A stretch of 64,000 nt of DNA from NCBI RefSeq assembly GCF_000814825.1, contig NZ_CP009302.1, positions 1,116,001 through 1,180,000 on the forward strand. Direction: 5' to 3'. Position 1 is the first letter of the stretch. Each line of letters opens with the position of its first letter. Of this stretch, positions 1-64,000 are shown piece after piece. Source of the DNA: Berryella intestinalis (GTDB lineage: Bacteria > Actinomycetota > Coriobacteriia > Coriobacteriales > Eggerthellaceae). The position numbers and the translations under genes are program-made. The notes beneath the pieces were generated by a model. The model ran no database searches, was not told where the DNA came from, and saw only the letters and a program-made list of their open reading frames with translations.

Positions 1-1574
1 GTGCCCAGACTGCGGCTGACCGATGTGAGCGCGGCGGCCGCGACGTTTTTGATCAGGCGCTCGTTTTGCTCGGCAGCCTTGCGCTCGGCCTTGCGCTGGG
101 CCTCCGCCTCCCGTTCGGCTTTGCGTTCGGCAGCCGCGGCCTCCCGTTCGGCCCTGCGCTGTTCGGCAGCCGCCTCGCGCTCGGCGCGCTTCGCAGCGGC
201 CTCGGCCTCTTTCTCGGCCCGCTTGGCCTCCTCCTCGTCGAGCTTGCGCTGCGCCTCTTCCGCCGCAAGGCGCTCGGCTTCAGCCGCAGCCTCGACGGCT
301 TTGCCGGCCAGCACCTCGTACGCGCTCTCCCGATCGACGGGCGTGCCGTACTTCATCTTGAACTCGCTGTTGTCGATGAGGTAGCGCTTGTCGGCATCGG
401 GGGCGGCGCCCATCGAACACGCCGGGGCGATGACCTTCGCGCGCTGGACGATGGCAGGGCGTCCGTCTTCGTCGAGGAAGCTGATGAGGGCCTCGCCCGT
501 CGCGAGTTCGGTGATGGCCTGCTGCGTGTCGAAGGCGGGGTTCTCGCGGAAGCTCTCCGCTGCGGCCTTGATGGACTTCAGCTCGGCGGGCGTGTACGCG
601 CGCAGCGCATGCTGCACGCGATTGCCCAGTTGGGCGAGGACCGCGCTGGAAATATCGGAGGGGTTCTGCGTGATGAAGTAAACCCCCACGCCCTTGGACC
701 TGATGAGCTTCACCACCTGCTCGACCTTCTCCAACAGGGCCGCAGGCGCGCTGTTGAACAGCAGGTGCGCCTCGTCGAAGAAGAAGCAGATCTTGGGTTT
801 GTCCAGATCGCCCGCCTCGGGAAGCAGCTCGTAGAGCTCGGTGAGCATCCACAGCAGAAACGTCGAGTACAAAAGCGGCTGCTGGGCCAGCTTCACGCAG
901 TCGAGGATGTTGACGACGCCCTTGCCGTCGGAGTCCGTGCGGATCCAATCGGCGATGTTCAGCGCGGGCTCGCCGAAAAACACGTCGCCGCCGGCGTCTT
1001 CAAGCTGGAGCAGCGCGCGCTGGATGGCTCCGATCGTCTGCCCCGTCACGTTTCCGTACGTCGCGGTGTAGTCGGACGCATGCTCGGACACGTACGCCAG
1101 CATGGAGCGGAGGTCTTTCAGGTCGAGAAGGAGCATGCCCTGGTCGTCTGCGATGTGAAAGACGATGTTCAGCACGCCTTGCTGGACTTCGTTCAGGTCG
1201 AGCAGCCGAGCGATCAGCACCGGTCCCATCTCGGTGACCGTGGTGCGCACCGGCGCGCCTCCCTCGCCGAACACGTCCCAGAAGCTCACCGGGCAGGCGT
1301 GGAAGTCGTAGTTCTCGATGCCGAGCGCCGCCAGGCGGGCCACCAGCTTCTCGGAAGCCTCCCCCGCAACCGCGATGCCGGAAACGTCTCCTTTGACGTC
1401 GGCCACGAACGTGGGAATGCCCGCGTCGCTCATGGACTGGATGATGGTCTTCACCGTGACCGTCTTTCCGGTACCCGTGGCCCCCGCGACCAGGCCGTGG
1501 CGGTTCGCCATATTCGGAAGCATCTCGACTGGGGCCTCCCCCATTCCGATGCGCAACTTACCCTCTACGTACAT
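1..1574 (-). CDS. HerA/YjgR-like ATPase (DUF853), 3' end cut by window
   Basis: A HerA-FtsK-type P-loop ATPase of the YjgR/DUF853 family. The frame is open for 524 codons from ATG at 1574 and runs off the left edge, so only the extreme C-terminus is missing (E. coli YjgR is about 500 aa). Walker A GATGTGKT lies at residues 31-38. Walker [11 protein letters not shown] lies near residue 260 and is followed by a sensor-like [11 protein letters not shown]. From about residue 415 the protein becomes a charged Ala/Glu/Arg-rich helix (probable coiled coil), and it ends in the basic tail [18 protein letters not shown]. HerA relatives translocate DNA; the bacterial YjgR branch has no settled function. 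It is divergent from the amino-acid ABC operon. A TAGAAT box on the minus strand (1621-1616) may be its -10. Confidence 0.85.
80..290 (-). repeat. Imperfect intragenic repeats coding a charged coiled coil
   Basis: The stretch is a loose tandem array of short units reading, on the minus strand, as variants of [13 protein letters not shown]. It encodes the charged helical linker between the ATPase core and the basic tail of the HerA-like protein. The units are degenerate, so this is protein-level periodicity rather than a clean DNA satellite. Confidence 0.55.
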
Positions 1575-1704
1575 GGGCCTCCCTTTCGCCGGCGGCGCTC
1601 GTTTTCCATGGAGCCATTCTACCGCGAAGCGGGCGGAAGGACCTTCATGAGAAATAACGACCCTTCGCTCTTTGTTACGCTTTGTTATACAAGCGCATCG
1701 TGTG

Positions 1705-1733
1705 TTGACCGCTAAAATGTATGGCGCTATAGT
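1705..1733 (+). promoter_or_regulatory. Promoter of the amino-acid ABC operon
   Basis: TTGACC (1705-1710) and TATAGT (1728-1733) are separated by exactly 17 bases, close to the sigma-70/SigA consensus. Transcription would start near 1740, leaving about a 50-base AT-rich leader before the GTG start at 1790. This is the best-matching promoter in the window. Confidence 0.65.
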
Positions 1734-1789
1734 TTCGCTATTTCCTAAATACTAATAGGTTTTAAGGGTAATAAAGGGAGGAGGGACCT

Positions 1790-2449
1790 GTGGACTACGG
1801 CGCCATGATCGAGTACCTGCCGCTTTACGGGCACGCCGCGCTGCTCACGCTGCGCATCGGCTGGATAGGCATCGCAGGTTCGATCGCCATCGGCCTCGCC
1901 TCGGCGCTCGTCACCCATTTCCGCATCCCGGTCCTGCACGGGATCGCGCGGGCCTACATCGAGCTGTTCCGCAACACGCCCCTGCTCATCCAGCTGTTCT
2001 TCATCTACTTCGGGCTACCGCGCCTCGGCGTGCCCGTCGATGCCGAGTTCTGCGGATGCCTCGGCCTCTCGCTGCTCGGCGGCGCCTACATGGCCGAAAC
2101 CTTCCGAAGCGGGCTGGAGGCGGTCGAACCCGGCCAAACCGAGAGCGCGCTGTCGCTGGGCATGAGCACGCCGCAGGTCATGCGCCACATCGTGCTGCCC
2201 CAGGCCGTCGCGCTCAGCATCCAGTCGTTCGTCGCCAACGTGGTGTTCCTGCTGAAGGAGACCAGCGTCTTTTCCGCCATAAGCCTGCTCGACCTCATGT
2301 TCGTGGCCAAGGATCTCATCGGCCTGTACTACGACACCACCGAATGCCTCGTGATGCTGGTCATCTTCTACCTGATGATCATCCTGCCGGTGTCGATCGC
2401 GGGCACCATCGTCGAAAGGAGGTTGCGCCATGGAGCTTTTGGGGCTTGA
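1790..2449 (+). CDS. Polar amino-acid ABC transporter permease 1
   Basis: Inner-membrane permease (219 aa) of the HisM/GlnP PAAT family. It has several hydrophobic helices and the conserved RNTPLLIQLFFIYFGLP segment around residues 63-80. The cytoplasmic EAA loop (GLEAVEPGQTESALSLGMS), which docks on the ATPase, lies near residues 107-125. The GTG start at 1790 is chosen because a strong GGGAGGAGGG ribosome site sits a few bases upstream. The end overlaps the next permease (ATG at 2430), so the two are translationally coupled and probably form a heterodimer. The substrate is probably a polar or acidic amino acid or glutamine, inferred from the companion binding protein. Confidence 0.88.
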   Translation: MDYGAMIEYLPLYGHAALLTLRIGWIGIAGSIAIGLASALVTHFRIPVLHGIARAYIELFRNTPLLIQLFFIYFGLPRLGVPVDAEFCGCLGLSLLGGAYMAETFRSGLEAVEPGQTESALSLGMSTPQVMRHIVLPQAVALSIQSFVANVVFLLKETSVFSAISLLDLMFVAKDLIGLYYDTTECLVMLVIFYLMIILPVSIAGTIVERRLRHGAFGA

Positions 2450-3107
2450 TGTCCTGTTCAAGGGTGCAAACGCGGCGCGCCTCCTCCAGGGTCTGCTGGT
2501 CGCGGTCGAGATCAGCGTCATCTCGGTCGTCATAAGCATCGCGCTCGGCCTGCTCTTCGGCGTGTTCATGACGTGGAAGAACCCTGTGGCGCGCTTCGTG
2601 AGCCGGCTCTACCTCGAGGTCGTGCGCATCATGCCGCAGCTGGTCTTGCTGTTCGTGGTGTTCTTCGGGGCCACGCGCGTGCTTCACGTGAACCTCTCCG
2701 CCGAGGTCTCGGCCATCATCGTGTTCAGCTTCTGGGGCGTCGCCGAGATGGGGGATCTCGTGCGCGGGGCGCTCGGCAGCATCCCGGCCCAGCAGTACCG
2801 AAGCGCACAAGCGCTGGGGATGACCGATGCGCAGATGTATCGGCACGTCATCGTGCCCCAGACGGTGCGCCGGCTTATCCCCTTGTCCATTAACCTGGTC
2901 ACCCGCATGATCAAAACCACCTCGCTCGTCATGATGATCGGCGTGGTCGAGATGATGAAGGTCGGCCAGCAGATCATAGAAGCGAACCGCATGACCAGCC
3001 CCAACGCCGTGTTCGGCATCTACGGCACGATCTTTGTCCTGTACTTCCTTATCTGCTGGCCCATCAGCCTTCTGGCGGGCAAGCTCGAGAAGAAATGGAG
3101 CATCTAG
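2430..3107 (+). CDS. Polar amino-acid ABC transporter permease 2
   Basis: Second PAAT-family permease, 225 aa, with hydrophobic helices, the conserved VRIMPQLVLLFVVFFGATR region and an EAA loop (GALGSIPAQQYRSAQALGMTD). Its start lies 20 bases inside the preceding permease gene, preceded by AAAGGAGG, and its stop touches the ATPase start at 3108. It would pair with the first permease as the transmembrane channel. HisQ/HisM or GlnP-type pairs of unequal permeases are normal for this family. Confidence 0.88.
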   Translation: MELLGLDVLFKGANAARLLQGLLVAVEISVISVVISIALGLLFGVFMTWKNPVARFVSRLYLEVVRIMPQLVLLFVVFFGATRVLHVNLSAEVSAIIVFSFWGVAEMGDLVRGALGSIPAQQYRSAQALGMTDAQMYRHVIVPQTVRRLIPLSINLVTRMIKTTSLVMMIGVVEMMKVGQQIIEANRMTSPNAVFGIYGTIFVLYFLICWPISLLAGKLEKKWSI

Positions 3108-3875
3108 ATGAGCGAGACGCCGGTACTACGCATCGCGCATGTGCGCAAAGCCTACGGCGACAACGTCGTGCTGAAAGACATCAGCCTCGACGTTCGGCAA
3201 GGCGAAGTCATCGTCATAGTCGGCCCGTCAGGGTGCGGCAAATCGACGTTTCTGCGATGTATCAACGGGCTCGAGGATATCCAAGGCGGAACGATCGAGC
3301 TGGACGGGACGCCCATCGACGGCTCGTCGAAGGACATCGCGGCTGTTCGCCAACGCATCGGCATGGTGTTTCAGAGCTACGACCTGTTCCCGCATAAAAC
3401 GGTCATCGAGAACATCACGCTGTCCCCGCTCGTCGTGCAGAAGCGCGATAAGGCCGAAGTCGAGCGCGAAGCCGAGGCGCTGCTTGCGCGCGTGGGGCTC
3501 ATCGACAAGCGAAACGCGTATCCGCGCGAGCTTTCGGGGGGACAGAAACAGCGCGTCGCGATCGCGCGGGCGCTTGCCATGAAGCCCGAAGTGATGCTGC
3601 TCGACGAGATCACCGCCGCCCTCGACCCCGAAATGGTGCGCGAAGTGCTCGACGTCATCCTCGATCTGGCGCGCGAGGGAAAGACGATGCTCATCGTCAC
3701 CCACGAGATGTCGTTCGCCCGCGCCGTCGCCGACCGCGTGCTGTTCTTCGACGGCGGCGAGGTGGTCGAGCAGGGCGTTCCCGAGCGGTTCTTCACCCAC
3801 CCGGAAACCGAGCGGGCCAAACGGTTCCTGCGCACCTTCACGTTCGAGGCCGTCAGGCACCACGAGCCCGCATAG
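3108..3875 (+). CDS. Polar amino-acid ABC transporter ATP-binding protein
   Basis: ABC ATPase (255 aa) of the GlnQ/HisP type that powers the two preceding permeases. Walker A GPSGCGKST is at residues 39-47, followed by a Q-loop (MVFQSYDLFPHKTV), the signature LSGGQKQR, Walker B VMLLDEITAALDPE and a switch histidine in IVTHEM. The D-loop region reads DEITAALD rather than the common DEPTSALD, a tolerated variant. It starts directly at the stop of permease 2. An 86-base gap separates it from the binding-protein gene. Confidence 0.92.
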   Translation: MSETPVLRIAHVRKAYGDNVVLKDISLDVRQGEVIVIVGPSGCGKSTFLRCINGLEDIQGGTIELDGTPIDGSSKDIAAVRQRIGMVFQSYDLFPHKTVIENITLSPLVVQKRDKAEVEREAEALLARVGLIDKRNAYPRELSGGQKQRVAIARALAMKPEVMLLDEITAALDPEMVREVLDVILDLAREGKTMLIVTHEMSFARAVADRVLFFDGGEVVEQGVPERFFTHPETERAKRFLRTFTFEAVRHHEPA

Positions 3876-3961
3876 CGAAAACACCTGTCCGCACCTGCGT
3901 CGAAGCGCGTGAGCGGACGTCGGAAAACCAGGTTGACCAGTACGGAAGAAAGGTACTTGAG

Positions 3962-4831
3962 ATGTTTGGAAACAACGGTAGGAAAAAGATGAAGGCCGCC
4001 CTCGCCGCGCTCGCGGCGGCAGCGCTGGGAGCCGCGCTGCTCGTCGGATGCTCGGGAGGTTCTGCGGGAGGTTCCGCGGGCAGCGGGCCGCGCACCGTCG
4101 ACCAGATCAAAGAGTCCGGCACCGTGCGCATCGGCGTATTCTCGGACAAAAGCCCCTTCGGCTACGTGGACGAGCACGGAAACTACGCCGGATACGATAT
4201 CGAGCTGGCCAACAGGATCGGCGAGGACCTGGGTGTGAAGGTCGAGTTCGTCTCCACCGAAGCGGCCAACCGCGTCGAATACCTGCAGACGAACAAGGTC
4301 GATATCATCCTCGCGAACTTCACCGTCACCGAGGAGCGCGCCCAGCAGGTCGATTTCGCCTCCCCTTACATGAACGTAGCGCTGGGCGTGGTGTCGCGCA
4401 CCGACAACCCGATCACCGACATGTCGCAGATCGGGCCGAACGACGAGGTGATCGTCATTTCGGGAACCACCGCCGAAACCTACCTCACCAAGAACATGCC
4501 CAACGTCAAGATGAAGAAGTTCGACACCTACGCCAGCGCTAAAACCGCCTTCGAGAACGGCGAGGGCGTGGCGTGGGCCAACGACAACACCGAGGTCATC
4601 GCCTTCGCCCAGGCCGACGCAGCCAAATACGTAGTGGGCATCGACGCGCTCGGAAACGCCGACACCATCGCCCCGGCCGTGACCAAGGGCAACGACTCGC
4701 TGCTCTCCTGGCTCAACGACGAGCTCGCATCGCTGGGCTCGCAGAGCTTCTTCCACGCCGCCTACGACAAGACCCTCGCCGGCACTTACGGCGAGGCCTA
4801 CAAAGACACCCTCGTCGTGGAGCCGAAGTAG
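3962..4831 (+). CDS. Amino-acid ABC transporter substrate-binding lipoprotein
   Basis: Solute-binding protein family 3 (289 aa), the receptor of the 1790-3875 importer. An N-terminal signal ends in a lipobox (ALLVGC, lipid-modified Cys30), so the protein is tethered outside the membrane. The mature part has the family pattern: GTVRIGVFSDKSPFGYVDE, then GYDIELANRIGEDLG, then ANFTVTEERAQQVDFASPYM. It most resembles cysteine/acidic-amino-acid receptors of the PEB1/FliY type, but the substrate cannot be fixed by eye. A GAAAGG ribosome site precedes ATG 3962. A clear terminator follows at 4871. Confidence 0.88.
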   Translation: MFGNNGRKKMKAALAALAAAALGAALLVGCSGGSAGGSAGSGPRTVDQIKESGTVRIGVFSDKSPFGYVDEHGNYAGYDIELANRIGEDLGVKVEFVSTEAANRVEYLQTNKVDIILANFTVTEERAQQVDFASPYMNVALGVVSRTDNPITDMSQIGPNDEVIVISGTTAETYLTKNMPNVKMKKFDTYASAKTAFENGEGVAWANDNTEVIAFAQADAAKYVVGIDALGNADTIAPAVTKGNDSLLSWLNDELASLGSQSFFHAAYDKTLAGTYGEAYKDTLVVEPK

Positions 4832-4870
4832 CCCGAAGCGCCCCCGCTTCGCTGAAATGCCCGTCTGTTG

Positions 4871-4905
4871 CGCGGCCTTCCCCCAGCGGGAAGGCCGCGT
4901 TTTTT
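4871..4905 (+). terminator. Rho-independent terminator of the amino-acid ABC operon
   Basis: A perfect 12-bp stem (CGCGGCCTTCCC at 4871-4882 with 4888-4899) and a 5-base loop are followed directly by six Ts. It lies 39 bases after the binding-protein stop and separates the importer from glutamine synthetase. Confidence 0.85.
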
Positions 4906-5050
4906 GTTAACTTGTCGCTACGCGCGGCGAAGCAGCCGCTTTTCCTGCGGCTTTTACTTTATGCTTATGCACGAGCAAGCTACGTTTTCGCCCTTCGCTC
5001 GAACGCAGCGAATCGATGCGAACCTCGACGCCTTACGGAAGGATGGATCC

Positions 5051-7135
5051 ATGTCCAAGATTTCGGAGATCTACGGTTCAAGCGTCTTCGATAAGCGCAC
5101 CATGCGCGAAAAGCTTCCCTCTGCGACCTACAAGAGCCTCCTGAAAACCATCGATGCGGGAGAGCCGCTCGATCTGGACGTGGCCAACGTGGTCGCGCAC
5201 GCGATGAAGGAGTGGGCCATCGAGAAGGGCGCCACCCACTTCACCCACTGGTTCCAGCCCCTGTCGGGCACGACCTCCGAAAAGCACGACGCCTTCCTCT
5301 CCCCCGAGGAAAACGGGTCGGCCATCACCAGCTTCTCCGGAAAAGAGCTGATCCAGGGCGAACCCGATGCGTCGAGCTTCCCTTCGGGCGGCCTGCGCGC
5401 CACGTTCGAGGCGCGCGGCTACACCGCGTGGGACCCCACCAGCTACGCCTTCATCAAAGACGAGGTGCTGTGCATCCCCACGGCGTTTTGCAGCTATACC
5501 GGCGAGGCCCTCGACAAGAAGACGCCGCTTCTGCGCTCGATGGGCGCGCTGGAGAACCAGGCGCGCCGCGTCTTGGCCCTGTTCGGCGAGAACCCCCAGC
5601 GCATCCTCACCACCATCGGCGCCGAGCAGGAATTCTTCCTCATATCCGAGAAAGACTACGCCGCCCGCGAGGACCTGGTGCTCACCGGCCGCACGCTGTT
5701 CGGCGCACCGCCCTGCAAGGGCCAGGAACTCGAAGAGCACTACTTCGGCGCGATCCGACCCACGGTCAACAACTTCATGAAGGAGCTCGACGAGGAGCTG
5801 TGGGCGCTGGGCATCCCCGCGCGCACCAAGCACAACGAAGTCGCTCCGGCCCAGCACGAGCTCGCGCCCATCTTCGCCAACGCGAACAGGGCCATCGACG
5901 CGAACCTGCTCACCATGGAGAAGATGCGCCTGCTCGCATCCAACCACGGCCTGGCCTGCCTGCTGCACGAAAAGCCCTTCGAGGGCATCAACGGTTCGGG
6001 AAAGCACGACAACTGGTCGATGAGCGCCGACGGGAAGAACCTGCTCGATCCGGGCGAGAACCCCAGCGAGAACCTACGCTTCCTCGTGTTCCTCACCGCC
6101 GTCATCGAAGCGGTCGACAACTACCAGGAGCTGCTGCGCATGTCGGTGGCCTCCGCCGGAAACGACCACCGTCTCGGCGCGCACGAGGCGCCTCCCGCCA
6201 TCATGTCGATCTTTTTGGGCGACGAGCTGGGAGCCATCATGGAATCGCTCGTCAACGGGGCGGAATACAGGAACGCCGGCCAGGTCGCTATGGATCTGGG
6301 CGTGGCGGTGCTGCCAAACTTCCTGAAAGACAACACCGACCGCAACCGGACCAGTCCCTTCGCGTTCACGGGAAACAAGTTCGAGTTCCGCGCGCCGGGC
6401 TCCAACGTCAACCTCGCCGACGCGAACACCTGCCTGAACACCGCCGTGGCGAAGTCCCTGAAAGGGTTCGCCGACGCGCTCGAGAACGTCTCGCCCGCCG
6501 ATTTCGAGGCAGCCGCCATCTCCTACGTCAAGCAGTCGCTCACCGACCATCAGCGCATCGTATTCAACGGGAACGGGTACTCCGAAGAGTGGGAGCGCGA
6601 GGCCGAACGGCGCGGCCTGGCCAACCACAGGAACACCGCAGAGGCGCTTCCCAGCTACATCGACCCGAAGAGCATCGCGCTGTTCGAGGAGTTCGGCGTG
6701 CTCACCGAAAACGAGGTGCGCAGCCGCTACGAGGTGAAGCTGGAGAAGTACACCAAGCTGCTCAACATCGAGTGCCGCGTGATGAAGCGCATGGCGCGAC
6801 GCACCTACATCCCCGCCATCAGCCGCTACGCTTCGGACACCGCCGAGGGCGTGGCGCGCCTCGAGGCGATCGGCGTCGAGTGCCCCTCCCAAAAAGAGCT
6901 CGCCAAGCGCCTGGCCGACGGCATCGTCGCCGCCGCAGCGGCCACCAACGAGCTGCACGAGCTGCACACGAAGGCAGCGGCCATGCAAGACAAGCAGCAG
7001 GCCGCCGACTTCTACGCCGGCACCGTCGTCCCGGCGATGCGGAAGCTGCGCAGCGTCATCGACGGCCTGGAGATCATCACCAGCCGCGACTACTGGCCCG
7101 CACCGTCTTACAACAACCTGCTGTTCTACGTGTAG
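5051..7135 (+). CDS. glnN: Type III glutamine synthetase
   Basis: Glutamine synthetase of the large GSIII class (694 aa; the class is about 700 aa against about 450 for GSI), which makes glutamine from glutamate, ammonia and ATP in the cytoplasm. Visible catalytic-core motifs are [10 protein letters not shown] near residue 190, [14 protein letters not shown] near 265, [13 protein letters not shown] near 315 and [20 protein letters not shown] near 432. An open frame extends upstream to 4868, but that part crosses the terminator. ATG 5051, behind GGAAGGATGG, starts the conserved MSKISEIYG. It is a single-gene unit next to an amino-acid importer, fitting nitrogen or glutamine supply. I see no clear regulator site. 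Confidence 0.93.
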
Positions 7136-7247
7136 GACCATCGCCCGGAGATGCGTCTCGCCGGTGCGAAGCGCACCTTTGCGCCGCCCTTGCGCGCCCG
7201 GCCGCCGAAACGACTTGGCGGCTGGGCGCAGCACCCACCGGAAAAGG

Positions 7248-8513
7248 CTACTCGTCTTCGGCCGAAGCACGCGCAGCGGCCGCCTCTTCGAACTTCGCCT
7301 TCATCGTGGGGTTGCCGCGGGTGAGCTTTTTCACCGTGATGTCCTCGAGCTTGCGGTTAGCCAGGTCGATGTTCCTATCCGAGCTGGTCAGCTCCGCCTT
7401 TATCTTCTCGAGCTTCTTGATGGTGGCATCGATGTCGTCGATGGCGGCCTGGAACTTGCGCCGCGCGATGTCCACGTTCCTGCCGAACTTCTCCTTCATG
7501 CTGTCGAGCTGGTCCTCGAAATTCGACACGTCGATGTTCTGCTGGCGCACGCGCGCAAGCTCGCGGCGGTATGCCAGCGACTTCATCGACGCGTTGCGGA
7601 TGAGCGTGATCATGGGGATGAAGAACTGCGGGCGGATCACGTACATCTTCTCGTAGCCCGACTGGTACGACACGTCCACGATTCCCGTGTTGTAGTACTC
7701 GCTGTCGCGCTCGAGCAGCGACACTAACACCGCGTACTCGCAGCCTTTGTTCCTGCGGTCCTGGTCGAGCTTCTTGAAGTGGTCTTCGTTGCGCTTGCGG
7801 TGCGCCGAGTCATCGGCCTCGTTTTTCATCTCGAACATGATGGAGACGACCTCGATGCCGTCCTCGTCGATCTCGCGGTACACGTAGTCGCCCTTGCTCC
7901 CGTCGACCACCTCGTTGTCCTTGCCGAAGCGGGCCCGCTGGAACCCCGTTGCGCGCAGCTTGTCGAACTCGGTTTCGCAGAAGCGCTCGAGGCTCTCGCC
8001 CACCATCTTGGTGGAAAGCTCGGCCCGCATGCGCCGGATCCCCTCGATCTCGCGGTCGCGCAGGGCGATGGCCTCGTCTTTGGCGCGCAGTTGAACGGCC
8101 AGCTCGCTTTGGTGGGCCTGCTTGAGGCGCTCCATGTCGGCCCGATCGCGCTCGATCTGGGCGGCCAGCTCGTCGCGGGCGCGCTCAGCGGCGCGCAGCT
8201 CGTCTTTGACCGCCTCGGATGCACGCGCAGCCGCCAGTTCGGACTGCATCTGGGCTTGCGACGCCTGAGACTCCAGCTGCACGGTGAGCTTTTCGATCAG
8301 GGCGCGGCTTTCGGCGAGCTGCTCGCGCAGCAGGCCCTCGGCGCGCGCCACCGCGATCTTCTCGCGCTCGGCTGCCGCCCGATGCTCGACCTCCAGGCGC
8401 TCTGCCAGCTCGCGCTTGAATTCCCGATCATGCACCTGCCGTACCAGGTCGGCATACCCGCTTTCGTCGACGGTGAACGCCTGGCCGCAATGGGGGCACC
8501 TGATCTCGCCCAT
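7248..8513 (-). CDS. DUF2130 family coiled-coil protein
   Basis: 421-aa cytoplasmic protein. It opens with a zinc-ribbon-like CPHCGQAFTVDESG, continues as a long charged coiled coil (about residues 30-170), and then the conserved DUF2130 domain (KMVGESLERFCETEFDKLRA, then GDYVYREIDEDGIEVVSIMFEMKNE, then EYAVLVSLLERDSEYY). The DUF2130 core looks nuclease-like to me (E...FEMKNE), but no function is established. ATG 8513 is chosen over upstream in-frame starts because AGGAG precedes it and the zinc ribbon begins there. It is convergent with glnN, and the gap between them has only weak hairpins. Confidence 0.85.
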   Translation of the reverse strand: MGEIRCPHCGQAFTVDESGYADLVRQVHDREFKRELAERLEVEHRAAAEREKIAVARAEGLLREQLAESRALIEKLTVQLESQASQAQMQSELAAARASEAVKDELRAAERARDELAAQIERDRADMERLKQAHQSELAVQLRAKDEAIALRDREIEGIRRMRAELSTKMVGESLERFCETEFDKLRATGFQRARFGKDNEVVDGSKGDYVYREIDEDGIEVVSIMFEMKNEADDSAHRKRNEDHFKKLDQDRRNKGCEYAVLVSLLERDSEYYNTGIVDVSYQSGYEKMYVIRPQFFIPMITLIRNASMKSLAYRRELARVRQQNIDVSNFEDQLDSMKEKFGRNVDIARRKFQAAIDDIDATIKKLEKIKAELTSSDRNIDLANRKLEDITVKKLTRGNPTMKAKFEEAAAARASAEDE

Positions 8514-8601
8514 ACCGAACTCCTCTCGCTTTCGTTTCGACCCATTATCCCCTTTTCGCAAGCGTGTGGGATCCCGAAGCGAGCGCGGCTGCAAAAAGCG
8601 C

Positions 8602-9099
8602 TTAGGCGTCGAGGAACTTGGGCGGAAGCACGTAGCCGGGACGCAGGTTCGCGTACATCGCCTCGGGGGGCTGGATGGTCTTCGATGCGAGGATCTTGGA
8701 GGTCCCGTGAGCCAATATGCGTCCCCGCCCATCGACCACGTCGCACTCGCACAAAATGATGGTCCCGCCCATCTTCACCACGCGGCCCTCGTAGGAAACG
8801 CGGTCGCCCACCGTGCAGGATCGCAGGTAGTCGCCGTGGACGTCGAGCGTCGTCGCACCCATCCCCTCGGGAAGCGAGGCGTACATGGCCCAGTACGTGA
8901 TGTTGTCGATGAGGCTGGCGAACATACCCCCGTGCATGCCGCCGAACGCGTTGAGGTGCACGCGCTCGACGCTCAGGCTCCCGCGCGCGTAGCCTTCGCC
9001 CAGCTCGGTCACTTCGATGCCGAGCGCGCGCAGATACGGGCTGTCGTTGATCAGTTCGAGCGCTCCTGAAACCCACGCGGGGTTAAGCTTTCCTGCCAT
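8602..9099 (-). CDS. PaaI-type hotdog thioesterase
   Basis: 165-aa protein of the hotdog-fold PaaI/YbgC-like acyl-CoA thioesterase group. The characteristic HLNAFGGMHGGMFASLIDN segment (residues about 47-65) matches the HGG substrate-loop and catalytic helix of PaaI enzymes. A central ATTLDVHGDYLRS strand and GRVVKMGGTIILCECDVVD follow. It would hydrolyse a CoA thioester; the acyl group is unknown. The gene stands alone, 88 bases upstream of the DUF2130 gene on the same strand. Its ribosome site overlaps a perfect palindrome (9115-9128). Confidence 0.8.
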   Translation of the reverse strand: MAGKLNPAWVSGALELINDSPYLRALGIEVTELGEGYARGSLSVERVHLNAFGGMHGGMFASLIDNITYWAMYASLPEGMGATTLDVHGDYLRSCTVGDRVSYEGRVVKMGGTIILCECDVVDGRGRILAHGTSKILASKTIQPPEAMYANLRPGYVLPPKFLDA

Positions 9100-9114
9100 T
9101 GTCCATCCCCTTGC

Positions 9115-9128
9115 ATTTCTCGAGAAAT
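9115..9128. promoter_or_regulatory. 14-bp perfect palindrome ahead of the thioesterase
   Basis: ATTTCTCGAGAAAT is self-complementary with no spacer and lies 16-29 bases before the thioesterase start, where a repressor could block transcription or early elongation. No cognate regulator is evident. Confidence 0.4.
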
Positions 9129-9455
9129 CGCATGTTCACCTATCTTATGCGCCCCGATCCCGCTTGTTAATTGCCCGATACGCCGATTCTGTCCCAAAAG
9201 CGGGCGCCGAGACGAGAAGGGAGATCCGACGCATGCGCGATCGTCCCCTCTTAAGGCGGCCGCCGGGCTTATCGGGGCATTCACCGAACTTATAGAACGT
9301 AACGAGAACCGAGCAATCTATTGCACCGATAACAAATGGCCGAAAATACCAATAAGCAAAACTGTTGTATTTGCCCGATGGGAGTCTTAGCATGGCACAC
9401 GCAAACTTGAACGACGCACGAACGGCCCCATCGGCCACAAGGGAAAGGAACCACC
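9129..9455. other. Intergenic region between thioesterase and metQ-like gene
   Basis: About 330 bases with no supported gene. The right half is AT-richer than its surroundings. It holds a possible promoter for the metQ-like gene, TTGTAT (9365-9370), 17 bases, TAGCAT (9388-9393). On the minus strand a TAAGAT near 9145 could serve the thioesterase. I see no convincing SAM riboswitch, T-box or terminator. Confidence 0.35.
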
Positions 9456-10322
9456 ATGACCTACCAAGTCTCTCGCCGCGGATTCGCGAAGATCGCCGGA
9501 ATCAGCGCCGCCGGGGCCGCGCTTGCCGGATTCGGCCTTATCGGCTGCTCCAGCGCCTCCAAAGACGCCAAGACCGCCGAGGGCGGCAGCAAGACCATCA
9601 AGATAGCCGCCAGCCCCACCCCCCACGCCGAGATCCTCAGCGGAGCGGTGAAGCCTTTGCTCGAGGAGAAGGGCTTCACGCTGCAGATCGACGAGTTCAA
9701 CGACTACGTCCAGCCCAACCTGGCCGTCCAGGAGGGCGAAGAGAACGCCAACTACTTCCAGCACCAGCCCTACCTCGATAACTTCAACAAGGAGAACGGC
9801 ACCGATCTGGTAAGCGTCGCCGCGGTCCACTACGAGCCTTTCGGCCTGTACGCCGGCAAGAAGAAGTCGCTGGCCGATCTTTCCGCAGGAGACCAGATCG
9901 CCGTCCCCAGCGACGCTACCAACGAGGCGCGCGCCCTGCTGCTCTTACAGCAGGAGGGCATCATCAAGCTCAAGGATGGCGCGGGCATCGAGGCGACGGT
10001 GAACGACATCGCGGAAAACCCCCTGAACCTCTCGTTCAAGGAGCTCGAGGCCGCGCAGGTGTCCCGCTCGCTCCAAGACGTCTCCATCGCCGCCATCAAC
10101 GCCAACTACGCCATCGAGGCCGGGCTGAGCGTGTCGAAAGACGCGCTGGCGGTGGAAAGCGCCGAGGGCAAGGCAGCTTCCACCTACGCCAACATCCTGT
10201 GCGTGAAGAAGGGCAGCGAAAACGACGAGGGCATCAAGGCTCTGGCAGAGGCGCTGCGCTCCGACAAGGTCCGCGACTTCATCAACGCGACGTTCGACGG
10301 AGCCGTTCTGCCCGTCTTCTAG
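9456..10322 (+). CDS. metQ: MetQ/NlpA-type methionine-binding lipoprotein, orphan
   Basis: 288-aa ABC substrate receptor of the NlpA/MetQ family, which normally binds methionine. The N-terminus combines a twin-arginine-like SRRGF (residues 6-10) with a lipobox LIGC (Cys31). The family core follows: KIAASPTPHAEIL, then NYFQHQPYLDNFNKENG, then HYEPFGLYAGKKKSL, then QIAVPSDATNEARALLLLQ. A GGGAAAGGAA ribosome site precedes ATG 9456. No metN ATPase or metI permease is adjacent, so it must use a transporter encoded elsewhere, or act only as a binding lipoprotein. A strong terminator follows. Exact ligand unproven. Confidence 0.85.
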   Translation: MTYQVSRRGFAKIAGISAAGAALAGFGLIGCSSASKDAKTAEGGSKTIKIAASPTPHAEILSGAVKPLLEEKGFTLQIDEFNDYVQPNLAVQEGEENANYFQHQPYLDNFNKENGTDLVSVAAVHYEPFGLYAGKKKSLADLSAGDQIAVPSDATNEARALLLLQQEGIIKLKDGAGIEATVNDIAENPLNLSFKELEAAQVSRSLQDVSIAAINANYAIEAGLSVSKDALAVESAEGKAASTYANILCVKKGSENDEGIKALAEALRSDKVRDFINATFDGAVLPVF

Positions 10323-10382
10323 GCGAAGCGGCGTTTCGCCGGCTCCAGCGAGCTGCGAACAGCCCGCCCGTTCAAACGACCC

Positions 10383-10425
10383 GAAGAGGTGCCGGAGCGC
10401 GATCTCCGGCACCTCTTCCCTTTTC
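10383..10425 (+). terminator. Terminator after the metQ-like gene
   Basis: A perfect 15-bp stem (GAAGAGGTGCCGGAG, 10383-10397, pairing with 10404-10418) with a 6-base loop is followed by CCTTTTCC. The T-run is short but the stem is strong. Confidence 0.7.
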
Positions 10426-10437
10426 CGCATGTTCCAC

Positions 10438-10493
10438 GCATTTTCCCGTTTTGCTTACGCAACGCGCTATGATTAAGCAAAGCGGGAAAATGC
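10438..10493. promoter_or_regulatory. Long inverted repeat upstream of the 178-aa protein
   Basis: Arms of 20 bases (10438-10457 and 10474-10493) match at 19 of 20 positions and flank a 16-base centre that contains TATGAT, a good -10 hexamer (10468-10473). It ends 25 bases before ATG 10519. It could be an operator spanning the promoter or a structured leader. No T-run follows, so it is not a normal terminator. Confidence 0.5.
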
Positions 10494-10518
10494 GGCAGAA
10501 CCGAAGGGGGGTGGGACA

Positions 10519-11055
10519 ATGAGGCGGCCGACTTTCGAGCGCTGGGCCAAGCGGGAAGCCCTCCGCGCTGCGAACGCCCGGGCATTCAGCTTCAAGAATC
10601 TCGCCGGAGCGCTCCAAGACGGATGCACCGCCCTCAAGGCGCCGCTGTTCCTGTACGCCTACGAAACCGACGACCTCGACCGGCTTTTTCGCTACATACG
10701 CGACGACTCTCTGATCGAGGAGTTCAAGCGCGTGGAAAACGTGCTGGGCGGCCGGCCCGCCGAGAAGCTCGCCTTGCGCGGAACCCCGATGCGCTTGCTG
10801 CCGTGCGAATACCAGGCATGCTTCGACGCCTTCTCCCTCGCCTTTCGCGCCCCCGAGCGGCTCGAGGCCGAAAAGCGGGCCCTATGGGAGAAGACGGTGA
10901 GCGCGCAGCGGCGCAAGGACATCCCCAACAGCGCGGTGTACCAGCGGCTGCGCCTCAATCCCGGCAACGTGAACTCCTACCTCAAAGACGGCGCCGTCGA
11001 AAAACTCTCCTTGGAAAATGCGCGGATTATCTTAGAATTCGTACTGGATTACTGA
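10519..11055 (+). CDS. Hypothetical protein with C-terminal HTH-like region
   Basis: 178 aa, not recognised. It is soluble, with no signal or membrane segment. The last 47 residues (132-178), including SAVYQRLRLNPGNVNSYLKD and ENARIILEFV, look like a helix-turn-helix repressor-type DNA-binding domain with a recognition helix around NPGNVNSYLK. The N-terminal 130 residues are Arg/Glu/Leu-rich with no motif I know. ATG 10519 follows AAGGGGGGTG. The long inverted repeat directly upstream fits an autoregulated DNA-binding protein, but that is inference. The EamA-type gene follows 40 bases later and may be co-transcribed. Confidence 0.7.
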   Translation: MRRPTFERWAKREALRAANARAFSFKNLAGALQDGCTALKAPLFLYAYETDDLDRLFRYIRDDSLIEEFKRVENVLGGRPAEKLALRGTPMRLLPCEYQACFDAFSLAFRAPERLEAEKRALWEKTVSAQRRKDIPNSAVYQRLRLNPGNVNSYLKDGAVEKLSLENARIILEFVLDY

Positions 11056-11095
11056 GCCCCGGCCGCACATCCGGCCCGTCCGGTAGGATTCGCCC

Positions 11096-12061
11096 ATGTC
11101 GCTTCACACCAAAGGTATGGTCTGCACCCTCGCGGGAGCCGTGCTCTGGGGCTTTTCCGGCGCGTGCATCCAGTACCTGCTCGACGACGTCGGCCTGGCC
11201 CCGCTTGCGCTCACATCCATCCGCACGCTCATAGCCGGCGTCCTGTACGCCGTGCTCATCTACACCACCCAGCACGACAAGCTCGCCGCGCTCTCCCGCG
11301 ACCCGCGCTCCATCGGGAGGATTATCGTGTTCGGGGTTTTCGGGCTGTTCTGCAACCAGGCCTCGTACGCGATCGCCATCGGATTCACGAACTCGGGGAC
11401 CGCAACCGTGCTCTCGAGCCTCAGCATCGTGCTCGTCATGATCGTGACCTGCACCCTGTACCGCAAGCTCCCGCGCCTGCAGGATATCGGCGGGTTGGTC
11501 TTGGCCATGGCGGCCACCTTCTTCATCGCCACGAAGGGCGACCCGTCCGTGCTCTCGATTCCCGCTATCGGGTTGTTCTGGGGATTCATGAACGCTGTGA
11601 CCGTTACGTTCTACGTCATGTTCCCCCGCAAGGTGATGGAGCGCTACGGCTCGGTCATGGTGATCGGAGGCGGCATGCTCACCAGCGGCGTGTTCTCGAC
11701 GCTGGTCGTCATCGTGCTGAGCGCGCTTGCGGCCAACGGCGTCGAGTCGTCGATGTTTCCCGTCACCATACCGCCGATCAGCCTGAAGTTCGTCGTGGGG
11801 ATCATCGTGATCAGCGTGGTGGGCACCTTCGCCGCCTACGGGCTGTTCCTCCACGGCGTGTCGATCGTCGGGGGCGTGGAGAGCACCATGCTGGGAGCGG
11901 CCGAGCCCGTGAGCGCCACGGTGTTTCCCGCCATCTTGCTGGGGACGGTGTTCGTGTGGGCCGACTGGCTGGGACTGATGCTGATGCTGGGAACCATCGT
12001 GCTCGTGGGCCTTCCCTCCAAGCGCATCCCCCGCACCACCGAGCCCGAACCCCAACCGTAG
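11096..12061 (+). CDS. EamA/DMT-family transporter
   Basis: 321-aa integral membrane protein with about ten predicted helices in two EamA repeats (roughly residues 8-145 and 155-312). Drug/metabolite-transporter features are visible: GAVLWGFSGACIQYLL near the N-terminus, SGTATVLSSLSIVLVM at the end of the first repeat and ESTMLGAAEPVSATVFPAIL in the second. Family members export amino acids, metabolites or drugs; the substrate is not predictable. ATG 11096 lies 40 bases after the 178-aa protein gene. Confidence 0.87.
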   Translation: MSLHTKGMVCTLAGAVLWGFSGACIQYLLDDVGLAPLALTSIRTLIAGVLYAVLIYTTQHDKLAALSRDPRSIGRIIVFGVFGLFCNQASYAIAIGFTNSGTATVLSSLSIVLVMIVTCTLYRKLPRLQDIGGLVLAMAATFFIATKGDPSVLSIPAIGLFWGFMNAVTVTFYVMFPRKVMERYGSVMVIGGGMLTSGVFSTLVVIVLSALAANGVESSMFPVTIPPISLKFVVGIIVISVVGTFAAYGLFLHGVSIVGGVESTMLGAAEPVSATVFPAILLGTVFVWADWLGLMLMLGTIVLVGLPSKRIPRTTEPEPQP

Positions 12062-12259
12062 GGTCGACGTCGCCGCGTCCCGCGAAACCGCTCGCTGGCC
12101 TCGCGGGAATGCGATCGTGCATCGGACCGGGCTTTGCGCTAGAATTCCCTATGGTTCGGAGGCTAGTTTCTGCTGTCGCTTCCCTTTCTGCATCGAGAAC
12201 GCCCCTTGCGTCGGGCGCGCTTGTTCGCGTGTCCCCTCGGACAATCTGAAAGGATCCTC

Positions 12260-13207
12260 ATGAAGCCGTACCGCAAGCTTATCTCCATCCTCGCCGCGGC
12301 GTGCCTTGCCGCTTGCGCCCTCGCAGGATGCTCGACCGCCTCGAATCAGAGCGGGCAGCCCTCCGAGAAGGCCCCCGAAACCCAGTCGTCTATCCTGTTC
12401 TGCGGGTCCACCTCGCTCTACCCCATCATCTCGTCTTTGGCGTCATCGTTTACCGAGCAGTACACGACCTGGGACAAGGTCGACCCGTCCCTTCCCGCCG
12501 AAAACATCTCCGTCTACGTCGCACCGGGCGGGTCCGGTGTCGGCGTCGGCGCCGTCACCGATGGAACCGCCGACTTCGGCATGGTCGCCCGCGACATGAA
12601 AGACGGAGAGATCTCGGCCCTCGGCGCCGACTACCGCTCGTTTGTCGTCGCGCACGACGCCCTTACCGTCTCCATCAACTCCCAGAACCCCCTTGCGCAG
12701 GTGAAAACCGACTTCGATACCGACACCATCCGAAAGGTTTTCTCCGGGGAGATATCGACCTGGGACCAGCTCGACCCGTCCCTTCCCACCGAGAAGATCA
12801 ACGTGTACATCCGCGACCTCTCCGGAGGGGCGTACGAGGTGTTCCAGAAAACGGTGATGGGAGACAGCAAGGTCTCTGACAGCGCCACCCAGTCCGCTTC
12901 GATGACCGAGCTGGCCACGAACATAGCGAACGATCCCTGGGCCATCGGATACGCCGGGTTCGGAGCCTACAACAAGGTGAACGCCAAGGGCGCCGCGCTC
13001 GTCGCGCTGAAGGTGAACGGCGTCGAATGCACGCAGGACAACATCCTCTCGGGCGCCTACACCATTCAGCGACCCATCCAGTTCGTGTCCGGATCCGAGA
13101 TCTCCCCGACCGAGCAGGCATTCATCGACTATATCTTCTCCGAGGCCGGATACGCCGCCGTCGAAGCGAACGGGTACATCCCCGCGTTCTCTCCGAATTC
13201 CCGTTAA
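12260..13207 (+). CDS. pstS: Phosphate-binding PstS-like lipoprotein
   Basis: 315-aa PstS-type phosphate receptor. ATG 12260 (after AAAGGA) starts a signal peptide ending in lipobox LAGC (Cys24). The mature protein has the anion-binding pattern: SILFCGSTSLYPIISSL, then VAPGGSGVGVGAVTDGTADFGMVARDMK, then VFSGEISTWDQLDP. It begins a pstS-C-A-B operon. Odd feature: a 54-base block is nearly repeated inside the gene (12467-12520 and 12758-12811), giving two copies of a TWDxxDPSLPxExIxVY segment; only the second sits where PstS proteins usually have it. A TAGAAT -10-like box lies at 12140-12145. No phoU or phoR is nearby. Confidence 0.87.
   Translation: MKPYRKLISILAAACLAACALAGCSTASNQSGQPSEKAPETQSSILFCGSTSLYPIISSLASSFTEQYTTWDKVDPSLPAENISVYVAPGGSGVGVGAVTDGTADFGMVARDMKDGEISALGADYRSFVVAHDALTVSINSQNPLAQVKTDFDTDTIRKVFSGEISTWDQLDPSLPTEKINVYIRDLSGGAYEVFQKTVMGDSKVSDSATQSASMTELATNIANDPWAIGYAGFGAYNKVNAKGAALVALKVNGVECTQDNILSGAYTIQRPIQFVSGSEISPTEQAFIDYIFSEAGYAAVEANGYIPAFSPNSR
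12467..12811 (+). repeat. Duplicated 54-base block inside pstS
   Basis: 12467-12520 and 12758-12811 share CCTGGGAC, an uninterrupted TCGACCCGTCCCTTCCC and CCGA in the same reading frame. They encode TTWDKVDPSLPAENISVYV and STWDQLDPSLPTEKINVYI. This is too similar at DNA level for chance and suggests intragenic copying or conversion. Confidence 0.7.
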
Positions 13208-13312
13208 CGGGCTTTTGCTGAGAGAAAGGCGAGGCTCCCTCGAGGGGCCTCGCACACAGCCGTCTTCCGTCAGGACCGGGCACCACCGCCGTTAGGGGCC
13301 GTTCTCCCAACC

Positions 13313-14194
13313 ATGAAACCCTCGCTTTCAGAAAACGCAGCGCGCGCAGCCTTCACCCTTGCCGCATGGGTCTGCTTGGCCCTGCTCCTCTTCGTGGTGC
13401 TGTTCATCGCGACCGAGGCTCTACCCGCGTTCCAATCGACGGATCCGGCCGAGCTCCTGCTTTCATTCTCATGGCAGCCCATCGGGTTCACTGGCGAGCC
13501 GTCGTTCGGAATAGCCAACTTCGTCGCGGCAACGCTCCTCGTCTCGGCGCTGGCCCTCGCCTTCGCCTCGCTCATAGGCGTGGGAACGGCCCTTTTCCTC
13601 TCGTTTATAGCTCCGCGCGGGGTGCGCGGGGTCTCTCTCGCCGCTATCGAGATGCTTGCCGGCATCCCTTCGGTGGTCTACGGCTTCGTTGGGATAACGC
13701 TGGTCGTTCCGGTTTTTCTGAAAGCGGGAGTCCATACGGGGACCTGCGTCCTGGCAGCGTCCCTGGTGCTCGCAATCATGATCGCCCCTTACCTTGTTTC
13801 AACGCTGTGCGACTCCCTCGCGAAGAGGAAAGAGCGCTATCTCGATGCCGCCCTCTCCCTGGGAATCGATCGCTGGGATGCAATCGCGACCATCATCCTG
13901 CCGACGAGCGCCAAAAGCATAACCGTTGCGATGCTGCTCGCCTGGGGCCGCGCCATGGGCGAGACCATGGCCGTCATGATGGTGATCGGAAACGCAAACC
14001 TGTTCCCGCGTTTGCTGGGAAAAGCCGAGACCATACCCGCCCTCATCGCCTTGGAGATGGGAGGCGCACAGGCGGACTCCGCCCATTACCACGCGCTTTA
14101 TGCCGCTGCGTTCGTTCTGGTGTGCGCCCTGCTTGCCATCAACGTGGCAGGTAACCTCGTCAAAAGCCGCTTCGAGAAAAGCGGGGTGCTCTGA
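13313..14194 (+). CDS. pstC: Phosphate ABC transporter permease PstC
   Basis: 293-aa permease with about six membrane helices. The binding-protein-dependent-transport domain contains IEMLAGIPSVVYGFVGI and the cytoplasmic coupling segment YLDAALSLGIDRWDAIATIILP, followed by AWGRAMGETMAVMMVIGN, a near-canonical PstC signature. It partners PstA to form the phosphate channel. It lies 105 bases after pstS; a modest hairpin in that gap (13229-13253) may tune the pstS to pstC expression ratio. Its stop overlaps the pstA start. Confidence 0.92.
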   Translation: MKPSLSENAARAAFTLAAWVCLALLLFVVLFIATEALPAFQSTDPAELLLSFSWQPIGFTGEPSFGIANFVAATLLVSALALAFASLIGVGTALFLSFIAPRGVRGVSLAAIEMLAGIPSVVYGFVGITLVVPVFLKAGVHTGTCVLAASLVLAIMIAPYLVSTLCDSLAKRKERYLDAALSLGIDRWDAIATIILPTSAKSITVAMLLAWGRAMGETMAVMMVIGNANLFPRLLGKAETIPALIALEMGGAQADSAHYHALYAAAFVLVCALLAINVAGNLVKSRFEKSGVL

Positions 14195-15036
14195 TGATGC
14201 GATCGAAGGGCATCTTCGTCAAAACCTGGGCCCTGCTCGGCGCAACCGCGATGTTTCTGTCTGTCGGCGCGCTTTTCGCCTTCGTGTTCTGGAAGGGAGC
14301 TGTCGTCGTCGACGCCGACTTCCTCTTCTCGTCCCCGAAAGGCGCGGTCCTCGGCGAAGAGGGCGGCATCTACCCCGCCATCATCGGAAGCATCTGGTTC
14401 ACCGCGGGATCGGTGGTGATCGGAGGCGTTCCCGCTTTCCTCATCGCGGTGTACCTGGCCTTCATGCGCAACTCCGAAAAGGCAGAGGCGGCAGGGCAGC
14501 TCATCTTGCGGTGCGCCGCCGGAATCCCATCGATCGTTTTGGGGATGTTCGCGTACAGCCTGTTCGTGAAGGACCTCTCGTGGGGCCGCTCGATCCTTTC
14601 CGCCTCGATCGCACTCGGCATCATGATCATGCCCTACATCGAGACCCTCATCGAAAAGGCGTTTCGCGAAGTCCCTTCCCATATGATCGAAAGCTCGCGG
14701 GCCTTGGGATTCAGCCGTATGAAGATCCTCGGGCTCGTGATCCTGCCGATGTGCTCGGGAGAGATCGTTGCGGCCCTGATATTGGGAGCCTGCTTTTCAA
14801 TGGGCGCGACCGCCCCGCTGATCTTCACGGGCGGAGTCGCCTTCGCAAGCGCCCCGACCGACATGCTTCATCCCGCAATGGCGCTGCCGCTTCACCTCTA
14901 CCTCTTGGTTTCCCAGGGAGGAAGCAGCATCGAGGCGGCATACGGAACGGCCTTGGTCATGATGGTGCTGGTGCTTGCGGGAAACATCGTTGCCCGAACG
15001 CTTGCGCAAAGGAGCCGACCGAAATGGCGAACGTGA
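14194..15036 (+). CDS. pstA: Phosphate ABC transporter permease PstA
   Basis: 280-aa permease, the second half of the Pst channel. It has about six helices, with CAAGIPSIVLGMFAYSLFVKD, the coupling loop MIESSRALGFSRMKILGLVILP and a PstA-like ACFSMGATAPLIFTGG. ATG 14194 shares a base with the pstC stop (TGATG type), indicating translational coupling. The gene ends 13 bases inside pstB. Confidence 0.92.
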   Translation: MMRSKGIFVKTWALLGATAMFLSVGALFAFVFWKGAVVVDADFLFSSPKGAVLGEEGGIYPAIIGSIWFTAGSVVIGGVPAFLIAVYLAFMRNSEKAEAAGQLILRCAAGIPSIVLGMFAYSLFVKDLSWGRSILSASIALGIMIMPYIETLIEKAFREVPSHMIESSRALGFSRMKILGLVILPMCSGEIVAALILGACFSMGATAPLIFTGGVAFASAPTDMLHPAMALPLHLYLLVSQGGSSIEAAYGTALVMMVLVLAGNIVARTLAQRSRPKWRT

Positions 15037-15722
15037 TGAGAACCTGCGACCTGAGCGTATCCTACAACGGAACACCGGCCCTCGAGTCGGTATCCGTCTC
15101 GATACCCGCACGCGGAACGACTGCGGTCACAGGTCCTTCGGGCTGCGGAAAATCCACGCTGCTCAAATGCTTGAACGGCCTCATCGACGAGGATCCTTCG
15201 GCTCAGGTTTCGGGAGAGCGGTTCCTCGACGAGCGCCCGTTCGAATCCTGGAAGGCCAAAGACCTCAGGAAACGCGTCGGCCTGGTGTTCCAAAACCCGA
15301 CTCCGTTTCCCTTCAGCATCGAGAAGAATCTGACCTGCGTTGTTGCATATCACTCACCCAAGCGACCGGCCAAATCGGAGATGGACCGCCAGGTGCGCGA
15401 ACTGCTCGAAACCGTGGGGTTGTGGAGCGAGGTCCGCAACCATCTTGGGAAGAGCGCCCTCGAGCTGTCGGGCGGGCAGATGCAGCGCCTCTGCATAGCG
15501 AGGGCGCTGGCCGTGCAACCCGACGTCCTGCTTCTCGACGAACCCTGTTCGGCGCTGGACGCGCATTCGACCGAGATCATAGAGGATCTCGTCATGCGCC
15601 TGAGCCGTGATCGCGCGGTCGTGCTGGTCACTCACAACCTCGACCAAGCGCGCCGCGTCGCAGACCATGAGATACGCCTGAGAGCGGGTCGCGTTGCAAA
15701 AAACCGAGGGGGCGACCGCTGA
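15024..15722 (+). CDS. pstB: Phosphate ABC transporter ATPase PstB
   Basis: 232-aa ABC ATPase that energises phosphate import. It has Walker A GPSGCGKST, the PstB-style Q-loop GLVFQNPTPFPFSIEKNL, the signature and Walker B in LSGGQMQRLCIARALAVQ and LLLDEPCSALD, and the H-loop LVTHNLDQA. The open frame extends far upstream through pstA; ATG 15024 behind AAAGGAG is the true start. It is slightly shorter than the usual PstB (about 250 aa). No phoU follows; the operon stops at the hairpin at 15733. Confidence 0.92.
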   Translation: MANVMRTCDLSVSYNGTPALESVSVSIPARGTTAVTGPSGCGKSTLLKCLNGLIDEDPSAQVSGERFLDERPFESWKAKDLRKRVGLVFQNPTPFPFSIEKNLTCVVAYHSPKRPAKSEMDRQVRELLETVGLWSEVRNHLGKSALELSGGQMQRLCIARALAVQPDVLLLDEPCSALDAHSTEIIEDLVMRLSRDRAVVLVTHNLDQARRVADHEIRLRAGRVAKNRGGDR

Positions 15723-15732
15723 TCCGAACCCG

Positions 15733-15794
15733 GCTGAAACGACGACGTGCGCACCCGTAAACGAGGGTGCGCACGTCGCAAAAGGGGTTTCAGC
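15733..15794. terminator. Bidirectional hairpin between pstB and the wall hydrolase
   Basis: A perfect 14-bp stem (15743-15756 with 15765-15778) is enclosed by an outer 8-bp pair GCTGAAAC/GTTTCAGC (15733-15740 with 15787-15794). It sits between two convergent genes. T-runs are short on both strands, so termination is likely but not certain. Confidence 0.6.
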
Positions 15795-15834
15795 TGGCTT
15801 CAGTTCTGCTGGGAACCCGAGGGGGGCCGGCGCC

Positions 15835-17940
15835 CTACGAGAACGAGGGGGTCTCGAAGCCCAACCCGGAGTTCTCCATCGAGATGCCCTGGGACTTGTA
15901 CAGCGCCGCCATGGAAACGGCGATGCCGTTGGTCCACGTGGGCGACGTGGCGTACTGATGCTCCACTGCATCGGTCGAGGAGTTGTAGTTCCAGCGCATC
16001 TTGAAGATGGTGTTTTGCGGATAGCCGTTCCTCAGATAGTGCTCGCTGATCCATTTCGCCGCGCCCTTGATGCCGCGCTCGGGCGTGGTCCATCCCTGCC
16101 CGTGCGCATAGGATCCGCCGTTGTTCGGGTTGTCATCGAACGCGGCGATGCCGAAGAAGTTGTACGACCCCTCGGCTCCGGGGATCGTCCCCTGGGCGAA
16201 CTGCGAGCATCCCCAGGCGCTCTCGAGGCCGGCATGGCACAGCAGGTACACCTCGTTCACGCCGTACTCGCGGGCGGCGTCGATGATAGCCTGCCCCTGG
16301 CCGCGCAAAGTGGAGGTCACGTGGTACTGGCTTTCCTGGTACTGGACTATCCTATCGATGTAGCTGTTCAGCTGAGCGGCGGTGACGGAGCCCGAATAAC
16401 CGCCGGTGATCAGCGCATGCTGGTAGAAGAAGGCACTCTCGCCGAAGCGCGCGTTGGCGGATTTCTCGAACCCGGAGCTCACCTGGTCGCCCGAGAAGTA
16501 GGGATTCGCCTGCTGCTCGAGCTCAAGCATATGCGCAAACGAAGTGCCCACGGCAAACGAGCGCACGCCGCTGGTGGGAACCGAAGCGGGATCGTACGGA
16601 TCGGCCTGCCCGTTGAAGCGGGCAACAATCGAGCTCACCACCGACTCGGACACGGCCGCAGGGCCTCCGAACACGCGCACGCGGGCCACGTCGGAGCGGT
16701 GCTCGGCAGCCGCTTTGACGGTAGAGCGGAAATACTCGTCCACCAGCAGCAAGGGAGCCTGGGTCCTACCCTGGAGAACCGATCCCGCCAGTGCGTCGTA
16801 CGGGAGCTTGCCCGTGGAAAACGCCAGTGCGTCCCATCCGAAATTCTGGGTCGAGGTCGCCCATTCGGCGATGGCCGAGCTGGTGGAGTACTGGTCGTCG
16901 CCCGCGAGGCGCTCCACCGAACCGCCCGCTTTGCGGGAAAGCCCCGCAAGGTAATCCTCATCCTCCTGCGAGATGGCCGCGGTTCCGCCGCCGATCACCA
17001 CGTTTCCCAACACACCGGTGGAAAACGCCTTCGACAGCGCGGAGCGCTGCTCGGAGGTGAACCCGTCCACACCGTTCGCCAAGAAGATGGGCGCCCTGTT
17101 CGCAAACGCCACGGGCGACAGCGACAGCGCGTCGCCGAAACCGCGGGCCGTAGCGATGAATACCTGGTCGTTCGACCACAGGTCCTTTTCTTTTCCGTAA
17201 TTGTAGATGGCCATCTGCGTGCCGAAGCAGTCGGCTCCGCCCAGGCGCGTCACGGTCTTGCCCGCCGCACGCAGCTGGGTTTCCACTTCGGCGCCCACGG
17301 CGGCCGTCCCGCCCAGGATGACGATGTTGTGCGCGCCCAGGCGCTCGAGCTCGGCGGCGGTATCGCCGTCAAGCGAATCGAGCTGGGTGAACAGAATGGG
17401 GCCGAGCGCGCCGGCAAGCCCGCTTCCAGACAGCGCATCGATCCACGCATCGCCCGGGCCCGCCAGGATCGCGGTATCCGATCCGTCGGGATAGGCGGCC
17501 TTCGACTCCGCAACGGCGGTGGTGAACATCGTGTCGCCCTGGTAGCGCTCGACATCGGAGCGAGACGCCAAGTCCTGAGGCGAGAACGCGGAAGCGGAGG
17601 CTGCGCGCTCGCCCGAAGCGGCGAGGTCGTCCCCGGTCTCGGACAGGATGTCGTAGACGGGCTTCAGCGATTCCTGAAGCTGCTCTTCAGTCTGCGCAGA
17701 ACCGGTGAGGGGATCCTTCGCCGGGTCGACCGCTCGAGAAGGCGCATCCGTCCCGGGCGCAGCCTCGCTTGCCGCAGAGACGGCGTCCTGAGCGGGGACG
17801 GCCGGGCTTTCGGATGCGCCCGTCTCGGCGGCGAGCGCAACGGGGGGAAGCGCGCACGCCCCGACCAGGGACGCGGCGATGGCGCAGCGCACGGGGACGC
17901 GCGCGATCGAGGCAAGCACCTCGTTGTTCGTCATGTTCAT
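15835..17940 (-). CDS. Cell-wall hydrolase: CWB2 repeats plus glucosaminidase
   Basis: 701-aa secreted protein. A signal peptide (residues about 1-38, ending near VALAAE) is followed by a low-complexity linker. Three cell-wall-binding type-2 (CWB2) repeats span about 130-440, each with the DALSGSGLAG/ILFT and VILGGTAAV/VFGGPAAV pattern. A C-terminal glucosaminidase domain (about 480-690) contains HAGLESAWGCSQFA, where the Glu is the likely catalytic acid, and YNFFGIAAFDDNP. It should cleave peptidoglycan glycan strands at the surface, with CWB2 holding it on wall polymers as in clostridial CwlV/CwpV-type proteins. Ribosome site AGAAGGAAA precedes ATG 17940. It is a single-gene unit. Confidence 0.9.
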   Translation of the reverse strand: MNMTNNEVLASIARVPVRCAIAASLVGACALPPVALAAETGASESPAVPAQDAVSAASEAAPGTDAPSRAVDPAKDPLTGSAQTEEQLQESLKPVYDILSETGDDLAASGERAASASAFSPQDLASRSDVERYQGDTMFTTAVAESKAAYPDGSDTAILAGPGDAWIDALSGSGLAGALGPILFTQLDSLDGDTAAELERLGAHNIVILGGTAAVGAEVETQLRAAGKTVTRLGGADCFGTQMAIYNYGKEKDLWSNDQVFIATARGFGDALSLSPVAFANRAPIFLANGVDGFTSEQRSALSKAFSTGVLGNVVIGGGTAAISQEDEDYLAGLSRKAGGSVERLAGDDQYSTSSAIAEWATSTQNFGWDALAFSTGKLPYDALAGSVLQGRTQAPLLLVDEYFRSTVKAAAEHRSDVARVRVFGGPAAVSESVVSSIVARFNGQADPYDPASVPTSGVRSFAVGTSFAHMLELEQQANPYFSGDQVSSGFEKSANARFGESAFFYQHALITGGYSGSVTAAQLNSYIDRIVQYQESQYHVTSTLRGQGQAIIDAAREYGVNEVYLLCHAGLESAWGCSQFAQGTIPGAEGSYNFFGIAAFDDNPNNGGSYAHGQGWTTPERGIKGAAKWISEHYLRNGYPQNTIFKMRWNYNSSTDAVEHQYATSPTWTNGIAVSMAALYKSQGISMENSGLGFETPSFS

Positions 17941-18035
17941 GTGGTGTGTTTCCTTCTACGTTCGGCGAACAGGTCGGCCTATTGTAGCGGCACCCGAAAC
18001 CATCCTGGACGCGCTCCACACCAAAACCCGACAAT

Positions 18036-18052
18036 GTTCATCGTTGATGAAC
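18036..18052. promoter_or_regulatory. Small palindrome upstream of the wall hydrolase
   Basis: GTTCATC-GTT-GATGAAC (7-bp arms, 3-base centre) lies about 100 bases before the wall-hydrolase start, in the 180-base gap to the flavoprotein gene. It could be an operator; nothing else supports that. Confidence 0.3.
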
Positions 18053-18120
18053 GGACCCCGTGCGAGCGGGCGAAACGCCGCGGTGCCTGCAAGCGGGCCC
18101 CGCTTAAGCGAGGCGCATCC

Positions 18121-19038
18121 TCACGAGCGGGCGAGAAACGCAGCAGAGGCGCGCACTCCCGCGATGCACCCGTCTGCCACCGCCGTTGCGACCTGGAACA
18201 CCTGCTTGTCCCTGACATCGCCCGCCGCGTACACGCCCGGCAGCGACGTCTCCATCCCCTCGTTCACCGCGATGCGCCCGCCGCAAAGCTCGACCTGGCC
18301 GGAAACGAGATCGGTGTTGGGCGTGCCGCCGGCGTAGACGAACACCCCGCAGCCCTCGTCCTCCACCGTCCGAACCTCTCCCGACGCAACCGACTCGAAG
18401 CGCAGGCGGCGAACCGAGGACCCGTCGCCCTCGATCCCGGCGAGGCGGGTAGCGGGCACGACCTCTATGTTGCCCGCCTCCTCGACCAGCTCGCGGAACT
18501 GCGCGATGCAGGCGAGACGCTCTTCGACGCACACCAGCCGGACCTTCGCGGCGATTCGGGAAAGGTGCAGGGCCTCTTTCACCGCCCCGTCGGCCCCGCC
18601 GATCACGTACACGGTCCTGCCCGCGAAAGCGGGGCCGTCGGCAACCGCGCTCATGCTGCGATACGTGCGCTCTCCGGGAACGCCCAAGAAGCGCGGGGTC
18701 GTGCCCAGGGCGAGCACCACGAACGGGGCCCGATACTCTTCCCCGCTCGCACACGCGACGAGTTTCTCGTCGCCGTCGAGATCGAACCTTACCGCCGGAT
18801 CGACGACCACGCGAACGCCGGCGCTTGCAAGCTGATCGGACATGAGCTGCGCGAACCGCTGCCCGCTGAGGCCGTCGGGCACCGCGGCGTAATGCGTGAC
18901 CAGCGAAACCTTCCCGATCACGCCGCCTATCGCGCGCGCCTCGACGAGAATCACGTCCAGCCCGCGGCTCGCCGCGTACACCGCCGCGCTCACCCCGGCC
19001 GGCCCGCCCCCTGCCACTATCAGGTCGCATGCAACCAT
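18121..19038 (-). CDS. Thioredoxin-reductase-like flavoprotein lacking CxxC
   Basis: 305-aa FAD/NAD(P)-dependent oxidoreductase with the thioredoxin-reductase fold: FAD dinucleotide motif LIVAGGGPAGVSAAVYAA at the N-terminus, ALGTTPRFLGVPGE, NAD(P) motif VYVIGGADGAVKEA, and FAD-binding GVYAAGDVRDKQVFQVATA. In true TrxB a CATC disulfide precedes the NADPH domain; here the matching stretch reads SMSAVADG, so both redox cysteines are gone. It is therefore probably not a thioredoxin reductase. It may be a ferredoxin/flavodoxin-NADP reductase-like enzyme or a diaphorase. An upstream in-frame extension exists, but ATG 19038 behind GAAGGGAG fits the fold. Confidence 0.85.
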   Translation of the reverse strand: MVACDLIVAGGGPAGVSAAVYAASRGLDVILVEARAIGGVIGKVSLVTHYAAVPDGLSGQRFAQLMSDQLASAGVRVVVDPAVRFDLDGDEKLVACASGEEYRAPFVVLALGTTPRFLGVPGERTYRSMSAVADGPAFAGRTVYVIGGADGAVKEALHLSRIAAKVRLVCVEERLACIAQFRELVEEAGNIEVVPATRLAGIEGDGSSVRRLRFESVASGEVRTVEDEGCGVFVYAGGTPNTDLVSGQVELCGGRIAVNEGMETSLPGVYAAGDVRDKQVFQVATAVADGCIAGVRASAAFLARS

Positions 19039-19248
19039 AACGCTCCCTTCTCCTGGTAACCTCCCCCCATTCTACCCCCGCGGAAACGCCCTTGCGGCAA
19101 GACGGCCGCAACAGGGGCCCGTGAGAGCGCGCAGGAGCGGCGCGACCGAAGGGGAAAGCGCCGGCGCCAGTCCCGAAACAAGCCTGTTGGCAGCCTGTTT
19201 TCACGATAGAATACCCCTATGGAAACCCCCGATCGGTGAGGAGACCCG

Positions 19249-21450
19249 ATGGAAGCCTTCGCACGTGCTGTCGTTCGCTATCGCCGCGCGGTCGTCGCCC
19301 TGTTCGCCGCGCTCGCGCTCGCAAGCGCTTACGGAATGACGCTCGCGCAGGTCAACCGTGATATGTCGTCGTATCTCCCCGACTCGATGCCCAGCCGGGC
19401 AACGCTAACAGCCCTGTTCGACGCCTTCGGAGAGACAAGCGAGCTGTCGGTCATGGTCGAAGGGGCCTCCGACGACGAAGCCCTCCGACTGGCCGAGCGC
19501 ATCAGATCCTTGGGCGACGTGTCCGACGTCGTCTACGACGGCGCCGATACGCGCTACCGCAAAGACGGGTTCTCGCTGTTCGAGGTGAGCCTGGAGGGAG
19601 GCACCTACTCGCAGAAGGCCGCCACGGCGCTGGAAAGCGTGCGGGACGAGCTGCGCGATTTCGGCCTGGAAACCGACGGGGCATCCAAAAACGCGTTCCT
19701 GGGAGGGGCCGTGGTCCAGGCCAATTCCGACAACCTTTCGGCAACCATCGCGCTTGCCATGGCCTTTCTCCTGATCATCCTCTTGGTCATGAGCCGGTCG
19801 TGGGTCGAGCCCTTCGTGTTTCTGGGCACCATCGGCGTCGCCGTTTTGCTGGGCATGGGAACGAATTTCCTGCTTCCCAGCATCTCCCAGCTCACCTTCT
19901 CCATCGGAGCGGTGCTTCAGCTGGTCTTGTCGATGGACTACTCCATCATGCTGATGAACTTCTACCGCGAGCAGCGCGAAGCCGGAAAAGAGCCCGACGA
20001 GTCGATGGTGCGCGCCCTGAAACGGGGCGGATCGGCCATCTGCGCGAGCTCCGCCACCACAGTCGCCGGGCTGCTGTGCCTCGTCGCCATGAGCTTCGGC
20101 ATCGGGGCCGATCTGGGGATCGTGCTGGCGAAGGGGGTCGCCTTCAGCCTGATCGTGGTCTTCACGCTGCTTCCCGCCGTTATCCTCGCTTGCGACAAGG
20201 TCATCCTGCGCACCGCCAAGAAAGCCCCCCGACCCCAAATGAAGGGACTGGCCAGCGCGCAGTTCTCGCTGCGCAAACCCCTCGTCGTCGCCCTCGTGGC
20301 CCTGTTCGCCGTCGGCATGGCTTTGAAGGCGGGCATGGGCGTGAGCTTCTACACCCAGCCCTCGACCGAAGACGATAAGGCCATCGCGCAGGAGTTCGGA
20401 GACAGGACGCGCATCGCCTTGATGCTCCCAGCCGACTCTGACGAGGCGGACGCGGCTCTGGCCGATATCGGCAGCCTCGACGGGATCGCGCGCCTGACAA
20501 GCTACGCGACGACGATCGGAGCGCCGCTGTCTGCCGAAGCGCAGGCCGCGTCGCTCGGACTCGATGCCGAGGCAGTCGAGCGCCTCTACGCGATATACGC
20601 GGCAGACAAGCAGGTCGATTCGGTCGAAGCGGTTTCGCTCTACGATTTCCTGGACTGGCTCGCCCACGACGCCCCAAGCAACCCGGCTCTTGCCGGGCAG
20701 ATCGATCCCGCCTCGTTCCAGCAGGTAAGCCAGGCCCTGCGAACGGTTCAGGCGGCGAAAGACAAGCTGGTGGCCAACGGGGTCCAGCGCGCCGTGATCG
20801 ACATCGACGCGTCGGCCGAGTCGGATACGGCCCGCCGAACCGAAGCGGCCGTCCGATCGGTCCTTCAGGATCGTCTGGGCGGATCGTTCGGCATGACGGG
20901 CGATCCGGTCGTGGCCGCCGAGGCGCATGCGCCCTTCGACCGCGACCTCTCCCTCGTCACCGCCCTCACCATCGCCGCCATCTTCCTCATCGTGGCGCTC
21001 ACGTTCCGCTCGATCGCGGTCCCCATCGCCCTCGTGGCCCTCATCCAAGGCTCCATCAACCTGACCTCGGGCATCACCGGCGCACTCGGACACGATACGT
21101 TCTACATCGCGGTCGTCGTGGTGCAGGCCATCCTCATGGGAGCCACCATCGACTACGCCATCCTCTACACGGAAAACTACCGCCATGCCCGGAAAGACGG
21201 CGATGTCGCCTCCTCGATCGCCCGGGCGTACCGCACGTCGATCCCCACGTTCACGACCTCGGGGTCCATCCTGTTCGCAGCGACGCTGGTGCTGGGCCTG
21301 ACCTCGAGCGACCCCACAACCGCCCAGGTCTGCCTCACCCTCGCCCGCGGAACCGCCATCGCCATCGTCTCGATCCTGCTTCTGCTGCCCGGTTCGCTCG
21401 CGGCCCTCGACCGCTTCGTCGTGCCGAAAAGCGCCGCCGGCAAAGCGTAG
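19249..21450 (+). CDS. MMPL/RND-family transporter
   Basis: 733-aa membrane protein with two similar halves, each with one helix, an outer domain and a five-helix bundle. Examples are ATIALAMAFLLIILLVMSRS to VVFTLLPAVILAC in the first half and LSLVTALTIAAIFLIVALTF to AIVSILLLLPGSLAAL in the second. Intramembrane LSMDYSIMLMNFYRE and MGATIDYAILYTENYR carry the Asp-Tyr residues that relay protons in MMPL transporters. It probably exports lipids or hydrophobic compounds. ATG 19249 follows GTGAGGAG, with a TAGAAT -10-like box at 19207-19212. It is divergent from the flavoprotein gene. A small hairpin (21469-21484) with CTTTCG may end transcription. Confidence 0.88.
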   Translation: MEAFARAVVRYRRAVVALFAALALASAYGMTLAQVNRDMSSYLPDSMPSRATLTALFDAFGETSELSVMVEGASDDEALRLAERIRSLGDVSDVVYDGADTRYRKDGFSLFEVSLEGGTYSQKAATALESVRDELRDFGLETDGASKNAFLGGAVVQANSDNLSATIALAMAFLLIILLVMSRSWVEPFVFLGTIGVAVLLGMGTNFLLPSISQLTFSIGAVLQLVLSMDYSIMLMNFYREQREAGKEPDESMVRALKRGGSAICASSATTVAGLLCLVAMSFGIGADLGIVLAKGVAFSLIVVFTLLPAVILACDKVILRTAKKAPRPQMKGLASAQFSLRKPLVVALVALFAVGMALKAGMGVSFYTQPSTEDDKAIAQEFGDRTRIALMLPADSDEADAALADIGSLDGIARLTSYATTIGAPLSAEAQAASLGLDAEAVERLYAIYAADKQVDSVEAVSLYDFLDWLAHDAPSNPALAGQIDPASFQQVSQALRTVQAAKDKLVANGVQRAVIDIDASAESDTARRTEAAVRSVLQDRLGGSFGMTGDPVVAAEAHAPFDRDLSLVTALTIAAIFLIVALTFRSIAVPIALVALIQGSINLTSGITGALGHDTFYIAVVVVQAILMGATIDYAILYTENYRHARKDGDVASSIARAYRTSIPTFTTSGSILFAATLVLGLTSSDPTTAQVCLTLARGTAIAIVSILLLLPGSLAALDRFVVPKSAAGKA

Positions 21451-21647
21451 GCCCCGATCGGCGCGCCCCGAGGCCGCCGCCTCGCTTTCGTCGGACGAGC
21501 GCACGGCCGCACCGGCGCCAGCGCCCAGGGGCTGCCGGGGCATGGCGATTTCGCAGAGAACGCCGATCACCCCGGCGGATCGGATGCGGTGGGGTATCGT
21601 AGCAACGCTTGAAACCGCGCTGGCCCTGCGCCGACGAAAGGAGAACC

Positions 21648-22271
21648 ATGCCCTCTACGATCCCGTTCGCGCGCATCGGAGCGAAAACCCTGACCGCCTT
21701 CGCGGGAATCGCGCTCGCCGCGACCCTGTGCGCCTGCTCGGCCCCTTCCGTCAGCAAGGAGAACGCACCGCAGGCCATCGCCGCATCCCTTGCGCGTTTC
21801 GACGAGGGGCTCTCCTTCGCAACCGACGACGCCGACGAGACCATCAAGGCCGCCCTCGAAAGCGACCCGCGGCTGTTCTACTTCTACAACGGGTACAACG
21901 GCACGCTCTCCCAGGACGGAACGGCCCAGGTGAAGTGGGAATACAAGAACAAGGGTGCCGCCATCGGCGACGTTGCGCTCATGAGCGCCGCCGAGGACCT
22001 CGATCCCATCATCGCCGAGGCGGTCGCCGCGCACAAAACCTCCATCGGGATCGTCTCCACCACGCCCGAGCTCAACCGCGAGTCCATCGACGCCGCCTTC
22101 GGCAAGGCCAAGGAATCGGGCGCATGGGAGGCCGCCGGCGGGAAATCCTACACCATCTCGCGCGGAACCTCGGACTACAACGCGTTTTACGAGGTGACCA
22201 TCAGCGTGGAGTACGCCGGATCCGACAACGGCGGCGCTTCCGCCGTATCCGCCCAACCCGCTGAAAAGTAG
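21648..22271 (+). CDS. Small lipoprotein of unknown function
   Basis: 207 aa. ATG 21648 after AAAGGAG begins a signal peptide with a lipobox-like TLCAC (Cys30), so an extracytoplasmic lipoprotein is predicted. The mature domain includes LFYFYNGYNGTLSQDGTAQVKWEYKN (quoted in part: residues about 75-100) and a C-terminal TISRGTSDYNAFYEVTISVEY. I recognise no family or catalytic motif. It stands alone 197 bases after the MMPL gene and may or may not be functionally linked to it. Confidence 0.72.
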   Translation: MPSTIPFARIGAKTLTAFAGIALAATLCACSAPSVSKENAPQAIAASLARFDEGLSFATDDADETIKAALESDPRLFYFYNGYNGTLSQDGTAQVKWEYKNKGAAIGDVALMSAAEDLDPIIAEAVAAHKTSIGIVSTTPELNRESIDAAFGKAKESGAWEAAGGKSYTISRGTSDYNAFYEVTISVEYAGSDNGGASAVSAQPAEK

Positions 22272-22430
22272 ATTTTGCGGAGCAATGCCCCCGATTACGT
22301 CAGATCGGTAACGAGAATCTGTATAAACGCAACGGCAGTTTCCATGCACCGACCCTTTTTCATCGCACATGCTAATATCGCGGCAACAAGCGCGATCAAA
22401 GCGCCGCAACTACAGTCGAGAAGGTGCACG

Positions 22431-22715
22431 ATGCTTTTACGTCAGATCCAATGCTTTTGCGCGGTGTGCGAAACCGGAAGCTTCACCAAAGCCGCCCAAA
22501 GCCTCTACATCACCCAGTCCGCCGTCTCCCAGCAGATGAAGAACCTCGAGACCGACCTTGGCGTGTCCCTGTTCAAGCGCGGGGGCCGCAACCTGTCCCT
22601 CTCCAACGCCGGGAAAAGGTTCTACGAGGAGACCAGCACCATCCTCGCCCAGATCGACACCGCGAAGAAAAACGCGCATCAGGTCGGCGAGGAAGCCGGA
22701 GAGCTCATCAAGTAG
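22431..22715 (+). CDS. LysR-type protein reduced to its DNA-binding half
   Basis: 94 aa. The whole protein is a LysR N-terminal winged helix-turn-helix: LRQIQCFCAVCETGSFTKAA, LYITQSAVSQQMKNLETDLG and LFKRGGRNLSLSNAGKRFYE, followed by the linker helix LAQIDTAKKNAHQVGEEAGE and a stop. The effector-binding domain of about 200 aa is absent, and the following DNA, which belongs to the convergent DUF2339 gene, does not encode one. A good GAGAAGGTG ribosome site and intact reading frame argue for a functional mini-regulator. A truncated pseudogene remains possible. Confidence 0.8.
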   Translation: MLLRQIQCFCAVCETGSFTKAAQSLYITQSAVSQQMKNLETDLGVSLFKRGGRNLSLSNAGKRFYEETSTILAQIDTAKKNAHQVGEEAGELIK

Positions 22716-22790
22716 CACGATGAGGAACCGCAAGGGCGCACTCGCGTCCTTGCGGACGATGGCCCGCATCCGAAAAACGGGACTGCTCGA

Positions 22791-25145
22791 TCAAAGAGCG
22801 TCATCGAAGCGCTTCGCCGCATAGTTGTACAGCGCGCTTATCGCGAAGCAGATGACACCGCCGCCGATGAAGGCCACCACGCGCGCCCACGCCGATGCGG
22901 AAGCGACATCCACCACGCCGAGCTTGAAAACGCAGAGGATGGCGAATACCAGGCCGTAGAGCCTCAACGGCTTCAGACGCAAGGCGAATCCCGCGGCCAC
23001 GCATGCAAGAGCGCACAGCATGCACAAGACGCTGACCGCATAGCCCGAATCCAGCAGAGAGGTCGACCCCTTCACGACGGCCAGGCACAGCGCCGTGAAC
23101 ACGATGCCCGTGACGACCTGCAGCACGGCAGGCGCCCAGGCCCCCTGCCTGGAAAAAGAGCGAATGCGCAGCGCAACGATTGCGAATGCCATCGCGGCAA
23201 CCGCCGAGTACAGCGCGACAAGCGGTATCGAGCCCGCTCCGAAGGCTCCAAGGTTGCTTTCGCCAATCGCACTCGCCGCTGCAAGCAGCGCAACGAGCTC
23301 GTTGACCCACGCGGCAACCCACCAACCCGACCCCTCCTGGGAAAGCCGCTGAAAACCCGCCAGGTAGAACGCCAGGACGGACGAGACCAGCACGAAGCTC
23401 GAAACCGCGTCGGACAGGTAGGGGAACTCCCTGCCTGCGAACCACGAGACCGAAAGCTCGAAGAAAACCAGTCCCACCAGCGCCGCGGGCATCGCGCGAC
23501 GGCTCTGCGCAGGTTGGGGCAGCCCCCTCCACCACCAGAACAGCGCGCCGAGCACGAGCAGCATGGCGCACACCTCGAGAAAGACGCCGACCCTCGCAAG
23601 CTCCCCGTATCCTTTCGCGAGCAGATAGAGCATCTCCAGTCCGAGCGCGACGTTGCCGGCCACACCGTAGCGCGCATCGCGCAGCGCATAGGCGAGCGCG
23701 TACAGCGCAACTGCCAGCAGCAGCAAAAACGACAGCTGGAAGGTTCCAGCCGCATGGGTCGGAGAAGGGGCCGTGCAGCGCCACAGCATCAGCGCCGCGA
23801 TGATCCCGGCGCACCCGATGACGGAGAACCTCCCCAAGCCCGCGTCGAAACCGAGCCTGACGTACATGAGCAGCATGAGCCCGGCGTAGAGGACCAGGCA
23901 CGCGATGCTCGCGGCGACCGCGACATCGAGCCCGCCCGCCACATGGTAGATGCCCGGCGCAGCGCCGAGACCGTCGAGCACGCGGTCGCCCAGTCCCGCG
24001 AAAACGACCTGGGATGCGCACTTCCAAGCAGTCCAGTACACGTTCGCGAACAACGCCGCAACCCAAAGGACGAAGCTCGCCGCATGCACGGCGAAGCGGG
24101 AAGCCGAGGACTCGAGTCGGGAGGCGGAAACGCTGAGGAAGACCGAAAGGACGGACGCGGCCGCGAACTGCAGCGAGAATGCGGCCACGATGGCGACATC
24201 GGGCAAGCTCGAACTGAATCCCACGGAAAGCGTCGCTCCGAAGCGCTCCCACATGAACAGGCTGGCGACCACCGTAAGGCCGAGCGAGGCGAACAGGCCG
24301 AAGCGGTAGGTCCGCCTGAAGCACAGCGCGCTCCCCCCGACGACGAGCGCGCTGGCCAGAAGCTGGTAGACGATGATGGCGGCAGCGCGGGCATCGTCGA
24401 AGCCCGCGCCGTAAGCGAAGCAGACCGACACGATCATGCCCACATGGGCCACGATGGAAAGCAGCAGCGAATCGAAGCGCTTAACGAGCGCCATGCAGGC
24501 GGCCGTCCACACCAGCAAAAGAGCGAACGTTTCCAGCTCTCCCAAAAAACCGAAATGCAGATGCGTCATGAGAACCGAGATGAACAGGGCCCCTGCACCC
24601 GTACCGAGGACGGCCAGGGAGAACTGAGAGCGCCGGCGCAGGGAAAGCGCGAGGCCCGCAGCGAGAAACGCGAAGCTGATCAGGTACATGGACACGCAGC
24701 GCAAACCGTCGTCCAGATACGGCACAACGAGCGCCCCCAGGAACACGACCCCGAAAAAAACGAGGACCGAGGCGACGATGCCCAGGACGTTTCTCCCCAG
24801 CACGCTCTCGAAGGAGCCCCGGTTCGACGGGAGGGCGGCAGAAGGGGGAACGGGCGCCTGACCCTGCGGGGAAACGACGGGGGGCGCCGGAGGCCCAGAC
24901 GTCGCCGCGACATGAGGCGGCACGGGAGCAGACGCCGGCATCGCGGGCGCCTTGCCGGAAGGAGCCGTCTCCGGCGCCGACGGGACCCGCACATCCGCGG
25001 CGTTCAGGTGCGCCGAGAGCGAAAGGACCTGTGAGCGCAGATCGCGCAGCTCCTGTCGCAAACGGGCGACGGAAACGACCAGATACGTTATGAAAACCGC
25101 GAGCACCACGACGAGCATCGGCAGAAGCACGAGATTCTCAACCAT
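22791..25145 (-). CDS. DUF2339 polytopic membrane protein
   Basis: 784-aa membrane protein. One N-terminal helix (residues about 4-28) is followed by a short coiled coil (VARLRQELRDLRSQVLSLSAHL), a Pro/Ala-rich linker (about 55-105), and then about 20 transmembrane helices to the end, the architecture of the DUF2339 family. The function is unknown; family members are predicted envelope proteins. ATG 25145 is preferred over the in-frame start at 25235 because it follows AAAGGGG and begins the first helix directly. It is convergent with the mini-LysR gene. Confidence 0.8.
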   Translation of the reverse strand: MVENLVLLPMLVVVLAVFITYLVVSVARLRQELRDLRSQVLSLSAHLNAADVRVPSAPETAPSGKAPAMPASAPVPPHVAATSGPPAPPVVSPQGQAPVPPSAALPSNRGSFESVLGRNVLGIVASVLVFFGVVFLGALVVPYLDDGLRCVSMYLISFAFLAAGLALSLRRRSQFSLAVLGTGAGALFISVLMTHLHFGFLGELETFALLLVWTAACMALVKRFDSLLLSIVAHVGMIVSVCFAYGAGFDDARAAAIIVYQLLASALVVGGSALCFRRTYRFGLFASLGLTVVASLFMWERFGATLSVGFSSSLPDVAIVAAFSLQFAAASVLSVFLSVSASRLESSASRFAVHAASFVLWVAALFANVYWTAWKCASQVVFAGLGDRVLDGLGAAPGIYHVAGGLDVAVAASIACLVLYAGLMLLMYVRLGFDAGLGRFSVIGCAGIIAALMLWRCTAPSPTHAAGTFQLSFLLLLAVALYALAYALRDARYGVAGNVALGLEMLYLLAKGYGELARVGVFLEVCAMLLVLGALFWWWRGLPQPAQSRRAMPAALVGLVFFELSVSWFAGREFPYLSDAVSSFVLVSSVLAFYLAGFQRLSQEGSGWWVAAWVNELVALLAAASAIGESNLGAFGAGSIPLVALYSAVAAMAFAIVALRIRSFSRQGAWAPAVLQVVTGIVFTALCLAVVKGSTSLLDSGYAVSVLCMLCALACVAAGFALRLKPLRLYGLVFAILCVFKLGVVDVASASAWARVVAFIGGGVICFAISALYNYAAKRFDDAL

Positions 25146-25277
25146 GGCAAACCCCTTTCGCCTCGGTTCGGAGAGCCGATGCGAGCATCCGCCGCACAGC
25201 AGACGCAGCTCCGAAAAGAGGCGGGGACGCCGCATCCCGCCTAGGTTCCCCTGATCTCCGACCTTACAGGTGCAATA

Positions 25278-26828
25278 TTAATCCAACGGCAGGAAGATCG
25301 CTATGGAAAACCCTCCGGCGGCCGGGGCGTAGACCCGAACCTGCCCGCCGTGCGCGGCAGCGATGCGCGCGACCAGCTGCAGGCCCAGTCCGTGTTCGGG
25401 ATCGACGTCCTTGTGATCGCCTGCCTCCGACACGCGCTGGGCGCGCACGAATCCCGGCGGCGGTTCGGGAGCTCCCACGGGCAGCGGGCTTTCCGTCAGG
25501 CGCCTCACCGCCAGCTTCGAGCTTTTCTGCGCATCGTCGATCTTCTGCTGCAGCAAGGAGAGCTTCTCGCCATCCACCCCCACCCCGTCGTCGCTGATCG
25601 CGATGACGGCGCAGGGAACGGGCAGATCGTCGATGCCCTCCGACCGATCGAGGGTCAAGGCTATCCTGCAACCTTGCGGGTTGTGGTTCATCGAGTTCTG
25701 GACGGCGTTCTGCACGGCGCGGTACAAAAGGCGGACGTCACCGGTCACCGCAGCCCGCCCGACCGCGGAGCTCGCCTGGAACTCCAGGTCGTAACCGCTC
25801 GGAAGCCCCCCGTTGAGGTACTCGGATGCAAGCTCGCGCAGCATCGAGAGAAGTGCGATGCCCTCCTTGTTGAGCGGCTGGGTGTCGTATTCCAGGCGCG
25901 CGGCTGCGTTCAGGTCGTTCACCAGGTCCTTGATGCGCAGCCCCTGGGTGCGCACGAGCGCCGCCTCCGTGCGCGCGTCCTCGGGCAGGCGAGCATCGTT
26001 GGACAGCTTGTCCGCCCGCCCGGTGATCACCGACAGCGGCGTGCGGATATCGTGCGACACGCCCCGGATCCACGATTCGCGCGCACGGTCCTTCTCCCTG
26101 ATGATGGCCGAAGCCTCGTTCAGCGTCTGGCCGATCACGCCCATGCGGCCCCCCACGTTCACCGACACGGGCTTTCCTTCCGACAGATCTTCCAGCGCCT
26201 CGGATATGGGCCTGATCGAGCGCTGGGTGCTGAGATGGGAAAGCACCACGTACACGAACATGATCGCCACGTCGAGCAAGACGATCGTCAGGATGTACAG
26301 CGGGATCCTCGCGATGTCGGAAGCGGGAACCGCCTGCACGATGTTGACGTAGTCCTCGCTGGGGGCGACGATCATCAGAACCCCCTCGTCGCGCTGCCAG
26401 AAAAAGGCCGGGGACGACCCGACGTAGCCCGACCGCGCCAGGCGCGCCATGCTGCTCAGCGAATACGACCTCTCGGCGTCGTCGGGGGCGTTCATCTCCC
26501 ATACCGCATCCCCCGTCTCATCGGAGACGAGCATCGCCCAGAAGCCCCGTTCGGTCAGGCTCTGGCCCAGATCGTAATCGGTCAGGCTGTACGAGCCGTC
26601 TTCCCCGCGAGCCAACGCGTCGTCCACGCGCCCGGCGATCTCGGTGGGCGATTCGTAGGAAGACGAGGTGCCCCCGGTCGCAATGGCGAACACCACCGAG
26701 AGCACCATGAAGTCGACGGCCACGATGATCACGCCCATCATGAAGAACATGGCCAGCTGCCCGGTGATGAAGGCGGGAAACCCGAAGCTCTTGCGGCGCT
26801 GGAGCCGACGAGCCGATCTGCGCGCCAC
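25278..26828 (-). CDS. Sensor histidine kinase (OmpR-partner type)
   Basis: 516-aa membrane kinase. Two helices (residues about 22-50 and 175-197) bracket an outer sensing domain of about 125 aa. A HAMP linker, HisKA with SHDIRTPLSV (phosphorylated His259), an N-box NAVQNSMNHNPQ, a G1-box DDGVGVD and a late G2-box HGLGLQLVARIAAAHGG follow. An insertion of about 60 residues separates G1 and G2. GTG 26828 lies one base past the stop of the regulator gene, so the two are coupled. It probably controls the divergent BceAB-like transporter, although Bce-type kinases normally lack a large outer domain. Confidence 0.9.
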   Translation of the reverse strand: MARRSARRLQRRKSFGFPAFITGQLAMFFMMGVIIVAVDFMVLSVVFAIATGGTSSSYESPTEIAGRVDDALARGEDGSYSLTDYDLGQSLTERGFWAMLVSDETGDAVWEMNAPDDAERSYSLSSMARLARSGYVGSSPAFFWQRDEGVLMIVAPSEDYVNIVQAVPASDIARIPLYILTIVLLDVAIMFVYVVLSHLSTQRSIRPISEALEDLSEGKPVSVNVGGRMGVIGQTLNEASAIIREKDRARESWIRGVSHDIRTPLSVITGRADKLSNDARLPEDARTEAALVRTQGLRIKDLVNDLNAAARLEYDTQPLNKEGIALLSMLRELASEYLNGGLPSGYDLEFQASSAVGRAAVTGDVRLLYRAVQNAVQNSMNHNPQGCRIALTLDRSEGIDDLPVPCAVIAISDDGVGVDGEKLSLLQQKIDDAQKSSKLAVRRLTESPLPVGAPEPPPGFVRAQRVSEAGDHKDVDPEHGLGLQLVARIAAAHGGQVRVYAPAAGGFSIAIFLPLD

Positions 26829-26829
26829 G

Positions 26830-27558
26830 CTACCCCCTGACGTTCAGCTTGTACCCCAACCCGCGCGCCGTGACGAGCGACGTCGGGTTAGAGGGATCCT
26901 CTTCGATCTTCTCGCGCAGGCGCCGCACGTGCGCCATCAGGGTGTTCTCGTAACCGAAGGAGTCGCCCCAGCACGCGTTGGAAAGCGCGTCTATCGTGAC
27001 GATGCGCCCGCGGTTCTGAGCGAGCACCTCGAGGATGTCGTGCTCTTTGGCGGTGAGCATGACCGTCCCGTCGGGGCGCTCGACCTCCGCCGTATCGAGG
27101 TCGACCTTGCAGAAGCCCAGATCGATGGAGGGGCTTTCCCGCGCGTAGCAGCGGCGCAGGACCGCGAGCATGCGCAGCACCAGCTCTTGGGGCAGAAACG
27201 GCTTCGCGATGTAGTCGTCGGCGCCGCGCCCCAAGCCGTCGATGCGGTCGGACGGTTCGTCTTTGGCCGTCAGGAACAGCGCCGGGGTCCGCTGGAACCC
27301 CTGGATGGCGCGTATCTCGCCCAGAAGCGCGAACCCGTCGAGCACGGGCATCATGACGTCGAGCACGAACAGGTCCACCGTCTCGCCGTTGGCCTTGGCC
27401 TGGCGGCAGTACGCCAGGGCTTCGAGAGGAGAGGCGAACGTCGTGACCTTGCTGAAACCCTCCTGCTCGAAGATCGACGTGACCAGATCGCGCAGCGCGG
27501 CCTCGTCGTCCACCACCACGATATGCTTTTCAAGCAGATACGATTCCACCGAACCCAT
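26830..27558 (-). CDS. OmpR-family response regulator
   Basis: 242 aa. The receiver domain starts at HIVVVDDEAALRDLV, with phosphoacceptor Asp67 in FVLDVMMP and the conserved Lys in DDYIAKPF. The C-terminal winged helix (about residues 150-240) contains LTAKEHDILEVLAQNRGRIV and ENTLMAHVRRLREKIEEDP. ATG 27558 (after GAGGTGG) is the correct start; the same frame is open far upstream through the ABC genes but encodes nothing. First gene of the regulator-kinase pair, divergent from the BceAB-type ABC genes. Confidence 0.92.
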   Translation of the reverse strand: MGSVESYLLEKHIVVVDDEAALRDLVTSIFEQEGFSKVTTFASPLEALAYCRQAKANGETVDLFVLDVMMPVLDGFALLGEIRAIQGFQRTPALFLTAKDEPSDRIDGLGRGADDYIAKPFLPQELVLRMLAVLRRCYARESPSIDLGFCKVDLDTAEVERPDGTVMLTAKEHDILEVLAQNRGRIVTIDALSNACWGDSFGYENTLMAHVRRLREKIEEDPSNPTSLVTARGLGYKLNVRG

Positions 27559-27798
27559 GCGCCACCTCGCTTCGTCTCGTTCAACGCAACCATTAAACCA
27601 CGTCGATGCGGACGTTGCGCCAAGCCGAGGGGCGAAATAAGGGAAATGTAAGGATGCGTCAAGGTAGGCGCAAACCCCCCTCTCTAATCTGTGAGACGCA
27701 CCAAGGGCAGACGGTGCGCCGCGCTTCGGCCGCACCGCCGAAAAGCGGCGGCGGTCGGAAGGGCCGCCGCACACATCCAAAGGAGGAGGAAGCAAGCT

Positions 27799-28590
27799 AT
27801 GAAAAGCCAAGTCGTGCTCGAGGCCAGGAACCTGGGGAAAACCTACAAGGTGAGATCCAAACGCTCGAAGGGCGGCCAGGGCGGCACGCGCGCTTTGGAC
27901 GGCGTCGACTTCGACGTGCGCGAAGGCGAGATCGTCGGCATCATGGGGCCGTCGGGATCGGGCAAGTCGACCCTTCTGAACTGCATATCGACCATCGATA
28001 GGCCCGATTCGGGAACCGTGCGCATCGACGGGCGCGACATCTCCAAGCTCGGCCCCCGCGACCTGGCCCTGTTCCGCGGACGCGAACTGGGGTTCATCTT
28101 CCAGGACTCCAACCTCCTCGACACCCTCACCTGCTACGAGAACATCGCGCTGTCGCTGACTATCCGCAAAGTCAGCCCCCGCGAGATCGATCACCGCATC
28201 CGCTTCATCGCCCAGCAGCTGGGAATCACCGACGTCCTGGATAAATTCCCCTACCAGGTGTCGGGAGGCCAGAAGCAGCGCGTCGCCACGGCGCGCGCGG
28301 TTGTGGGCAAGCCCCGCCTCGTCTTGGCCGACGAACCCACCGGCGCCCTCGACTCGAAGTCGGCCCGCGCGCTGCTCGAAACGTTCGAGCGCATCAACCG
28401 GTTGGGATCGACCATCCTCATGGTGACCCACGACCCCGTGTCCGCCAGCTACTGCCAGCGCATCGTGTTCATCAAAGACGGCAAGACCGCGCTGGAGATC
28501 ACCCGGGACGGGCGCACGCGCGAGCAGTTCTACGCCGACATCGTGGGCTCCGTCGTGAGCATGTCCGAGGAGGCCGTGCATGTTTGCTAA
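27799..28590 (+). CDS. BceA-type ABC transporter ATPase
   Basis: 263-aa ATPase of the MacB/LolD/BceA class. It has Walker A GPSGSGKST, the Q-loop FIFQDSNLLDTLTCYENI, the signature VSGGQKQR, Walker B LVLADEPTGALDSK and the switch MVTHDP, where ADEPTGALD is diagnostic of this class. ATG 27799 follows AAAGGAGGAGGAAGC. Its end overlaps the permease gene start (28580). With that permease it should form a peptide-antibiotic sensing/detoxification or lipid-release system, and the adjacent two-component pair fits a BceRS-BceAB module. Confidence 0.9.
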   Translation: MKSQVVLEARNLGKTYKVRSKRSKGGQGGTRALDGVDFDVREGEIVGIMGPSGSGKSTLLNCISTIDRPDSGTVRIDGRDISKLGPRDLALFRGRELGFIFQDSNLLDTLTCYENIALSLTIRKVSPREIDHRIRFIAQQLGITDVLDKFPYQVSGGQKQRVATARAVVGKPRLVLADEPTGALDSKSARALLETFERINRLGSTILMVTHDPVSASYCQRIVFIKDGKTALEITRDGRTREQFYADIVGSVVSMSEEAVHVC

Positions 28591-30673
28591 GATCGCATGG
28601 GGAAATGTCCGCAAGTCCATAAGCGACTTCGGCATCTACTTCCTCACCGTGGTGCTGGGCGTGACCGTGTTCTACGCCTTCAACGCCACCGCCGACATGG
28701 ACGTCGCCAGCGCCATCGAGTCGCGTGCGCTGCTGACCCAGGCGATTCGGTTCGCCACGGTGCTCGTCACCATCGTGCTCACCTTCCTCATCCTGTACGC
28801 CAACAGCTTCCTCATCAGGCGGCGCAAGCGGGAGTTCGGCCTGTACCTGGCCCTGGGGATGCGCACGTCGCAGGTGGCCCTCATCGCCGTGCTCGAGACC
28901 GTCATGGTCGGAGCCGCATCGGTGGCCTGCGGGCTGGGTGTCGGGTGGCTGTTCTCCCAGGCGCTCGTCAACGTCGCCGCGAACATCTACAACACGGGAG
29001 CCGTGCCGGGGCTCGTGGGCTTCTCGCTCACCTCGATCGTGCGCACCCTTGTTGTGTTCGGTGCGCTGTTCATACTATCGTCCCTGATGAACGCTGTGTC
29101 GGTTTCGCGCACCACCCTCATCGACCTCATGAAGGCGAACCGCACCAACCAGGAGATGAAGCTGCGCAGCCTCCCTCTGTCCGTCGTGCTGTTCGCCGTC
29201 GCCGTCTCCCTCATCGGCGTGGCGTACAAGCTGCTGCTCGACACCGGGCTCAACTTCACCTCGCCGAGCTTCCTCGCCTCGACTGTGATCGTCTGCGTGG
29301 GAACCTGGCTGTTCTTCTACTCCATATCGGGATTCCTCCTGCGATTCATCCAGTCGTTCAAGGGCGTCTACCTAAGCGGCCTGAACATGTTCACCCTGCG
29401 CCAGATCAACTCGCGCATCAACGGAGCCACCGCCACCATGACCATGGTGTGCATGACCCTGTTCTTCGCGCTCATCTGCGTGTGCGGCGGCATCGGGATC
29501 ACCACCGCGCTGAACTCCAGCCTGCAGCGCACCACCGCGTTCGATGCGACGCTCACCACCCAGTGGGGCATCTACCACGATGGCTTCAAACAGACCGCAG
29601 ACGAAAACCAGGTCGCTGCGGCCGAGGCGGGCAACTGGGATATGAAGGCGTACCTCGACGGACGCCTGGCCGAAGAGGGGCAGATGCGCCTTGACAGCCT
29701 TACCTCCAGCGTCCGGCAGCTCGACACGTGGATAGACCCCGAGAACCCGCTTACGTTCGGGAAAACCGACGAGTTGGCGGGAGACGAGCTTCCGCGCGTC
29801 GCGGGGGTCGAGATGGGTCCCTCCTACAAAGAGGGCGGCGTTCCCTTCATCAAGCTCTCCGAGGTCAACGCCGTGCGCGCCCAGATCGGCCGGGAGCCCC
29901 TCGAACTGAAGCCGGGAACCTGTCTGGCGATCAGCGACACCGACTACACCGCGGGCTACTTCAAACTGCTGGCCGACAAGGGCGCCGCCATCGAAGTCGG
30001 TTCCACCAAGCTTACCGTCGACCGCTCCCTCAACGAGGCCCTGGCAACCGAGTTCATGCCCCTGCAGACGGGCGCCATCGTGATACCCGACGAGGCCCTG
30101 CCCGAAACCGCCGTGCGCCTGACCACTTCGCTGAACCTCATGCGCGCCGACGGCGTGAACGAGAAGGCCCTCATGGATTCGTTCAAGTTCTTCGATAGCG
30201 AAGAGACCGCCGAAAGATGGGCCGCGAGCATGATCGCCACGCGCGAAGCCGTCCAAGAGCAAGGGTTCGGCATCAACGGCATCGTCGCCTTCCTCGCGAT
30301 CTACATCGGGTTCGCGCTCACCATCGCCTGTGCCGGCATCCTGGCCATCCAGCAGCTCACCGAAGCGTCCGACAACGCCGATCGCTACCGGATGCTGCGC
30401 AGGCTGGGCGTGGCGGAAGGCTCGATCGGGCGGAGCCTCGGGGTCCAGGTCGCCGTGTACTTCCTGTTCCCGCTGGCCCTTGCCGTATGCCATACCGCCT
30501 GCGCGCTCAACGTCGTGGACGACCTTGTGAAGCTGTTCGGCATCTTCAACCTCGAGACGACCGCGCTCATCGCAGCAGCCGCCTTCATCGCCACCTACGG
30601 CGTGTACGCGCTGCTCACCTGGATCGGAGCCCGCTCGCTTACCTCCGAGCGATCCGAGGGCGCATCGGCCTAG
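28580..30673 (+). CDS. BceB-type FtsX-like ABC permease
   Basis: 697-aa permease. It opens with WGNVRKSISDFGIYFLTVVLG, typical of BceB proteins, and has an FtsX-type helix arrangement (one helix, three-helix bundle, two helices, large outer loop, more helices). The outer domain lies about residues 300-560 between helices near 280-305 and 570-600. GMRTSQVALIAVLET and RRLGVAEGSIGRSLGVQVAVYF are coupling-helix-like segments. It partners the preceding ATPase and is predicted to act on cell-wall-active peptides, although the ligand is unknown. It converges on the methyltransferase gene 19 bases away. Confidence 0.9.
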   Translation: MFAKIAWGNVRKSISDFGIYFLTVVLGVTVFYAFNATADMDVASAIESRALLTQAIRFATVLVTIVLTFLILYANSFLIRRRKREFGLYLALGMRTSQVALIAVLETVMVGAASVACGLGVGWLFSQALVNVAANIYNTGAVPGLVGFSLTSIVRTLVVFGALFILSSLMNAVSVSRTTLIDLMKANRTNQEMKLRSLPLSVVLFAVAVSLIGVAYKLLLDTGLNFTSPSFLASTVIVCVGTWLFFYSISGFLLRFIQSFKGVYLSGLNMFTLRQINSRINGATATMTMVCMTLFFALICVCGGIGITTALNSSLQRTTAFDATLTTQWGIYHDGFKQTADENQVAAAEAGNWDMKAYLDGRLAEEGQMRLDSLTSSVRQLDTWIDPENPLTFGKTDELAGDELPRVAGVEMGPSYKEGGVPFIKLSEVNAVRAQIGREPLELKPGTCLAISDTDYTAGYFKLLADKGAAIEVGSTKLTVDRSLNEALATEFMPLQTGAIVIPDEALPETAVRLTTSLNLMRADGVNEKALMDSFKFFDSEETAERWAASMIATREAVQEQGFGINGIVAFLAIYIGFALTIACAGILAIQQLTEASDNADRYRMLRRLGVAEGSIGRSLGVQVAVYFLFPLALAVCHTACALNVVDDLVKLFGIFNLETTALIAAAAFIATYGVYALLTWIGARSLTSERSEGASA

Positions 30674-30692
30674 CCGAAAAGGCCCCGAAGCC

Positions 30693-31460
30693 CTACCCCT
30701 TCTTCTTGAAGACCAGGTACTCGTTGAGGTTCCCACCGCGCCCGTCGGCCCGAAAGCGCCCGACGGGCGCGGCAACGTCTGCAACCGCCGAGACGAGCCG
30801 TTCGACCTCGGCATCCGAGAAGCTGTGGCAGAAACGCAGGGCCCCGGTATCCTGCCACCCCAGCAGGTGATCGCCCGGCTCGAGATCGCCCTCCGAGATG
30901 CCCAGCCGCTTAATGCCCTGCGCCGTCGATGCGCGGGCCTTGCGCGCGAGGCGCGGGTCGTCCATGAAGCGCCACAGGGAAACGCACAGGCATCCCGCCG
31001 CCTCCGTCTTGTCGGCAAGCAGGCGAAGGGCGGCCGCGCGGGCCGCCTCGGTCGGCACATGGTGGAGAAAGCCGAAGCTCACCGCGATCGAGCATGGCGG
31101 CGCGAACAGGCCGTCGGCCGGATTTCCGCCCGCAAGCAGAAGCGAGCACACGTCTGCGCTCTGGTAACGCACCGCTCGCGCACCGTCCGCCGCGAGGGCG
31201 TCGCAGTTGTCCACCGCGAAGAAATCGAACGCGACGCCTTCGACCGAGCTTTGCAGATACGCCTCGAACCTGAGGTTTCCGCACGCCAGGTCGAACACGG
31301 ACGCCCGCGGGCCGTCGAAGACGCCCTCGCTCCGCACGATGTCGACGCAGCGGCCCCACCCCTCCCACGGGGCTTGGCGGGTAGCCGAAAACGAGCACGC
31401 GTTATCGCGGTAGAACCGCGTGTTCAGACTGCAGAGTATGTTCGCCACCGGAGTATCCAT
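30693..31460 (-). CDS. Trm9/ALKBH8-like SAM-dependent methyltransferase
   Basis: 255-aa class I methyltransferase. N-terminal FYRDNACSFSATRQAPWEGW (17-36) matches the FSxTRxxPW block of Trm9/ALKBH8 tRNA methyltransferases. Motif I is VFDLACGNLRFE (55-66). A post-motif SFGFLHHVPT (128-137) and the C-terminal block DHLLGWQDTGALRFCHSFSD (197-216) resemble Trm9's VPW and RYYHLF segments. Trm9 methylates cm5U34 of tRNA to mcm5U34. The gene is divergent from elp3, whose product makes cm5U34, with only 40 bases between the starts. The specific activity is inferred from motifs plus context; it could be another small-molecule methyltransferase. Confidence 0.75.
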   Translation of the reverse strand: MDTPVANILCSLNTRFYRDNACSFSATRQAPWEGWGRCVDIVRSEGVFDGPRASVFDLACGNLRFEAYLQSSVEGVAFDFFAVDNCDALAADGARAVRYQSADVCSLLLAGGNPADGLFAPPCSIAVSFGFLHHVPTEAARAAALRLLADKTEAAGCLCVSLWRFMDDPRLARKARASTAQGIKRLGISEGDLEPGDHLLGWQDTGALRFCHSFSDAEVERLVSAVADVAAPVGRFRADGRGGNLNEYLVFKKKG

Positions 31461-31469
31461 AAGTCACGC

Positions 31470-31496
31470 GCCCCATTCTATAGGATAGAATGGGGC
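31470..31496. promoter_or_regulatory. Perfect palindrome filling the elp3/methyltransferase gap
   Basis: GCCCCATTCTAT-AGG-ATAGAATGGGGC has perfect 12-bp arms with a 3-base centre. Each strand carries TAGAAT, the same -10-like hexamer seen before several genes here, pointing outward to each start codon. It may be a symmetric divergent promoter with very short or leaderless transcripts, an operator, or both. Recognisable -35 boxes are absent. Confidence 0.6.
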
Positions 31497-31500
31497 TACT

Positions 31501-33321
31501 GTGGAAGCCCTTTTACTCGACATACTCGCCCTGCTCAAACAGGGTGAAGCGATCGATGCCGCCAAGCTTGCGGCGCTCGTGCGCACACGCAACGAAAACG
31601 TGGCCGACGTGTCGAAGCACCTGGCGAAAAAGCGCCTCTTCCCCTTCTACCTGCGCGTGAAAACCGAGGATCCCGCACGCTGGCTGGGCTGGGGCATCGA
31701 CCCCGACCTCGAGAAACGGCTTTTGGCCGTCATACAGATGAAGCCCCGCCGGACGGCGAGCGGGGTGGCAACCATCACGGTCATCACGAAGCCCTGGCCG
31801 TGCGGCAGCGACTGCCTGTACTGCCCCAACGACGTGCGCATGCCCAAAAGCTACCTATCCGACGAACCCGCCTGCCAGCGGGCCGAGCGCAACTTCTTCG
31901 ACCCCTACCTCCAGGTGTCCTCGCGCCTGCGCGCCCTGCGCGAAATGGGGCATCCCACCGACAAGATCGAGCTCATCGTGCTCGGCGGAACCTGGTGCGA
32001 CTACCCCGAAGGCTATCGGATATGGTTCGTCCGCGAGCTGTTCCGCGCGCTGAACGACCCGCTGGAACGGGCTGCGGGCGAGGCCGAGCGGATCCGCGAG
32101 CGCTACCGCGGCTGGGAGATCCCCTCCGACGCGGAGGCGCTCGCCCGAAACGCGGAAGCCGAGCAGGACCGCGTGACATCGCGCGAAACGACCTACAACC
32201 AGGCCGTTTCGCGCCTTTACGGCGAGCATGCCGGATGGCGGCGCGCCGCGCTCGAGCAGACCGCGACCTTCGCCGAGCTCGAGGCCCAGCACGAACTGAA
32301 CGAGCGTGCCGACCGGCGCGTCGTGGGGCTCGTCATCGAGACCAGGCCCGAAAGCATCACGGCGGACCGGCTGGCCCACATCCGCCGCCTTGGCTGCACG
32401 AAGGTCCAGATCGGCGTGCAGAGCCTCGACGAAGCCATCCTGCGCGAGAACAACCGCGCGGGCGATGCGACCGCGGTGGCGCGCTCGTTTGCGCTCGCGC
32501 GGGCGTTCGGGTTCAAGATCCATGCGCACATGATGGCCAACCTTTGCGGAGCCACCCCCGAAAGCGACCTGGCCGACTACCGCCGACTGGTCGGCGATCC
32601 CGCCTTTCGCCCCGACGAGGTGAAGCTCTACCCCTGCGCGCTGGTCGACGGCACCGCGCTCGTCGAGCGCTTCGCCGAGGGAACCTGGAGCCCTTACGGG
32701 GAAGACGAGCTCATCGAGCTTCTGGCCCGCTGCGTTCTGGCCACTCCGCCCTACACGCGCATCTCGCGCATGATCCGCGACATATCGGCCCGCGACATCA
32801 TGGCGGGCAACAAGAAGACGAACCTGAGGCAGCTGGTCGAAGCCGCGGTCGCCCGGTCGGATAAACCGGTCGACGAGATCCGCTACCGCGAGCTGAGCAC
32901 CGCAGACGCCGCTCCCGAAACCCTCGAGCTCTCGGTGTTTCCCTACGAAACCGCCCATGCAGACGAGCGGTTCCTCCAGTGGACGATGCGATCCGACGGC
33001 GCCGAGAAGATCGCCGGGTTCCTGCGCCTGTCGCTTCCCCACGCCGACTTCGTCCGAGAACACGCAAGCGAGCTGCCCGTGTCCGTCGGGGACGCGATGA
33101 TCCGCGAAGTGCACGTCTACGGGAAGGCGGCCCAGCTGCACGACACCAGCACCGGTGCGCAGCATCTGGGCCTGGGTCGCAGGCTGGTGGAAGAGGCCTG
33201 CGCGATCGCACGGAGCGCCGGGTACCGCCGCATGAACGTGATCAGCGCCGTGGGAACGCGCGGCTACTATCGCAACCTGGGATTTTCCGACTGCGGCCTC
33301 TACCAGCGCCGCAACCTGTGA
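31501..33321 (+). CDS. elp3: Bacterial Elp3 (radical SAM/GNAT tRNA U34 enzyme)
   Basis: 606 aa. The radical-SAM cluster motif is CGSDCLYC (Cys101, 105, 108) within KPWPCGSDCLYCPND, with standard Cx3Cx2C spacing rather than the longer eukaryotic loop. Elp3-specific blocks follow: IVLGGTWCDYPEGYRIWFVR, VIETRPESITADRLAHIRRL, TKVQIGVQSLDEAILRENNR and VKLYPCALVDGTAL. The C-terminal acetyltransferase domain (about 470-606) ends with IREVHVYG, LGLGRRLVEEACAIA and ISAVGTRGYYRNLGFSD. Elp3 uses acetyl-CoA and SAM to put a carboxymethyl group on tRNA wobble uridine; single-subunit forms are known from Dehalococcoides and archaea. The start is GTG 31501. Confidence 0.93.
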   Translation: MEALLLDILALLKQGEAIDAAKLAALVRTRNENVADVSKHLAKKRLFPFYLRVKTEDPARWLGWGIDPDLEKRLLAVIQMKPRRTASGVATITVITKPWPCGSDCLYCPNDVRMPKSYLSDEPACQRAERNFFDPYLQVSSRLRALREMGHPTDKIELIVLGGTWCDYPEGYRIWFVRELFRALNDPLERAAGEAERIRERYRGWEIPSDAEALARNAEAEQDRVTSRETTYNQAVSRLYGEHAGWRRAALEQTATFAELEAQHELNERADRRVVGLVIETRPESITADRLAHIRRLGCTKVQIGVQSLDEAILRENNRAGDATAVARSFALARAFGFKIHAHMMANLCGATPESDLADYRRLVGDPAFRPDEVKLYPCALVDGTALVERFAEGTWSPYGEDELIELLARCVLATPPYTRISRMIRDISARDIMAGNKKTNLRQLVEAAVARSDKPVDEIRYRELSTADAAPETLELSVFPYETAHADERFLQWTMRSDGAEKIAGFLRLSLPHADFVREHASELPVSVGDAMIREVHVYGKAAQLHDTSTGAQHLGLGRRLVEEACAIARSAGYRRMNVISAVGTRGYYRNLGFSDCGLYQRRNL

Positions 33322-33331
33322 AAAGCCGGCT

Positions 33332-34033
33332 CTAGAAATGCTCCACCATATGCCGCACGACCGACGCGCAGCGGTAGGCGGCCTCTTTCTCGAACGCAGG
33401 GTAATCGACGCGCGCCGATCCGTCCGCCTTGTCCGACACCGCTCGGACGATCACGAACGGCACCCTGCTCAAGGCGCAGGCCTGGGCGATGGCCGCACCC
33501 TCCATCTCGCAGCACAGCCCCCCGAAGGTCCCCGCGATGTCGTTTTTGTCGCCCTCGTCGGCGATGAAGCGGTCGCCTGAGAGGATCCTGCCCTGGAACA
33601 CGCGCACGCCGGGCGCAACCGCGTCCGCCGCCGCCACCGCGCAAGCGCGCAGATGCTCGTCGGCCCGGAAAAACGAGTCGATGGGCATCTGGGGCACCAC
33701 CCCGCGCTCGTATCCGAAGTTCGTGGCGTCCATGTCGTGTTGGACCGCATCGGTCGACACCACCAGATCGCCGATGTCGATAGACGCGTCGAGCGACCCG
33801 GCGATACCCGTGTTGACCACATGCGTGACTTGGAACACGCTGATCAGAACCTGAGCGCACAGAGCCGCGTTCACCTTGCCGATGCCCGAGCGCACCACCA
33901 CGACCTCGGTACCGCCCAGCGCCCCCGCGCAGAACTCGGTCGACATATGATGGCTCACGGAAAGCGAGCTCATGGAGTTCTTCAGCTGCTCGGCTTCGAC
34001 CTCCATGGCGGCGATGATCCCGAATCTCACCAT
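33332..34033 (-). CDS. mtnN: MTA/SAH nucleosidase (Pfs)
   Basis: 233-aa 5'-methylthioadenosine/S-adenosylhomocysteine nucleosidase. It has the family start RFGIIAAMEVEAEQLK with the catalytic acid Glu in AMEVE, VVRSGIGKVNAAL, NTGIAGSLDASIDIGDLVV, the substrate-binding CCEMEGAAIAQA, and catalytic Asp in VRAVSDKAD. It removes adenine from S-adenosylhomocysteine and from 5'-deoxyadenosine, products of the neighbouring methyltransferase and radical-SAM enzymes. It is the second gene of a luxS-mtnN pair (3-base spacing) and is convergent with elp3, 10 bases apart. Confidence 0.94.
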   Translation of the reverse strand: MVRFGIIAAMEVEAEQLKNSMSSLSVSHHMSTEFCAGALGGTEVVVVRSGIGKVNAALCAQVLISVFQVTHVVNTGIAGSLDASIDIGDLVVSTDAVQHDMDATNFGYERGVVPQMPIDSFFRADEHLRACAVAAADAVAPGVRVFQGRILSGDRFIADEGDKNDIAGTFGGLCCEMEGAAIAQACALSRVPFVIVRAVSDKADGSARVDYPAFEKEAAYRCASVVRHMVEHF

Positions 34034-34035
34034 GG

Positions 34036-34530
34036 CTACTCCCCGATCTGCGGGTAGGTCGTGTGCTCCTCGTCAAGCGACGACAGCGTCTTGTCGAAGT
34101 AGTGGCGCGCCCACCATTTCGCCCCCATGAGATCGCTGTCGTGGTAGTTCCCGCACTCCACCGGCGTGGCCCCGGGAACCTCCCCCTCGAAATCGCGCAC
34201 GAACGCGAACATGCCGCGCACCAGGTCGGCCACGTCCGCAGGCGCGTATTCGCCGAACAGCACCAGGTAGAACCCCGTGCGGCAACCCATCGGGCCGAAG
34301 TACACGACCCGGCTTGCCCACGAGGGATCGTTGCGCAGGTAGGTGGCTATCAGATGCTCGATGGCATGCACGGACGCGGTGTCGATGACCGGCTCGCGGT
34401 TCGGCGCCGTCATCCGCAGGTCGAACGTGGTGACCGGGCTGCCGTGCTCGGGATCGCGATCGATCCGCGACACGTACACGCCGGGCTCCAGTCGCAGATG
34501 GTCGATGGTGAAGCTTGCGATGCGCTCCAT
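34036..34530 (-). CDS. luxS: S-ribosylhomocysteine lyase LuxS
   Basis: 164-aa LuxS, which splits S-ribosylhomocysteine into homocysteine and the autoinducer-2 precursor. The metal site is complete: HAIEH (His55, Glu58, His59) and Cys126 in VECGNYHD. The catalytic Cys83 is in GPMGCRTGFY. A GAAGGAGAG ribosome site precedes ATG 34530. A TATACT box on the minus strand at 34580-34575 may be the -10. With mtnN it forms the standard activated-methyl recycling pair. Signalling by AI-2 is possible but nothing local shows it. Confidence 0.95.
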   Translation of the reverse strand: MERIASFTIDHLRLEPGVYVSRIDRDPEHGSPVTTFDLRMTAPNREPVIDTASVHAIEHLIATYLRNDPSWASRVVYFGPMGCRTGFYLVLFGEYAPADVADLVRGMFAFVRDFEGEVPGATPVECGNYHDSDLMGAKWWARHYFDKTLSSLDEEHTTYPQIGE

Positions 34531-34707
34531 GGCTCTCCTTCTTTCGCGCGCGTCGTTTCATCGTTGCGATCCGTAGTATAGCGGGGATGGGCGGCTTCGG
34601 CCCAAAACTCCGCGGTTACGGAAACCCCCCCCCTTCGCCTTCGGCGGGCCCGAGCGCTGCGGGCGTGCGCTAGAATGGGCGGACAACCGCAACGCGACGG
34701 AGGACCC

Positions 34708-35127
34708 ATGTACGAACTGAAAACCGAAACCGCCTTCGACGGCGCCCACTTCCTCACCGACTACTACGGCAAATGCGAGAACCTGCACGGGCATCGCTGG
34801 CGCGTCGTGGCCTACATCGGCAAGGAAGCGCTCGAGACCGCCGGCACGCACAAGGACATGGTGCTCGACTTCAGCGTGTTCAAGCGCACGGTGCGCGCGG
34901 TCGCCGAAGAGCTCGACCACACCTTCCTCGTGGAAGAGGGCTCGCTCAGACCCGAAACGATCGCCTGCCTCGAATCGGAAGGGTTCGACCTGACCGTCCT
35001 GCCCTTCCGCACAACCGCCGAGAACCTGGCGACCTACCTGTTCGAGCGCATAGCCGCCTCCGGGCTGCCCGCCACCTGCGTCGAGGTGTACGAGACCCCC
35101 AACAACTGCGCGATCTACCGGCCCTAG
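34708..35127 (+). CDS. queD: QueD-family 6-carboxytetrahydropterin synthase
   Basis: 139-aa tunnelling-fold enzyme of the 6-pyruvoyl-tetrahydropterin synthase/QueD family. The zinc ligands and catalytic Cys are visible in AHFLTDYYGKCENLHGHRW, followed by KDMVLDFSVFKR, ELDHTFLVEEG, PTAEN-like TTAENLATYLFE and CVEVYETPNNCAIY. It converts 7,8-dihydroneopterin triphosphate to 6-carboxytetrahydropterin for queuosine (wobble G34 of tRNA), unless it serves another pterin route. No queC, queE or queF is in the window. ATG 34708 follows GGAGGA; the in-frame upstream GTG has no ribosome site. TAGAAT at 34673-34678 may be its -10. Confidence 0.85.
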   Translation: MYELKTETAFDGAHFLTDYYGKCENLHGHRWRVVAYIGKEALETAGTHKDMVLDFSVFKRTVRAVAEELDHTFLVEEGSLRPETIACLESEGFDLTVLPFRTTAENLATYLFERIAASGLPATCVEVYETPNNCAIYRP

Positions 35128-35199
35128 CGATCCTGCCGGCAAAGCGGACGGCACGCCGGGCCGCAGCTTCAAGCGGCATGAACCGCGCCCGAAAGCGAA

Positions 35200-35239
35200 A
35201 AGGCCGCGCCCGCGACAACGCGCGGGCGCGGCCTTCGAT
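35200..35239. terminator. Terminator hairpin between queD and the alanine symporter
   Basis: A perfect 15-bp stem (AAGGCCGCGCCCGCG, 35200-35214, pairing with 35221-35235) and a 6-base loop lie between convergent genes. Read on the minus strand the stem is followed by TTTTCGCTTTC, so it should work best for the symporter gene; on the plus strand the T-run is poor. Confidence 0.65.
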
Positions 35240-35253
35240 CGCACAAGCGCGAT

Positions 35254-36750
35254 CTATTCCCTCAGGAACCCGTCGGCGACCTTCTTGGCGGCCTCGGAGG
35301 CCCCCACGTGCTCCATGTGGTCGAGCTTCTCGCGCGGGGTGGCCCAGCACTGCGTCTCGGGCAGGCCCTCGATGCGCGACGCCTCGAACACCGGGTCGAG
35401 GCCCTTCTTCTTCTGCGCGGAGTAATCCTCCAGCGCCGCGAAGGCCCATTTGCCCAGGATGAGGATCACGAAGATGTTGATGATGGCCTCGATGCCCATG
35501 AAGATGTCGGCGAGGTTCCAGGCCAGGTTGAAGCTCGACGTCGCGCCGAAGAACACCGCGACGCAGCAGCAGCACCTGAACACCAGCAGCAGGATCCGGT
35601 TGTTCTTGATGAACTTGAGGTTGCTCTCGGCGTAGAAGTAGTTGCCGATGATGCTGGAGAACGCGAACGCCACGATGGCGAACGTGATCACGTAGATGCC
35701 CGCTTCGCCGACCGCGTTTTGGACGGCGGCCTGCACGAGGGGCATGCCGTTAAGATCGCCCGGGGCGCCGTTCACGTAGAACAGCAGGATGATCATGGCC
35801 GAGCAGGTGCAGATGACGGCCGTATCGATGAACACCGACAGCGTCTGGGCCAGGCCCTGCTTGGCGGGGTGGGACACCGAAGCCGAAGCCGCCGCGTTGG
35901 GGGCCGAGCCCATGCCGGCCTCGTTCGAGAACAGACCGCGCTTGATGCCAATGACCACGACCGACCCGGCGAACCCGCCGAAGATCGAGTTGAAGTCGAA
36001 GGCCGATGCGAAGATGAGCGCGAACACCGCGGGGACGTCGGACAGGTGCGTGACGGTGAGCACGAGGCCGAAACCCAGGTAGGTGAGCGCCATGACCGGG
36101 ACGATGAACGAGGTGAGAACGCCGATGCGCTTCACGCCGCCGAAGATGATCATGGCGGTGAACACCGTGACCAGCGTGGCGATGACGAAGGGAACGCCCG
36201 AGGTCGCGAAGTTGGGAACGAAGTACTCGAACGACGAGGCGAGGTTGTAGGCCTGCAGCCCGTTGAATCCCACGGCGAAGCACAGGATGAGCGACACGGC
36301 GAACACGACTCCCAGCCACCGCATGCCCAGCGCCTGCTCGATGTAGTACGCAGGGCCGCCGCGGAACTCGCCGTCCTCGCCGCGCACCTTCCAGATCTGG
36401 GCGAGCGTGGACTCGACGAATGCGGAAGCGGCGCCGATCATGGACATGACCCACATCCAGAACACCGCACCGGGACCTCCCGTGGCGATCGCCGTGGCCA
36501 CGCCGGCGATGTTGCCGGTCCCCACGCGGCTTGCGGTGGACACCATCAGCGCCTGGAACGACGACACGGCGTCGTGGCCGTCCACGTGCTTTTTCTCGGT
36601 GAGGACCGTGAACATGTCCTTGAAGTAGCGGAACTGGACGAACTTCGTCCTGACCGAGAAATACGCACCGGCGATGATCAGCAGGAACACCAGCAGGTAC
36701 GTGTACATGACGGTGTCGATCTGATCGGTCAGGCTAACCCAGAACTCCAT
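35254..36750 (-). CDS. Alanine/glycine:cation symporter (AGCS)
   Basis: 498-aa sodium- or proton-coupled amino-acid symporter with about eleven membrane helices. AGCS hallmarks are SSFQALMVSTASRVGTGNIA, the GGPGAVFWMWVMSMIGAAS region, KVRGEDGEFRGGPAYYIEQA, GIKRGLFSNEAGMGSAPNAA and SVFIDTAVICTCSAMIILL. The true start is ATG 36750 behind AAGGGGAGG, with MEFWVSLTDQID leading into helix 1; a longer in-frame version begins at 36831 but lacks support. A TACAAT box at 36794-36789 (minus) may be its -10. Expected to import alanine or glycine. Confidence 0.93.
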   Translation of the reverse strand: MEFWVSLTDQIDTVMYTYLLVFLLIIAGAYFSVRTKFVQFRYFKDMFTVLTEKKHVDGHDAVSSFQALMVSTASRVGTGNIAGVATAIATGGPGAVFWMWVMSMIGAASAFVESTLAQIWKVRGEDGEFRGGPAYYIEQALGMRWLGVVFAVSLILCFAVGFNGLQAYNLASSFEYFVPNFATSGVPFVIATLVTVFTAMIIFGGVKRIGVLTSFIVPVMALTYLGFGLVLTVTHLSDVPAVFALIFASAFDFNSIFGGFAGSVVVIGIKRGLFSNEAGMGSAPNAAASASVSHPAKQGLAQTLSVFIDTAVICTCSAMIILLFYVNGAPGDLNGMPLVQAAVQNAVGEAGIYVITFAIVAFAFSSIIGNYFYAESNLKFIKNNRILLLVFRCCCCVAVFFGATSSFNLAWNLADIFMGIEAIINIFVILILGKWAFAALEDYSAQKKKGLDPVFEASRIEGLPETQCWATPREKLDHMEHVGASEAAKKVADGFLRE

Positions 36751-36869
36751 ACGCCTCCCCTTCTCAAAGTAACGAAACAATGACGCACATTGTATCGTTT
36801 CTTCATGATTTGGGAAGCGAGCAGTTCGCAACGGGGCCGCGCACCGCGACCCCGGCCGATGGCGAGGGG

Positions 36870-37787
36870 CTAGATCTCGTAGCTGGTGGAGTGCTTCTTG
36901 GCGGACTGGCGCACGTTCACTTCCTGGCCGCGCACCGACACGCGCGAGTTGGGGGGCACCGACTCGGTCACAAACGCGCTGCCCGCGATGATGGAACCCG
37001 CCCCCACCACCGTCTCGCCGCCGAGAACCGAGGCGTTGGAGTAGATGGTGACGTTGTCCTCGATCGTGGGATGGCGCTTGACGCCCGAGAGCTTCTGACC
37101 GCCGCGGGTGGAAAGCGCCCCCAAGGTCACGCCCTGGTAGATCTTGACGTGGTCGCCGATGCGCGTGGTCTCCCCGATCACCACGCCCGTCGCGTGGTCG
37201 ATGAAGAAGTACTCGCCCACCTGGGCGCCCGCGTTCAGATCCACGCCCGTTCCCTGATGGGCGTACTCGGTCATGATGCGGGGGATGAGCGGCACCCGCA
37301 GAAGGTACAGCTCATGGGCGATGCGGTACACCGTGATGGCGAAGAAGCCCGGGTAGCAGAAGATGATCTCTTCCTTGCTCTGGGCGGCCGGATCGCCGTC
37401 GAACGCGGCCTGCACGTCTTTGAGCAGCATCGACTGCAGGTACGGGATGCGTGCGAGGAAGGTCTTGGTGATGCGCCTCGCCTCGCCTTCGGCCGCATGG
37501 AACGACAGCGTTTCGGAGTCGCGGAACAGAAGCGCCTCGCGCACCTGGACGAACAGGGCGTCCCCCACGCGGTCGAGCATGCTGCCGGCGAAGTACTCCA
37601 GGTTCGAGCACGCGGCCATGTCGTCGATGAAGTACCGGGGGAACATGATGGTGCGCACGTCCTTGACGATTTCGATGACCTTCTTGCGGCTGGGGAAATG
37701 CCGATCGGGACGCGTGAAGAACACGTCGCCCGCCTCGTAGTTCTCCATAATGCCGCGAACCGTTCCCTCTAGATCCTCGCGATGCAT
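36870..37787 (-). CDS. cysE: Serine O-acetyltransferase (EpsC-type CysE)
   Basis: 305-aa serine acetyltransferase that makes O-acetylserine for cysteine synthesis. A helical N-terminal domain (about residues 1-170) is followed by a left-handed beta-helix of hexapeptide repeats, with FFIDHATGVVIGETTRIGDH and IYQGVTLGALS carrying the active-site Asp-His pair, and KRHPTIEDNVTIYSNASVLG. The length and N-terminus fit the EpsC subgroup. ATG 37787 follows GAGGGTG. No cysK is adjacent. A possible -10 TAGGAT is at 37833-37828 (minus). Confidence 0.92.
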   Translation of the reverse strand: MHREDLEGTVRGIMENYEAGDVFFTRPDRHFPSRKKVIEIVKDVRTIMFPRYFIDDMAACSNLEYFAGSMLDRVGDALFVQVREALLFRDSETLSFHAAEGEARRITKTFLARIPYLQSMLLKDVQAAFDGDPAAQSKEEIIFCYPGFFAITVYRIAHELYLLRVPLIPRIMTEYAHQGTGVDLNAGAQVGEYFFIDHATGVVIGETTRIGDHVKIYQGVTLGALSTRGGQKLSGVKRHPTIEDNVTIYSNASVLGGETVVGAGSIIAGSAFVTESVPPNSRVSVRGQEVNVRQSAKKHSTSYEI

Positions 37788-38000
37788 GGGACACCCTCGT
37801 TTCAAAAAGCCGTCGGATAACGCTGCCATCCTATCAGGTTTGCGCGCGATGGCCGAGCTTTTACACCCGAACAACGCGCCCCCAGGCCCCGAACGGCCCC
37901 AGGGGCCCGCCTGTGCAGCGAGGCCATCCCGCACCCTCCCTTGGCAGCGGCGAGAAGGGGCGGGAAAGGCGGATGCGCGCCCGGCCCTTCGGGAAAGCCG
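37788..38000. other. Intergenic region between cysE and accDA
   Basis: A 213-base GC-rich gap. It contains the cysE leader and an imperfect repeat of GGCCCC/CCAGGGG runs. I see no clean terminator for the fatty-acid operon and no gene. Confidence 0.4.
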
Positions 38001-40499
38001 CTAGAAGGCGGCGAAACGGCGGTGGCGCTGCTCGATGAGCTCGTCGGGAGTCAGAACGGACAGCTCCTCGATCTGCTCGATCAGAAACGAGCGGACCTCG
38101 GCCGCCGCCCTGTCCGGGTCGAGGTGCGCAGGACCCTCCCCCTCCGACAGCACGCGCTCGACAAGGCCCATGCGCGCGACCTCATCGGCGCTCATGCGCA
38201 TCACGGCCGCCGCTTCGGGCGCCCGCGTGCGGTCCTTCCACAGGATCGAGGCGAACCCTTCGGGCGACAGCACCGAGTAGACGGCGTGCTTCTGCATGGC
38301 GACGCGGTTCGAGACGGCCAGGGCAAGCGCCCCGCCCGAGCCGCCTTCGCCGATGAGCACGCTGACCACGGGAACCTTCAGGCCGGCCATGGCCACCAGG
38401 TTCTCGGCGATGGCGTTTCCCTGGCCGCGCATCTCGGCCTCCGCCCCGCAGAAGGCCCCCTGGGTGTCAACCAGGCACACGATGGGACGGCCGAACTTCT
38501 CGGCCTGGCGCATCAGGCGCAGGCTCTTGCGGTAGCCCTCGGGCTGCGGGCACCCGAAGTTGCGCGCCACGCGCTCGCGGACGTCGGCCCCCTTCTCCTG
38601 CGCGATCACCGTGACCGGGCATCCGGCCAACCAGGCCACGCCGCCCACGATGGCCCCGTCGTCGCCGAACATGCGGTCGCCGTGCAGCTCTTGGAAACCG
38701 TCGAAGATGCGCTCGATGTAGCGCATCGCCGTGGGACGGTTCACGTTGCGGGCCAGCTGAACGCTCTCCCACGCCGCGCTCGCATCGGCCGCCGCGGCCT
38801 TCTCGCGGGGAAGCGCGACGCGCTCGGGTGCGTGCCGCTCGCGCTCCGCTCGGGCGCGGGCCCATGCGGTGACGGGAGAGGCCGCGAACCGCATCGCCCC
38901 CACCCCGCGCCCAACCAAACCCGCGATCGAGCCTATGACGCTGCGCACCGTGAGGTCCGCCGCATCCACCACGACCGGGATCCGTCCGTAGGTCACGTAG
39001 TTGAAGGTCCCCTGGCCCGACTCGAGGGCCTGGCACACGCCCTCGTAGCTGACGATGGCCTTGGTGCAGCGCGCACCGCTCCCGTCGACCGCGCCCGGAG
39101 CGACGGAAGCGTCCAGGCAGGAAGCCGCGTGAACGGCCAGGAGGTGGGCCAGGGAGCTGCGCATCCGCTCACGCGGGACCACGGCGTCGATCAGGCCGTG
39201 CTCGAGGGCGAATTCGGCGGTCTGGAACCCTTCGGGCAGCTCCTGGCGTATCGTGTCCTGGATGACGCGCTTGCCGGCGAACCCGATGAGCGCCCGCGGC
39301 TCGGCCACGACGATGTCTCCCTGCAGCGCGAACGACGCGGTCACTCCCCCGGTGGTCGGATCGGTGACGACCGAGATGTAGAGCAGGCGCGCGCGGCTGT
39401 GGCGCTCGACGGCGCACGACACCTTCGCCATCTGCATGAGCGAGACGAGCCCCTCCTGCATGCGGGCTCCGCCCGAAGCGCAGAACACGATCACGGGCAG
39501 GCCCTCTTCGGTCGCGCGGTCGAACGTGCGCGCGACCTTCTCGCCCACGACCGAGCCCATCGATCCCATGAAGAAGGTCGAATCCATCACGGCGAGCGCC
39601 GCCCGTATCCCCGCGATGCTGCCCACCCCGCAGCGAACCGCCTCTTCGAGGCCGGTTTTCGCACGCTGCGCGGCCAACTTGTCCCGATACCCCGGGAAAT
39701 CCAGCGGGTCGGTCTGCTCGACGCCGCAAAACCACTCCTCGAAGCTGCCCATGTCCAGCAAGTCGTCGATGCGCTGCTGGGACGTCATGCGCATCGGGCC
39801 CCCGCAATGCGGGCAGGTGTAGTGGCTCGAGGCAATGCGGACCTCTTCGAACGACAGGCCGCAGTGGGGGCAGGCGCGCCACGACTCGGGCTGGTCGTAG
39901 GTTTTCTCGGTCGAGCACTCGGTCCAGCCCAGAAGCGGGTGGCGCCCGTCGAGCGGAGCGTACACCTTCAAGCCCCGCTGGGCCGCCCTGAACAGGAACA
40001 GATCGACCGATGCGAGGGCTATCGCCTCGCCGCACAGGAAGACCGCCGTGGCCCCGCACGCCTCGGCGGCGGTGAGGACGGCGTGGGCATTGGAGAACAG
40101 CTGGCTGGAGTAACGGTCGCCGATGCACACCGTGCCCTTGGCGAAGCGCAGGTGGGACTGGTTGCCATGATCGGCCGTGAACGGCGCGAACGGGGCCATG
40201 CCCGACGACGCCACGGCCGAGATCACCTCGCGGGCGTCGCGCCCGCGCACCATCACCAGAACCGGGGGGCCGTCGAGTTCGACCGAAGACGCCGAGTGCG
40301 GCCGAGCCTCGACCGACGTGTAGGCGGAAAGGCCCGCCGAGCGCACGGCGTTGGGAGCGGACAGCGCGTCGGGGCAGACCAGCTCCTCGCCGATGCGGTT
40401 GAGGCGGTAGACGACGTCGCAGCCCTTCGCCGCGGGCTCGCCCTTCAATCGCCGGACCCCTCCGTCGGGCGCGTAGGTGACGTAACTGCGTTTGGCCAT
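38001..40499 (-). CDS. accDA: Fused acetyl-CoA carboxylase carboxyltransferase AccD-AccA with biotin-carboxylase-like N-terminal domain
   Basis: 832 aa. AccD (about 205-490) has the zinc finger CPHC-x15-CPHC (Cys210, 213, 229, 232) and carboxyltransferase motifs VFCASGGARMQEGL and VVTDPTTGGVTASFA. AccA (about 560-830) has FQELHGDRMFGDDGAIVGG, VDTQGAFCGAEAEMRGQGNA and LIGEGGSGGALALAVSN. Residues about 78-182 (VLVMVRGRDAREVISAVASS, HLRFAKGTVCIGDRYSSQLF, VLTAAEACGATAV) resemble the N-terminal domain of biotin carboxylase, with the usual NRGEIA and HPGYGFL degraded. It transfers carboxyl from biotin to acetyl-CoA, giving malonyl-CoA. Last gene of the fab operon; accB and accC are not in the window. 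Confidence 0.92.
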   Translation of the reverse strand: MAKRSYVTYAPDGGVRRLKGEPAAKGCDVVYRLNRIGEELVCPDALSAPNAVRSAGLSAYTSVEARPHSASSVELDGPPVLVMVRGRDAREVISAVASSGMAPFAPFTADHGNQSHLRFAKGTVCIGDRYSSQLFSNAHAVLTAAEACGATAVFLCGEAIALASVDLFLFRAAQRGLKVYAPLDGRHPLLGWTECSTEKTYDQPESWRACPHCGLSFEEVRIASSHYTCPHCGGPMRMTSQQRIDDLLDMGSFEEWFCGVEQTDPLDFPGYRDKLAAQRAKTGLEEAVRCGVGSIAGIRAALAVMDSTFFMGSMGSVVGEKVARTFDRATEEGLPVIVFCASGGARMQEGLVSLMQMAKVSCAVERHSRARLLYISVVTDPTTGGVTASFALQGDIVVAEPRALIGFAGKRVIQDTIRQELPEGFQTAEFALEHGLIDAVVPRERMRSSLAHLLAVHAASCLDASVAPGAVDGSGARCTKAIVSYEGVCQALESGQGTFNYVTYGRIPVVVDAADLTVRSVIGSIAGLVGRGVGAMRFAASPVTAWARARAERERHAPERVALPREKAAAADASAAWESVQLARNVNRPTAMRYIERIFDGFQELHGDRMFGDDGAIVGGVAWLAGCPVTVIAQEKGADVRERVARNFGCPQPEGYRKSLRLMRQAEKFGRPIVCLVDTQGAFCGAEAEMRGQGNAIAENLVAMAGLKVPVVSVLIGEGGSGGALALAVSNRVAMQKHAVYSVLSPEGFASILWKDRTRAPEAAAVMRMSADEVARMGLVERVLSEGEGPAHLDPDRAAAEVRSFLIEQIEELSVLTPDELIEQRHRRFAAF

Positions 40500-40527
40500 G
40501 GTGACCGATACCCTCCTCGATATCCCG

Positions 40528-41001
40528 CTATGCCCGCTCGGGCGCAGCAAGCACGTATTTCTGCGTCGCCGTGGCGCACACCTCGCCGTTCACGAGCGCG
40601 GTCGTTTCGGCGACGCACAGGCGCGACGACGACTTCACGATCGTCGCCTCGAGGCGCAGCACGTCGCCCGGAACCACCTGGCGGCGGAACTTCGCCCCGT
40701 CTATCCCCGTGAGGAACCCTATGGCTCCCTGCGAGGAGCGTCCCAGCAGGATGGAGATCGACGCCGCCTGGGCGAGCGCCTCCATGATGATGACGCCGGG
40801 AAGCACCGGATGGGCGGGGAAATGCCCCTGGAACAGCGCGAGGGATTCGTCAACATCGAGCTCGGCGACGATCGACGCGCCCGGGTCGCACGCGACCACG
40901 CGCGATACCCAGAGGAACGGGTCGCGGTGCGGCAGGATCGATTCGATCAGGTCGCGCCCGAAGGGGGGCTCGACGGCCGGGAAAGCGGATTCGGTCTGCA
41001 T
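40528..41001 (-). CDS. fabZ: 3-hydroxyacyl-ACP dehydratase FabZ
   Basis: 157-aa hotdog dehydratase of the elongation cycle. It has the diagnostic ILPHRDPFLWVSRVV, the active-site His in GHFPAHPVLPGVIIMEALAQ (the Glu of MEALAQ is the second catalytic residue) and GIDGAKFRRQVVPGD. It removes water from 3-hydroxyacyl-ACP. It follows fabF by 10 bases and precedes accDA by 29 in the same minus-strand operon. Confidence 0.94.
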   Translation of the reverse strand: MQTESAFPAVEPPFGRDLIESILPHRDPFLWVSRVVACDPGASIVAELDVDESLALFQGHFPAHPVLPGVIIMEALAQAASISILLGRSSQGAIGFLTGIDGAKFRRQVVPGDVLRLEATIVKSSSRLCVAETTALVNGEVCATATQKYVLAAPERA

Positions 41002-41010
41002 ACCCGCCCC

Positions 41011-42300
41011 CTATCGCGCTTCGTACGGGGAGAACGCGAGGCAGGCGTTGTGCCCGCCGAATCCCAGCGAGTTCGACAGGGCCACCTTCTGCCTGACGCC
41101 GCGGATCGCGCTGCCCGCCACCACCGACACCGGGCATTCGGGGTCGGGCTGGGCGTAGCCGGCGGTCGGCGGCACCGTGTCGGAGGCGACCGACAGGGCG
41201 CACACAATGGCCTCGAGGGCGCCGGCGGCTCCCAGGGCATGGCCCACCGTCCCCTTGATCGAGGTCACGGGAACGCTCGAGGCGTCCCCGCCGCACAGGC
41301 TGACGAGCGCGCGCGCCTCGGTCGAATCGTTGGCGAGGGTGCCGGTTCCGTGTGCGTTCAGGTGCCCCAGGTCGTCAGGTGAAAACCCGCCCTCCTCGAG
41401 CGCCATCCTCATCGCGCGCTCGATGGCCTTCCCCTCGGGGTCGGGAGCGGTCATGTGGTAGGCGTCGCCCGTGCATCCGTACCCCGTGATCTCGGCGATG
41501 ACGGTCGCGCCGCGCTCCAGCGCGTGCTCGAGCGACTCGATCACCAAGGCCCCGGCGCCCTCGCCGGCGACGAACCCCGCGCGGCGGGCGTCGAACGGAA
41601 GCGAGGCGGCCCGGGGGTCGGACGATTTCGACAGCGCACCGAGGTTCGAGAAGCCCGCGATGCATATGGGGCTCACAGCCTCTTCGGTTCCGCCGGCAAG
41701 CGCGATGTCGGCATAGCCGTGGCGGATGTCGCGCACGGCGTGCCCGATGCAGTTCGTGCCGGTCGCGCACGCGGTGACGATGTCGAGGCACGAGCCTTTC
41801 ATCCCGTAGCGTATCGCGAGGCTGCCCGCGGCGATGTTGCCGATCATCGTGGGTATGAACAGCGGGCTCACGCGCTTGGGGCCCTTGTCGAACAGCGTTT
41901 CGTACCCGCGCTCCAGCTCGTCGATGCCCCCGATGCCCGTACCGAACGAGACGGCGGCCCGATACGGGTCCTCGGCAGCCATGTCGAGGCCGGCCTGGGC
42001 CATCGCCTCGTCGCAGGCCACCATGGCGTACTGGACGAACCGATCCAGGCGGCGCGCCTCCTTCTTGCTCAGCCCGTGCTCGGTCGCGTCGAACCCGCGC
42101 ACCTCGGCGGCAAGCGACACCTCGTAGCCTTCCGTGTCGAACGACGATATGGGCGCGATGCAGGTACGGCCCGCAGACACGGCGTCCCACAGCGCCGCCG
42201 TGCCCACGCCGGCCGCCGACACCGCCCCGGTTCCGGTTATGACGACGCGACGGGTCCCGTCGGCGCGGCGCAAAGCGCTCTTGTCGATGCCCTCGATCAT
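41011..42300 (-). CDS. fabF: 3-oxoacyl-ACP synthase II FabF
   Basis: 429-aa condensing enzyme. The catalytic triad is visible: Cys in IVTACATGTNCIGHA, His in LNAHGTGTLANDSTE and His in IKGTVGHALGAAGALEA. The terminal SNSLGFGGHNACLAF is the FabF gate loop. It extends acyl-ACP with malonyl-ACP. Its start overlaps the fabG stop by 4 bases (ATGA type), giving coupled translation. Confidence 0.95.
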   Translation of the reverse strand: MIEGIDKSALRRADGTRRVVITGTGAVSAAGVGTAALWDAVSAGRTCIAPISSFDTEGYEVSLAAEVRGFDATEHGLSKKEARRLDRFVQYAMVACDEAMAQAGLDMAAEDPYRAAVSFGTGIGGIDELERGYETLFDKGPKRVSPLFIPTMIGNIAAGSLAIRYGMKGSCLDIVTACATGTNCIGHAVRDIRHGYADIALAGGTEEAVSPICIAGFSNLGALSKSSDPRAASLPFDARRAGFVAGEGAGALVIESLEHALERGATVIAEITGYGCTGDAYHMTAPDPEGKAIERAMRMALEEGGFSPDDLGHLNAHGTGTLANDSTEARALVSLCGGDASSVPVTSIKGTVGHALGAAGALEAIVCALSVASDTVPPTAGYAQPDPECPVSVVAGSAIRGVRQKVALSNSLGFGGHNACLAFSPYEAR

Positions 42301-43064
42301 AGCGACAACCCCCCATCGACGGTCAGCACCTGGCCGGTGATGTAGCCGGCCTCTTCGCTCGCGAGGAACACGACCGCGCGCGCGATGTCGGAGACGTGCC
42401 CGAAGCGGCCGACGGGGATCTCCTTGGCGATCGCCTCTTTCTGGGCGTCGGAAAGGGCGTCGGTCATGTCGGTTTCGATGAAGCCGGGCGCGATCGCGTT
42501 GGCCGTGACGTTGCGCGACGCGAGCTCTTTGGCAAGCGACAGCGTGAGGCCCACCACGCCCGCCTTCGAGGCGGCGTAGTTGGCCTGCCCCGCGTTGCCG
42601 TGCAGCCCCACGACGCTGCTCATCTGGATGAGGCGGCCGTAGCGCTGCTTGGCCATCACCTTGGCGGCCGCCTTGCAGCAGTTGAACGTCCCCTTGAGGT
42701 TCACGTCGATAACCGCGTCGAAGTCCTCTTCCTTCATGCGGGCCACCAGCTTGTCGCGCGTGATGCCCGCGTTGTTCACCACCACGTCGAGCCGCCCGAA
42801 CGCCTCGCAGGCGCGCTCGACGAGCTCGCGGGCCTCGTCGGCGAGCGCCACGTTGGCCGCGACGGCGATCGACCGCACGCCGTAGTCGGCGGCGAGGCTG
42901 TCGGAAAACGCGGTCGCATCCGCCAGGCCCTTATCCGACGAGCAGTTCACGCACACATCGTATCCCGCGCGGGCGAGCTGGACGGCCACCTCGCGCCCGA
43001 TCCCGCGCGCAGAGCCCGTGACCAGCGCGCTGCGCCTCGTCTCGGTCGTTTCGGTATCCACCAT
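42297..43064 (-). CDS. fabG: 3-oxoacyl-ACP reductase FabG
   Basis: 255-aa short-chain dehydrogenase. The NADPH motif is ALVTGSARGIGREVAVQL. The catalytic set is Asn in VVNNAGITRD, Ser in IQMSSVVGLHGNAGQ and Tyr-Lys in NYAASKAGVVG; the family end is GYITGQVLTVDGGLSL. It reduces 3-oxoacyl-ACP. It lies between fabD (30-base gap) and fabF (4-base overlap), with AAAGGAG before ATG 43064. Confidence 0.95.
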   Translation of the reverse strand: MVDTETTETRRSALVTGSARGIGREVAVQLARAGYDVCVNCSSDKGLADATAFSDSLAADYGVRSIAVAANVALADEARELVERACEAFGRLDVVVNNAGITRDKLVARMKEEDFDAVIDVNLKGTFNCCKAAAKVMAKQRYGRLIQMSSVVGLHGNAGQANYAASKAGVVGLTLSLAKELASRNVTANAIAPGFIETDMTDALSDAQKEAIAKEIPVGRFGHVSDIARAVVFLASEEAGYITGQVLTVDGGLSL

Positions 43065-43094
43065 GAGAGCTCCTTTCCTGTCTGCGGGCCGACG

Positions 43095-44093
43095 CTATCC
43101 GCGTCCCGCAAACGCGCCCTGCGCCGCCAGCGCGAGGCAATCGTCGAACGACGCGCGGTCCTGAACGCACATGCGCGCCGCATCCTTATCGATGCGCCTG
43201 ATCAAACCTGTCAGCACCCCGCCGAAGCCGACCTCGACGTACGAAGACGCCCCCGAGGCGGACAGCAGGTCGATGCTCTGGGAGAACCTCACCGCGCTCA
43301 CCAGATGGCGGGCCAGGTGGTCGCGCACCGTCGAAGCGGACAGCGGACGGGCGTCGACGTTGCAGATCAAGGGCATGCGCGGCTCGCAGAACGCCACGCT
43401 TTCCAGATACGCCGAGAACGGCTCGAGCGCATCGCCCATCAGGGGGCTGTGGAAGGCCCCCGAGGTCGGAAGGCGCGAGAAGCGCCCGCCGCGAGCGGCC
43501 CATGCCTCCTCCGCCCGCCCGATGGCGCCGACCGATCCCGAAACAACGATCTGACCCGGGCAGTTGAAGTTAGCCGCGACCAGAACCTCGCCCTGCGCGC
43601 ACTGCGATACGAGGGCCTCGACCGCGTCCTCGTCGGCTTTCAGGAGCGCCGACATGGCGCCGGGGTTCGCGTCGGCCGCCTCTCCCATGAGCCGCGCGCG
43701 CACCGATGCGAGGGACAGCGCCTGCTCGTCGGTGAGCATGTCGGAAAGCGCCAGCGCCGAAACCTGCCCGAGCGAAAACCCCACGAGCGCCGAGGGCTCG
43801 ACGCCGCGGGACCGCAGCGCGCGCCCGACCGCAATCGACAGCGTCGCGATCGCCGCCTGGGCACTGCGCGTGTCGTTCAGCGCCGACGGATCCCCCTGCG
43901 CAGAGCACAGGGCCGCCACATCGAGGCCAAACACGTCGGAGGCGCACTCGAATACGACTGCGACCTCGGGAATGTCCATCAGATCCGCGCCCATGCCGGG
44001 GCGCTGGGAACCCTGTCCCGAGCATGCGAAGACCGGGCCCGCCGCCAACCGAAGGGGTTCACATGCGGGTTGTACTGCTTGATTGGATGTCAT
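43095..44093 (-). CDS. fabD: Malonyl-CoA:ACP transacylase FabD
   Basis: 332-aa acyltransferase that loads malonate onto ACP. It has ACSGQGSQRPGMG near the N-terminus, the nucleophile Ser in LVGFSLGQVSALAL, the substrate Arg in LASVRARLMGEAA and catalytic His in GAFHSPLMGDALEPF. The nucleophile motif is GFSLGQ instead of the usual GHSLGE, keeping the serine but changing both flanking residues. It follows fabK by 15 bases on the minus strand. Confidence 0.92.
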   Translation of the reverse strand: MTSNQAVQPACEPLRLAAGPVFACSGQGSQRPGMGADLMDIPEVAVVFECASDVFGLDVAALCSAQGDPSALNDTRSAQAAIATLSIAVGRALRSRGVEPSALVGFSLGQVSALALSDMLTDEQALSLASVRARLMGEAADANPGAMSALLKADEDAVEALVSQCAQGEVLVAANFNCPGQIVVSGSVGAIGRAEEAWAARGGRFSRLPTSGAFHSPLMGDALEPFSAYLESVAFCEPRMPLICNVDARPLSASTVRDHLARHLVSAVRFSQSIDLLSASGASSYVEVGFGGVLTGLIRRIDKDAARMCVQDRASFDDCLALAAQGAFAGRG

Positions 44094-44108
44094 GGGACCC
44101 TTTCTCGC

Positions 44109-45077
44109 CTAGGTTAGCTGCGCCCTTTCCGCATTCAGCGCAGCGAGCGCCTCGAGGTGCCCTCCTCCCAGCCTCCGAGCCTCGTCGACCATGCGGTCCA
44201 CGACCTCTGCGGCCGATCCGCACTCGGAAACCAATCCGGCCACCTGGCCCGCCATAACCGATCCCCCGTCGACGTCGCCTTCGACGGCGCGCTTGAGCGA
44301 GCCCACGTAGAGCCCCTCGAGCTCGTCTGCGCACGAGGCGTCGAGCTCGAGTTGGCGGACGCGGCGCGAGAAGCGGTTCTTCAGGCAGCGGACGGGATGG
44401 CCCGATCCGCGGCCGGTGACGATGGTGTCGGAATCCTTCGCATCGAGGACGCGCTGCTTGTACGCGTCGTCCACCGAGCATTCGCTTACCGTGAGGAAGC
44501 GCGTGCCCACCTGGACGCCCTCGGCCCCCAGCGCGAACGCCGCCAGCATGCCGCGCCCGTCGGCGATGCCGCCCGCCCCGATCACGGGGATGGACACGGC
44601 TCGCACGACCGAGGGGATGAGCGCCATCGTGGTCAGCTCGCCCACATGGCCGCCCGCCTCGGTGCCTTCGGCGACCACCGCATCGGCGCCGAGGCGCTCC
44701 ATGCGGCGGGCAAGCGCCGCGGAGGCGACGACGGGGACCACCTTGATGCCCGCTTCCTTCCACATGCCCATGAAGGCCGACGGGCTTCCCGCACCCGTGG
44801 TCACCACGTCGATGCGCAGGTCGCACAGAAGCCGCGCGAGTTCGGCGGCGTTGGGATCCATCAGCATGACGTTGGCGCCCAGGGGCTTCGACGTCTTCTC
44901 GCGAGCCAGCCCGACCTGCTGAGCGACCCATTCGAGGGGCGCGCCCCCGCACGCGATGATGCCCAGGCCGCCGGCTTCGCTGACCGCAGCGGCGAGGCTC
45001 GCATCGGCGATGCGGGCCATGGCCCCCTGCACGACGGGCTTCTCGATCCCCAGGATGTCGGTAACGCGCGTCCTCAT
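44109..45077 (-). CDS. fabK: Enoyl-ACP reductase FabK
   Basis: 322-aa FMN-dependent enoyl-ACP reductase of the nitronate-monooxygenase-like TIM-barrel family. It has VTDILGIEKPVVQGAMARIA, AAVSEAGGLGIIACGG, VVAEGTEAGGHVGELTTMAL, PVIGAGGIADGRGMLAAFAL and GVQVGTRFLTVSEC. It carries out the final reduction of each elongation round in place of FabI. Position right after the acyl carrier protein gene supports FabK over a 2-nitropropane dioxygenase role. This is the same layout as low-GC Gram-positive fab operons. Confidence 0.93.
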   Translation of the reverse strand: MRTRVTDILGIEKPVVQGAMARIADASLAAAVSEAGGLGIIACGGAPLEWVAQQVGLAREKTSKPLGANVMLMDPNAAELARLLCDLRIDVVTTGAGSPSAFMGMWKEAGIKVVPVVASAALARRMERLGADAVVAEGTEAGGHVGELTTMALIPSVVRAVSIPVIGAGGIADGRGMLAAFALGAEGVQVGTRFLTVSECSVDDAYKQRVLDAKDSDTIVTGRGSGHPVRCLKNRFSRRVRQLELDASCADELEGLYVGSLKRAVEGDVDGGSVMAGQVAGLVSECGSAAEVVDRMVDEARRLGGGHLEALAALNAERAQLT

Positions 45078-45089
45078 GCGACCGACCGC

Positions 45090-45308
45090 TTACAGGGAGT
45101 CGATGTAGGAAACCATGTCGCCGATGGTTTCGATGCCCTCGGGCTCGCCGAACTCGATGTCGAGCTTCTCTTCGATGTCGCAGATGAGCTCGACCATGTC
45201 CAGCGAGTCGATGCCCAGCGAGTCGAGCGTCGCGTCGGCGGTGACGGCCGCCTCGTCGATGTCGAGGTTCTCGGCGAGGGTGGACTTGATGACGTCGAGG
45301 GTTGCCAT
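45090..45308 (-). CDS. acpP: Acyl carrier protein
   Basis: 72-aa acidic ACP. The phosphopantetheine attachment Ser is in LGIDSLDMVELICDIEEKLD; the N-terminal MATLDVIKSTLAENLDID is typical. It is the first gene of the minus-strand fab operon. GAAAGG lies before ATG 45308, and a promoter and FabT-like operator sit directly upstream (45338-45388). Confidence 0.96.
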   Translation of the reverse strand: MATLDVIKSTLAENLDIDEAAVTADATLDSLGIDSLDMVELICDIEEKLDIEFGEPEGIETIGDMVSYIDSL

Positions 45309-45337
45309 GTTCGTTTTCCTTTCGTTCGTGATAAATA

Positions 45338-45352
45338 GTTAGATGATCTAAC
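45338..45352. promoter_or_regulatory. FabT-like operator at the acpP promoter
   Basis: GTTAGATGATCTAAC is a near-perfect palindrome (7-bp arms around one base) placed at the predicted acpP transcription start. It matches the second site at 45986-46000 at 12 of 15 bases and resembles the streptococcal FabT box (TTTGATTATCAAA). The likely binder is the MarR-type protein encoded next door. Confidence 0.65.
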
Positions 45353-45359
45353 CAATGCC

Positions 45360-45388
45360 ATAGTAGGGGCGCAAACGGGCCGCCGCAA
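45360..45388 (-). promoter_or_regulatory. Promoter of the acpP-fab operon
   Basis: On the minus strand TTGCGG (45388-45383) and TACTAT (45365-45360) are 17 bases apart. Transcription would begin near 45353, at the edge of the operator, about 45 bases before acpP. Confidence 0.55.
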
Positions 45389-45422
45389 GAACCTCCATCA
45401 TTTCTCGCGAACAGCGGGGCGC

Positions 45423-45884
45423 CTACGCGCGGGAGTCGAAGAACTCCTTCAGCTTGCTCAGCGCTTCTGCCAGCACCTTCGCCTCCCGATCGTCCAGCTC
45501 GGACAGCGCGGCCGAAAGCATCTCCTCGTGGAAGATGCGATGCGCGCGATAGACCTTGCGCCCGCGCGCCGTGAGCGAGAGCAGCACCTTGCGCCGATCG
45601 GCCTCGTCGCGCTCGCGCCGCACGAAGCCCTGGGCCTCCAGCTTCTTCACCGCCGACGTGAGCGTGGCCAGCGTGATGCCCAGCCGGTTCGCGGCGACGT
45701 TCATGGGGTTGCGCTCGTACATGCCCACCGCCACGATCGTATGGACGTCGGTGATGGACAGCCCCTCGGTGAAGCGGTTCTGAAGGGCCTGCTCTTCGAC
45801 GCGCAGGATCGAATTGAAGGTCCCCGACAAAAGCTCGTCCAAGTCGAGGTTCCGATCGAGCAGATGCTGGTAGTTCTCGGACAC
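45423..45884 (-). CDS. fabT: MarR-family regulator, FabT-like
   Basis: 153-aa winged-helix MarR protein. It has the core LSITDVHTIVAVGMYERNPM, recognition region LGITLATLTSAVKKLEAQGF and wing VRRERDEADRRKVLLSLTARGRKV (wing spans about residues 87-110). GTG 45884 follows GGGAGGG. Its position between fabH and the acpP-fabK-fabD operon mirrors FabT in streptococci and lactococci, where acyl-ACP-bound FabT represses fatty-acid genes. Two matching palindromes lie on either side of the gene. Regulation by acyl-ACP is inferred. Confidence 0.85.
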   Translation of the reverse strand: MSENYQHLLDRNLDLDELLSGTFNSILRVEEQALQNRFTEGLSITDVHTIVAVGMYERNPMNVAANRLGITLATLTSAVKKLEAQGFVRRERDEADRRKVLLSLTARGRKVYRAHRIFHEEMLSAALSELDDREAKVLAEALSKLKEFFDSRA

Positions 45885-45985
45885 GGACCCTCCCGGAATC
45901 TTCGACGGCCTTTGCGGCGCGCTCTGCCGAACGCGAGTGGAAGTAGCGTGGATTTTGCCCCGCTCCTCCCGACACGCACAGATTA

Positions 45986-46000
45986 GTTAGATAATCAAAG
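45986..46000. promoter_or_regulatory. FabT-like operator between fabT and fabH
   Basis: GTTAGATAATCAAAG shares GTTAGATxATCxAA with the acpP operator and reads TTTGATTATC on the other strand, as in FabT boxes. It lies 100 bases before fabT and 60 before fabH, so it could control both. Confidence 0.6.
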
Positions 46001-46060
46001 TAAATCTAGACCCGTCGACGCATATCGACATTTTTTACGCAATTCGACCGAGGGGGGCAC

Positions 46061-47218
46061 GTGGGCTGCACCATCACGGGCTGCGGAAAGGCCGCGCCGA
46101 AGCTGGTCGTGACGAACGACGACCTCGCACACCTGGTAGACACCGACGACGAATGGATCGTGCAGCGCACGGGCATCCGCGCACGGCGCATCGCGCAGGG
46201 CGAATCCGCTACCGACCTCGCGGTTGCCGCAGCCGAAGCCGCCTTGGGAATCGAATCCGACAGCGCGGTGGAGCGAAGCGGATGGAGACGCCCCGCGTCG
46301 GGCTCCAAGGCCGTCGACCCCGCGTCGATCGACCTCGTTATCTGCATGACCATCAGCCCCGATGCAGCCATGCCCTCGCAAGCCGCCCTCGTGCGCCGGC
46401 GCCTGGGCGCCCAGCGCGCCGTGTGCTTCGACCTGAACGCGGCCTGCTCGGGCTGCGTGTACGGCCTGAGCGTGGCCGAGAGCATGATGGCCGCCGCCAA
46501 CGCGCCCGGCAGCGCGCGCAACCCTTTGAGGCGGGCGCTGGTGATCGGCGTCGAGCGGCTCAGCCGCGTGGTGGATTGGTCCGACCGGTCGACCTGCATC
46601 CTGTTCGGCGACGGAGCCGGCGCCGTCCTTCTGGAATGGTCCGACGCCGAAACGGGCATCCGCTCGACGTTCCTCAGAAACACCGACGATATCGACGGGG
46701 TGCTGACGCTCGGGGCCGGGCGCAAAGACGACCTCCCCCCGCTGTTCGCGGCGCTGGCCGCCGAGCAGGCATCCGCTCGACAGAGCGCAGGCCCCGCCAA
46801 AGCGGCGCCCGGTTTCGAAAAGAGCGCTGATCAAGCGCCCGAAAGCGCGCTCGACCCGCAAGGGTTCCCCCCGCACATCGCGATGAGCGGCCAGGCCGTG
46901 TTCCGCTTCGCCACCGCCGCGGTCGTCGAGGCCATCGAAGAGGCCTGCGCGCGGGCGGGCGCAGACGTCGACGAGGTGGACCTGATCGTCCCCCACCAGG
47001 CCAACGAGCGCATCATCCGCTACGCCGCGAAGAAGCTGGGGCTTCCGATGGAGCGCTTCCAGCTTTCCATCGAATCGTCCGCCAACACCTCGGCCGCGAG
47101 CGCTCTCATGGCCCTGACCGACGCTTTGGTGCAGGAGAGGCTCCGCGTCGGGGACACGGCGGTCATGGTCGGTTTCGGCGGCGGCCTGACCGCCGGATCG
47201 GTTCTTTTCCATCTTTAG
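46061..47218 (+). CDS. fabH: 3-oxoacyl-ACP synthase III FabH
   Basis: 385-aa initiating condensing enzyme joining acyl-CoA to malonyl-ACP. The catalytic residues are present: Cys129 in DLNAACSGCVYGL, His312 in VPHQANERIIR and Asn342 in SSANTSAASAL. It has the typical TDDEWIVQRTGIRARRIA and LFGDGAGAVLLEW. It is about 60 residues longer than common FabH because of two insertions, about 64-88 and about 228-268 (Ala/Ser/Gln-rich). The GTG start at 46061 follows GAGGGGGG. It is divergent from fabT with a shared FabT-like site. Confidence 0.93.
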   Translation: MGCTITGCGKAAPKLVVTNDDLAHLVDTDDEWIVQRTGIRARRIAQGESATDLAVAAAEAALGIESDSAVERSGWRRPASGSKAVDPASIDLVICMTISPDAAMPSQAALVRRRLGAQRAVCFDLNAACSGCVYGLSVAESMMAAANAPGSARNPLRRALVIGVERLSRVVDWSDRSTCILFGDGAGAVLLEWSDAETGIRSTFLRNTDDIDGVLTLGAGRKDDLPPLFAALAAEQASARQSAGPAKAAPGFEKSADQAPESALDPQGFPPHIAMSGQAVFRFATAAVVEAIEEACARAGADVDEVDLIVPHQANERIIRYAAKKLGLPMERFQLSIESSANTSAASALMALTDALVQERLRVGDTAVMVGFGGGLTAGSVLFHL

Positions 47219-47324
47219 GGAAAACCCTACGTAATCCTTTTCGAGAATAAACGAGAGCCGCACTTTTACGAAACGGCAACGGAAACGCCCTTCCCCTAAA
47301 CCCTACGATTCCCCCTTCAAAACC

Positions 47325-47364
47325 GCCTGGTTATCAGCTCGCCACGTTGATAACCAGGCTTTTT
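47325..47364 (+). terminator. Terminator of fabH
   Basis: A perfect 12-bp stem (GCCTGGTTATCA, 47325-47336, with 47348-47359) and an 11-base loop are followed by TTTTT. Its right arm overlaps the -35 of the predicted nap promoter. Confidence 0.75.
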
Positions 47365-47375
47365 GTCATTACTAT
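47347..47375 (+). promoter_or_regulatory. Predicted promoter of the nap operon
   Basis: TTGATA (47347-47352) and TACTAT (47370-47375) have a 17-base spacer, giving a start near 47382. It is embedded in the fabH terminator, so read-through and initiation could interfere. Confidence 0.5.
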
Positions 47376-47382
47376 GACCGCA

Positions 47383-47400
47383 TTGCCAACAGAATGGCAA
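47383..47400. promoter_or_regulatory. Inverted repeat at the start of the nap transcript
   Basis: TTGCCA-ACAGAA-TGGCAA (6-bp arms) lies just after the predicted nap start site, a natural place for a repressor or for the NarL-type regulator encoded at 52965. It does not fit the FNR consensus. Confidence 0.4.
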
Positions 47401-47469
47401 CGAAAAGGGGGATCCGGGGCGCGGCAGACGAGCCGAAGCGCTTCGGGAGACGGACGAAAAGGATGGTTC

Positions 47470-48060
47470 ATGAGGGGGCGGACGATCGTCGCGGTTCTCG
47501 CGGGCGCAGCCTGCGCTGTCCAAGGGGCGCTTGCCGCATGGGGTAGCGGACACGCGCTGCTCAGGCCTCCCGGGGCCCAGGGAGAGCGCGACTTCGCGGC
47601 CCGCTGCGTGCGCTGCGGCAAATGTATGCTCGCCTGCCCCTACACCGCCATCGTCGCCGCGGGGTTCGACGCGGGCATGTCCCAGGGAACGCCCTGCATC
47701 GACGCGCGGGAGCAGGCATGCCGGCTGTGCGCCGACACTCCCTGCGTCAGGGCCTGCCCCACCGGGGCGCTGCGCGATATCGACGAGGTCGCCGACATCC
47801 GCATGGGGACCGCCGTCATCGACGAGGACCGCTGCCTTTCCTATCGAAGCCTGCGATGCGAGGTGTGCTACCGCACCTGCCCCCTCATCGATTCGGCCAT
47901 ATCCATCGAGTACTCGATGCGGGAAGGCGATGCGATCCACGCGACGTTCGCACCCGTGATCAACGAGGAGAACTGCGTCGGATGCGGGCTGTGCGTGGAG
48001 CGCTGCCCCGTAGACGACGGAGGGCCCGCCATCGCCGTCAAACCGCGCGCCGAACGCTGA
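47470..48060 (+). CDS. napG: NapG-like ferredoxin of nitrate reductase
   Basis: 196 aa with four [4Fe-4S] cysteine clusters: CVRCGKCMLACP, CRLCADTPCVRACP, CEVCYRTCP and CVGCGLCVERCP, the NapG/MauM pattern. An N-terminal hydrophobic stretch (TIVAVLAGAACAVQGALAAW) probably anchors or exports it; unlike many NapG proteins there is no clear twin-arginine motif. It should pass electrons with NapH from the quinone pool to NapA. ATG 47470 follows AAAAGGA; the longer in-frame start at 47347 falls in the promoter and terminator. First gene of the nap operon. Confidence 0.85.
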   Translation: MRGRTIVAVLAGAACAVQGALAAWGSGHALLRPPGAQGERDFAARCVRCGKCMLACPYTAIVAAGFDAGMSQGTPCIDAREQACRLCADTPCVRACPTGALRDIDEVADIRMGTAVIDEDRCLSYRSLRCEVCYRTCPLIDSAISIEYSMREGDAIHATFAPVINEENCVGCGLCVERCPVDDGGPAIAVKPRAER

Positions 48061-48125
48061 GCCGCGCTCGATCAGGTTTTTCCGCGGCTCGCCCGCGTCA
48101 GGAACACGTAAACGGAGGGATAACC

Positions 48126-50663
48126 ATGGATCTGACACGACGTTCATTCGTCAAGGCGACGGCCGTCGCCCTCGCCAGCGCTGCCGCCGGGGGCAGCAGC
48201 GCCGCCCTTTCCGGGTGCGCACCCCGCTCGCTTTCCGAAGAGACCAAGATGCACCAGGCGGTCTGCCGTTTCTGCGGCTGCGGCTGCGGCGTTCTGTGCG
48301 AATCGAGGAACGGCAAGCTCATCTCGGTCACGGGCGACCCGGACAACGGATCGAACCGGGGGCTCAACTGCATCAAGGGATACTACCTCGCCAAGATCCT
48401 CTACGGGAAAGACCGCATCGTCAAACCGCTCATCCGCGACGACGCCTCCACCAAGGGAACCGACGAGGGCCTGCGCGAGGCGACTTGGACCGAAGCGCTC
48501 GAGCTGGTGTCCGGCAAGCTGCGCGAAACCTGGAAGAACGACAAGAGCCGCCTGGCGTTTTGGGGGTCGGGTCAGCAGCCCATCCTCGAAGGGTACTGCA
48601 CGGCGAAATTCTGGAAGGCCGGGCTGCTGTCGAACAACATCGACCCCAACGCGCGCCTGTGCATGGCAAGCGCCGTCGTGGCCTTCATGAACGTGTTCCA
48701 AACCGACGAGCCCGCGGGGTGCTACGCCGACATCGACGAGGCCGACGTGTTCGTGACCTGGGGTGCCAATATGGCAGAGGCGCACCCCATGCTGTACTCG
48801 CGCCTCACCGCCCGCAAGCTCTCGGGTAAGAACGTGCGCCACTTCGATCTGGGAACCATGCGCACGCGCACCTCGGCGAGCGCCGACAAGCTGCTTTTGT
48901 TCAAACCGGGAACCGACCTGGCCATCGCCAACTGCATTGCGAACTACCTGGTTGAGAACAAGCTCTACGACGAGAAGTTCGTCGCCGACCACCTGCAGTT
49001 CAAGCAGGGCGCCGAAAACATCGGCAACGCCCAGGACGACGGATACGACGCAAGCGATGCGGGCAAGGCTGCGGGAAACGTCTCGGGCATCACCTTCGAG
49101 GAATACGCCGAGCGCCTCAAGCCCTACACGTTCGAATACACCTCCGAGCTTTCCGGCGTGGCGATCGAGGATCTCAAGGAGCTCGCCGCCGTGTTCGCCG
49201 AGCCGGGCACCCGCATCATGTCGCTGTGGACCATGGGCGTGAACCAGCACAACCGCGGCACCTGGATGAACCACAACATCTACAACATCCACCTGCTCAC
49301 GGGCAAGATCGCCCAACCCGGCAACGGCCCGTTCTCGCTCACCGGGCAGCCCAGCGCCTGCGGGACCGCGCGCGAGGTGGGCACGTTCAGCCACCGCCTC
49401 CCGGCCGACCTCGTGGTGAACAACGACGCGCATCGGCGCTACAGCGAGGCGGTGTGGAACCTGCCCGAAGGGTACCTCGACCCCATATCCAAACCCGGCT
49501 TCCACACCGTCAAGATCTTCCGCGAGCTGTCGAAGGGCAACATCGACTTTTTGTGGAGCGCACATAACAACTGGGCGGTCTCGATGCCCAACCTCACCCG
49601 CACGCTCGGACGCGGGGACCAGAAGGGCATCATGGACAGCTTCATCGTGGTGAGCGAGGTCTACCCCACCCTGTCCACCCAGTACGCCGACGTCGTGCTG
49701 CCCTCGGCCATGTGGGTCGAGCGCGAGGGCCAGTTCGGCAACGGCGAGCGCCGCACCGCGGTGTTCGAGAAAGCCGCTGACGCCCCCGGCGAGGCGCGCT
49801 GGGACCTGTGGATGCTCATGGAGGTGGCCAAGCGGGTCCTCGACGGCGAGCTGATCGACGGGGAAGACGCCTTCGACAGGCTGTTCGGGTCCGTCTACGA
49901 CAAGGACGCCGCCGACTTCAAGGCCGACATGCGCGCGACCAACGCCGCCCTGTGGGAAGAGTACCGCACGTTCTCGAACCCCGGGCTCAATCCGCGCGCG
50001 GCGGCCATCAACGAATCGGCCAAGCTGAAGATGGAGGCCAAGCAGCTCGCTCCCTACGACGCCATCATCGCGGGGCACGGGCTCACCTGGCCCGCGCGCG
50101 AGGTGGACGGCGAGTGGAAACCCACGCTGTGGCGCTTCTGCGACGGCCCCCAGGAAGACGGCTTCGACCAGTACGGGGTGGAGAAGTACGGCGAGAGGGA
50201 CCTTGCCGGCGGCATATCGTTCTACAAGAGCGCCAACCGCAAGCCCTCGGTGGTGTTCAGGCCCTACGAGCCGCCCGCCGAGACGCCCGACGAGCAGTTC
50301 CCCTTCTACTTCTGCACAGGACGCCTTCTGGAGCACTGGCACACCGGGTCGATGACGCGGCGCGTGCCCGAGCTGGACAAGGCCCTTCCCGAGGCGCTGC
50401 TCGAAATGAACCGCGAGGACTGCGAGCGGCTGGGCATCGCGAGCGGCGACCGCGTCAAGGTGAGGTCCCGCTGGGGCGAATTCGAGATCAACGTCTCGAC
50501 GGCGGGGCGCATGGAGCCGCCCGCAGGCGTCGCCTTCGCACCCTTCTTCGCCGAGGAGAACCTGATCAACCTGGCCGTCCAGGACACCTACTGCCCCCTG
50601 TCCAAGGAGCCCGACTACAAGAAGACCTGCGTGTCCATCGAAAAGGTGGCGAAGGGAGCATGA
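48126..50663 (+). CDS. napA: Periplasmic-type nitrate reductase catalytic subunit NapA
   Basis: 845-aa molybdopterin enzyme. A twin-arginine signal (LTRRSFVKA) is followed by a lipobox-like ALSGC (Cys31). The [4Fe-4S] ligands are C47, C50, C54 and C82 (AVCRFCGCGCGVLC, GLNCIKGY). The molybdenum ligand is Cys179 in DPNARLCMASAV, as in NapA (NARHCMASAV) and unlike the Asp of NarG. It reduces nitrate to nitrite on the outer membrane face. NapD and NapB partners follow. A long open frame runs upstream through napG; ATG 48126 is the true start. The close relatives formate dehydrogenase and Nas are less likely given the context. Confidence 0.92.
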   Translation: MDLTRRSFVKATAVALASAAAGGSSAALSGCAPRSLSEETKMHQAVCRFCGCGCGVLCESRNGKLISVTGDPDNGSNRGLNCIKGYYLAKILYGKDRIVKPLIRDDASTKGTDEGLREATWTEALELVSGKLRETWKNDKSRLAFWGSGQQPILEGYCTAKFWKAGLLSNNIDPNARLCMASAVVAFMNVFQTDEPAGCYADIDEADVFVTWGANMAEAHPMLYSRLTARKLSGKNVRHFDLGTMRTRTSASADKLLLFKPGTDLAIANCIANYLVENKLYDEKFVADHLQFKQGAENIGNAQDDGYDASDAGKAAGNVSGITFEEYAERLKPYTFEYTSELSGVAIEDLKELAAVFAEPGTRIMSLWTMGVNQHNRGTWMNHNIYNIHLLTGKIAQPGNGPFSLTGQPSACGTAREVGTFSHRLPADLVVNNDAHRRYSEAVWNLPEGYLDPISKPGFHTVKIFRELSKGNIDFLWSAHNNWAVSMPNLTRTLGRGDQKGIMDSFIVVSEVYPTLSTQYADVVLPSAMWVEREGQFGNGERRTAVFEKAADAPGEARWDLWMLMEVAKRVLDGELIDGEDAFDRLFGSVYDKDAADFKADMRATNAALWEEYRTFSNPGLNPRAAAINESAKLKMEAKQLAPYDAIIAGHGLTWPAREVDGEWKPTLWRFCDGPQEDGFDQYGVEKYGERDLAGGISFYKSANRKPSVVFRPYEPPAETPDEQFPFYFCTGRLLEHWHTGSMTRRVPELDKALPEALLEMNREDCERLGIASGDRVKVRSRWGEFEINVSTAGRMEPPAGVAFAPFFAEENLINLAVQDTYCPLSKEPDYKKTCVSIEKVAKGA

Positions 50664-50989
50664 GAAAGCCCATCGTGATCGCGCTTAGCGCAGGGCTCGT
50701 CCTCGCGCTCGGAGCCGGCGCTGCGGGATGCGCGGCGCCGTCAGGTTCGCCGAAGGCGTCGGACACCCCGCCCCACGCCCCGGCGCTCATGCCCGCAAGC
50801 CATGAAGGGCGCTTCGCCGAGCTGGGGGCGCAGGGATGCTACGGCTGCCACGGATCGAGCGAGCGGGCGGATCCGCTGCTCGCCTCCGCCCCCAAGATGC
50901 CCGCCGACCACTACCTCGGCGGCGCGGTCGACTCGCGCGAGATCGACCCGGTCAGAACGCAATGCGACACCTGCCACGGACAGGAATGA
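50660..50989 (+). CDS. napB: NapB-like diheme cytochrome c lipoprotein
   Basis: 109 aa. The signal ends in a lipobox GAAGC (Cys24), and the mature part carries two heme-c motifs, CYGCH and CDTCH, with NapB-like LMPASHEGRF and PKMPADHYLGG between and around them. It is the small electron-transfer subunit of NapA, here membrane-tethered by lipid. ATG 50660 overlaps the napA stop (ATGA). Confidence 0.87.
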   Translation: MRKPIVIALSAGLVLALGAGAAGCAAPSGSPKASDTPPHAPALMPASHEGRFAELGAQGCYGCHGSSERADPLLASAPKMPADHYLGGAVDSREIDPVRTQCDTCHGQE

Positions 50990-50997
50990 GGATCCCC

Positions 50998-51267
50998 ATG
51001 CAAGACCATACCGTCATATCGAGCCTGATCGTCCGCGTTCTTCCCGACCACGGGGAAAGCGCGGCGGCGCGGCTCGCCTCGATCGAGGGGGTTGAGGTCC
51101 ACGAAAAGCTCGAAGGCAAGATCGTCGTGACCATCGAGGCGCCCACCGTGGACTCCTCCCATGACACGGCGGCATCGTTTTCCGAGATCCCCGGCGTCAT
51201 CGGCGTCGATCTGGTCTACGTGAACTTCGAGGACGACCCCGCCGTCGCAAAGGGATCGCAGCGATGA
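50998..51267 (+). CDS. napD: NapD chaperone
   Basis: 89-aa cytoplasmic protein of the NapD ferredoxin-like fold: SSLIVRVLPDHGESAAARLA, then GVEVHEKLEGKIVVTIEA and FSEIPGVIGVDLVYVNFEDD. NapD binds the NapA twin-arginine signal and helps cofactor loading before export. Two in-frame starts exist (50986 and 50998); 50998 has GAGGA at a good distance. It overlaps napH by 4 bases. Confidence 0.88.
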   Translation: MQDHTVISSLIVRVLPDHGESAAARLASIEGVEVHEKLEGKIVVTIEAPTVDSSHDTAASFSEIPGVIGVDLVYVNFEDDPAVAKGSQR

Positions 51268-52175
51268 AACGCGCGAACGCGAACTGCACCCGGGTCCGCC
51301 GTGCGGTCCAGATCCTGGTCGCCGCCCTGTTCGTCGCGAGCCCCCTCGCGGCGGGCCGGGCTCTGTTCGGCGCGGCGAGGGGCTCCGAAGCACCGACGGG
51401 CGTCCCGGCCGACCTGCCCTTCTGGGGAACGCTTTCGTCCTCGCAGGTGGGACCCGTCACCCTGCTCGACCCGTTCGCCGCTGTCCAGGCGATGGCCGCC
51501 TCGCTGTCCTTCGACCCGGCCTGGCTGGTTGCGGCGGCTCCTGTCGTCGCCTTCTACGGGCTCGTGCGGGCGCGCTCGTTTTGCGGATGGGTGTGCCCGG
51601 TGAACCTCGTGCTGGAGCTCGTTGACGCGCTGCGCCGAAAGCTCCGCATCGAAGTGGCCGAGCGCGTTGTAGCCCGCCGAACGAAGATGGGCGCGGCCCT
51701 GGGCGTCGTCGTAGGTTCGGCTCTTGTCGGCATCCCGCTGTTCGAGGCGGTGTCGCCCCTCAGCGCCCTCAATAAGCTCGTCGTGGTGGGCAGTTTCGTC
51801 GGCACGATCGCGCTCGCGCTCATCGTCGCCGCCGAGCTTTTGTGGGGACATCGCGTGTGGTGCCGGTCGCTGTGCCCGCTCGGGGGGTTCTACCAGGCGC
51901 TCGGGCGCGTCGGCGTCGTGCGCATCGCCATCGACGAGCGCGCCTGCACGCGCTGCGGGCGCTGCAAAAAGGCGTGCCTCGCCGATCCCGAGATCCTCGA
52001 TCCGGCTATTTACCAGGGTAGGCGCACGGTCGATGCGGGAGACTGCATGGTCTGCGGGGCCTGCATCGACGCCTGCCCAGAACGTGCGCTGCGCTACACC
52101 GCGACCGTGCCGGGATCCAACCTGTTCGACTCTTCCACCCTATCCGCCGCAAACGACAAGGAGGTGTCGCGATGA
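51264..52175 (+). CDS. napH: NapH-like quinol-oxidising iron-sulfur membrane protein
   Basis: 303-aa membrane protein with about four helices. The CxxxCP pair CGWVCPVN and CRSLCPLG is typical of NapH. Two C-terminal [4Fe-4S] motifs are present, CTRCGRCKKAC and CMVCGACIDACP. It is thought to oxidise menaquinol and hand electrons to NapG. ATG 51264 overlaps the napD stop. It overlaps the cytochrome gene by 4 bases at its end. Confidence 0.9.
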   Translation: MKRANANCTRVRRAVQILVAALFVASPLAAGRALFGAARGSEAPTGVPADLPFWGTLSSSQVGPVTLLDPFAAVQAMAASLSFDPAWLVAAAPVVAFYGLVRARSFCGWVCPVNLVLELVDALRRKLRIEVAERVVARRTKMGAALGVVVGSALVGIPLFEAVSPLSALNKLVVVGSFVGTIALALIVAAELLWGHRVWCRSLCPLGGFYQALGRVGVVRIAIDERACTRCGRCKKACLADPEILDPAIYQGRRTVDAGDCMVCGACIDACPERALRYTATVPGSNLFDSSTLSAANDKEVSR

Positions 52176-52864
52176 GCGACCAGACACCCGTCGCCCAGCC
52201 CGATAACGCGGGCGAGCGCCCCGAGAAACCGCGCCGAAAGACCAAGAAGCCCTTCATCTACGGGATCATCGCCCTGGCCGTCATCGGATTGGGCAGCGCG
52301 TTTTGGGTGTGGCACGAAACACCCGGCTTCTGCAACGCCATCTGCCACTCCCCCATGGACGCCACGGTGGGCACCTACAACTTCTCCTCGGGATCGCCCG
52401 CGACCGACAAATGGGGAAACCCGGTGCCCGACGGAAGCGACATGCTGGTCGTCGTCCATAAGGAAAAAGCAGGGGCCGACTGCTTGACCTGCCATATCCC
52501 CACCATCCAAGAACAGGTCAAGGAAGTGGCCGAATGGACGACGGGCAACTACTACGACCCCCTTACCGAGCGCTCCATCGCCGATCTGAACGCCTACGGC
52601 GCGCGAGCCGACGCGAATGCGCTGTGCATGAACGAAGCGTGCCACAACGTCGGGAAAGACGACCTGGCCCGCGCCACCTCGGCGCTTGCGCGCAACCCTC
52701 ACGCCGAGGTCGAGGGGCACCCCCTGTTCGAGTGCAGCGACTGCCATAAGTCCCACCGCCAGTCGGTCAACGCCTGCTCGGGTTGCCACGAGGACGCGAA
52801 GATCCCCGAAGGGTGGCTCACCGTCGCCCAGGCAACGGCGCTCGCACCGCACAACGGGCGCTGA
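52172..52864 (+). CDS. Membrane-anchored multiheme cytochrome c (NapC/NrfH/c3-like)
   Basis: 230 aa. One N-terminal helix (FIYGIIALAVIGLGSAFWVW, residues 28-47) anchors an outer domain with five potential heme sites: CNAICH (Cx3CH), CLTCH, CMNEACH (Cx4CH), CSDCH and CSGCH. The first site plus helix resembles NrfH/NapC quinol dehydrogenases. Its position as last gene of the nap operon suggests a quinol-to-Nap electron carrier, filling the NapC role, which is otherwise absent. It has 3 canonical and 2 widened heme motifs; whether all five bind heme is unknown. Confidence 0.85.
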   Translation: MSDQTPVAQPDNAGERPEKPRRKTKKPFIYGIIALAVIGLGSAFWVWHETPGFCNAICHSPMDATVGTYNFSSGSPATDKWGNPVPDGSDMLVVVHKEKAGADCLTCHIPTIQEQVKEVAEWTTGNYYDPLTERSIADLNAYGARADANALCMNEACHNVGKDDLARATSALARNPHAEVEGHPLFECSDCHKSHRQSVNACSGCHEDAKIPEGWLTVAQATALAPHNGR

Positions 52865-52903
52865 TCTTCCGCGCTCCGATAAGGAAAGCGCATATCGACC
52901 GCC

Positions 52904-52949
52904 CGGCCCCGCAGCCCCCGCCCGCTTCCGCGGAGGGGCTGCGGGGCCG
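52904..52949. terminator. Bidirectional hairpin ending the nap and narL-like units
   Basis: A perfect 15-bp stem (CGGCCCCGCAGCCCC, 52904-52918, with 52935-52949) lies between convergent genes. There is no T-run on either side, so it may act as a Rho-assisted end or RNA-stability hairpin. Confidence 0.5.
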
Positions 52950-52964
52950 AAACCCGTTGCAGCC

Positions 52965-53594
52965 CTAGAAAAGGCGGTGGCGCACCACGTAATCGAACAG
53001 CTCGGGCTTGGATTTCAGCCCCAGCTTCGCCATGATCTTCGATTTGCGGCTCTCGACCGTCTTCACCGACACCGAAAGGGCATCGGCGATGTCGGCGTTC
53101 GAGAACCCCTTCACCGACAGCACGGCGATCTCGGACTCGTGCGGGGTCAGTATGCTGGGAACGTCGTCGATGCGGCGCATCGAATCCTTGATGAACGGCG
53201 ATATGAGCTCGCGGCACAGGTAGCATTCCCCCGCCGCCGCCTCGCGCACGGCGCTGAAGAGATCGTCGTCCGACGAGCTTTTCAGCACGTAGCCCTTCGC
53301 CCCGTGCTGGAAGGCCTGGCGGGCGAACTCCAGCTCGTCGTGCATGGTGAGCAGCACGACCCCGCAGCGCACCGACGATCCCTCGATGCGCTCGGCCAGC
53401 AAAAGCCCCGATTTCTGACCTCCCATCGACACGTCGGACACGAGGACGTCGGGCGCGAGCTCGACCAGCATGTCCATCGCTTGCGCGGGAGAAGATGCCA
53501 CCCCGACCACCTCGAAGTCGGGCTGCTGGTCGAGAATCATCCGAAAGCCCTCGGCCACCATCGAATGGTCGTCGGCGAGCACGATCCTAATCAT
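52965..53594 (-). CDS. NarL/LuxR-family response regulator
   Basis: 209 aa. Receiver: IRIVLADDHSMVAEGFRMIL, phosphoacceptor Asp54 in VLVSDVSMGG and Lys in GYVLKSSS. The LuxR-type helix-turn-helix is LTPHESEIAVLSVKGFSNADIADALSVSVKTVESRKSKIM (about residues 149-188). It is paired with the kinase gene that overlaps it by 8 bases. It is placed tail-to-tail with the nap operon and downstream of narK, so nitrate-responsive control of nap and narK is the simplest reading. Confidence 0.92.
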   Translation of the reverse strand: MIRIVLADDHSMVAEGFRMILDQQPDFEVVGVASSPAQAMDMLVELAPDVLVSDVSMGGQKSGLLLAERIEGSSVRCGVVLLTMHDELEFARQAFQHGAKGYVLKSSSDDDLFSAVREAAAGECYLCRELISPFIKDSMRRIDDVPSILTPHESEIAVLSVKGFSNADIADALSVSVKTVESRKSKIMAKLGLKSKPELFDYVVRHRLF

Positions 53595-54702
53595 GGCCGC
53601 CCCCGTCCAGGGGCATGATCGCCTCGACGAGCGTCCCTTCCCCCATCGTCGAGCGGACGACCAGCTCGCCTCCGAACGCCGCCGCGCGCTCCCTCATCCC
53701 GGCGATGCCCAAACCACCGCCTTTCGCCTCGGGATTGCCCACGTCGAACCCCGATCCGAAGTCCCTGACCGACAGGACCAGGCTCCCCGCGGCGCGCCTC
53801 AGGGCCACCTCGATGCGCTCGGTCCCCGAATACTTGCAGGCGTTCAGGCTCGCTTCCTGGAATATCCGGTACAGCGCCACTTCGCAGTCGGGATTGAGGC
53901 TCTCGCATTCGCAGATGTCGACCGAAGAGCGCACGCCGAAGTAATGGTCGTACTCCTTGCATTCGGCCGAAACGGCGGCGCCGAGGCCCAGCTCGTCCAA
54001 CTCGGCGGGACGGAGGTTGCGGGCCAGCGAGCTGATGTGGGCCATCGCGTCGCGCAGCTGGTCGCACGCGCGGTCGAGCGCGGCGTCTTTCGCACCCGCG
54101 TCGAGCGTTCGGGCGCGGCGCAGGCCGATTTGGACCAACAGCAGCTCTTGGGCCAAACCGTCATGCAGCTCGCGGGCGATCCGCTTGCGCTCGTCTTCCT
54201 GCGCCTGGATGATCCGATGCGTGATCTCGGCATAACGGGGAGTGAGGCTCTCGCCGCTCAGCGTGAGGGCCGAGCGCGCCGAGACCCCGCGATCCGTCAT
54301 GCGCGCCGCCGATTCCTGAACCCGGTCGACCAGATCCTGGCCGAAGTTGAACGGCGTCCTGAACGCGCAGATCACGATAGATGAGAGCCGATCGTCGTCG
54401 AACAGGGGAAAGCACAGGAAGCTCTCCAGCAGCTCGGCCGCCACGATGGGGAACTGGTACCAGATATCCTGCTGCATGTCGCGCTCAACGCTGCCCACCA
54501 GAAGCGCGCGGCGGGAGTTCGCCACCATGCCGAGCGCCCCCACCCCTTCGGGCAGGTGGACCCGCAGATAGCGATCGGATATATTGCCCGCCACATAATC
54601 CCACGACAGCGACTGCCAGCTGCCGCGCGGCACGCGGGAAACGCCCACGAAGTCGAATCCGAACTCCCGTTTCAGCGCGAACGCGAGATCCTGCCTATCC
54701 AT
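53587..54702 (-). CDS. Soluble GAF-domain sensor kinase (NreB/NarX-like)
   Basis: 371 aa, no membrane helix. The N-terminal 130-150 residues look like a GAF sensor (VGALGMVANSRRALLVG, ELLESFLCFPLFDDDRLSSI). HisKA_3 then gives QEDERKRIARELHDGLAQEL (His180), and a compact ATPase domain gives YRIFQEASLNACKYSG, VRDFGSGFD and GGGLGIAGMRERAAAFGGEL. Staphylococcal nitrate sensing uses a separate GAF protein NreA with kinase NreB; here a GAF domain and kinase are one chain next to narK. Ligand unknown. It follows narK by 36 bases. Confidence 0.88.
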   Translation of the reverse strand: MDRQDLAFALKREFGFDFVGVSRVPRGSWQSLSWDYVAGNISDRYLRVHLPEGVGALGMVANSRRALLVGSVERDMQQDIWYQFPIVAAELLESFLCFPLFDDDRLSSIVICAFRTPFNFGQDLVDRVQESAARMTDRGVSARSALTLSGESLTPRYAEITHRIIQAQEDERKRIARELHDGLAQELLLVQIGLRRARTLDAGAKDAALDRACDQLRDAMAHISSLARNLRPAELDELGLGAAVSAECKEYDHYFGVRSSVDICECESLNPDCEVALYRIFQEASLNACKYSGTERIEVALRRAAGSLVLSVRDFGSGFDVGNPEAKGGGLGIAGMRERAAAFGGELVVRSTMGEGTLVEAIMPLDGGGHD

Positions 54703-54738
54703 AACCGTCCTATCGAGTCGAAGGTCCGAGCCTGCATC

Positions 54739-56019
54739 CTAACACGGAAACGGAGCGCGCCGCCGGGCGTAGGCGAACCAGGCGAGCACCGCCGTCGCCG
54801 CCGTGAAAACCGCGAGGGCCGCAAGCGCCTGCAGGTAATCGAGGCGGAACAGCATGGGGACGAAGAACGCCCCGTACGCCGCGAACGCCGACACGATGCC
54901 CGTGACCTGCCCCGCCGTCGTGCGCGACTCGAACAGGTGCGGGATCATGCGAAACGATGCCCCGTTCACCAGGCCCGTTCCCGAAAACAGGGCCATCATG
55001 CACCAGAAGAACAGGGTGAAGTCGCCCCGCGCGACGCCGCATGCGACGCCGATCGTGGCCAGCAGCATCACGACGAGCGAGGCGAGCGCCACCCGGGCGC
55101 CCGACTGGATGCGATCGGACAGCCACCCTCCCACCGGGCGGATCCCCGCGCCCACGAGCGGCCCCAGGAAGATGAACCAGTCGGAGCCGGATTGGGGGAA
55201 GACCATCGACACGATGAGGGGAAACGCCATCGAGTATCCGATGAACGACCCGAACCCGCACGAGTAGACCACCGCCATGAGCCACAGGTTCACGCGCTTG
55301 AACGGAGCCAGCGCCTGCGAGGGCGACTGCCGCTCGACGGGCACGTCGTCCATGAACAGCGCAACCAGGATGAACGCGACCGCAAGGGACGGTATCAGCA
55401 GAAAGCAGGCTCGATGCAGCGCAAGCGGTGCGGAGTCCAGCATCGGCGAGAGCGAGGCGCCCATCGCGAGCGGCGCTACGAGGTAGGCGGCGGCGACCCC
55501 GAGGTTGCCCACGCCCGCGTTGATCCCGTTGGCCGTGCCCCTGTTGCGCTTCGGGAAGAACTCCCCGATGTTGGCCATCGACCCCGAGAAGTGGGAAAGC
55601 GCGGGGCCGAGCAAGGAGAACCATAGCGCCATCTGCCAAAAGGGGGTTGCGGGATCCTGAAGCGCGAAGCCCAGGCCCGCCAGGGGGACCATCATGAGCG
55701 CCAGGCTCGAAAGCGTGAAGGCGCGCCCTCCCATGAGAGCGGGAAGGTAGGTGTAGACCAGGCGCCCCGTCGCCCCGACGAGCCCGGGCAGGGCCGCGAG
55801 GAAAAACAGCTCCTGGCGGCTGAAGTCGAACCCCGCCTGGTTCAGCCGCACCGCCACGAGAGCCCCCAGCGTGCTCACCGAAAACGAGAGGAACAGCGCG
55901 AACGTGGAAACCGCGAGGTTCCTCAGCGCGATCGAGCGGCCCGACGCGCGCCACATCGACGCGTCCTCCGGATCCCACCCTCCGACGATCCTCGGCACCG
56001 GCATACCCTTCGGCCTCAT
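54739..56019 (-). CDS. narK: NarK-type nitrate/nitrite transporter (MFS)
   Basis: 426-aa major-facilitator protein with about twelve helices. The nitrate signature appears as FSGSMANIGEFFPKRNRGTA and NGINAGVGNLGVAAAYL; GGWLSDRIQSGARVAL is the MFS cytoplasmic loop. It moves nitrate in or nitrite out. ATG 56019 overlaps the cbiL stop (ATGA), implying translation coupled to the cobalamin operon. Later Met codons at residues 6 and 22 are alternative starts, and the first helix begins near residue 32. Confidence 0.9.
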   Translation of the reverse strand: MRPKGMPVPRIVGGWDPEDASMWRASGRSIALRNLAVSTFALFLSFSVSTLGALVAVRLNQAGFDFSRQELFFLAALPGLVGATGRLVYTYLPALMGGRAFTLSSLALMMVPLAGLGFALQDPATPFWQMALWFSLLGPALSHFSGSMANIGEFFPKRNRGTANGINAGVGNLGVAAAYLVAPLAMGASLSPMLDSAPLALHRACFLLIPSLAVAFILVALFMDDVPVERQSPSQALAPFKRVNLWLMAVVYSCGFGSFIGYSMAFPLIVSMVFPQSGSDWFIFLGPLVGAGIRPVGGWLSDRIQSGARVALASLVVMLLATIGVACGVARGDFTLFFWCMMALFSGTGLVNGASFRMIPHLFESRTTAGQVTGIVSAFAAYGAFFVPMLFRLDYLQALAALAVFTAATAVLAWFAYARRRAPFPC

Positions 56020-56780
56020 CTCCGACCGCGCCGCTTCACGATGACGGTGCTGAAATACGAGGCACCCTGCGACAGGTCGGCCTCAGCGAAGCGAGGAAAC
56101 ACCGCCTCGGTGGGAAGCCCGCAGTCGCTCACCATGGACGCGTCGTCCAGCTCTCCACGCTCGGCCAGGTCGGCTCGCAGCTTTTCAAGACGGCTTCCCG
56201 ACTTCAGGTACACGCGCGTCGCGTCGGGGGAAAAACCGCCGCCGGCCGCCGTTCCCGGTTCCACGACCAGCCGCTCGGCCCCGTCGCACAGCGACACGCC
56301 CAGCTTCGCCGCGCTCGCGCAAAACGAGGTGACGCCGGGAACGACCTCGGTCGCATACCCGCGCCCCGCAACCCGGTCGCGGATGTAGGAGAAGGTCGAG
56401 TACACGCTCGCATCTCCCAGCGTCGCGTACGCCACCGACTCCCCGGCATCGAGCACGGCGCAGATGTCATCGGCGATGCGGTCGTACGATTCGGCGGCCC
56501 GCGCACGATCGCGGGACATCGGCGTGCTGCAATCTATGACGCGCTTTCCCTCGAGAAGCGAGCGCACGATGGAATACGCCGTCTGCCTCCCGCTTCCGAT
56601 ATCGGGAACCGCCACGACCGGGCACTCCCCTATGACGCGCACCGCCTTCAGGGTAAGCAGCTCGGGGTCTCCCGGCCCCACGCTCACGCCGTAGAGCACG
56701 CCTTTCGCGCATGCGGACGGATCCACCCCCCGGCGCGCGCCTTCTCCCGCTTTGGTGCGAGAGCCTTCCGGATGCGTCAT
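56016..56780 (-). CDS. cbiL: Precorrin-2/cobalt-factor II C20-methyltransferase
   Basis: 254-aa tetrapyrrole methylase. It has the N-terminal GVLYGVSVGPGDPELLTLKA, YATLGDASVYSTFSYI and VVPGVTSFCASAAKLGVSL, a CbiL/CobI-specific combination. It adds the C20 methyl group in corrin-ring synthesis. The same frame is open much further upstream through cbiC, but ATG 56780 overlaps the cbiC stop and starts the domain. Its last codons overlap narK. Confidence 0.92.
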   Translation of the reverse strand: MTHPEGSRTKAGEGARRGVDPSACAKGVLYGVSVGPGDPELLTLKAVRVIGECPVVAVPDIGSGRQTAYSIVRSLLEGKRVIDCSTPMSRDRARAAESYDRIADDICAVLDAGESVAYATLGDASVYSTFSYIRDRVAGRGYATEVVPGVTSFCASAAKLGVSLCDGAERLVVEPGTAAGGGFSPDATRVYLKSGSRLEKLRADLAERGELDDASMVSDCGLPTEAVFPRFAEADLSQGASYFSTVIVKRRGRR

Positions 56781-57430
56781 TGCCTCTCCCCTCCCGATGC
56801 GATGTAGAGCAGCGCGTTGCAGATCGCGGCGGCGACGTTGCTGCCGCCCTTCCTCCCGCGCGCCACGATGTAGGGCACGTCGAGCTCCATGATCAGCTCC
56901 TTGGACTCCACCACGTTCACGAACCCCACCGGGACCCCGACGATCAGGTGGGGGCGCACCATCCGCCCCGCCTCGATCAGCTCGTACAGGCTCACGAGCG
57001 CCGTCGGGGCGTTGCCGATGGCGAAGACGAACGGGCGCGACAGCCGGGCGGCGAACTCCATGCTCACCGCCGAGCGCGTCAGCCCCCGCTCGCGCGCCTC
57101 GGCAGCCACCTGCGGGTCGGCGATGAAGTTCAGCACCTCGCCGCCGAAGCGCCCCAGCACGCGCTTGTTCACCCCGGAGGCGGCCATGGAGGTGTCGGTG
57201 ACGATCGACGCGCCCCGCCCCAGGGCCGCGGCGCCGATGGCGGTGGCATGGGGGGAAAACGCCAGGTTGTCCGCATAGTCGAAATCGGCCGCCGTGTGGA
57301 TGCAGCGCTTGATGACCGGCTCGTTTTCCGGATCGAGCACCCGATCCCCCAGCTCGCGCCCTATGATCTCGAAGCTGCGGCGCTCGATATCGGCCGGCTC
57401 GACGCTGACCAGCCTTTCCAACGCACTCAT
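56777..57430 (-). CDS. cbiC: Precorrin-8X methylmutase CbiC
   Basis: 217 aa. The active-site His of CobH/CbiC is in KRCIHTAADFDYADNLAFS, with VTDTSMAASGVNKRVL, GNAPTALVSLYELIEAG, PHLIVGVPVGFVNVVESKEL and ARGRKGGSNVAAAICNALLY, all conserved. It moves the methyl from C11 to C12 to give hydrogenobyrinate/cobyrinate. ATG 57430 behind GGAGGAGGG overlaps the cbiP stop, so the earlier in-frame starts are rejected. Confidence 0.94.
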   Translation of the reverse strand: MSALERLVSVEPADIERRSFEIIGRELGDRVLDPENEPVIKRCIHTAADFDYADNLAFSPHATAIGAAALGRGASIVTDTSMAASGVNKRVLGRFGGEVLNFIADPQVAAEARERGLTRSAVSMEFAARLSRPFVFAIGNAPTALVSLYELIEAGRMVRPHLIVGVPVGFVNVVESKELIMELDVPYIVARGRKGGSNVAAAICNALLYIASGGERQ

Positions 57431-58944
57431 ACGCCCTCCTCCAGAATCCGCCCCACCAGGCCCATATCCAACCCCGACCGCACTGCGCACGCCAGCTCGT
57501 CGTACTGCCGGGCCCGGTACGCCCCCATATCGAACGCCCGCACCGCTTCGGCGGAAAGCCCCTTCGCCCTAAACAGGCCGCGCACGAGCCGTTCGGTGAA
57601 CTCGGGGGAATCGAACAGGCCGTGCAGGTAGGTTCCGCACACGTTTCCCGCCACGCACCCGTCGGCGCGCTCCCCCTCCGAGGATCGCAGCATGCAGAAG
57701 GGCTCGGCGGCGGGATCGTCCAGAAAGGTTTCCCCCATATGGATCTCGTAGCCCTCGATGCGCGCACCCGACACGCCAGCGGCGATCCCCGAGCGCGCGG
57801 TCACGCGCCCGCACGCGCGCACCTGCCGCTTGTCAGAGGCGAAACGCGTCCTCACGGGGAGCAGTCCCAGGCCCGCAAGCGAGCCCGCGCCTTCAACCCC
57901 GTCGGGATCCGACACCTCGCGCCCGAGCATCTGATACCCCCCGCACACCCCGATCAGCGAGGTGCCCCGCTCAGCGAGGCGCTTCACCAGCGCCTCCATC
58001 CCGCTTTCGCGCATCCAGCGCAGATCGGACAGCGTGCTTTTGGTCCCGGGGACGATGAGGAGGTCGGGAGATCCCAGATCCCGCGGGTTGCGCACGTAGC
58101 GCACCCCCACGCCCTCGATGGCGTCGAGGGCCGAAAAATCGGTGTAGTTCGACAGATGGGGAAGCCGCACGACCGCCGCATCGACGAGAACGTCGGCGCG
58201 CCGCCGCTCGAGGCGCTCCGATTGGCTGTCCTCCTCGTCGATGTCTGCGTCCGTGTACGGGACCACGCCCGCCACCGGAACGCCCGTGAGGGATTCCAGC
58301 TGCCGCAGGCCTGGGGCGAGGATCTCGGGGTCGCCGCGGAACTTGTTCACCACCGTCGCCTTCACCAGCGCCCGCTCGTCGTCGTCGAGCAGCATCATGG
58401 TCCCCGCCAACTGGGCAAACACGCCACCTCTGTCGATGTCGCCCACCAAAAGGACCGGAGCGCCCACCCGTTTGGCGACACCCATGTTCACGATGTCGTC
58501 CGACTTCAGGTTGATCTCGGCGGGGCTTCCCGCGCCCTCGATGACGATCACGTCGAACCTGCTCGCCAGATCGCGATAGCACTCCATGATGGCGGGAACC
58601 AGGTTGCGCTTGTAGGCGAAGTACTCCCGCGCCGCCATCGTGCCGATGGGCCGGCCCTTCACGATCACCTGCGAGCCCGTATCGCTCGTCGGTTTCAGCA
58701 GCACGGGGTTCATCGCCGATTCCGGCTCGATCCCGGCCGCCTCGGCCTGCATGGCCTGAGCGCGCCCGATCTCCGCACCGTCGGCGCAGATCGCCGAGTT
58801 CAAAGCCATGTTCTGGGACTTGAAGGGCGCCACGCGGTACCCGTCTTGCGCGAATATCCGGCACAGCCCGGCCACGAGCAGGCTCTTGCCCGCACCCGAC
58901 ATGGTTCCCTGGATCATGATCGCCCGCGCGGTCACAGCAGCCAT
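57427..58944 (-). CDS. cbiP: Cobyric acid synthase CbiP/CobQ
   Basis: 505-aa glutamine-dependent amidotransferase. The P-loop-like IMIQGTMSGAGKSLLVAGLC, FKSQNMALNS, VIEGAGSPAEINLKSDDIVN and GDIDRGGVFAQLAGT belong to the synthetase half. The class I-like glutaminase half has SLIGVCGGYQMLGREVSDPD (catalytic Cys) and GTYLHGLFDS. It amidates adenosyl-cobyrinate diamide at four positions. ATG 58944 lies near GGGAAGGG. A 52-base gap separates it from cbiB. Confidence 0.94.
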   Translation of the reverse strand: MAAVTARAIMIQGTMSGAGKSLLVAGLCRIFAQDGYRVAPFKSQNMALNSAICADGAEIGRAQAMQAEAAGIEPESAMNPVLLKPTSDTGSQVIVKGRPIGTMAAREYFAYKRNLVPAIMECYRDLASRFDVIVIEGAGSPAEINLKSDDIVNMGVAKRVGAPVLLVGDIDRGGVFAQLAGTMMLLDDDERALVKATVVNKFRGDPEILAPGLRQLESLTGVPVAGVVPYTDADIDEEDSQSERLERRRADVLVDAAVVRLPHLSNYTDFSALDAIEGVGVRYVRNPRDLGSPDLLIVPGTKSTLSDLRWMRESGMEALVKRLAERGTSLIGVCGGYQMLGREVSDPDGVEGAGSLAGLGLLPVRTRFASDKRQVRACGRVTARSGIAAGVSGARIEGYEIHMGETFLDDPAAEPFCMLRSSEGERADGCVAGNVCGTYLHGLFDSPEFTERLVRGLFRAKGLSAEAVRAFDMGAYRARQYDELACAVRSGLDMGLVGRILEEGV

Positions 58945-58996
58945 CCCTTCCCTTTCGAAAACGCGCCGTCCCAACCCATGGTAGCGCACCGCGCGG

Positions 58997-59983
58997 CTAG
59001 CCCGGGTAACATCCCAGCACCCGCAAAACCTCGACGGCGCCGGCGAACAGCGCGAGCGCCTGGGCCGCCGTCGCGAGCATCAGCACGTTCGCGCGGCGGA
59101 TATCCTCGGGTTCGATCGGCCGGACGTCGTCTCCGATGAAGGGCTTTTCGACCCGCACGCCCGCATACACCGCATCTCCCGCCAGGCGCACGCCGAGGGC
59201 ACCTGCGCAGGCCGACTCGCCGTGAGCGCTGTTCGGCGAAGCGTGCAGGAGCCGATCGCGCGCGAACACGCGCCGGGCCCGCGCGGCGTCGAAACCCGGC
59301 AGGGAGGCCGCCGCGCACATCAGGGCGCCGGTGATCCGCGCGGGGACGAAGTTGGCCGCATCGTCGAGCTTCGCCGCGGCGCGCCCCAGATGCACGAACC
59401 GCTCGTTTCTGTAGCCGACCATCGAATCGAGGGTGTTGACCGCCTTGTAGCACACGCCCCCCACCGGACCCAGCAGAGCCAGGTAGAACAGGGGCGCGAC
59501 CACGCCGTCGCACGCGTTTTCCGCCACCGTCTCGACCGCCGCGCGGCACACGCCCGCCCGATCGAGCGAGGCGGTGTCGCGCCCGACGATCATCGACACG
59601 GCTCGGCGGGCGTCCTCGAGGCTGCCCTCCCGCAGCGCGCGGAACACGCGCATGGACTCGTCGAACAGCGACCGGGCGGCCAGGCAGTAGTAGCTCGCGA
59701 CCGCTTCGACCGCGAGCTGCAGCTGCCACGAAACCGCGCCCGCCGCAACCACGAGCGCGGCCGTCGCCCCTCCGAACAGCCCCAGCGTGGCCGAAACCAG
59801 GAGAAACCCCGCGATGCGCTCGCGGCGGGGGCCCGCGCCGATGAAGCCCGCGCGCGCGAGCACCCTCTGGAACCGCTCGATGAACGATCCCATCCACCTG
59901 ACCGGATGGACGAAGCCGTGCGGGTCCCCGATCGCCAGATCGAGGACCGCCCCGATGAGCAAGGCGACAAGGTGAAGCGCCAT
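58997..59983 (-). CDS. cbiB: Adenosylcobinamide-phosphate synthase CbiB
   Basis: 328-aa membrane protein. It has the N-terminal LIGAVLDLAIGDPHGFVHPVRWMG (in part), SMIVGRDTASLDRAGVCRAA, ETVAENACDGVVAPLFYLAL, YKAVNTLDSMVGYRNERF and FARDRLLHASPNSAHGESAC. It joins the aminopropanol arm to cobyric acid. The open frame extends upstream, but ATG 59983 follows the cbiA stop and begins the first helix. Confidence 0.93.
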   Translation of the reverse strand: MALHLVALLIGAVLDLAIGDPHGFVHPVRWMGSFIERFQRVLARAGFIGAGPRRERIAGFLLVSATLGLFGGATAALVVAAGAVSWQLQLAVEAVASYYCLAARSLFDESMRVFRALREGSLEDARRAVSMIVGRDTASLDRAGVCRAAVETVAENACDGVVAPLFYLALLGPVGGVCYKAVNTLDSMVGYRNERFVHLGRAAAKLDDAANFVPARITGALMCAAASLPGFDAARARRVFARDRLLHASPNSAHGESACAGALGVRLAGDAVYAGVRVEKPFIGDDVRPIEPEDIRRANVLMLATAAQALALFAGAVEVLRVLGCYPG

Positions 59984-59985
59984 AC

Positions 59986-61404
59986 CTAGGCCCCGATCCG
60001 TCGCGAGAACCGCGCGCACGCTTCGACGAACCGGTTCGCCAACCGGGGATCGGAGCATAGGTTCACGTGGGGAAAGCCGGCGTACATCGTCGGCGTCGCA
60101 TGCCCGCACTCCCACGAGCGGTCGCTGCGGGGCTTGCGCGCCGTCAGGTCGGCACCCGCGCAATCGCTGTCCCAGTAGTGGAACTCGTGCGCTCGGACGG
60201 CCTCCCCTTCCCTGAACAGCAGCGAGTCGCCATGGGGGTGCAGGTTCGCGTATCCGAAGCGCCTCGATCGCCCGGCGGGAAACGCGGTGCCCTCGATGAC
60301 GCCCGCGCCGGAAAACCGGTTGCGCTGCGCGTCCTCGATGAACTCGTGCAGGTACATGAACCCGCCGCACTCGGCGATGACGGGCATCCCCGCCGATGCC
60401 GCCTCGCGCACGCTGCGGCGCATCGAGGCGTTCGCTTCCAGCCGCGCGGCGTGCAGTTCGGGATACCCCCCGCCCAAATACAGCCCGGACGCGTCCGCCG
60501 GAAGGCAGGGATCCGACAGCGGGGAAAACCTCCGTATCGTGCATCCCCGCTGTTCGAGCGCGAAGAGCGCATCGGCGTAATAGAAGCAGAACGCCTCGTC
60601 GGACGCCACGGCGACCGACACCCCCTCGAAGCGGGGCGCATCCGATCGCACGGTCGATCCGCCGGCGACGCGGCCCCCCTCCGGCAGCCCGTCGCCTGAA
60701 ACATCGAGCGCACCCGCCCCGTTTGCAAGCGCTATCAGCCCCTCCACATCCACATGGGCCTCGACCGCATCGGCCAGCCGGTCGATCTTCGCATCGATCC
60801 CGGCGATCTCGGATGCGGGGACCAGGCCCAGGTGCCTGCTGTCGAACCCGACGTCTTCGAGCGGGGGGAGATACCCCGCGACCGCAACGCCGCACTCGTC
60901 TTCGATCAGCTGCTTCATGCGGGGGAAAAACGCATCCGAACAGCGGTTCACGATCACGCTTGCGATGTTGGACGGCGCGCGCAGCCCCAAAAACCCCCGA
61001 ACCTCGGCCGCCGCCGACAGCGCGCGGCCCCGTCCGTCGACGACGAGGACCGTCGGCGTCGAAGTCGCGACCGCCAGATCCCACGACGACGCCTCGTCGC
61101 TCGTCGCTATCCCGTCGTAATAGCCCATCGCGCCTTCGATGACAGCGATGTCGCATCCGCGCGCGTTGCGCGCAAGCGATGCGCGAACGCCGTCGCGCCC
61201 CAGCAAGAACAGATCGAGATTGCGGCCCGCAGCACCCGTCACCCGCTCGAGGAACAGCGGGTCGACGTAGTCGGGACCGTTCTTGAATGCGGCGACCGAC
61301 AGCCCGCGGCGCTGAAGCGCCCGGATGATGCCGCAGGTCAAAGATGTTTTCCCGACGTTCGACCCTGTCGATGCCACCAGCAGCCGCGAAATTCCCACTA
61401 GCAT
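59986..61404 (-). CDS. cbiA: Cobyrinic acid a,c-diamide synthase CbiA
   Basis: 472-aa glutamine amidotransferase. The P-loop is LLVASTGSNVGKTSLTCGI, followed by FKNGPDYVDPLFLERVTG, AVIEGAMGYYDGI and glutaminase motifs LYLGGGYPELHAARL and VIAECGGFMYLHEFI (catalytic Cys). It amidates the a and c side chains. The full-length frame is open upstream; ATG 61404, overlapping the cbiET stop by 7 bases, begins the domain. It is preceded by cbiET and followed 2 bases later by cbiB. Confidence 0.94.
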   Translation of the reverse strand: MLVGISRLLVASTGSNVGKTSLTCGIIRALQRRGLSVAAFKNGPDYVDPLFLERVTGAAGRNLDLFLLGRDGVRASLARNARGCDIAVIEGAMGYYDGIATSDEASSWDLAVATSTPTVLVVDGRGRALSAAAEVRGFLGLRAPSNIASVIVNRCSDAFFPRMKQLIEDECGVAVAGYLPPLEDVGFDSRHLGLVPASEIAGIDAKIDRLADAVEAHVDVEGLIALANGAGALDVSGDGLPEGGRVAGGSTVRSDAPRFEGVSVAVASDEAFCFYYADALFALEQRGCTIRRFSPLSDPCLPADASGLYLGGGYPELHAARLEANASMRRSVREAASAGMPVIAECGGFMYLHEFIEDAQRNRFSGAGVIEGTAFPAGRSRRFGYANLHPHGDSLLFREGEAVRAHEFHYWDSDCAGADLTARKPRSDRSWECGHATPTMYAGFPHVNLCSDPRLANRFVEACARFSRRIGA

Positions 61405-62627
61405 GGGCCGCCCCCGACCGCAATCAGGTACACCGGGTTGTTCGCCATCATCATGTGGGACGACCCCACCTGCCGGGCCCGGGCGACCGACACGCTGACG
61501 ACGTCGGCGCCCTCTATCCCGCGTGCGCGAAGCGCATCCAGGGTCCCCGACAGCGTCTCGATCACGATAGCCGACACCACGATGCGGGCCCGCGGGTTCG
61601 CTTCGAGCGCGGCATCGATGATCTCGGCGATGCGACCCGCCGACCCGCCGACGAACACGCAGTCGGGAGCAGGCAGGCCCGCCAGGGCAACGGGTGCCCG
61701 CCCCTCGACCACAGAAACGTTCGACGCTCCGAACCGCTCGGCGTTGCGCGCGATAAGCCCGCAGGCCTCGGGGTTGCGCTCGATGGCGAACACCCGGCCT
61801 TCGGGCGCGGCAAGCGCGCACTCGACGGACACCGATCCGGTGCCCGCACCCACATCCCATACCGTCGCGTCGGCGGAAATGCGCAGCTTAGACACGGCCA
61901 GCACGCGCACCTCCTCCTTGGTCATGGGCACCTCTGCGCGCTCGAAATCGCCGTCGGACAAACACGGTGCCCCGAACGGCCGGGAAAGAGGGCGCTCGTT
62001 CAGCGCCACCATGACCGCCAGGTCGCCGAAGCGCTCCTGCGCCACCCGATGGGCGGGACCGGACACGATGCGCTCGCCCCGGGCGCCGAGGTTCTCGCCC
62101 GCATGCACCGCCACATCCCCCAGCCCCGCCTCGACCAGCGATGCGCACAGATCGTGCACGCGCGTATCCCCCCCGGTCAGAAAGAAGGTCTTCGCATGGG
62201 TCCTCACCGCGCCCGGCGCGTTGCAGGCCCTACCGTGCGCAGACACCAGATGCGCGTCGTGCCACGGCATGCCCAGCTTGGCGAAGAACGCCTGAACCGA
62301 CGACACGCCGGGAACCAACTCGACCGAGCAGCTCTCGATGCGCGCGAGCCGGGAGGAAAGCAGGCGGGCGCCGCTGTAGAAGCCGACGTCGCCCGACATG
62401 AGGATCGCCGCCGCGCTCGCCTCTCCGCGACACGCGGCCGCCTCGAGCTCTTCGACGATCCGATCCATCCCAATCAGCGCCATGCATCGGGCGCCCGAAT
62501 CGGGCGGAACGAGATCGAGCAGACGCCGCGCTCCGATGACCAGGTCGCTTTCGCGCAGCGCACGCGAGCCGGCAGCGGTGAGCGTACCGGAATCGCCCAT
62601 GCCGGCGCCGATGATGAAAACCCTCAT
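61398..62627 (-). CDS. cbiET: Fused CbiE-CbiT precorrin methyltransferase/decarboxylase
   Basis: 409 aa. The CbiE half (about 1-200) is a tetrapyrrole methylase: VFIIGAGMGDSGTLTAAGS, ILMSGDVGFYSGARLLSS and LVPGVSSVQAFFAKLG. The CbiT half (about 210-409) is a Rossmann methyltransferase: MTKEEVRVLAVSKLRISADA, VWDVGAGTGSVSVECALAAP, FAIERNPEA and VFVGGSAGRIAEIIDAAL. Together they methylate C5 and C15 and decarboxylate C12, as in the CobL fusion. ATG 62627 follows GGGGAGGAAG and overlaps the cbiJ stop. Confidence 0.94.
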   Translation of the reverse strand: MRVFIIGAGMGDSGTLTAAGSRALRESDLVIGARRLLDLVPPDSGARCMALIGMDRIVEELEAAACRGEASAAAILMSGDVGFYSGARLLSSRLARIESCSVELVPGVSSVQAFFAKLGMPWHDAHLVSAHGRACNAPGAVRTHAKTFFLTGGDTRVHDLCASLVEAGLGDVAVHAGENLGARGERIVSGPAHRVAQERFGDLAVMVALNERPLSRPFGAPCLSDGDFERAEVPMTKEEVRVLAVSKLRISADATVWDVGAGTGSVSVECALAAPEGRVFAIERNPEACGLIARNAERFGASNVSVVEGRAPVALAGLPAPDCVFVGGSAGRIAEIIDAALEANPRARIVVSAIVIETLSGTLDALRARGIEGADVVSVSVARARQVGSSHMMMANNPVYLIAVGGGPC

Positions 62628-63424
62628 CTCGCTTCCTCCCCTTCGATCATGCCGTCGATACGGCGAAACACCTCGGCCAGCGTCACGCCCCCCTCGCTGC
62701 GGGGACGGCTCACCACCACGCACGCGACGCCGCAGCTGCGCGCGGCGTCGACCTTCTCTTGGAATCCGCCGTGGACGCCGGCCGATTTGGTGACCATCGC
62801 CGCGATGTCGTACTCGCGCAGAATAGCCTCGTTGAGCTGCTGGGAAAACGGCCCCTGGACGGCGATGACGTGGCTTGCCGGCAATCCGGCCGCCCGCGCG
62901 GCGGACAGCGACTCGCCCACGGGAAGCACGCGCGCCCACACCCGCTCGGCGAAACCCCGTATGTGGCGCGCATAGACGCCGAGATCCTTGGAGCCCGTCG
63001 TCAGCAGCACGTTTCCCCCTATGCGATTTAGGCGGTTCACCGCTTCGGCGGCCGCCTCGGCCGAGGGGACCGCTATCTGCGAGTCGGACGGCACGTCTCG
63101 CCTCTCCACGCGCATATACGGCACGCCCGCGATCGACGAGGCCTCCCTGATGTTGGCCGTCGCCTCGGCGGCGTAGGGATGCGTGCAGTCCACGACCGCG
63201 TCGAAGGGCCCTCCCGGCGCATCGCAGGCGCAGCCCTGCATGAGGCCGACCATGCCTTCGACGTCCAGGCGCGCGAAGAGCGCCGAGACGTTTTCCGCCG
63301 TCGGCAGAAGCGACGCGCCGTATTCCGTCGCGCAGCTGGCCGCAAGCTCGATGCCGGGCGCGCCGGCGTAGCGCTCGACCAGCTGGCGGCCCTCGGTCGT
63401 TCCCGCGAACACCAGCACCCTCAT
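62624..63424 (-). CDS. cbiJ: Precorrin-6A/cobalt-precorrin-6A reductase CbiJ/CobK
   Basis: 266 aa. The N-terminal VLVFAGTTEGRQLVERYAG, then VVDCTHPYAAEATANIREAS and VLLTTGSKDLGVYARHIRGF, and the C-terminal VTKSAGVHGGFQEKVDAARS, are all CobK/CbiJ motifs. It reduces one double bond of the macrocycle. ATG 63424 overlaps the cbiH stop by 4 bases. Confidence 0.92.
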   Translation of the reverse strand: MRVLVFAGTTEGRQLVERYAGAPGIELAASCATEYGASLLPTAENVSALFARLDVEGMVGLMQGCACDAPGGPFDAVVDCTHPYAAEATANIREASSIAGVPYMRVERRDVPSDSQIAVPSAEAAAEAVNRLNRIGGNVLLTTGSKDLGVYARHIRGFAERVWARVLPVGESLSAARAAGLPASHVIAVQGPFSQQLNEAILREYDIAAMVTKSAGVHGGFQEKVDAARSCGVACVVVSRPRSEGGVTLAEVFRRIDGMIEGEEAR

Positions 63425-64000
63425 CGGACGAGCCCCGTATCGTACCCGCGCGGCGTGACCATGCGCCCTGCGACCAAGCGCGTCTGCGAGTTCCCAATGA
63501 ACACGGTGGTGAACATATCGACCGGCTGGTCGCGCAGCTCCTCCAGGGTCAGCACCCGCGACTCCTCGCCCGCCCGGGCGATGTTGCGCACATAGCCGCA
63601 CACGGTGGCGGGGTCCTTCGACTCCAGCAGGATGTCGCAGGCGCGGCGCAGGTAGTCGGAGCGCTTGCGCGACGAGGGGTTGTACAGGCACAGCGCGAAG
63701 TCGGCACGAGCTGCCGCATCGAGGCGCGAAGCGATGGTATCCCAAGGCGTGAGCAGGTCGGATAGCGATACGACCGCAAAATCGTGCATGAGCGGCGCGC
63801 CCAGGACGGCCGCGCCGGCGACAGCCGCCGTCACGCCGGCCACCACTTCGATCTCCATCGGATCGAAATCCCGGGCCAGCTCGAAGCACAGGCCCGCCAT
63901 CCCGTAGACGCCCGCGTCGCCCGAGCACACCATGGCCACCTCGCGACCCGCCGCAGCCTGGGCAAGCGCGGCGCGGCAGCGCTCGACTTCCGAGCGCATG
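63421..64000 (-). CDS. cbiH: Precorrin-3B C17-methyltransferase CbiH/CobJ, 5' end cut by window
   Basis: At least 192 aa visible, with the N-terminal 50 or so residues beyond the right edge; the Met at 63999 is internal. Tetrapyrrole-methylase motifs are VAMVCSGDAGVYGMAGLCFE, VVAGVTAAVAGAAVLGAPL, HDFAVVSLSDLLTPWD and ALCLYNPSSRKRSDYL, and the typical end is TVFIGNSQTRLVAGRMVTPR. It methylates C17 with ring contraction. It is the first visible gene of the minus-strand cobalamin unit, whose promoter and any cobalamin riboswitch lie outside. Confidence 0.92.
   Translation of the reverse strand, partial: MRSEVERCRAALAQAAAGREVAMVCSGDAGVYGMAGLCFELARDFDPMEIEVVAGVTAAVAGAAVLGAPLMHDFAVVSLSDLLTPWDTIASRLDAAARADFALCLYNPSSRKRSDYLRRACDILLESKDPATVCGYVRNIARAGEESRVLTLEELRDQPVDMFTTVFIGNSQTRLVAGRMVTPRGYDTGLVR

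Follow-up and report, generated by a model that had tools for sequence, protein, structure and literature searches.

A perfect palindrome between divergent elp3 and methyltransferase genes of Berryella intestinalis: a probable bidirectional promoter with almost no leaders

Results

The window analyzed here is a stretch of 64,000 nucleotides of the Berryella intestinalis genome, in which a methyltransferase gene on the minus strand and elp3 on the plus strand are read divergently from a gap of 40 bases (31461-31500). A perfect inverted repeat occupies 27 of these 40 bases, leaving 9 bases before the methyltransferase ATG (31460) and 4 before the GTG of elp3 (31501). The repeat reads GCCCCATTCTAT-AGG-ATAGAATGGGGC, and pairing of its arms (31470-31481 with 31485-31496, around a 3-base centre) bore out the initial annotation, which had described a perfect palindrome of 27 bases with 12-base arms within this gap. 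It had also noticed the same TAGAAT hexamer with a GGGG tail on both strands; both copies are present, at 31486-31491 on the plus strand and 31480-31475 on the minus strand, each followed directly by GGGG. All features are collected in Table 1.

Table 1. Genes, repeat elements and proposed promoter elements at the elp3/methyltransferase gap (window coordinates)
Feature	Position	Strand	Evidence
Class I SAM methyltransferase, 255 aa, distant Trm9-like	30693-31460	-	profile A1 best PDB match Trm9 5cm2_Z
Predicted methyltransferase transcription start (hexamer end + 7), 8-base leader	31468	-	spacing only
Perfect inverted repeat 12-3-12	31470-31496		12/12 arm pairs; unique in 1.97 Mb genome
Outer left arm GCCCC	31470-31474		pairs with 31492-31496; not conserved
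Inner 17-base core ATTCTATAGGATAGAAT	31475-31491		identical in nearest relative L003/L062
TAGAAT, proposed methyltransferase -10 element	31475-31480	-	14 bases before ATG; TANAAT in 35/59 gaps of at most 120 bases
T, 5 bases upstream of elp3 hexamer	31481	+	T in 41/71 elp3 promoters
Matching T(-17) of methyltransferase promoter	31485	-	29/42 promoters
TAGAAT, proposed elp3 -10 element	31486-31491	+	9 bases before GTG; TANAAT in 71/120 elp3 starts
Outer right arm GGGGC	31492-31496		not conserved
Predicted elp3 transcription start (hexamer end + 7), 3-base leader	31498	+	spacing only
elp3, radical SAM + GNAT tRNA U34 enzyme, 606 aa, GTG start	31501-33321	+	TIGR01211 403.1 bits, cut-off 350

First-order simulations of the 64-kb window (n = 60) gave an expectation of 0.083 perfect inverted repeats with arms of at least 12 bases and loops of at most 8, and the window has 5. 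In 304 kb of the same genome there were 21 perfect inverted repeats of this size or larger, mostly G+C-rich hairpins of another kind. The 27-base palindrome is thus beyond chance, yet repeats of such size are not rare in this genome. Neither a second copy of the full repeat (up to 3 mismatches) nor one of the 17-base core (up to 1 mismatch) was present in the 1.97 Mb genome. Elsewhere in the genome (L199, 466-499 and 4074-4101), two inverted repeats that contain A+T depart from the usual G+C-rich hairpins; they comprise GTCAAAAGTATAG...CTATACTTTTGAC and a 28-base perfect palindrome centred on ACAATATATTGT.

With 24 of its 27 bases able to pair, the palindrome might be taken for a hairpin in DNA or in read-through RNA, acting as an attenuator or cruciform or marking a mobile element. 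We consider this highly improbable, since the sequence is not kept as a hairpin in relatives, no terminator-like site was found at the palindrome, and the full pattern had no exact match in the viral contig collection and, as stated, no second genomic copy.

Pfam and NCBIfam gave generic methyltransferase matches only for the minus-strand gene product, and a phmmer search of the PDB with this protein alone did not find Trm9 at E ≤ 10. When the 19-row profile A1 was compared with the PDB, Trm9 came first (E 1.7e-7), and the next match had E 1.3e-5. The window protein is linked to Trm9 through intermediate homologues from two further families of the phylum; for one of these homologues, L223, Trm9 was the best PDB match with E 9.8e-18 over residues 26-218, including the R-Y-x-H lid motif. 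An AlphaFold model of the methyltransferase (pLDDT 95.8) retrieved Trm9 at rank 15 in Foldseek (E 1.5e-8), and the top VIA-align match was the tRNA methyltransferase METTL6 (Z 20.0, rmsd 3.0, 216 aligned), with Trm9 absent from the best 50 VIA-align rows; the fold is common, and Trm9 does not stand out in these structure comparisons. In yeast Trm9, R29, H115, R241, Y243 and N271 orient the tRNA, according to section 2.2.2 of PMC5372719. In a joint alignment (A3), all 17 rows share R28, H133, R209 and N246 of the window protein, which lie at or near yeast R29, H115, R241 and N271; the profile A1 match places R28 and the HH pair against Trm9, R209 is placed via L223, and the N246-N271 correspondence lies outside any alignment. 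The place of Y243 is taken by C211 in the window protein and by F or Y in L224 and L226. Judged from the profile comparisons, the window methyltransferase is a distant relative of Trm9.

The divergent methyltransferase-elp3 pair is widespread in relatives. To compare its promoters, identical regions upstream of elp3 were merged into 120 distinct starts, with 37 loci left out because they had no usable start (among the 72 loci fetched later, 21 were represented by only ~50 codons). Of the 120, 71 had TANAAT within 5-12 bases upstream of elp3, the observed distances all being 6-10 bases, against 0.7% of shuffled upstream regions. It was missing at that distance from 49 starts, some of which are doubtful calls, and even TANNNT was missing from 26; doubtful starts kept in the 120 include L110, L121, L152, L158, L160 and L194. 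A Shine-Dalgarno-like 4-mer preceded none of the 71 TANAAT-bearing starts and 5 of the 120 overall; for contrast, 94 of 198 ORFs in the B. intestinalis genome carried one upstream of some candidate start.

The gap to the methyltransferase could be measured at 90 elp3 starts and was at most 45 bases at 29. These 29 short gaps held the elp3 box in 22 cases, the facing methyltransferase box in 21 and both in 15, and in the 59 gaps of at most 120 bases the elp3 box was present in 44, the methyltransferase box (5-16 bases from the start) in 35 and both in 23; rows of either count have common ancestry and are not independent. TANAAT appeared on the methyltransferase side of 1.3% of shuffled controls. 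Stacked elp3 promoters read TA[CGT]AAT and carried, when the hexamer is numbered -12 to -7, a T at -17; the frequencies of this T in elp3 and methyltransferase promoters are given in Table 1. A -35 signal was not found in the stacked elp3 promoters, nor did a consensus scan find a sigma-70 promoter at the palindrome. In long gaps each box keeps near its own start; in L027/L071, for example, the gap is 104 bases and the hexamers are 71 apart. Palindromic -10 stretches (ATTCTATAGAAT and ATTCTAGTATAGAAT) also occur at elp3 in L161 and L157, at distances of 206 and 88 bases from the methyltransferase start; the antisense box there would give the methyltransferase a long leader, or has another role.

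We took as leaderless a -10 element lying 5-12 bases before the start codon without a Shine-Dalgarno sequence, and window elp3, whose hexamer is 9 bases from its GTG, falls within this definition. GGGG stands 5 bases before that GTG and is missing from the nearest relative. The methyltransferase hexamer lies 14 bases before its ATG, a distance from which a short leader of about 8 bases would follow.

The comparison of relatives separated two parts of the palindrome. In the nearest relative, Gordonibacter sp. Marseille-P4307 (L003/L062), whose elp3 is 83% identical, ATTCTATAGGATAGAAT is unaltered and both outer arms are changed, and the pattern ATT[CG]TA-T-NNN-A-TA[CG]AAT is present in L025 and L083 too. 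Among 15 loci with closely facing hexamers on both strands of one short stretch, the window included, the spacing between hexamers was -2 (six loci), 5 (three, including the window), 7, 8 (three), 13 or 15; a single genus, g64, includes spacings of -2, 8 and 15 (L180, L181, L188, L112, L183, L189 and L136). Unlike the spacing between hexamers, the distance that separates a hexamer from the start codon of its gene falls in a narrow range across relatives. The outer arms form 5 pairs in the window genome only and 0-1 pairs in the other 14 loci, so that a conserved 27-base palindrome was rejected as a description of the locus. The differences of the outer arms from the nearest relative, present on both sides, are what template-switch correction of a near-palindrome would produce, which we mention as an idea. 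The initial annotation had staked its reading on the palindrome being present in relatives that keep the gene pair; the full 27-mer was not seen in them, and what persisted, in many, was the facing hexamers.

These results bear on the suggestion, also made at the outset, that a dimeric regulator uses the palindrome as its operator and so silences the two genes jointly. Perfect symmetry would suit an operator, the more so because it includes 5 outer pairs that by our arithmetic would arise by chance with a probability of ~0.0014 at 63.6% G+C, and the site does lie between divergent genes. However, the outer arms are missing from the nearest relative, the half-site spacing ranges from -2 to 15 where a dimer operator would be expected to hold it fixed, the symmetry coincides with the two -10 hexamers, and the genome has no second such site, not even for the 17-base core with one mismatch allowed, which also led us to reject an operator serving a regulon. 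We therefore dropped the dimeric regulator as a quite improbable explanation. Variable spacing between the boxes argues instead that the palindrome represents two back-to-back -10 elements. With a 5-base spacer, both T(-17) positions come to lie inside the shared spacer (T-NNN-A), which extends the symmetry beyond the hexamers and accounts for the 17-base core. The palindrome most probably consists of two outward-facing -10 elements, each starting its own gene with almost no leader, and comparison of relatives thus backs the mirror-image promoters proposed initially.

Near-leaderless starts might be a general habit of the genome, and we rejected this as the cause. ORFs were called by a crude longest-first choice. 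Of 198 ORFs in 304 kb of the B. intestinalis genome, 3, including elp3, had TANAAT 5-10 bases upstream of a candidate start, and this distance showed no peak relative to others; TANNNT at 5-10 bases was observed 22 times against 25.7 expected, again with no peak, and neighbouring ORFs in relatives gave 3 of 93. Since the leaderless spacing is not general in the genome, the near-leaderless start appears to be a property kept at the elp3/methyltransferase pair, a locus that would be an exception to the genome's usual starts. Leaderless promoters of Mycobacterium tuberculosis have a TANNNT-type -10 element directly before the start codon, without a Shine-Dalgarno sequence. The elp3 start resembles them in that its proposed -10 element lies directly before the start codon and no Shine-Dalgarno sequence is present, and differs in that the arrangement is rare in its own genome and locus-specific.

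Within 60 relatives, including B. intestinalis itself, 44 genomes had both genes, one (G042) had elp3 alone, none had the methyltransferase alone and 15 had neither (Fisher 3e-13, for genomes that are not independent; G046 was taken as elp3-positive from a C-terminal fragment). The picture was the same in 246 genomes sampled evenly across the phylum: the methyltransferase (profile E ≤ 1e-12) was found in 18, elp3 (TIGR01211 E ≤ 1e-20) in 18, and the two sets of 18 were identical. Carriers from other families had both genes divergent on one contig (G193, G217 and G229) or on different contigs (G372). In these four genomes (L217-L219, L223-L226) Elp3 scored 594-605 bits on TIGR01211, against ~400 here, and a Trm9-like gene adjoins elp3 where contigs allow, so that two Elp3 types have the same kind of partner. 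A homologous methyltransferase gene also lies divergent and just upstream of an elp3-like gene on a Candidatus Dojkabacteria contig (L095). MnmG, through which bacteria usually modify C5 of U34, was above cut-off in none of the 60 genomes, including those without elp3. Stand-alone Trm112 (PF03966) was not seen in the 60 genomes; weak PF03966 matches in 7 of them lay inside frames of 320-795 aa, that of B. intestinalis scoring 23.4 bits in a 320-aa frame.

Just past the end of elp3, and encoded on the other strand, are mtnN (MTA/SAH nucleosidase) and luxS (33332-34530), which would recycle SAH and 5'-deoxyadenosine from Elp3 and the methyltransferase. A queD-like gene (34675-35127; 82 bits, cut-off 89), another wobble-base (queuosine) gene, is nearby. 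A wider conserved neighbourhood was rejected: mtnN, luxS and queD were linked in 1 of 37 loci, that of the nearest relative.

Discussion

We propose that the site would work as a single compact bidirectional promoter needing no regulator. TAGAAT on each strand, the two copies 5 bases apart and each with its T at about -17, would serve as -10 element with no recognisable -35 element. Each would fire outward, from predicted starts at about 31498 (plus) and 31468 (minus), some 30 bp apart, giving leaders of ~3 bases for elp3 and ~8 for the methyltransferase. The inward sides would overlap and admit one RNA polymerase at a time. The symmetry past the two boxes (GCCCC/GGGGC) is a peculiarity of the window genome.

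Such a site is like the bidirectional promoters with symmetric -10 elements of Warman, Grainger and colleagues, in which, as set out in PMC12825309, -10 elements facing each other in one short stretch give two divergent mRNAs. PMC12825309 reports that opposing polymerases cannot bind at once at E. coli bidirectional promoters, that basal activity of those tested was too low for competition, so that the directions run independently, that either direction, once activated, tends to repress its counterpart, and that start distances of 18, 10 or 23 bp are preferred. The start distance predicted from spacing in the window, ~30 bp, falls outside these values; by our own geometry, a distance of 23 bp would follow from the overlapping hexamers (ATTGTACAAT) of L180, L181 and L188. 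The locus differs from these promoters in having its boxes 5 bases apart and both predicted transcripts leaderless or nearly so. The initial annotation had seen in the mirror-image arrangement a guarantee of matched expression, a claim that finds no support here: hexamers 5 bases apart should bar simultaneous polymerase binding, and exclusion and repression of the kind reported in PMC12825309 would not guarantee it. Among open-licence papers on bidirectional or leaderless promoters in actinobacteria and Eggerthella, nothing related was found.

Two ordinary promoters could instead lie close together by chance, their starts working separately and the palindrome being meaningless beyond the two boxes. 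Relatives with long gaps, which hold the boxes far apart and near each start, would fit this account, as would the 0-1 outer pairs in other loci, but its sole difference from the bidirectional promoter is a denial of polymerase exclusion, which is hard to avoid when 29 of the 90 measurable gaps are so short; we regard it as unlikely.

Distant kinship with Trm9 together with unbroken co-occurrence with elp3 in the 246-genome sample suggests a bacterial route from cm5U to mcm5U34. In this route Elp3 would be expected to make cm5U34 in tRNA, and the Trm9-like methyltransferase is proposed to esterify it to mcm5U34, an assignment that we advance tentatively. The pair resembles the eukaryotic Elp3 - Trm9 (ALKBH8) wobble-uridine pathway, which likewise joins Elp3 and a class I methyltransferase (PMC5372719); it differs in that a separate Trm112 was not found in the genomes searched here and that the window protein is a distant relative with a predicted product. 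PMC2584109 and PMC5372719 describe an elp3 and trm9 gene cluster in Sulfolobus solfataricus, with a proposed mcm5U-type product, and PMC2584109 calls mcm5U typical of Eukarya. The same two families are linked in the window, and unlike the archaeal cluster the pair is bacterial, divergent and equipped with a proposed shared promoter. No description of a bacterial Elp3-Trm9 pair was found in the open-licence literature, judged by titles and the beginnings of abstracts. Taken jointly, a mcm5U34 pathway apparently without Trm112, in lineages lacking MnmG, might be expressed from one leaderless bidirectional promoter where polymerase exclusion balances the genes without a regulator; we offer this as a possible reading, with some doubt.

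At the palindrome, the sharing of one minimal promoter by two mRNAs with no leader, or almost none, could be put to the test; the arrangement is kept across related genera although such starts are not general in the genome. The accompanying Elp3-Trm9-like pair would allow the end product of bacterial Elp3, and the occurrence of mcm5U outside eukaryotes and archaea, to be checked directly in cultured relatives.

Follow-up and report, generated by a model that had tools for sequence, protein, structure and literature searches.

The window analysed here is a stretch of 64,000 nucleotides from Berryella intestinalis (contig NZ_CP009302.1, positions 1,116,001 to 1,180,000). It carries a fatty acid synthesis operon with the gene order marR-acpP-fabK-fabD-fabG-fabF-fabZ-accDA, all of it on the minus strand. 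The operon is headed by a MarR-family regulator (45423..45884; Pfam MarR and conserved order), followed by acpP (45090..45308), fabK (44109..45077), fabD (43095..44093) and fabG (42297..43064), which were assigned from their open reading frames and conserved order. The next two genes, fabF (41011..42300) and fabZ (40528..41001), were placed by synteny; in sister families, accB separates fabF from fabZ and accC separates fabZ from accDA. The accDA gene (38001..40499) is the last of the operon and starts 28 bases 3' of fabZ. In Raoultibacter timonensis (L078), the annotation suggests a second FabF/FabZ/N-domain/AccA set near the first fab operon. Elsewhere in the window, a candidate nucleosidase of the MTA/SAH type, recognized by eye, lies at 33332-34530 (minus strand) and adjoins a LuxS-like gene.

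The accDA gene is a single uninterrupted frame that encodes 832 amino acids from an ATG at 40499 (minus strand), preceded by a ribosome-binding-like stretch (GAGGAGGG). The open frame and matches to Pfam and NCBIfam models identify its product as an AccD-AccA fusion carrying an N-terminal domain similar to biotin carboxylase (BC); the matched spans are residues 80-154 for the BC N-domain model (PF00289), 196-458 for AccD and 575-831 for AccA. The AccD half of the carboxyltransferase (CT; residues 206-460; 39120..39884) scores 328.7 bits against TIGR00515 (equivalog cut-off 317.45), and the AccA half (residues 573-832; 38004..38783) scores 365.2 bits against NF004344 (equivalog cut-off 357). 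The AccD half includes a zinc ribbon (39804..39872) whose cysteines 210, 213, 229 and 232 are invariant in 24 relatives, as are the glycine-rich motifs of both halves, so that the carboxyltransferase looks functional. The two halves are joined by a variable linker (residues 461-572; 38784..39119) of low pLDDT, with a dN/dS raised in most pairs of relatives. As the frame is open and both catalytic motifs and selection are intact, a pseudogene was considered and dropped.

Three segments precede the AccD half. The N-terminal extension (residues 1-76; 40272..40499), delimited from the alignment and the full-length AlphaFold model, is largely disordered and variable (dN/dS mostly 0.1-0.36) and contains two conserved motifs, Y-[IV]-T...G and V-x-Y-x-L-x-x-I-x-E. 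The second is predicted to form a short helix (residues 33-41 of the full-length model; pLDDT 84 for the block 31-40), and these short motifs are possible candidates for docking peptides. The BC-N-like domain follows (residues 77-183; 39951..40271), delimited by PF00289, a profile compared with the PDB, AlphaFold, Foldseek and VIA. In its joint alignment with AccC proteins, the sequence FLCGEA (residues 154-159; 40023..40040) replaces the BC active-site loop HPGYGF. A connector (residues 184-205; 39885..39950), defined from the alignment and the model, then leads to AccD and shows a conserved GW..C and one added strand.

The original prediction, made by eye, had placed a degenerate BC-like domain at the N-terminus of AccDA, and both sequence profiles and structure bear it out. 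PF00289 (Biotin_carb_N) matches residues 80-154 with 28.7 bits in the full protein, above the gathering score of 25.5, and the isolated region with 32.0 bits (E=1.9e-7). The blocks that align to this model are the very ones that had been matched by eye (RG, VCIG and AAE..GA.A). When a profile built from 18 relatives was compared with the PDB, solved BCs were matched first (E=4.7e-11), across the length of the N-domain. The real sequence scores 31.4 bits against the BC-N model and the best of 2000 shuffled sequences only 11.0, which excludes chance similarity; no other part of AccDA scores against this model. An AlphaFold2 model of residues 70-208, computed with 31 relatives, is confident (pLDDT 91.4, pTM 0.87) and adopts the pre-ATP-grasp Rossmann-like fold, the matches listed by Foldseek and VIA being all biotin-dependent carboxylases. 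The best 50 VIA matches have Z scores of 12.5-13.6 and rmsd of 2.0-3.5 over 107-119 residues. The fold runs to about residue 183, beyond the PF00289 match, so that the entire N-domain is present, and the VIA alignment sets the strand of the connector (residues 123-125 of the model) on BC residues about 312-317, possibly a surviving stub of the BC C-domain. The pre-domain of another ATP-grasp family was also considered and dropped, as the top matches in both sequence and fold are all biotin-dependent carboxylases. Residues ~77-183 of AccDA are thus homologous to the BC N-domain.

The rest of a BC is missing, as had been predicted. Neither PF02786 (ATP-grasp) nor PF02785 (Biotin_carb_C) matches the full AccDA protein at E<=10, and no carrier domain (Biotin_lipoyl) was detected in the chain. 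AccDA therefore consists of BC-N and CT only and is not a single-chain acetyl-CoA carboxylase (ACC), which would combine a complete BC, a carrier and a CT. The erosion of key active-site motifs, proposed from the same reading, is also found in a joint alignment of 40 relatives of the domain and 61 true AccC N-domains. In the HPGYGF loop, H79 and P80 are kept in none of the 40 relatives and G83 in 3%, unlike what is expected of a functional AccC; in the NRGE motif, N9 is kept in none, E12 in 5%, and R10 and G11 in 55-62%. The scaffold is largely retained, with L6, G25 and F91 kept in 100% of the 40 relatives, G52 in 95%, A75 in 93% and A14 in 90%. Judging from these residues, the domain is catalytically dead. 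R19, a position of the BC dimer interface named as a BC-dimer mutant (PMC5059739), is kept in 12% of relatives. Over long times the domain has diverged far more than AccC, the stem leading to it in the N-domain tree amounting to 2.4 changes per site. The loss of R19 in most relatives and an evolution far faster than that of true AccC N-domains do not favour a simple mimic of the BC dimer.

A survey of AccDA N-termini in 197 Coriobacteriia genomes, called for by the original prediction, indicates that the domain is a trait of Eggerthellaceae (family f1) with few outliers (f4 g47 and f3 g38); among the matches listed, the other AccD proteins of Coriobacteriia start near the zinc ribbon. In a scan of 84,980 genomes, the domain was found in Eggerthellaceae records (Gordonibacter, Eggerthella, Paraeggerthella, Adlercreutzia, Slackia, Senegalimassilia, Raoultibacter and others), while matches in Lachnospiraceae, Collinsella and Olsenella were limited to the AccD part. 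A tree of AccD plus AccA, obtained by a short search, sets the domain-bearing proteins apart by one branch (SH-aLRT 100), their neighbours being the domain-free AccDA of Coriobacteriaceae and Atopobiaceae. The domain-bearing AccDA thus form one derived clade, probably of single origin. The outlying proteins, from other families of Coriobacteriia (L042, L032 [G116, G187] and L043 [G001]), nest within the Eggerthellaceae clade, which suggests horizontal transfer.

Among 60 sampled Eggerthellaceae genomes, 33 have a domain-bearing AccDA, and the domain is present in every sampled genome having this type of AccDA (33/33). For 14 pairs of relatives (Nei-Gojobori method), the dN/dS of the domain ranges from 0.00 to 0.24 (mostly 0.01-0.15), close to the values of the catalytic AccD (0.01-0.14) and AccA (0.00-0.17); the linker between AccD and AccA and the N-terminal extension tend to give higher values than the domain. 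The domain is therefore under constraint and not decaying.

The gene order around accDA suggests where the domain came from. The operons of sister families have the order fabF-accB-fabZ-accC-accD(A) (6/6), whereas every Eggerthellaceae operon with a readable upstream context reads fabF-fabZ-[domain]accDA, without accB and accC (35/35, not counting one further contig that is too short to judge). Two Eggerthellaceae genomes (G146 and G205) have a domain-free AccDA and retain accB and accC alongside. The domain stands where the sister operons have accC and most likely represents what survives of the beginning of that gene. According to this scenario, the fab operon of the ancestor of Eggerthellaceae would have lost accB and, from accC, the regions encoding the ATP-grasp and C-terminal domains, and the remaining first third of accC would have been joined in place to the AccDA reading frame. 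Alternatively, part of a different accC, such as the one linked to pxp genes, would have been copied and inserted upstream of accD, its position being a coincidence. The domain profile does score slightly higher against the N-domains of Pxp-type AccC (mean of 50.7 bits) than against those of the fab-operon AccC of sister families (44.5 bits), but this gap is small, the N-domain tree, with its long stem and few columns, leaves the donor ambiguous and points to no source, and all operons with a readable context have the domain between fabZ and accD, the position of the lost accC, which makes such an insertion less likely. The original prediction had proposed that the domain could be a remnant of an ancestral single-chain carboxylase. 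BC and CT pieces do lie on one chain, as in AccADCB (PDB 9kkm), but the chain has no carrier domain, sister and outgroup operons have separate and complete accB and accC with a domain-free accD(A), and the domain-bearing proteins constitute one derived clade; gene order and phylogeny thus contradict this proposal, to which we give almost no credence. An in-place origin from the accC of the fab operon therefore stays the most likely reading of the gene orders.

The genome that contains the window has two intact accC genes, one 3' of pxpC-accB and one 3' of a gene encoding a protein of 630 aa, and both contexts recur across Eggerthellaceae. The 630-aa protein, PycB::AccB (G000:C1:1877052-1878941, minus strand; L188:9053-10942), is a fusion of PycB/OadA with a complete AccB: its C-terminal 150 residues score 158 bits against TIGR00531 (AccB equivalog, cut-off 115.2) over positions 1-155 of 156. 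Six relatives score 134.6-166.9 bits against the same model, so that all seven proteins exceed 115.2 at full or nearly full length. The carrier also has a thumb segment (APAPGEP and variants), a feature reported to be specific to enzymes that form malonyl-CoA (PMC10863985). The locus has the order efp-[PycB::AccB]-accC-asp23-nusB-xseB-dxs, an arrangement shared by the examined Eggerthellaceae loci and by the f4 and f3 g38 genomes. In Bacillus subtilis, the order is accB-accC-yqhY, where yqhY belongs to the asp23 family and mutations in every ACC subunit are selected when it is lost (PMC5437119); PycB::AccB thus occupies the place expected for accB.

A carrier protein of the size of PycB::AccB was found in 32 of the 33 genomes with a domain-bearing AccDA (the identity of the PycB fusion being checked in the examined loci). 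In 17 of these 33 genomes, it was the only full-length AccB detected; two of them, both Adlercreutzia, have an additional stand-alone biotinyl domain of 74 aa (G036:C1:2555949-2556131 and G052:C14:73617-73799). The genome of the window retains a second, stand-alone AccB beside its Pxp-linked AccC, this accB-accC pair lying directly 3' of pxpC, which encodes a 5-oxoprolinase subunit (L189; G000:C1:1543000-1557000). In the remaining one of the 33 genomes (G124; L005), the domain-bearing AccDA is present but no AccC above the cut-off and no full biotinyl domain were found; as its assembly is fragmented (180 contigs), these subunits probably correspond to missing sequence. Since no other full-length AccB was found in the 17 genomes, AccDA must there accept carboxybiotin from the PycB-attached carrier, unless a carrier was missed. 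AccDA would therefore share a carrier/AccC unit with pyruvate carboxylase.

Taken as a whole, these data can be viewed as follows, a reading to which we give a probability slightly better than even (about 0.55): the dead N-terminal third of a BC, left in the fab operon, would have been retained by selection as a non-catalytic adaptor. Having no dedicated AccB and AccC alongside, AccDA would take its carboxybiotin from an AccC whose carrier is often PycB::AccB, and AccDA would be kept beside this AccC by the BC-like domain, perhaps aided by the conserved helix of the N-terminal extension. Published modelling predicts that an AccC-AccD contact keeps the halves of Escherichia coli ACC together (PMC10863985); a BC-derived domain on AccD may strengthen or replace this contact when AccC is shared with PycB. 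Such a docking to AccC, the leading idea for this putative adaptor, is plausible and consistent with purifying selection and with intact AccC encoded elsewhere in the genome. An unlinked accC alone does not require the domain, as three other groups of Coriobacteriia (f5, f8 and f10) have AccD/AccA without a neighbouring accC and without the domain, and the stand-alone AccB in the window's own genome also speaks against this reading. In a more elaborate version, which we regard as unlikely, AccC would charge the PycB-fused AccB for both the pyruvate carboxyltransferase and AccDA within one merged ACC/pyruvate carboxylase assembly, AccDA being held in it by the dead BC domain.

Other roles would involve no partner. 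The domain might serve AccDA itself, structurally or as a regulator: as a Rossmann-like module, it would stabilize the CT or sense a ligand and would not bind AccC. The confident fold of the domain alone, a selection comparable with that of the catalytic core and the conserved connector strand (GW..C) that ties it to AccD would all fit such a role, but no ligand-binding motif conserved throughout the family was seen, the AccDA of sister families work without the domain, and its BC ancestry would make a role related to AccC more natural; we consider an internal module rather unlikely. It is far less probable still that the domain is a functionless relic, simply tolerated. The loss of active-site residues, the fast divergence from AccC and the very low scores of a few sub-lineages (Adlercreutzia) against the BC model could be read in this way, but dN/dS values of about 0.01-0.15 in most pairs, similar to those of AccD and AccA, largely refute it, and the high-confidence fold and the presence of the domain in all 33 genomes with this type of AccDA also speak against it. 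The adaptor thus remains the preferred reading.

The domain shares with the N-terminal domain of AccC (PF00289) its fold, its order of strands and helices and the scaffold residues L6, A14, G25, G52, A75 and F91; it differs from AccC by the absence of the ATP-grasp and C-terminal domains, of HPGYGF and of N9/E12, and by its fusion to AccD. The AccDA of Coriobacteriaceae and Atopobiaceae, the closest relatives of the domain-bearing AccDA in the tree, are likewise AccD-AccA fusions encoded in a fab operon but have no N-terminal domain, and their operons include their own accB and accC. PycB::AccB followed by AccC resembles the two-subunit pyruvate carboxylase, made of a BC subunit and a CT-carrier subunit (PMC5059739). 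Unlike in that enzyme, a full AccB, including the N-terminal segment and thumb, makes up the carrier half, and a second carboxyltransferase, AccDA, probably uses this carrier. The BADC proteins of plant ACC are also non-catalytic relatives of a carboxylase subunit that aid assembly (PMC11926652), a functional analogy only, as they resemble the carrier and not BC and are separate proteins. In Chloroflexus, the heteromeric ACC is rearranged by a BC-BCCP fusion, BC1, that promotes the association of BC with CT (PMC11077971). However, the BC of this fusion is complete and active and its partner is the carrier. No paper on the BC-like domain of AccDA or on the PycB::AccB fusion was found in the literature searched.

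Through ACC, carbon is committed to fatty acid synthesis, and the enzyme is a target for antibacterials. To our knowledge, it is not well established how the BC and CT halves of multi-subunit bacterial ACC meet. A CT bearing a conserved but non-catalytic BC domain, together with a PycB-fused carrier, provides a natural test case for this contact. If the merged assembly exists, transfer of the carboxyl group from oxaloacetate to acetyl-CoA without ATP would be possible, and the supply of malonyl-CoA would track the pool of C4 acids. Across this whole family of gut inhabitants (Eggerthella, Gordonibacter, Adlercreutzia and Slackia), these features suggest that lipid synthesis may be coupled to the metabolism of pyruvate and oxaloacetate.
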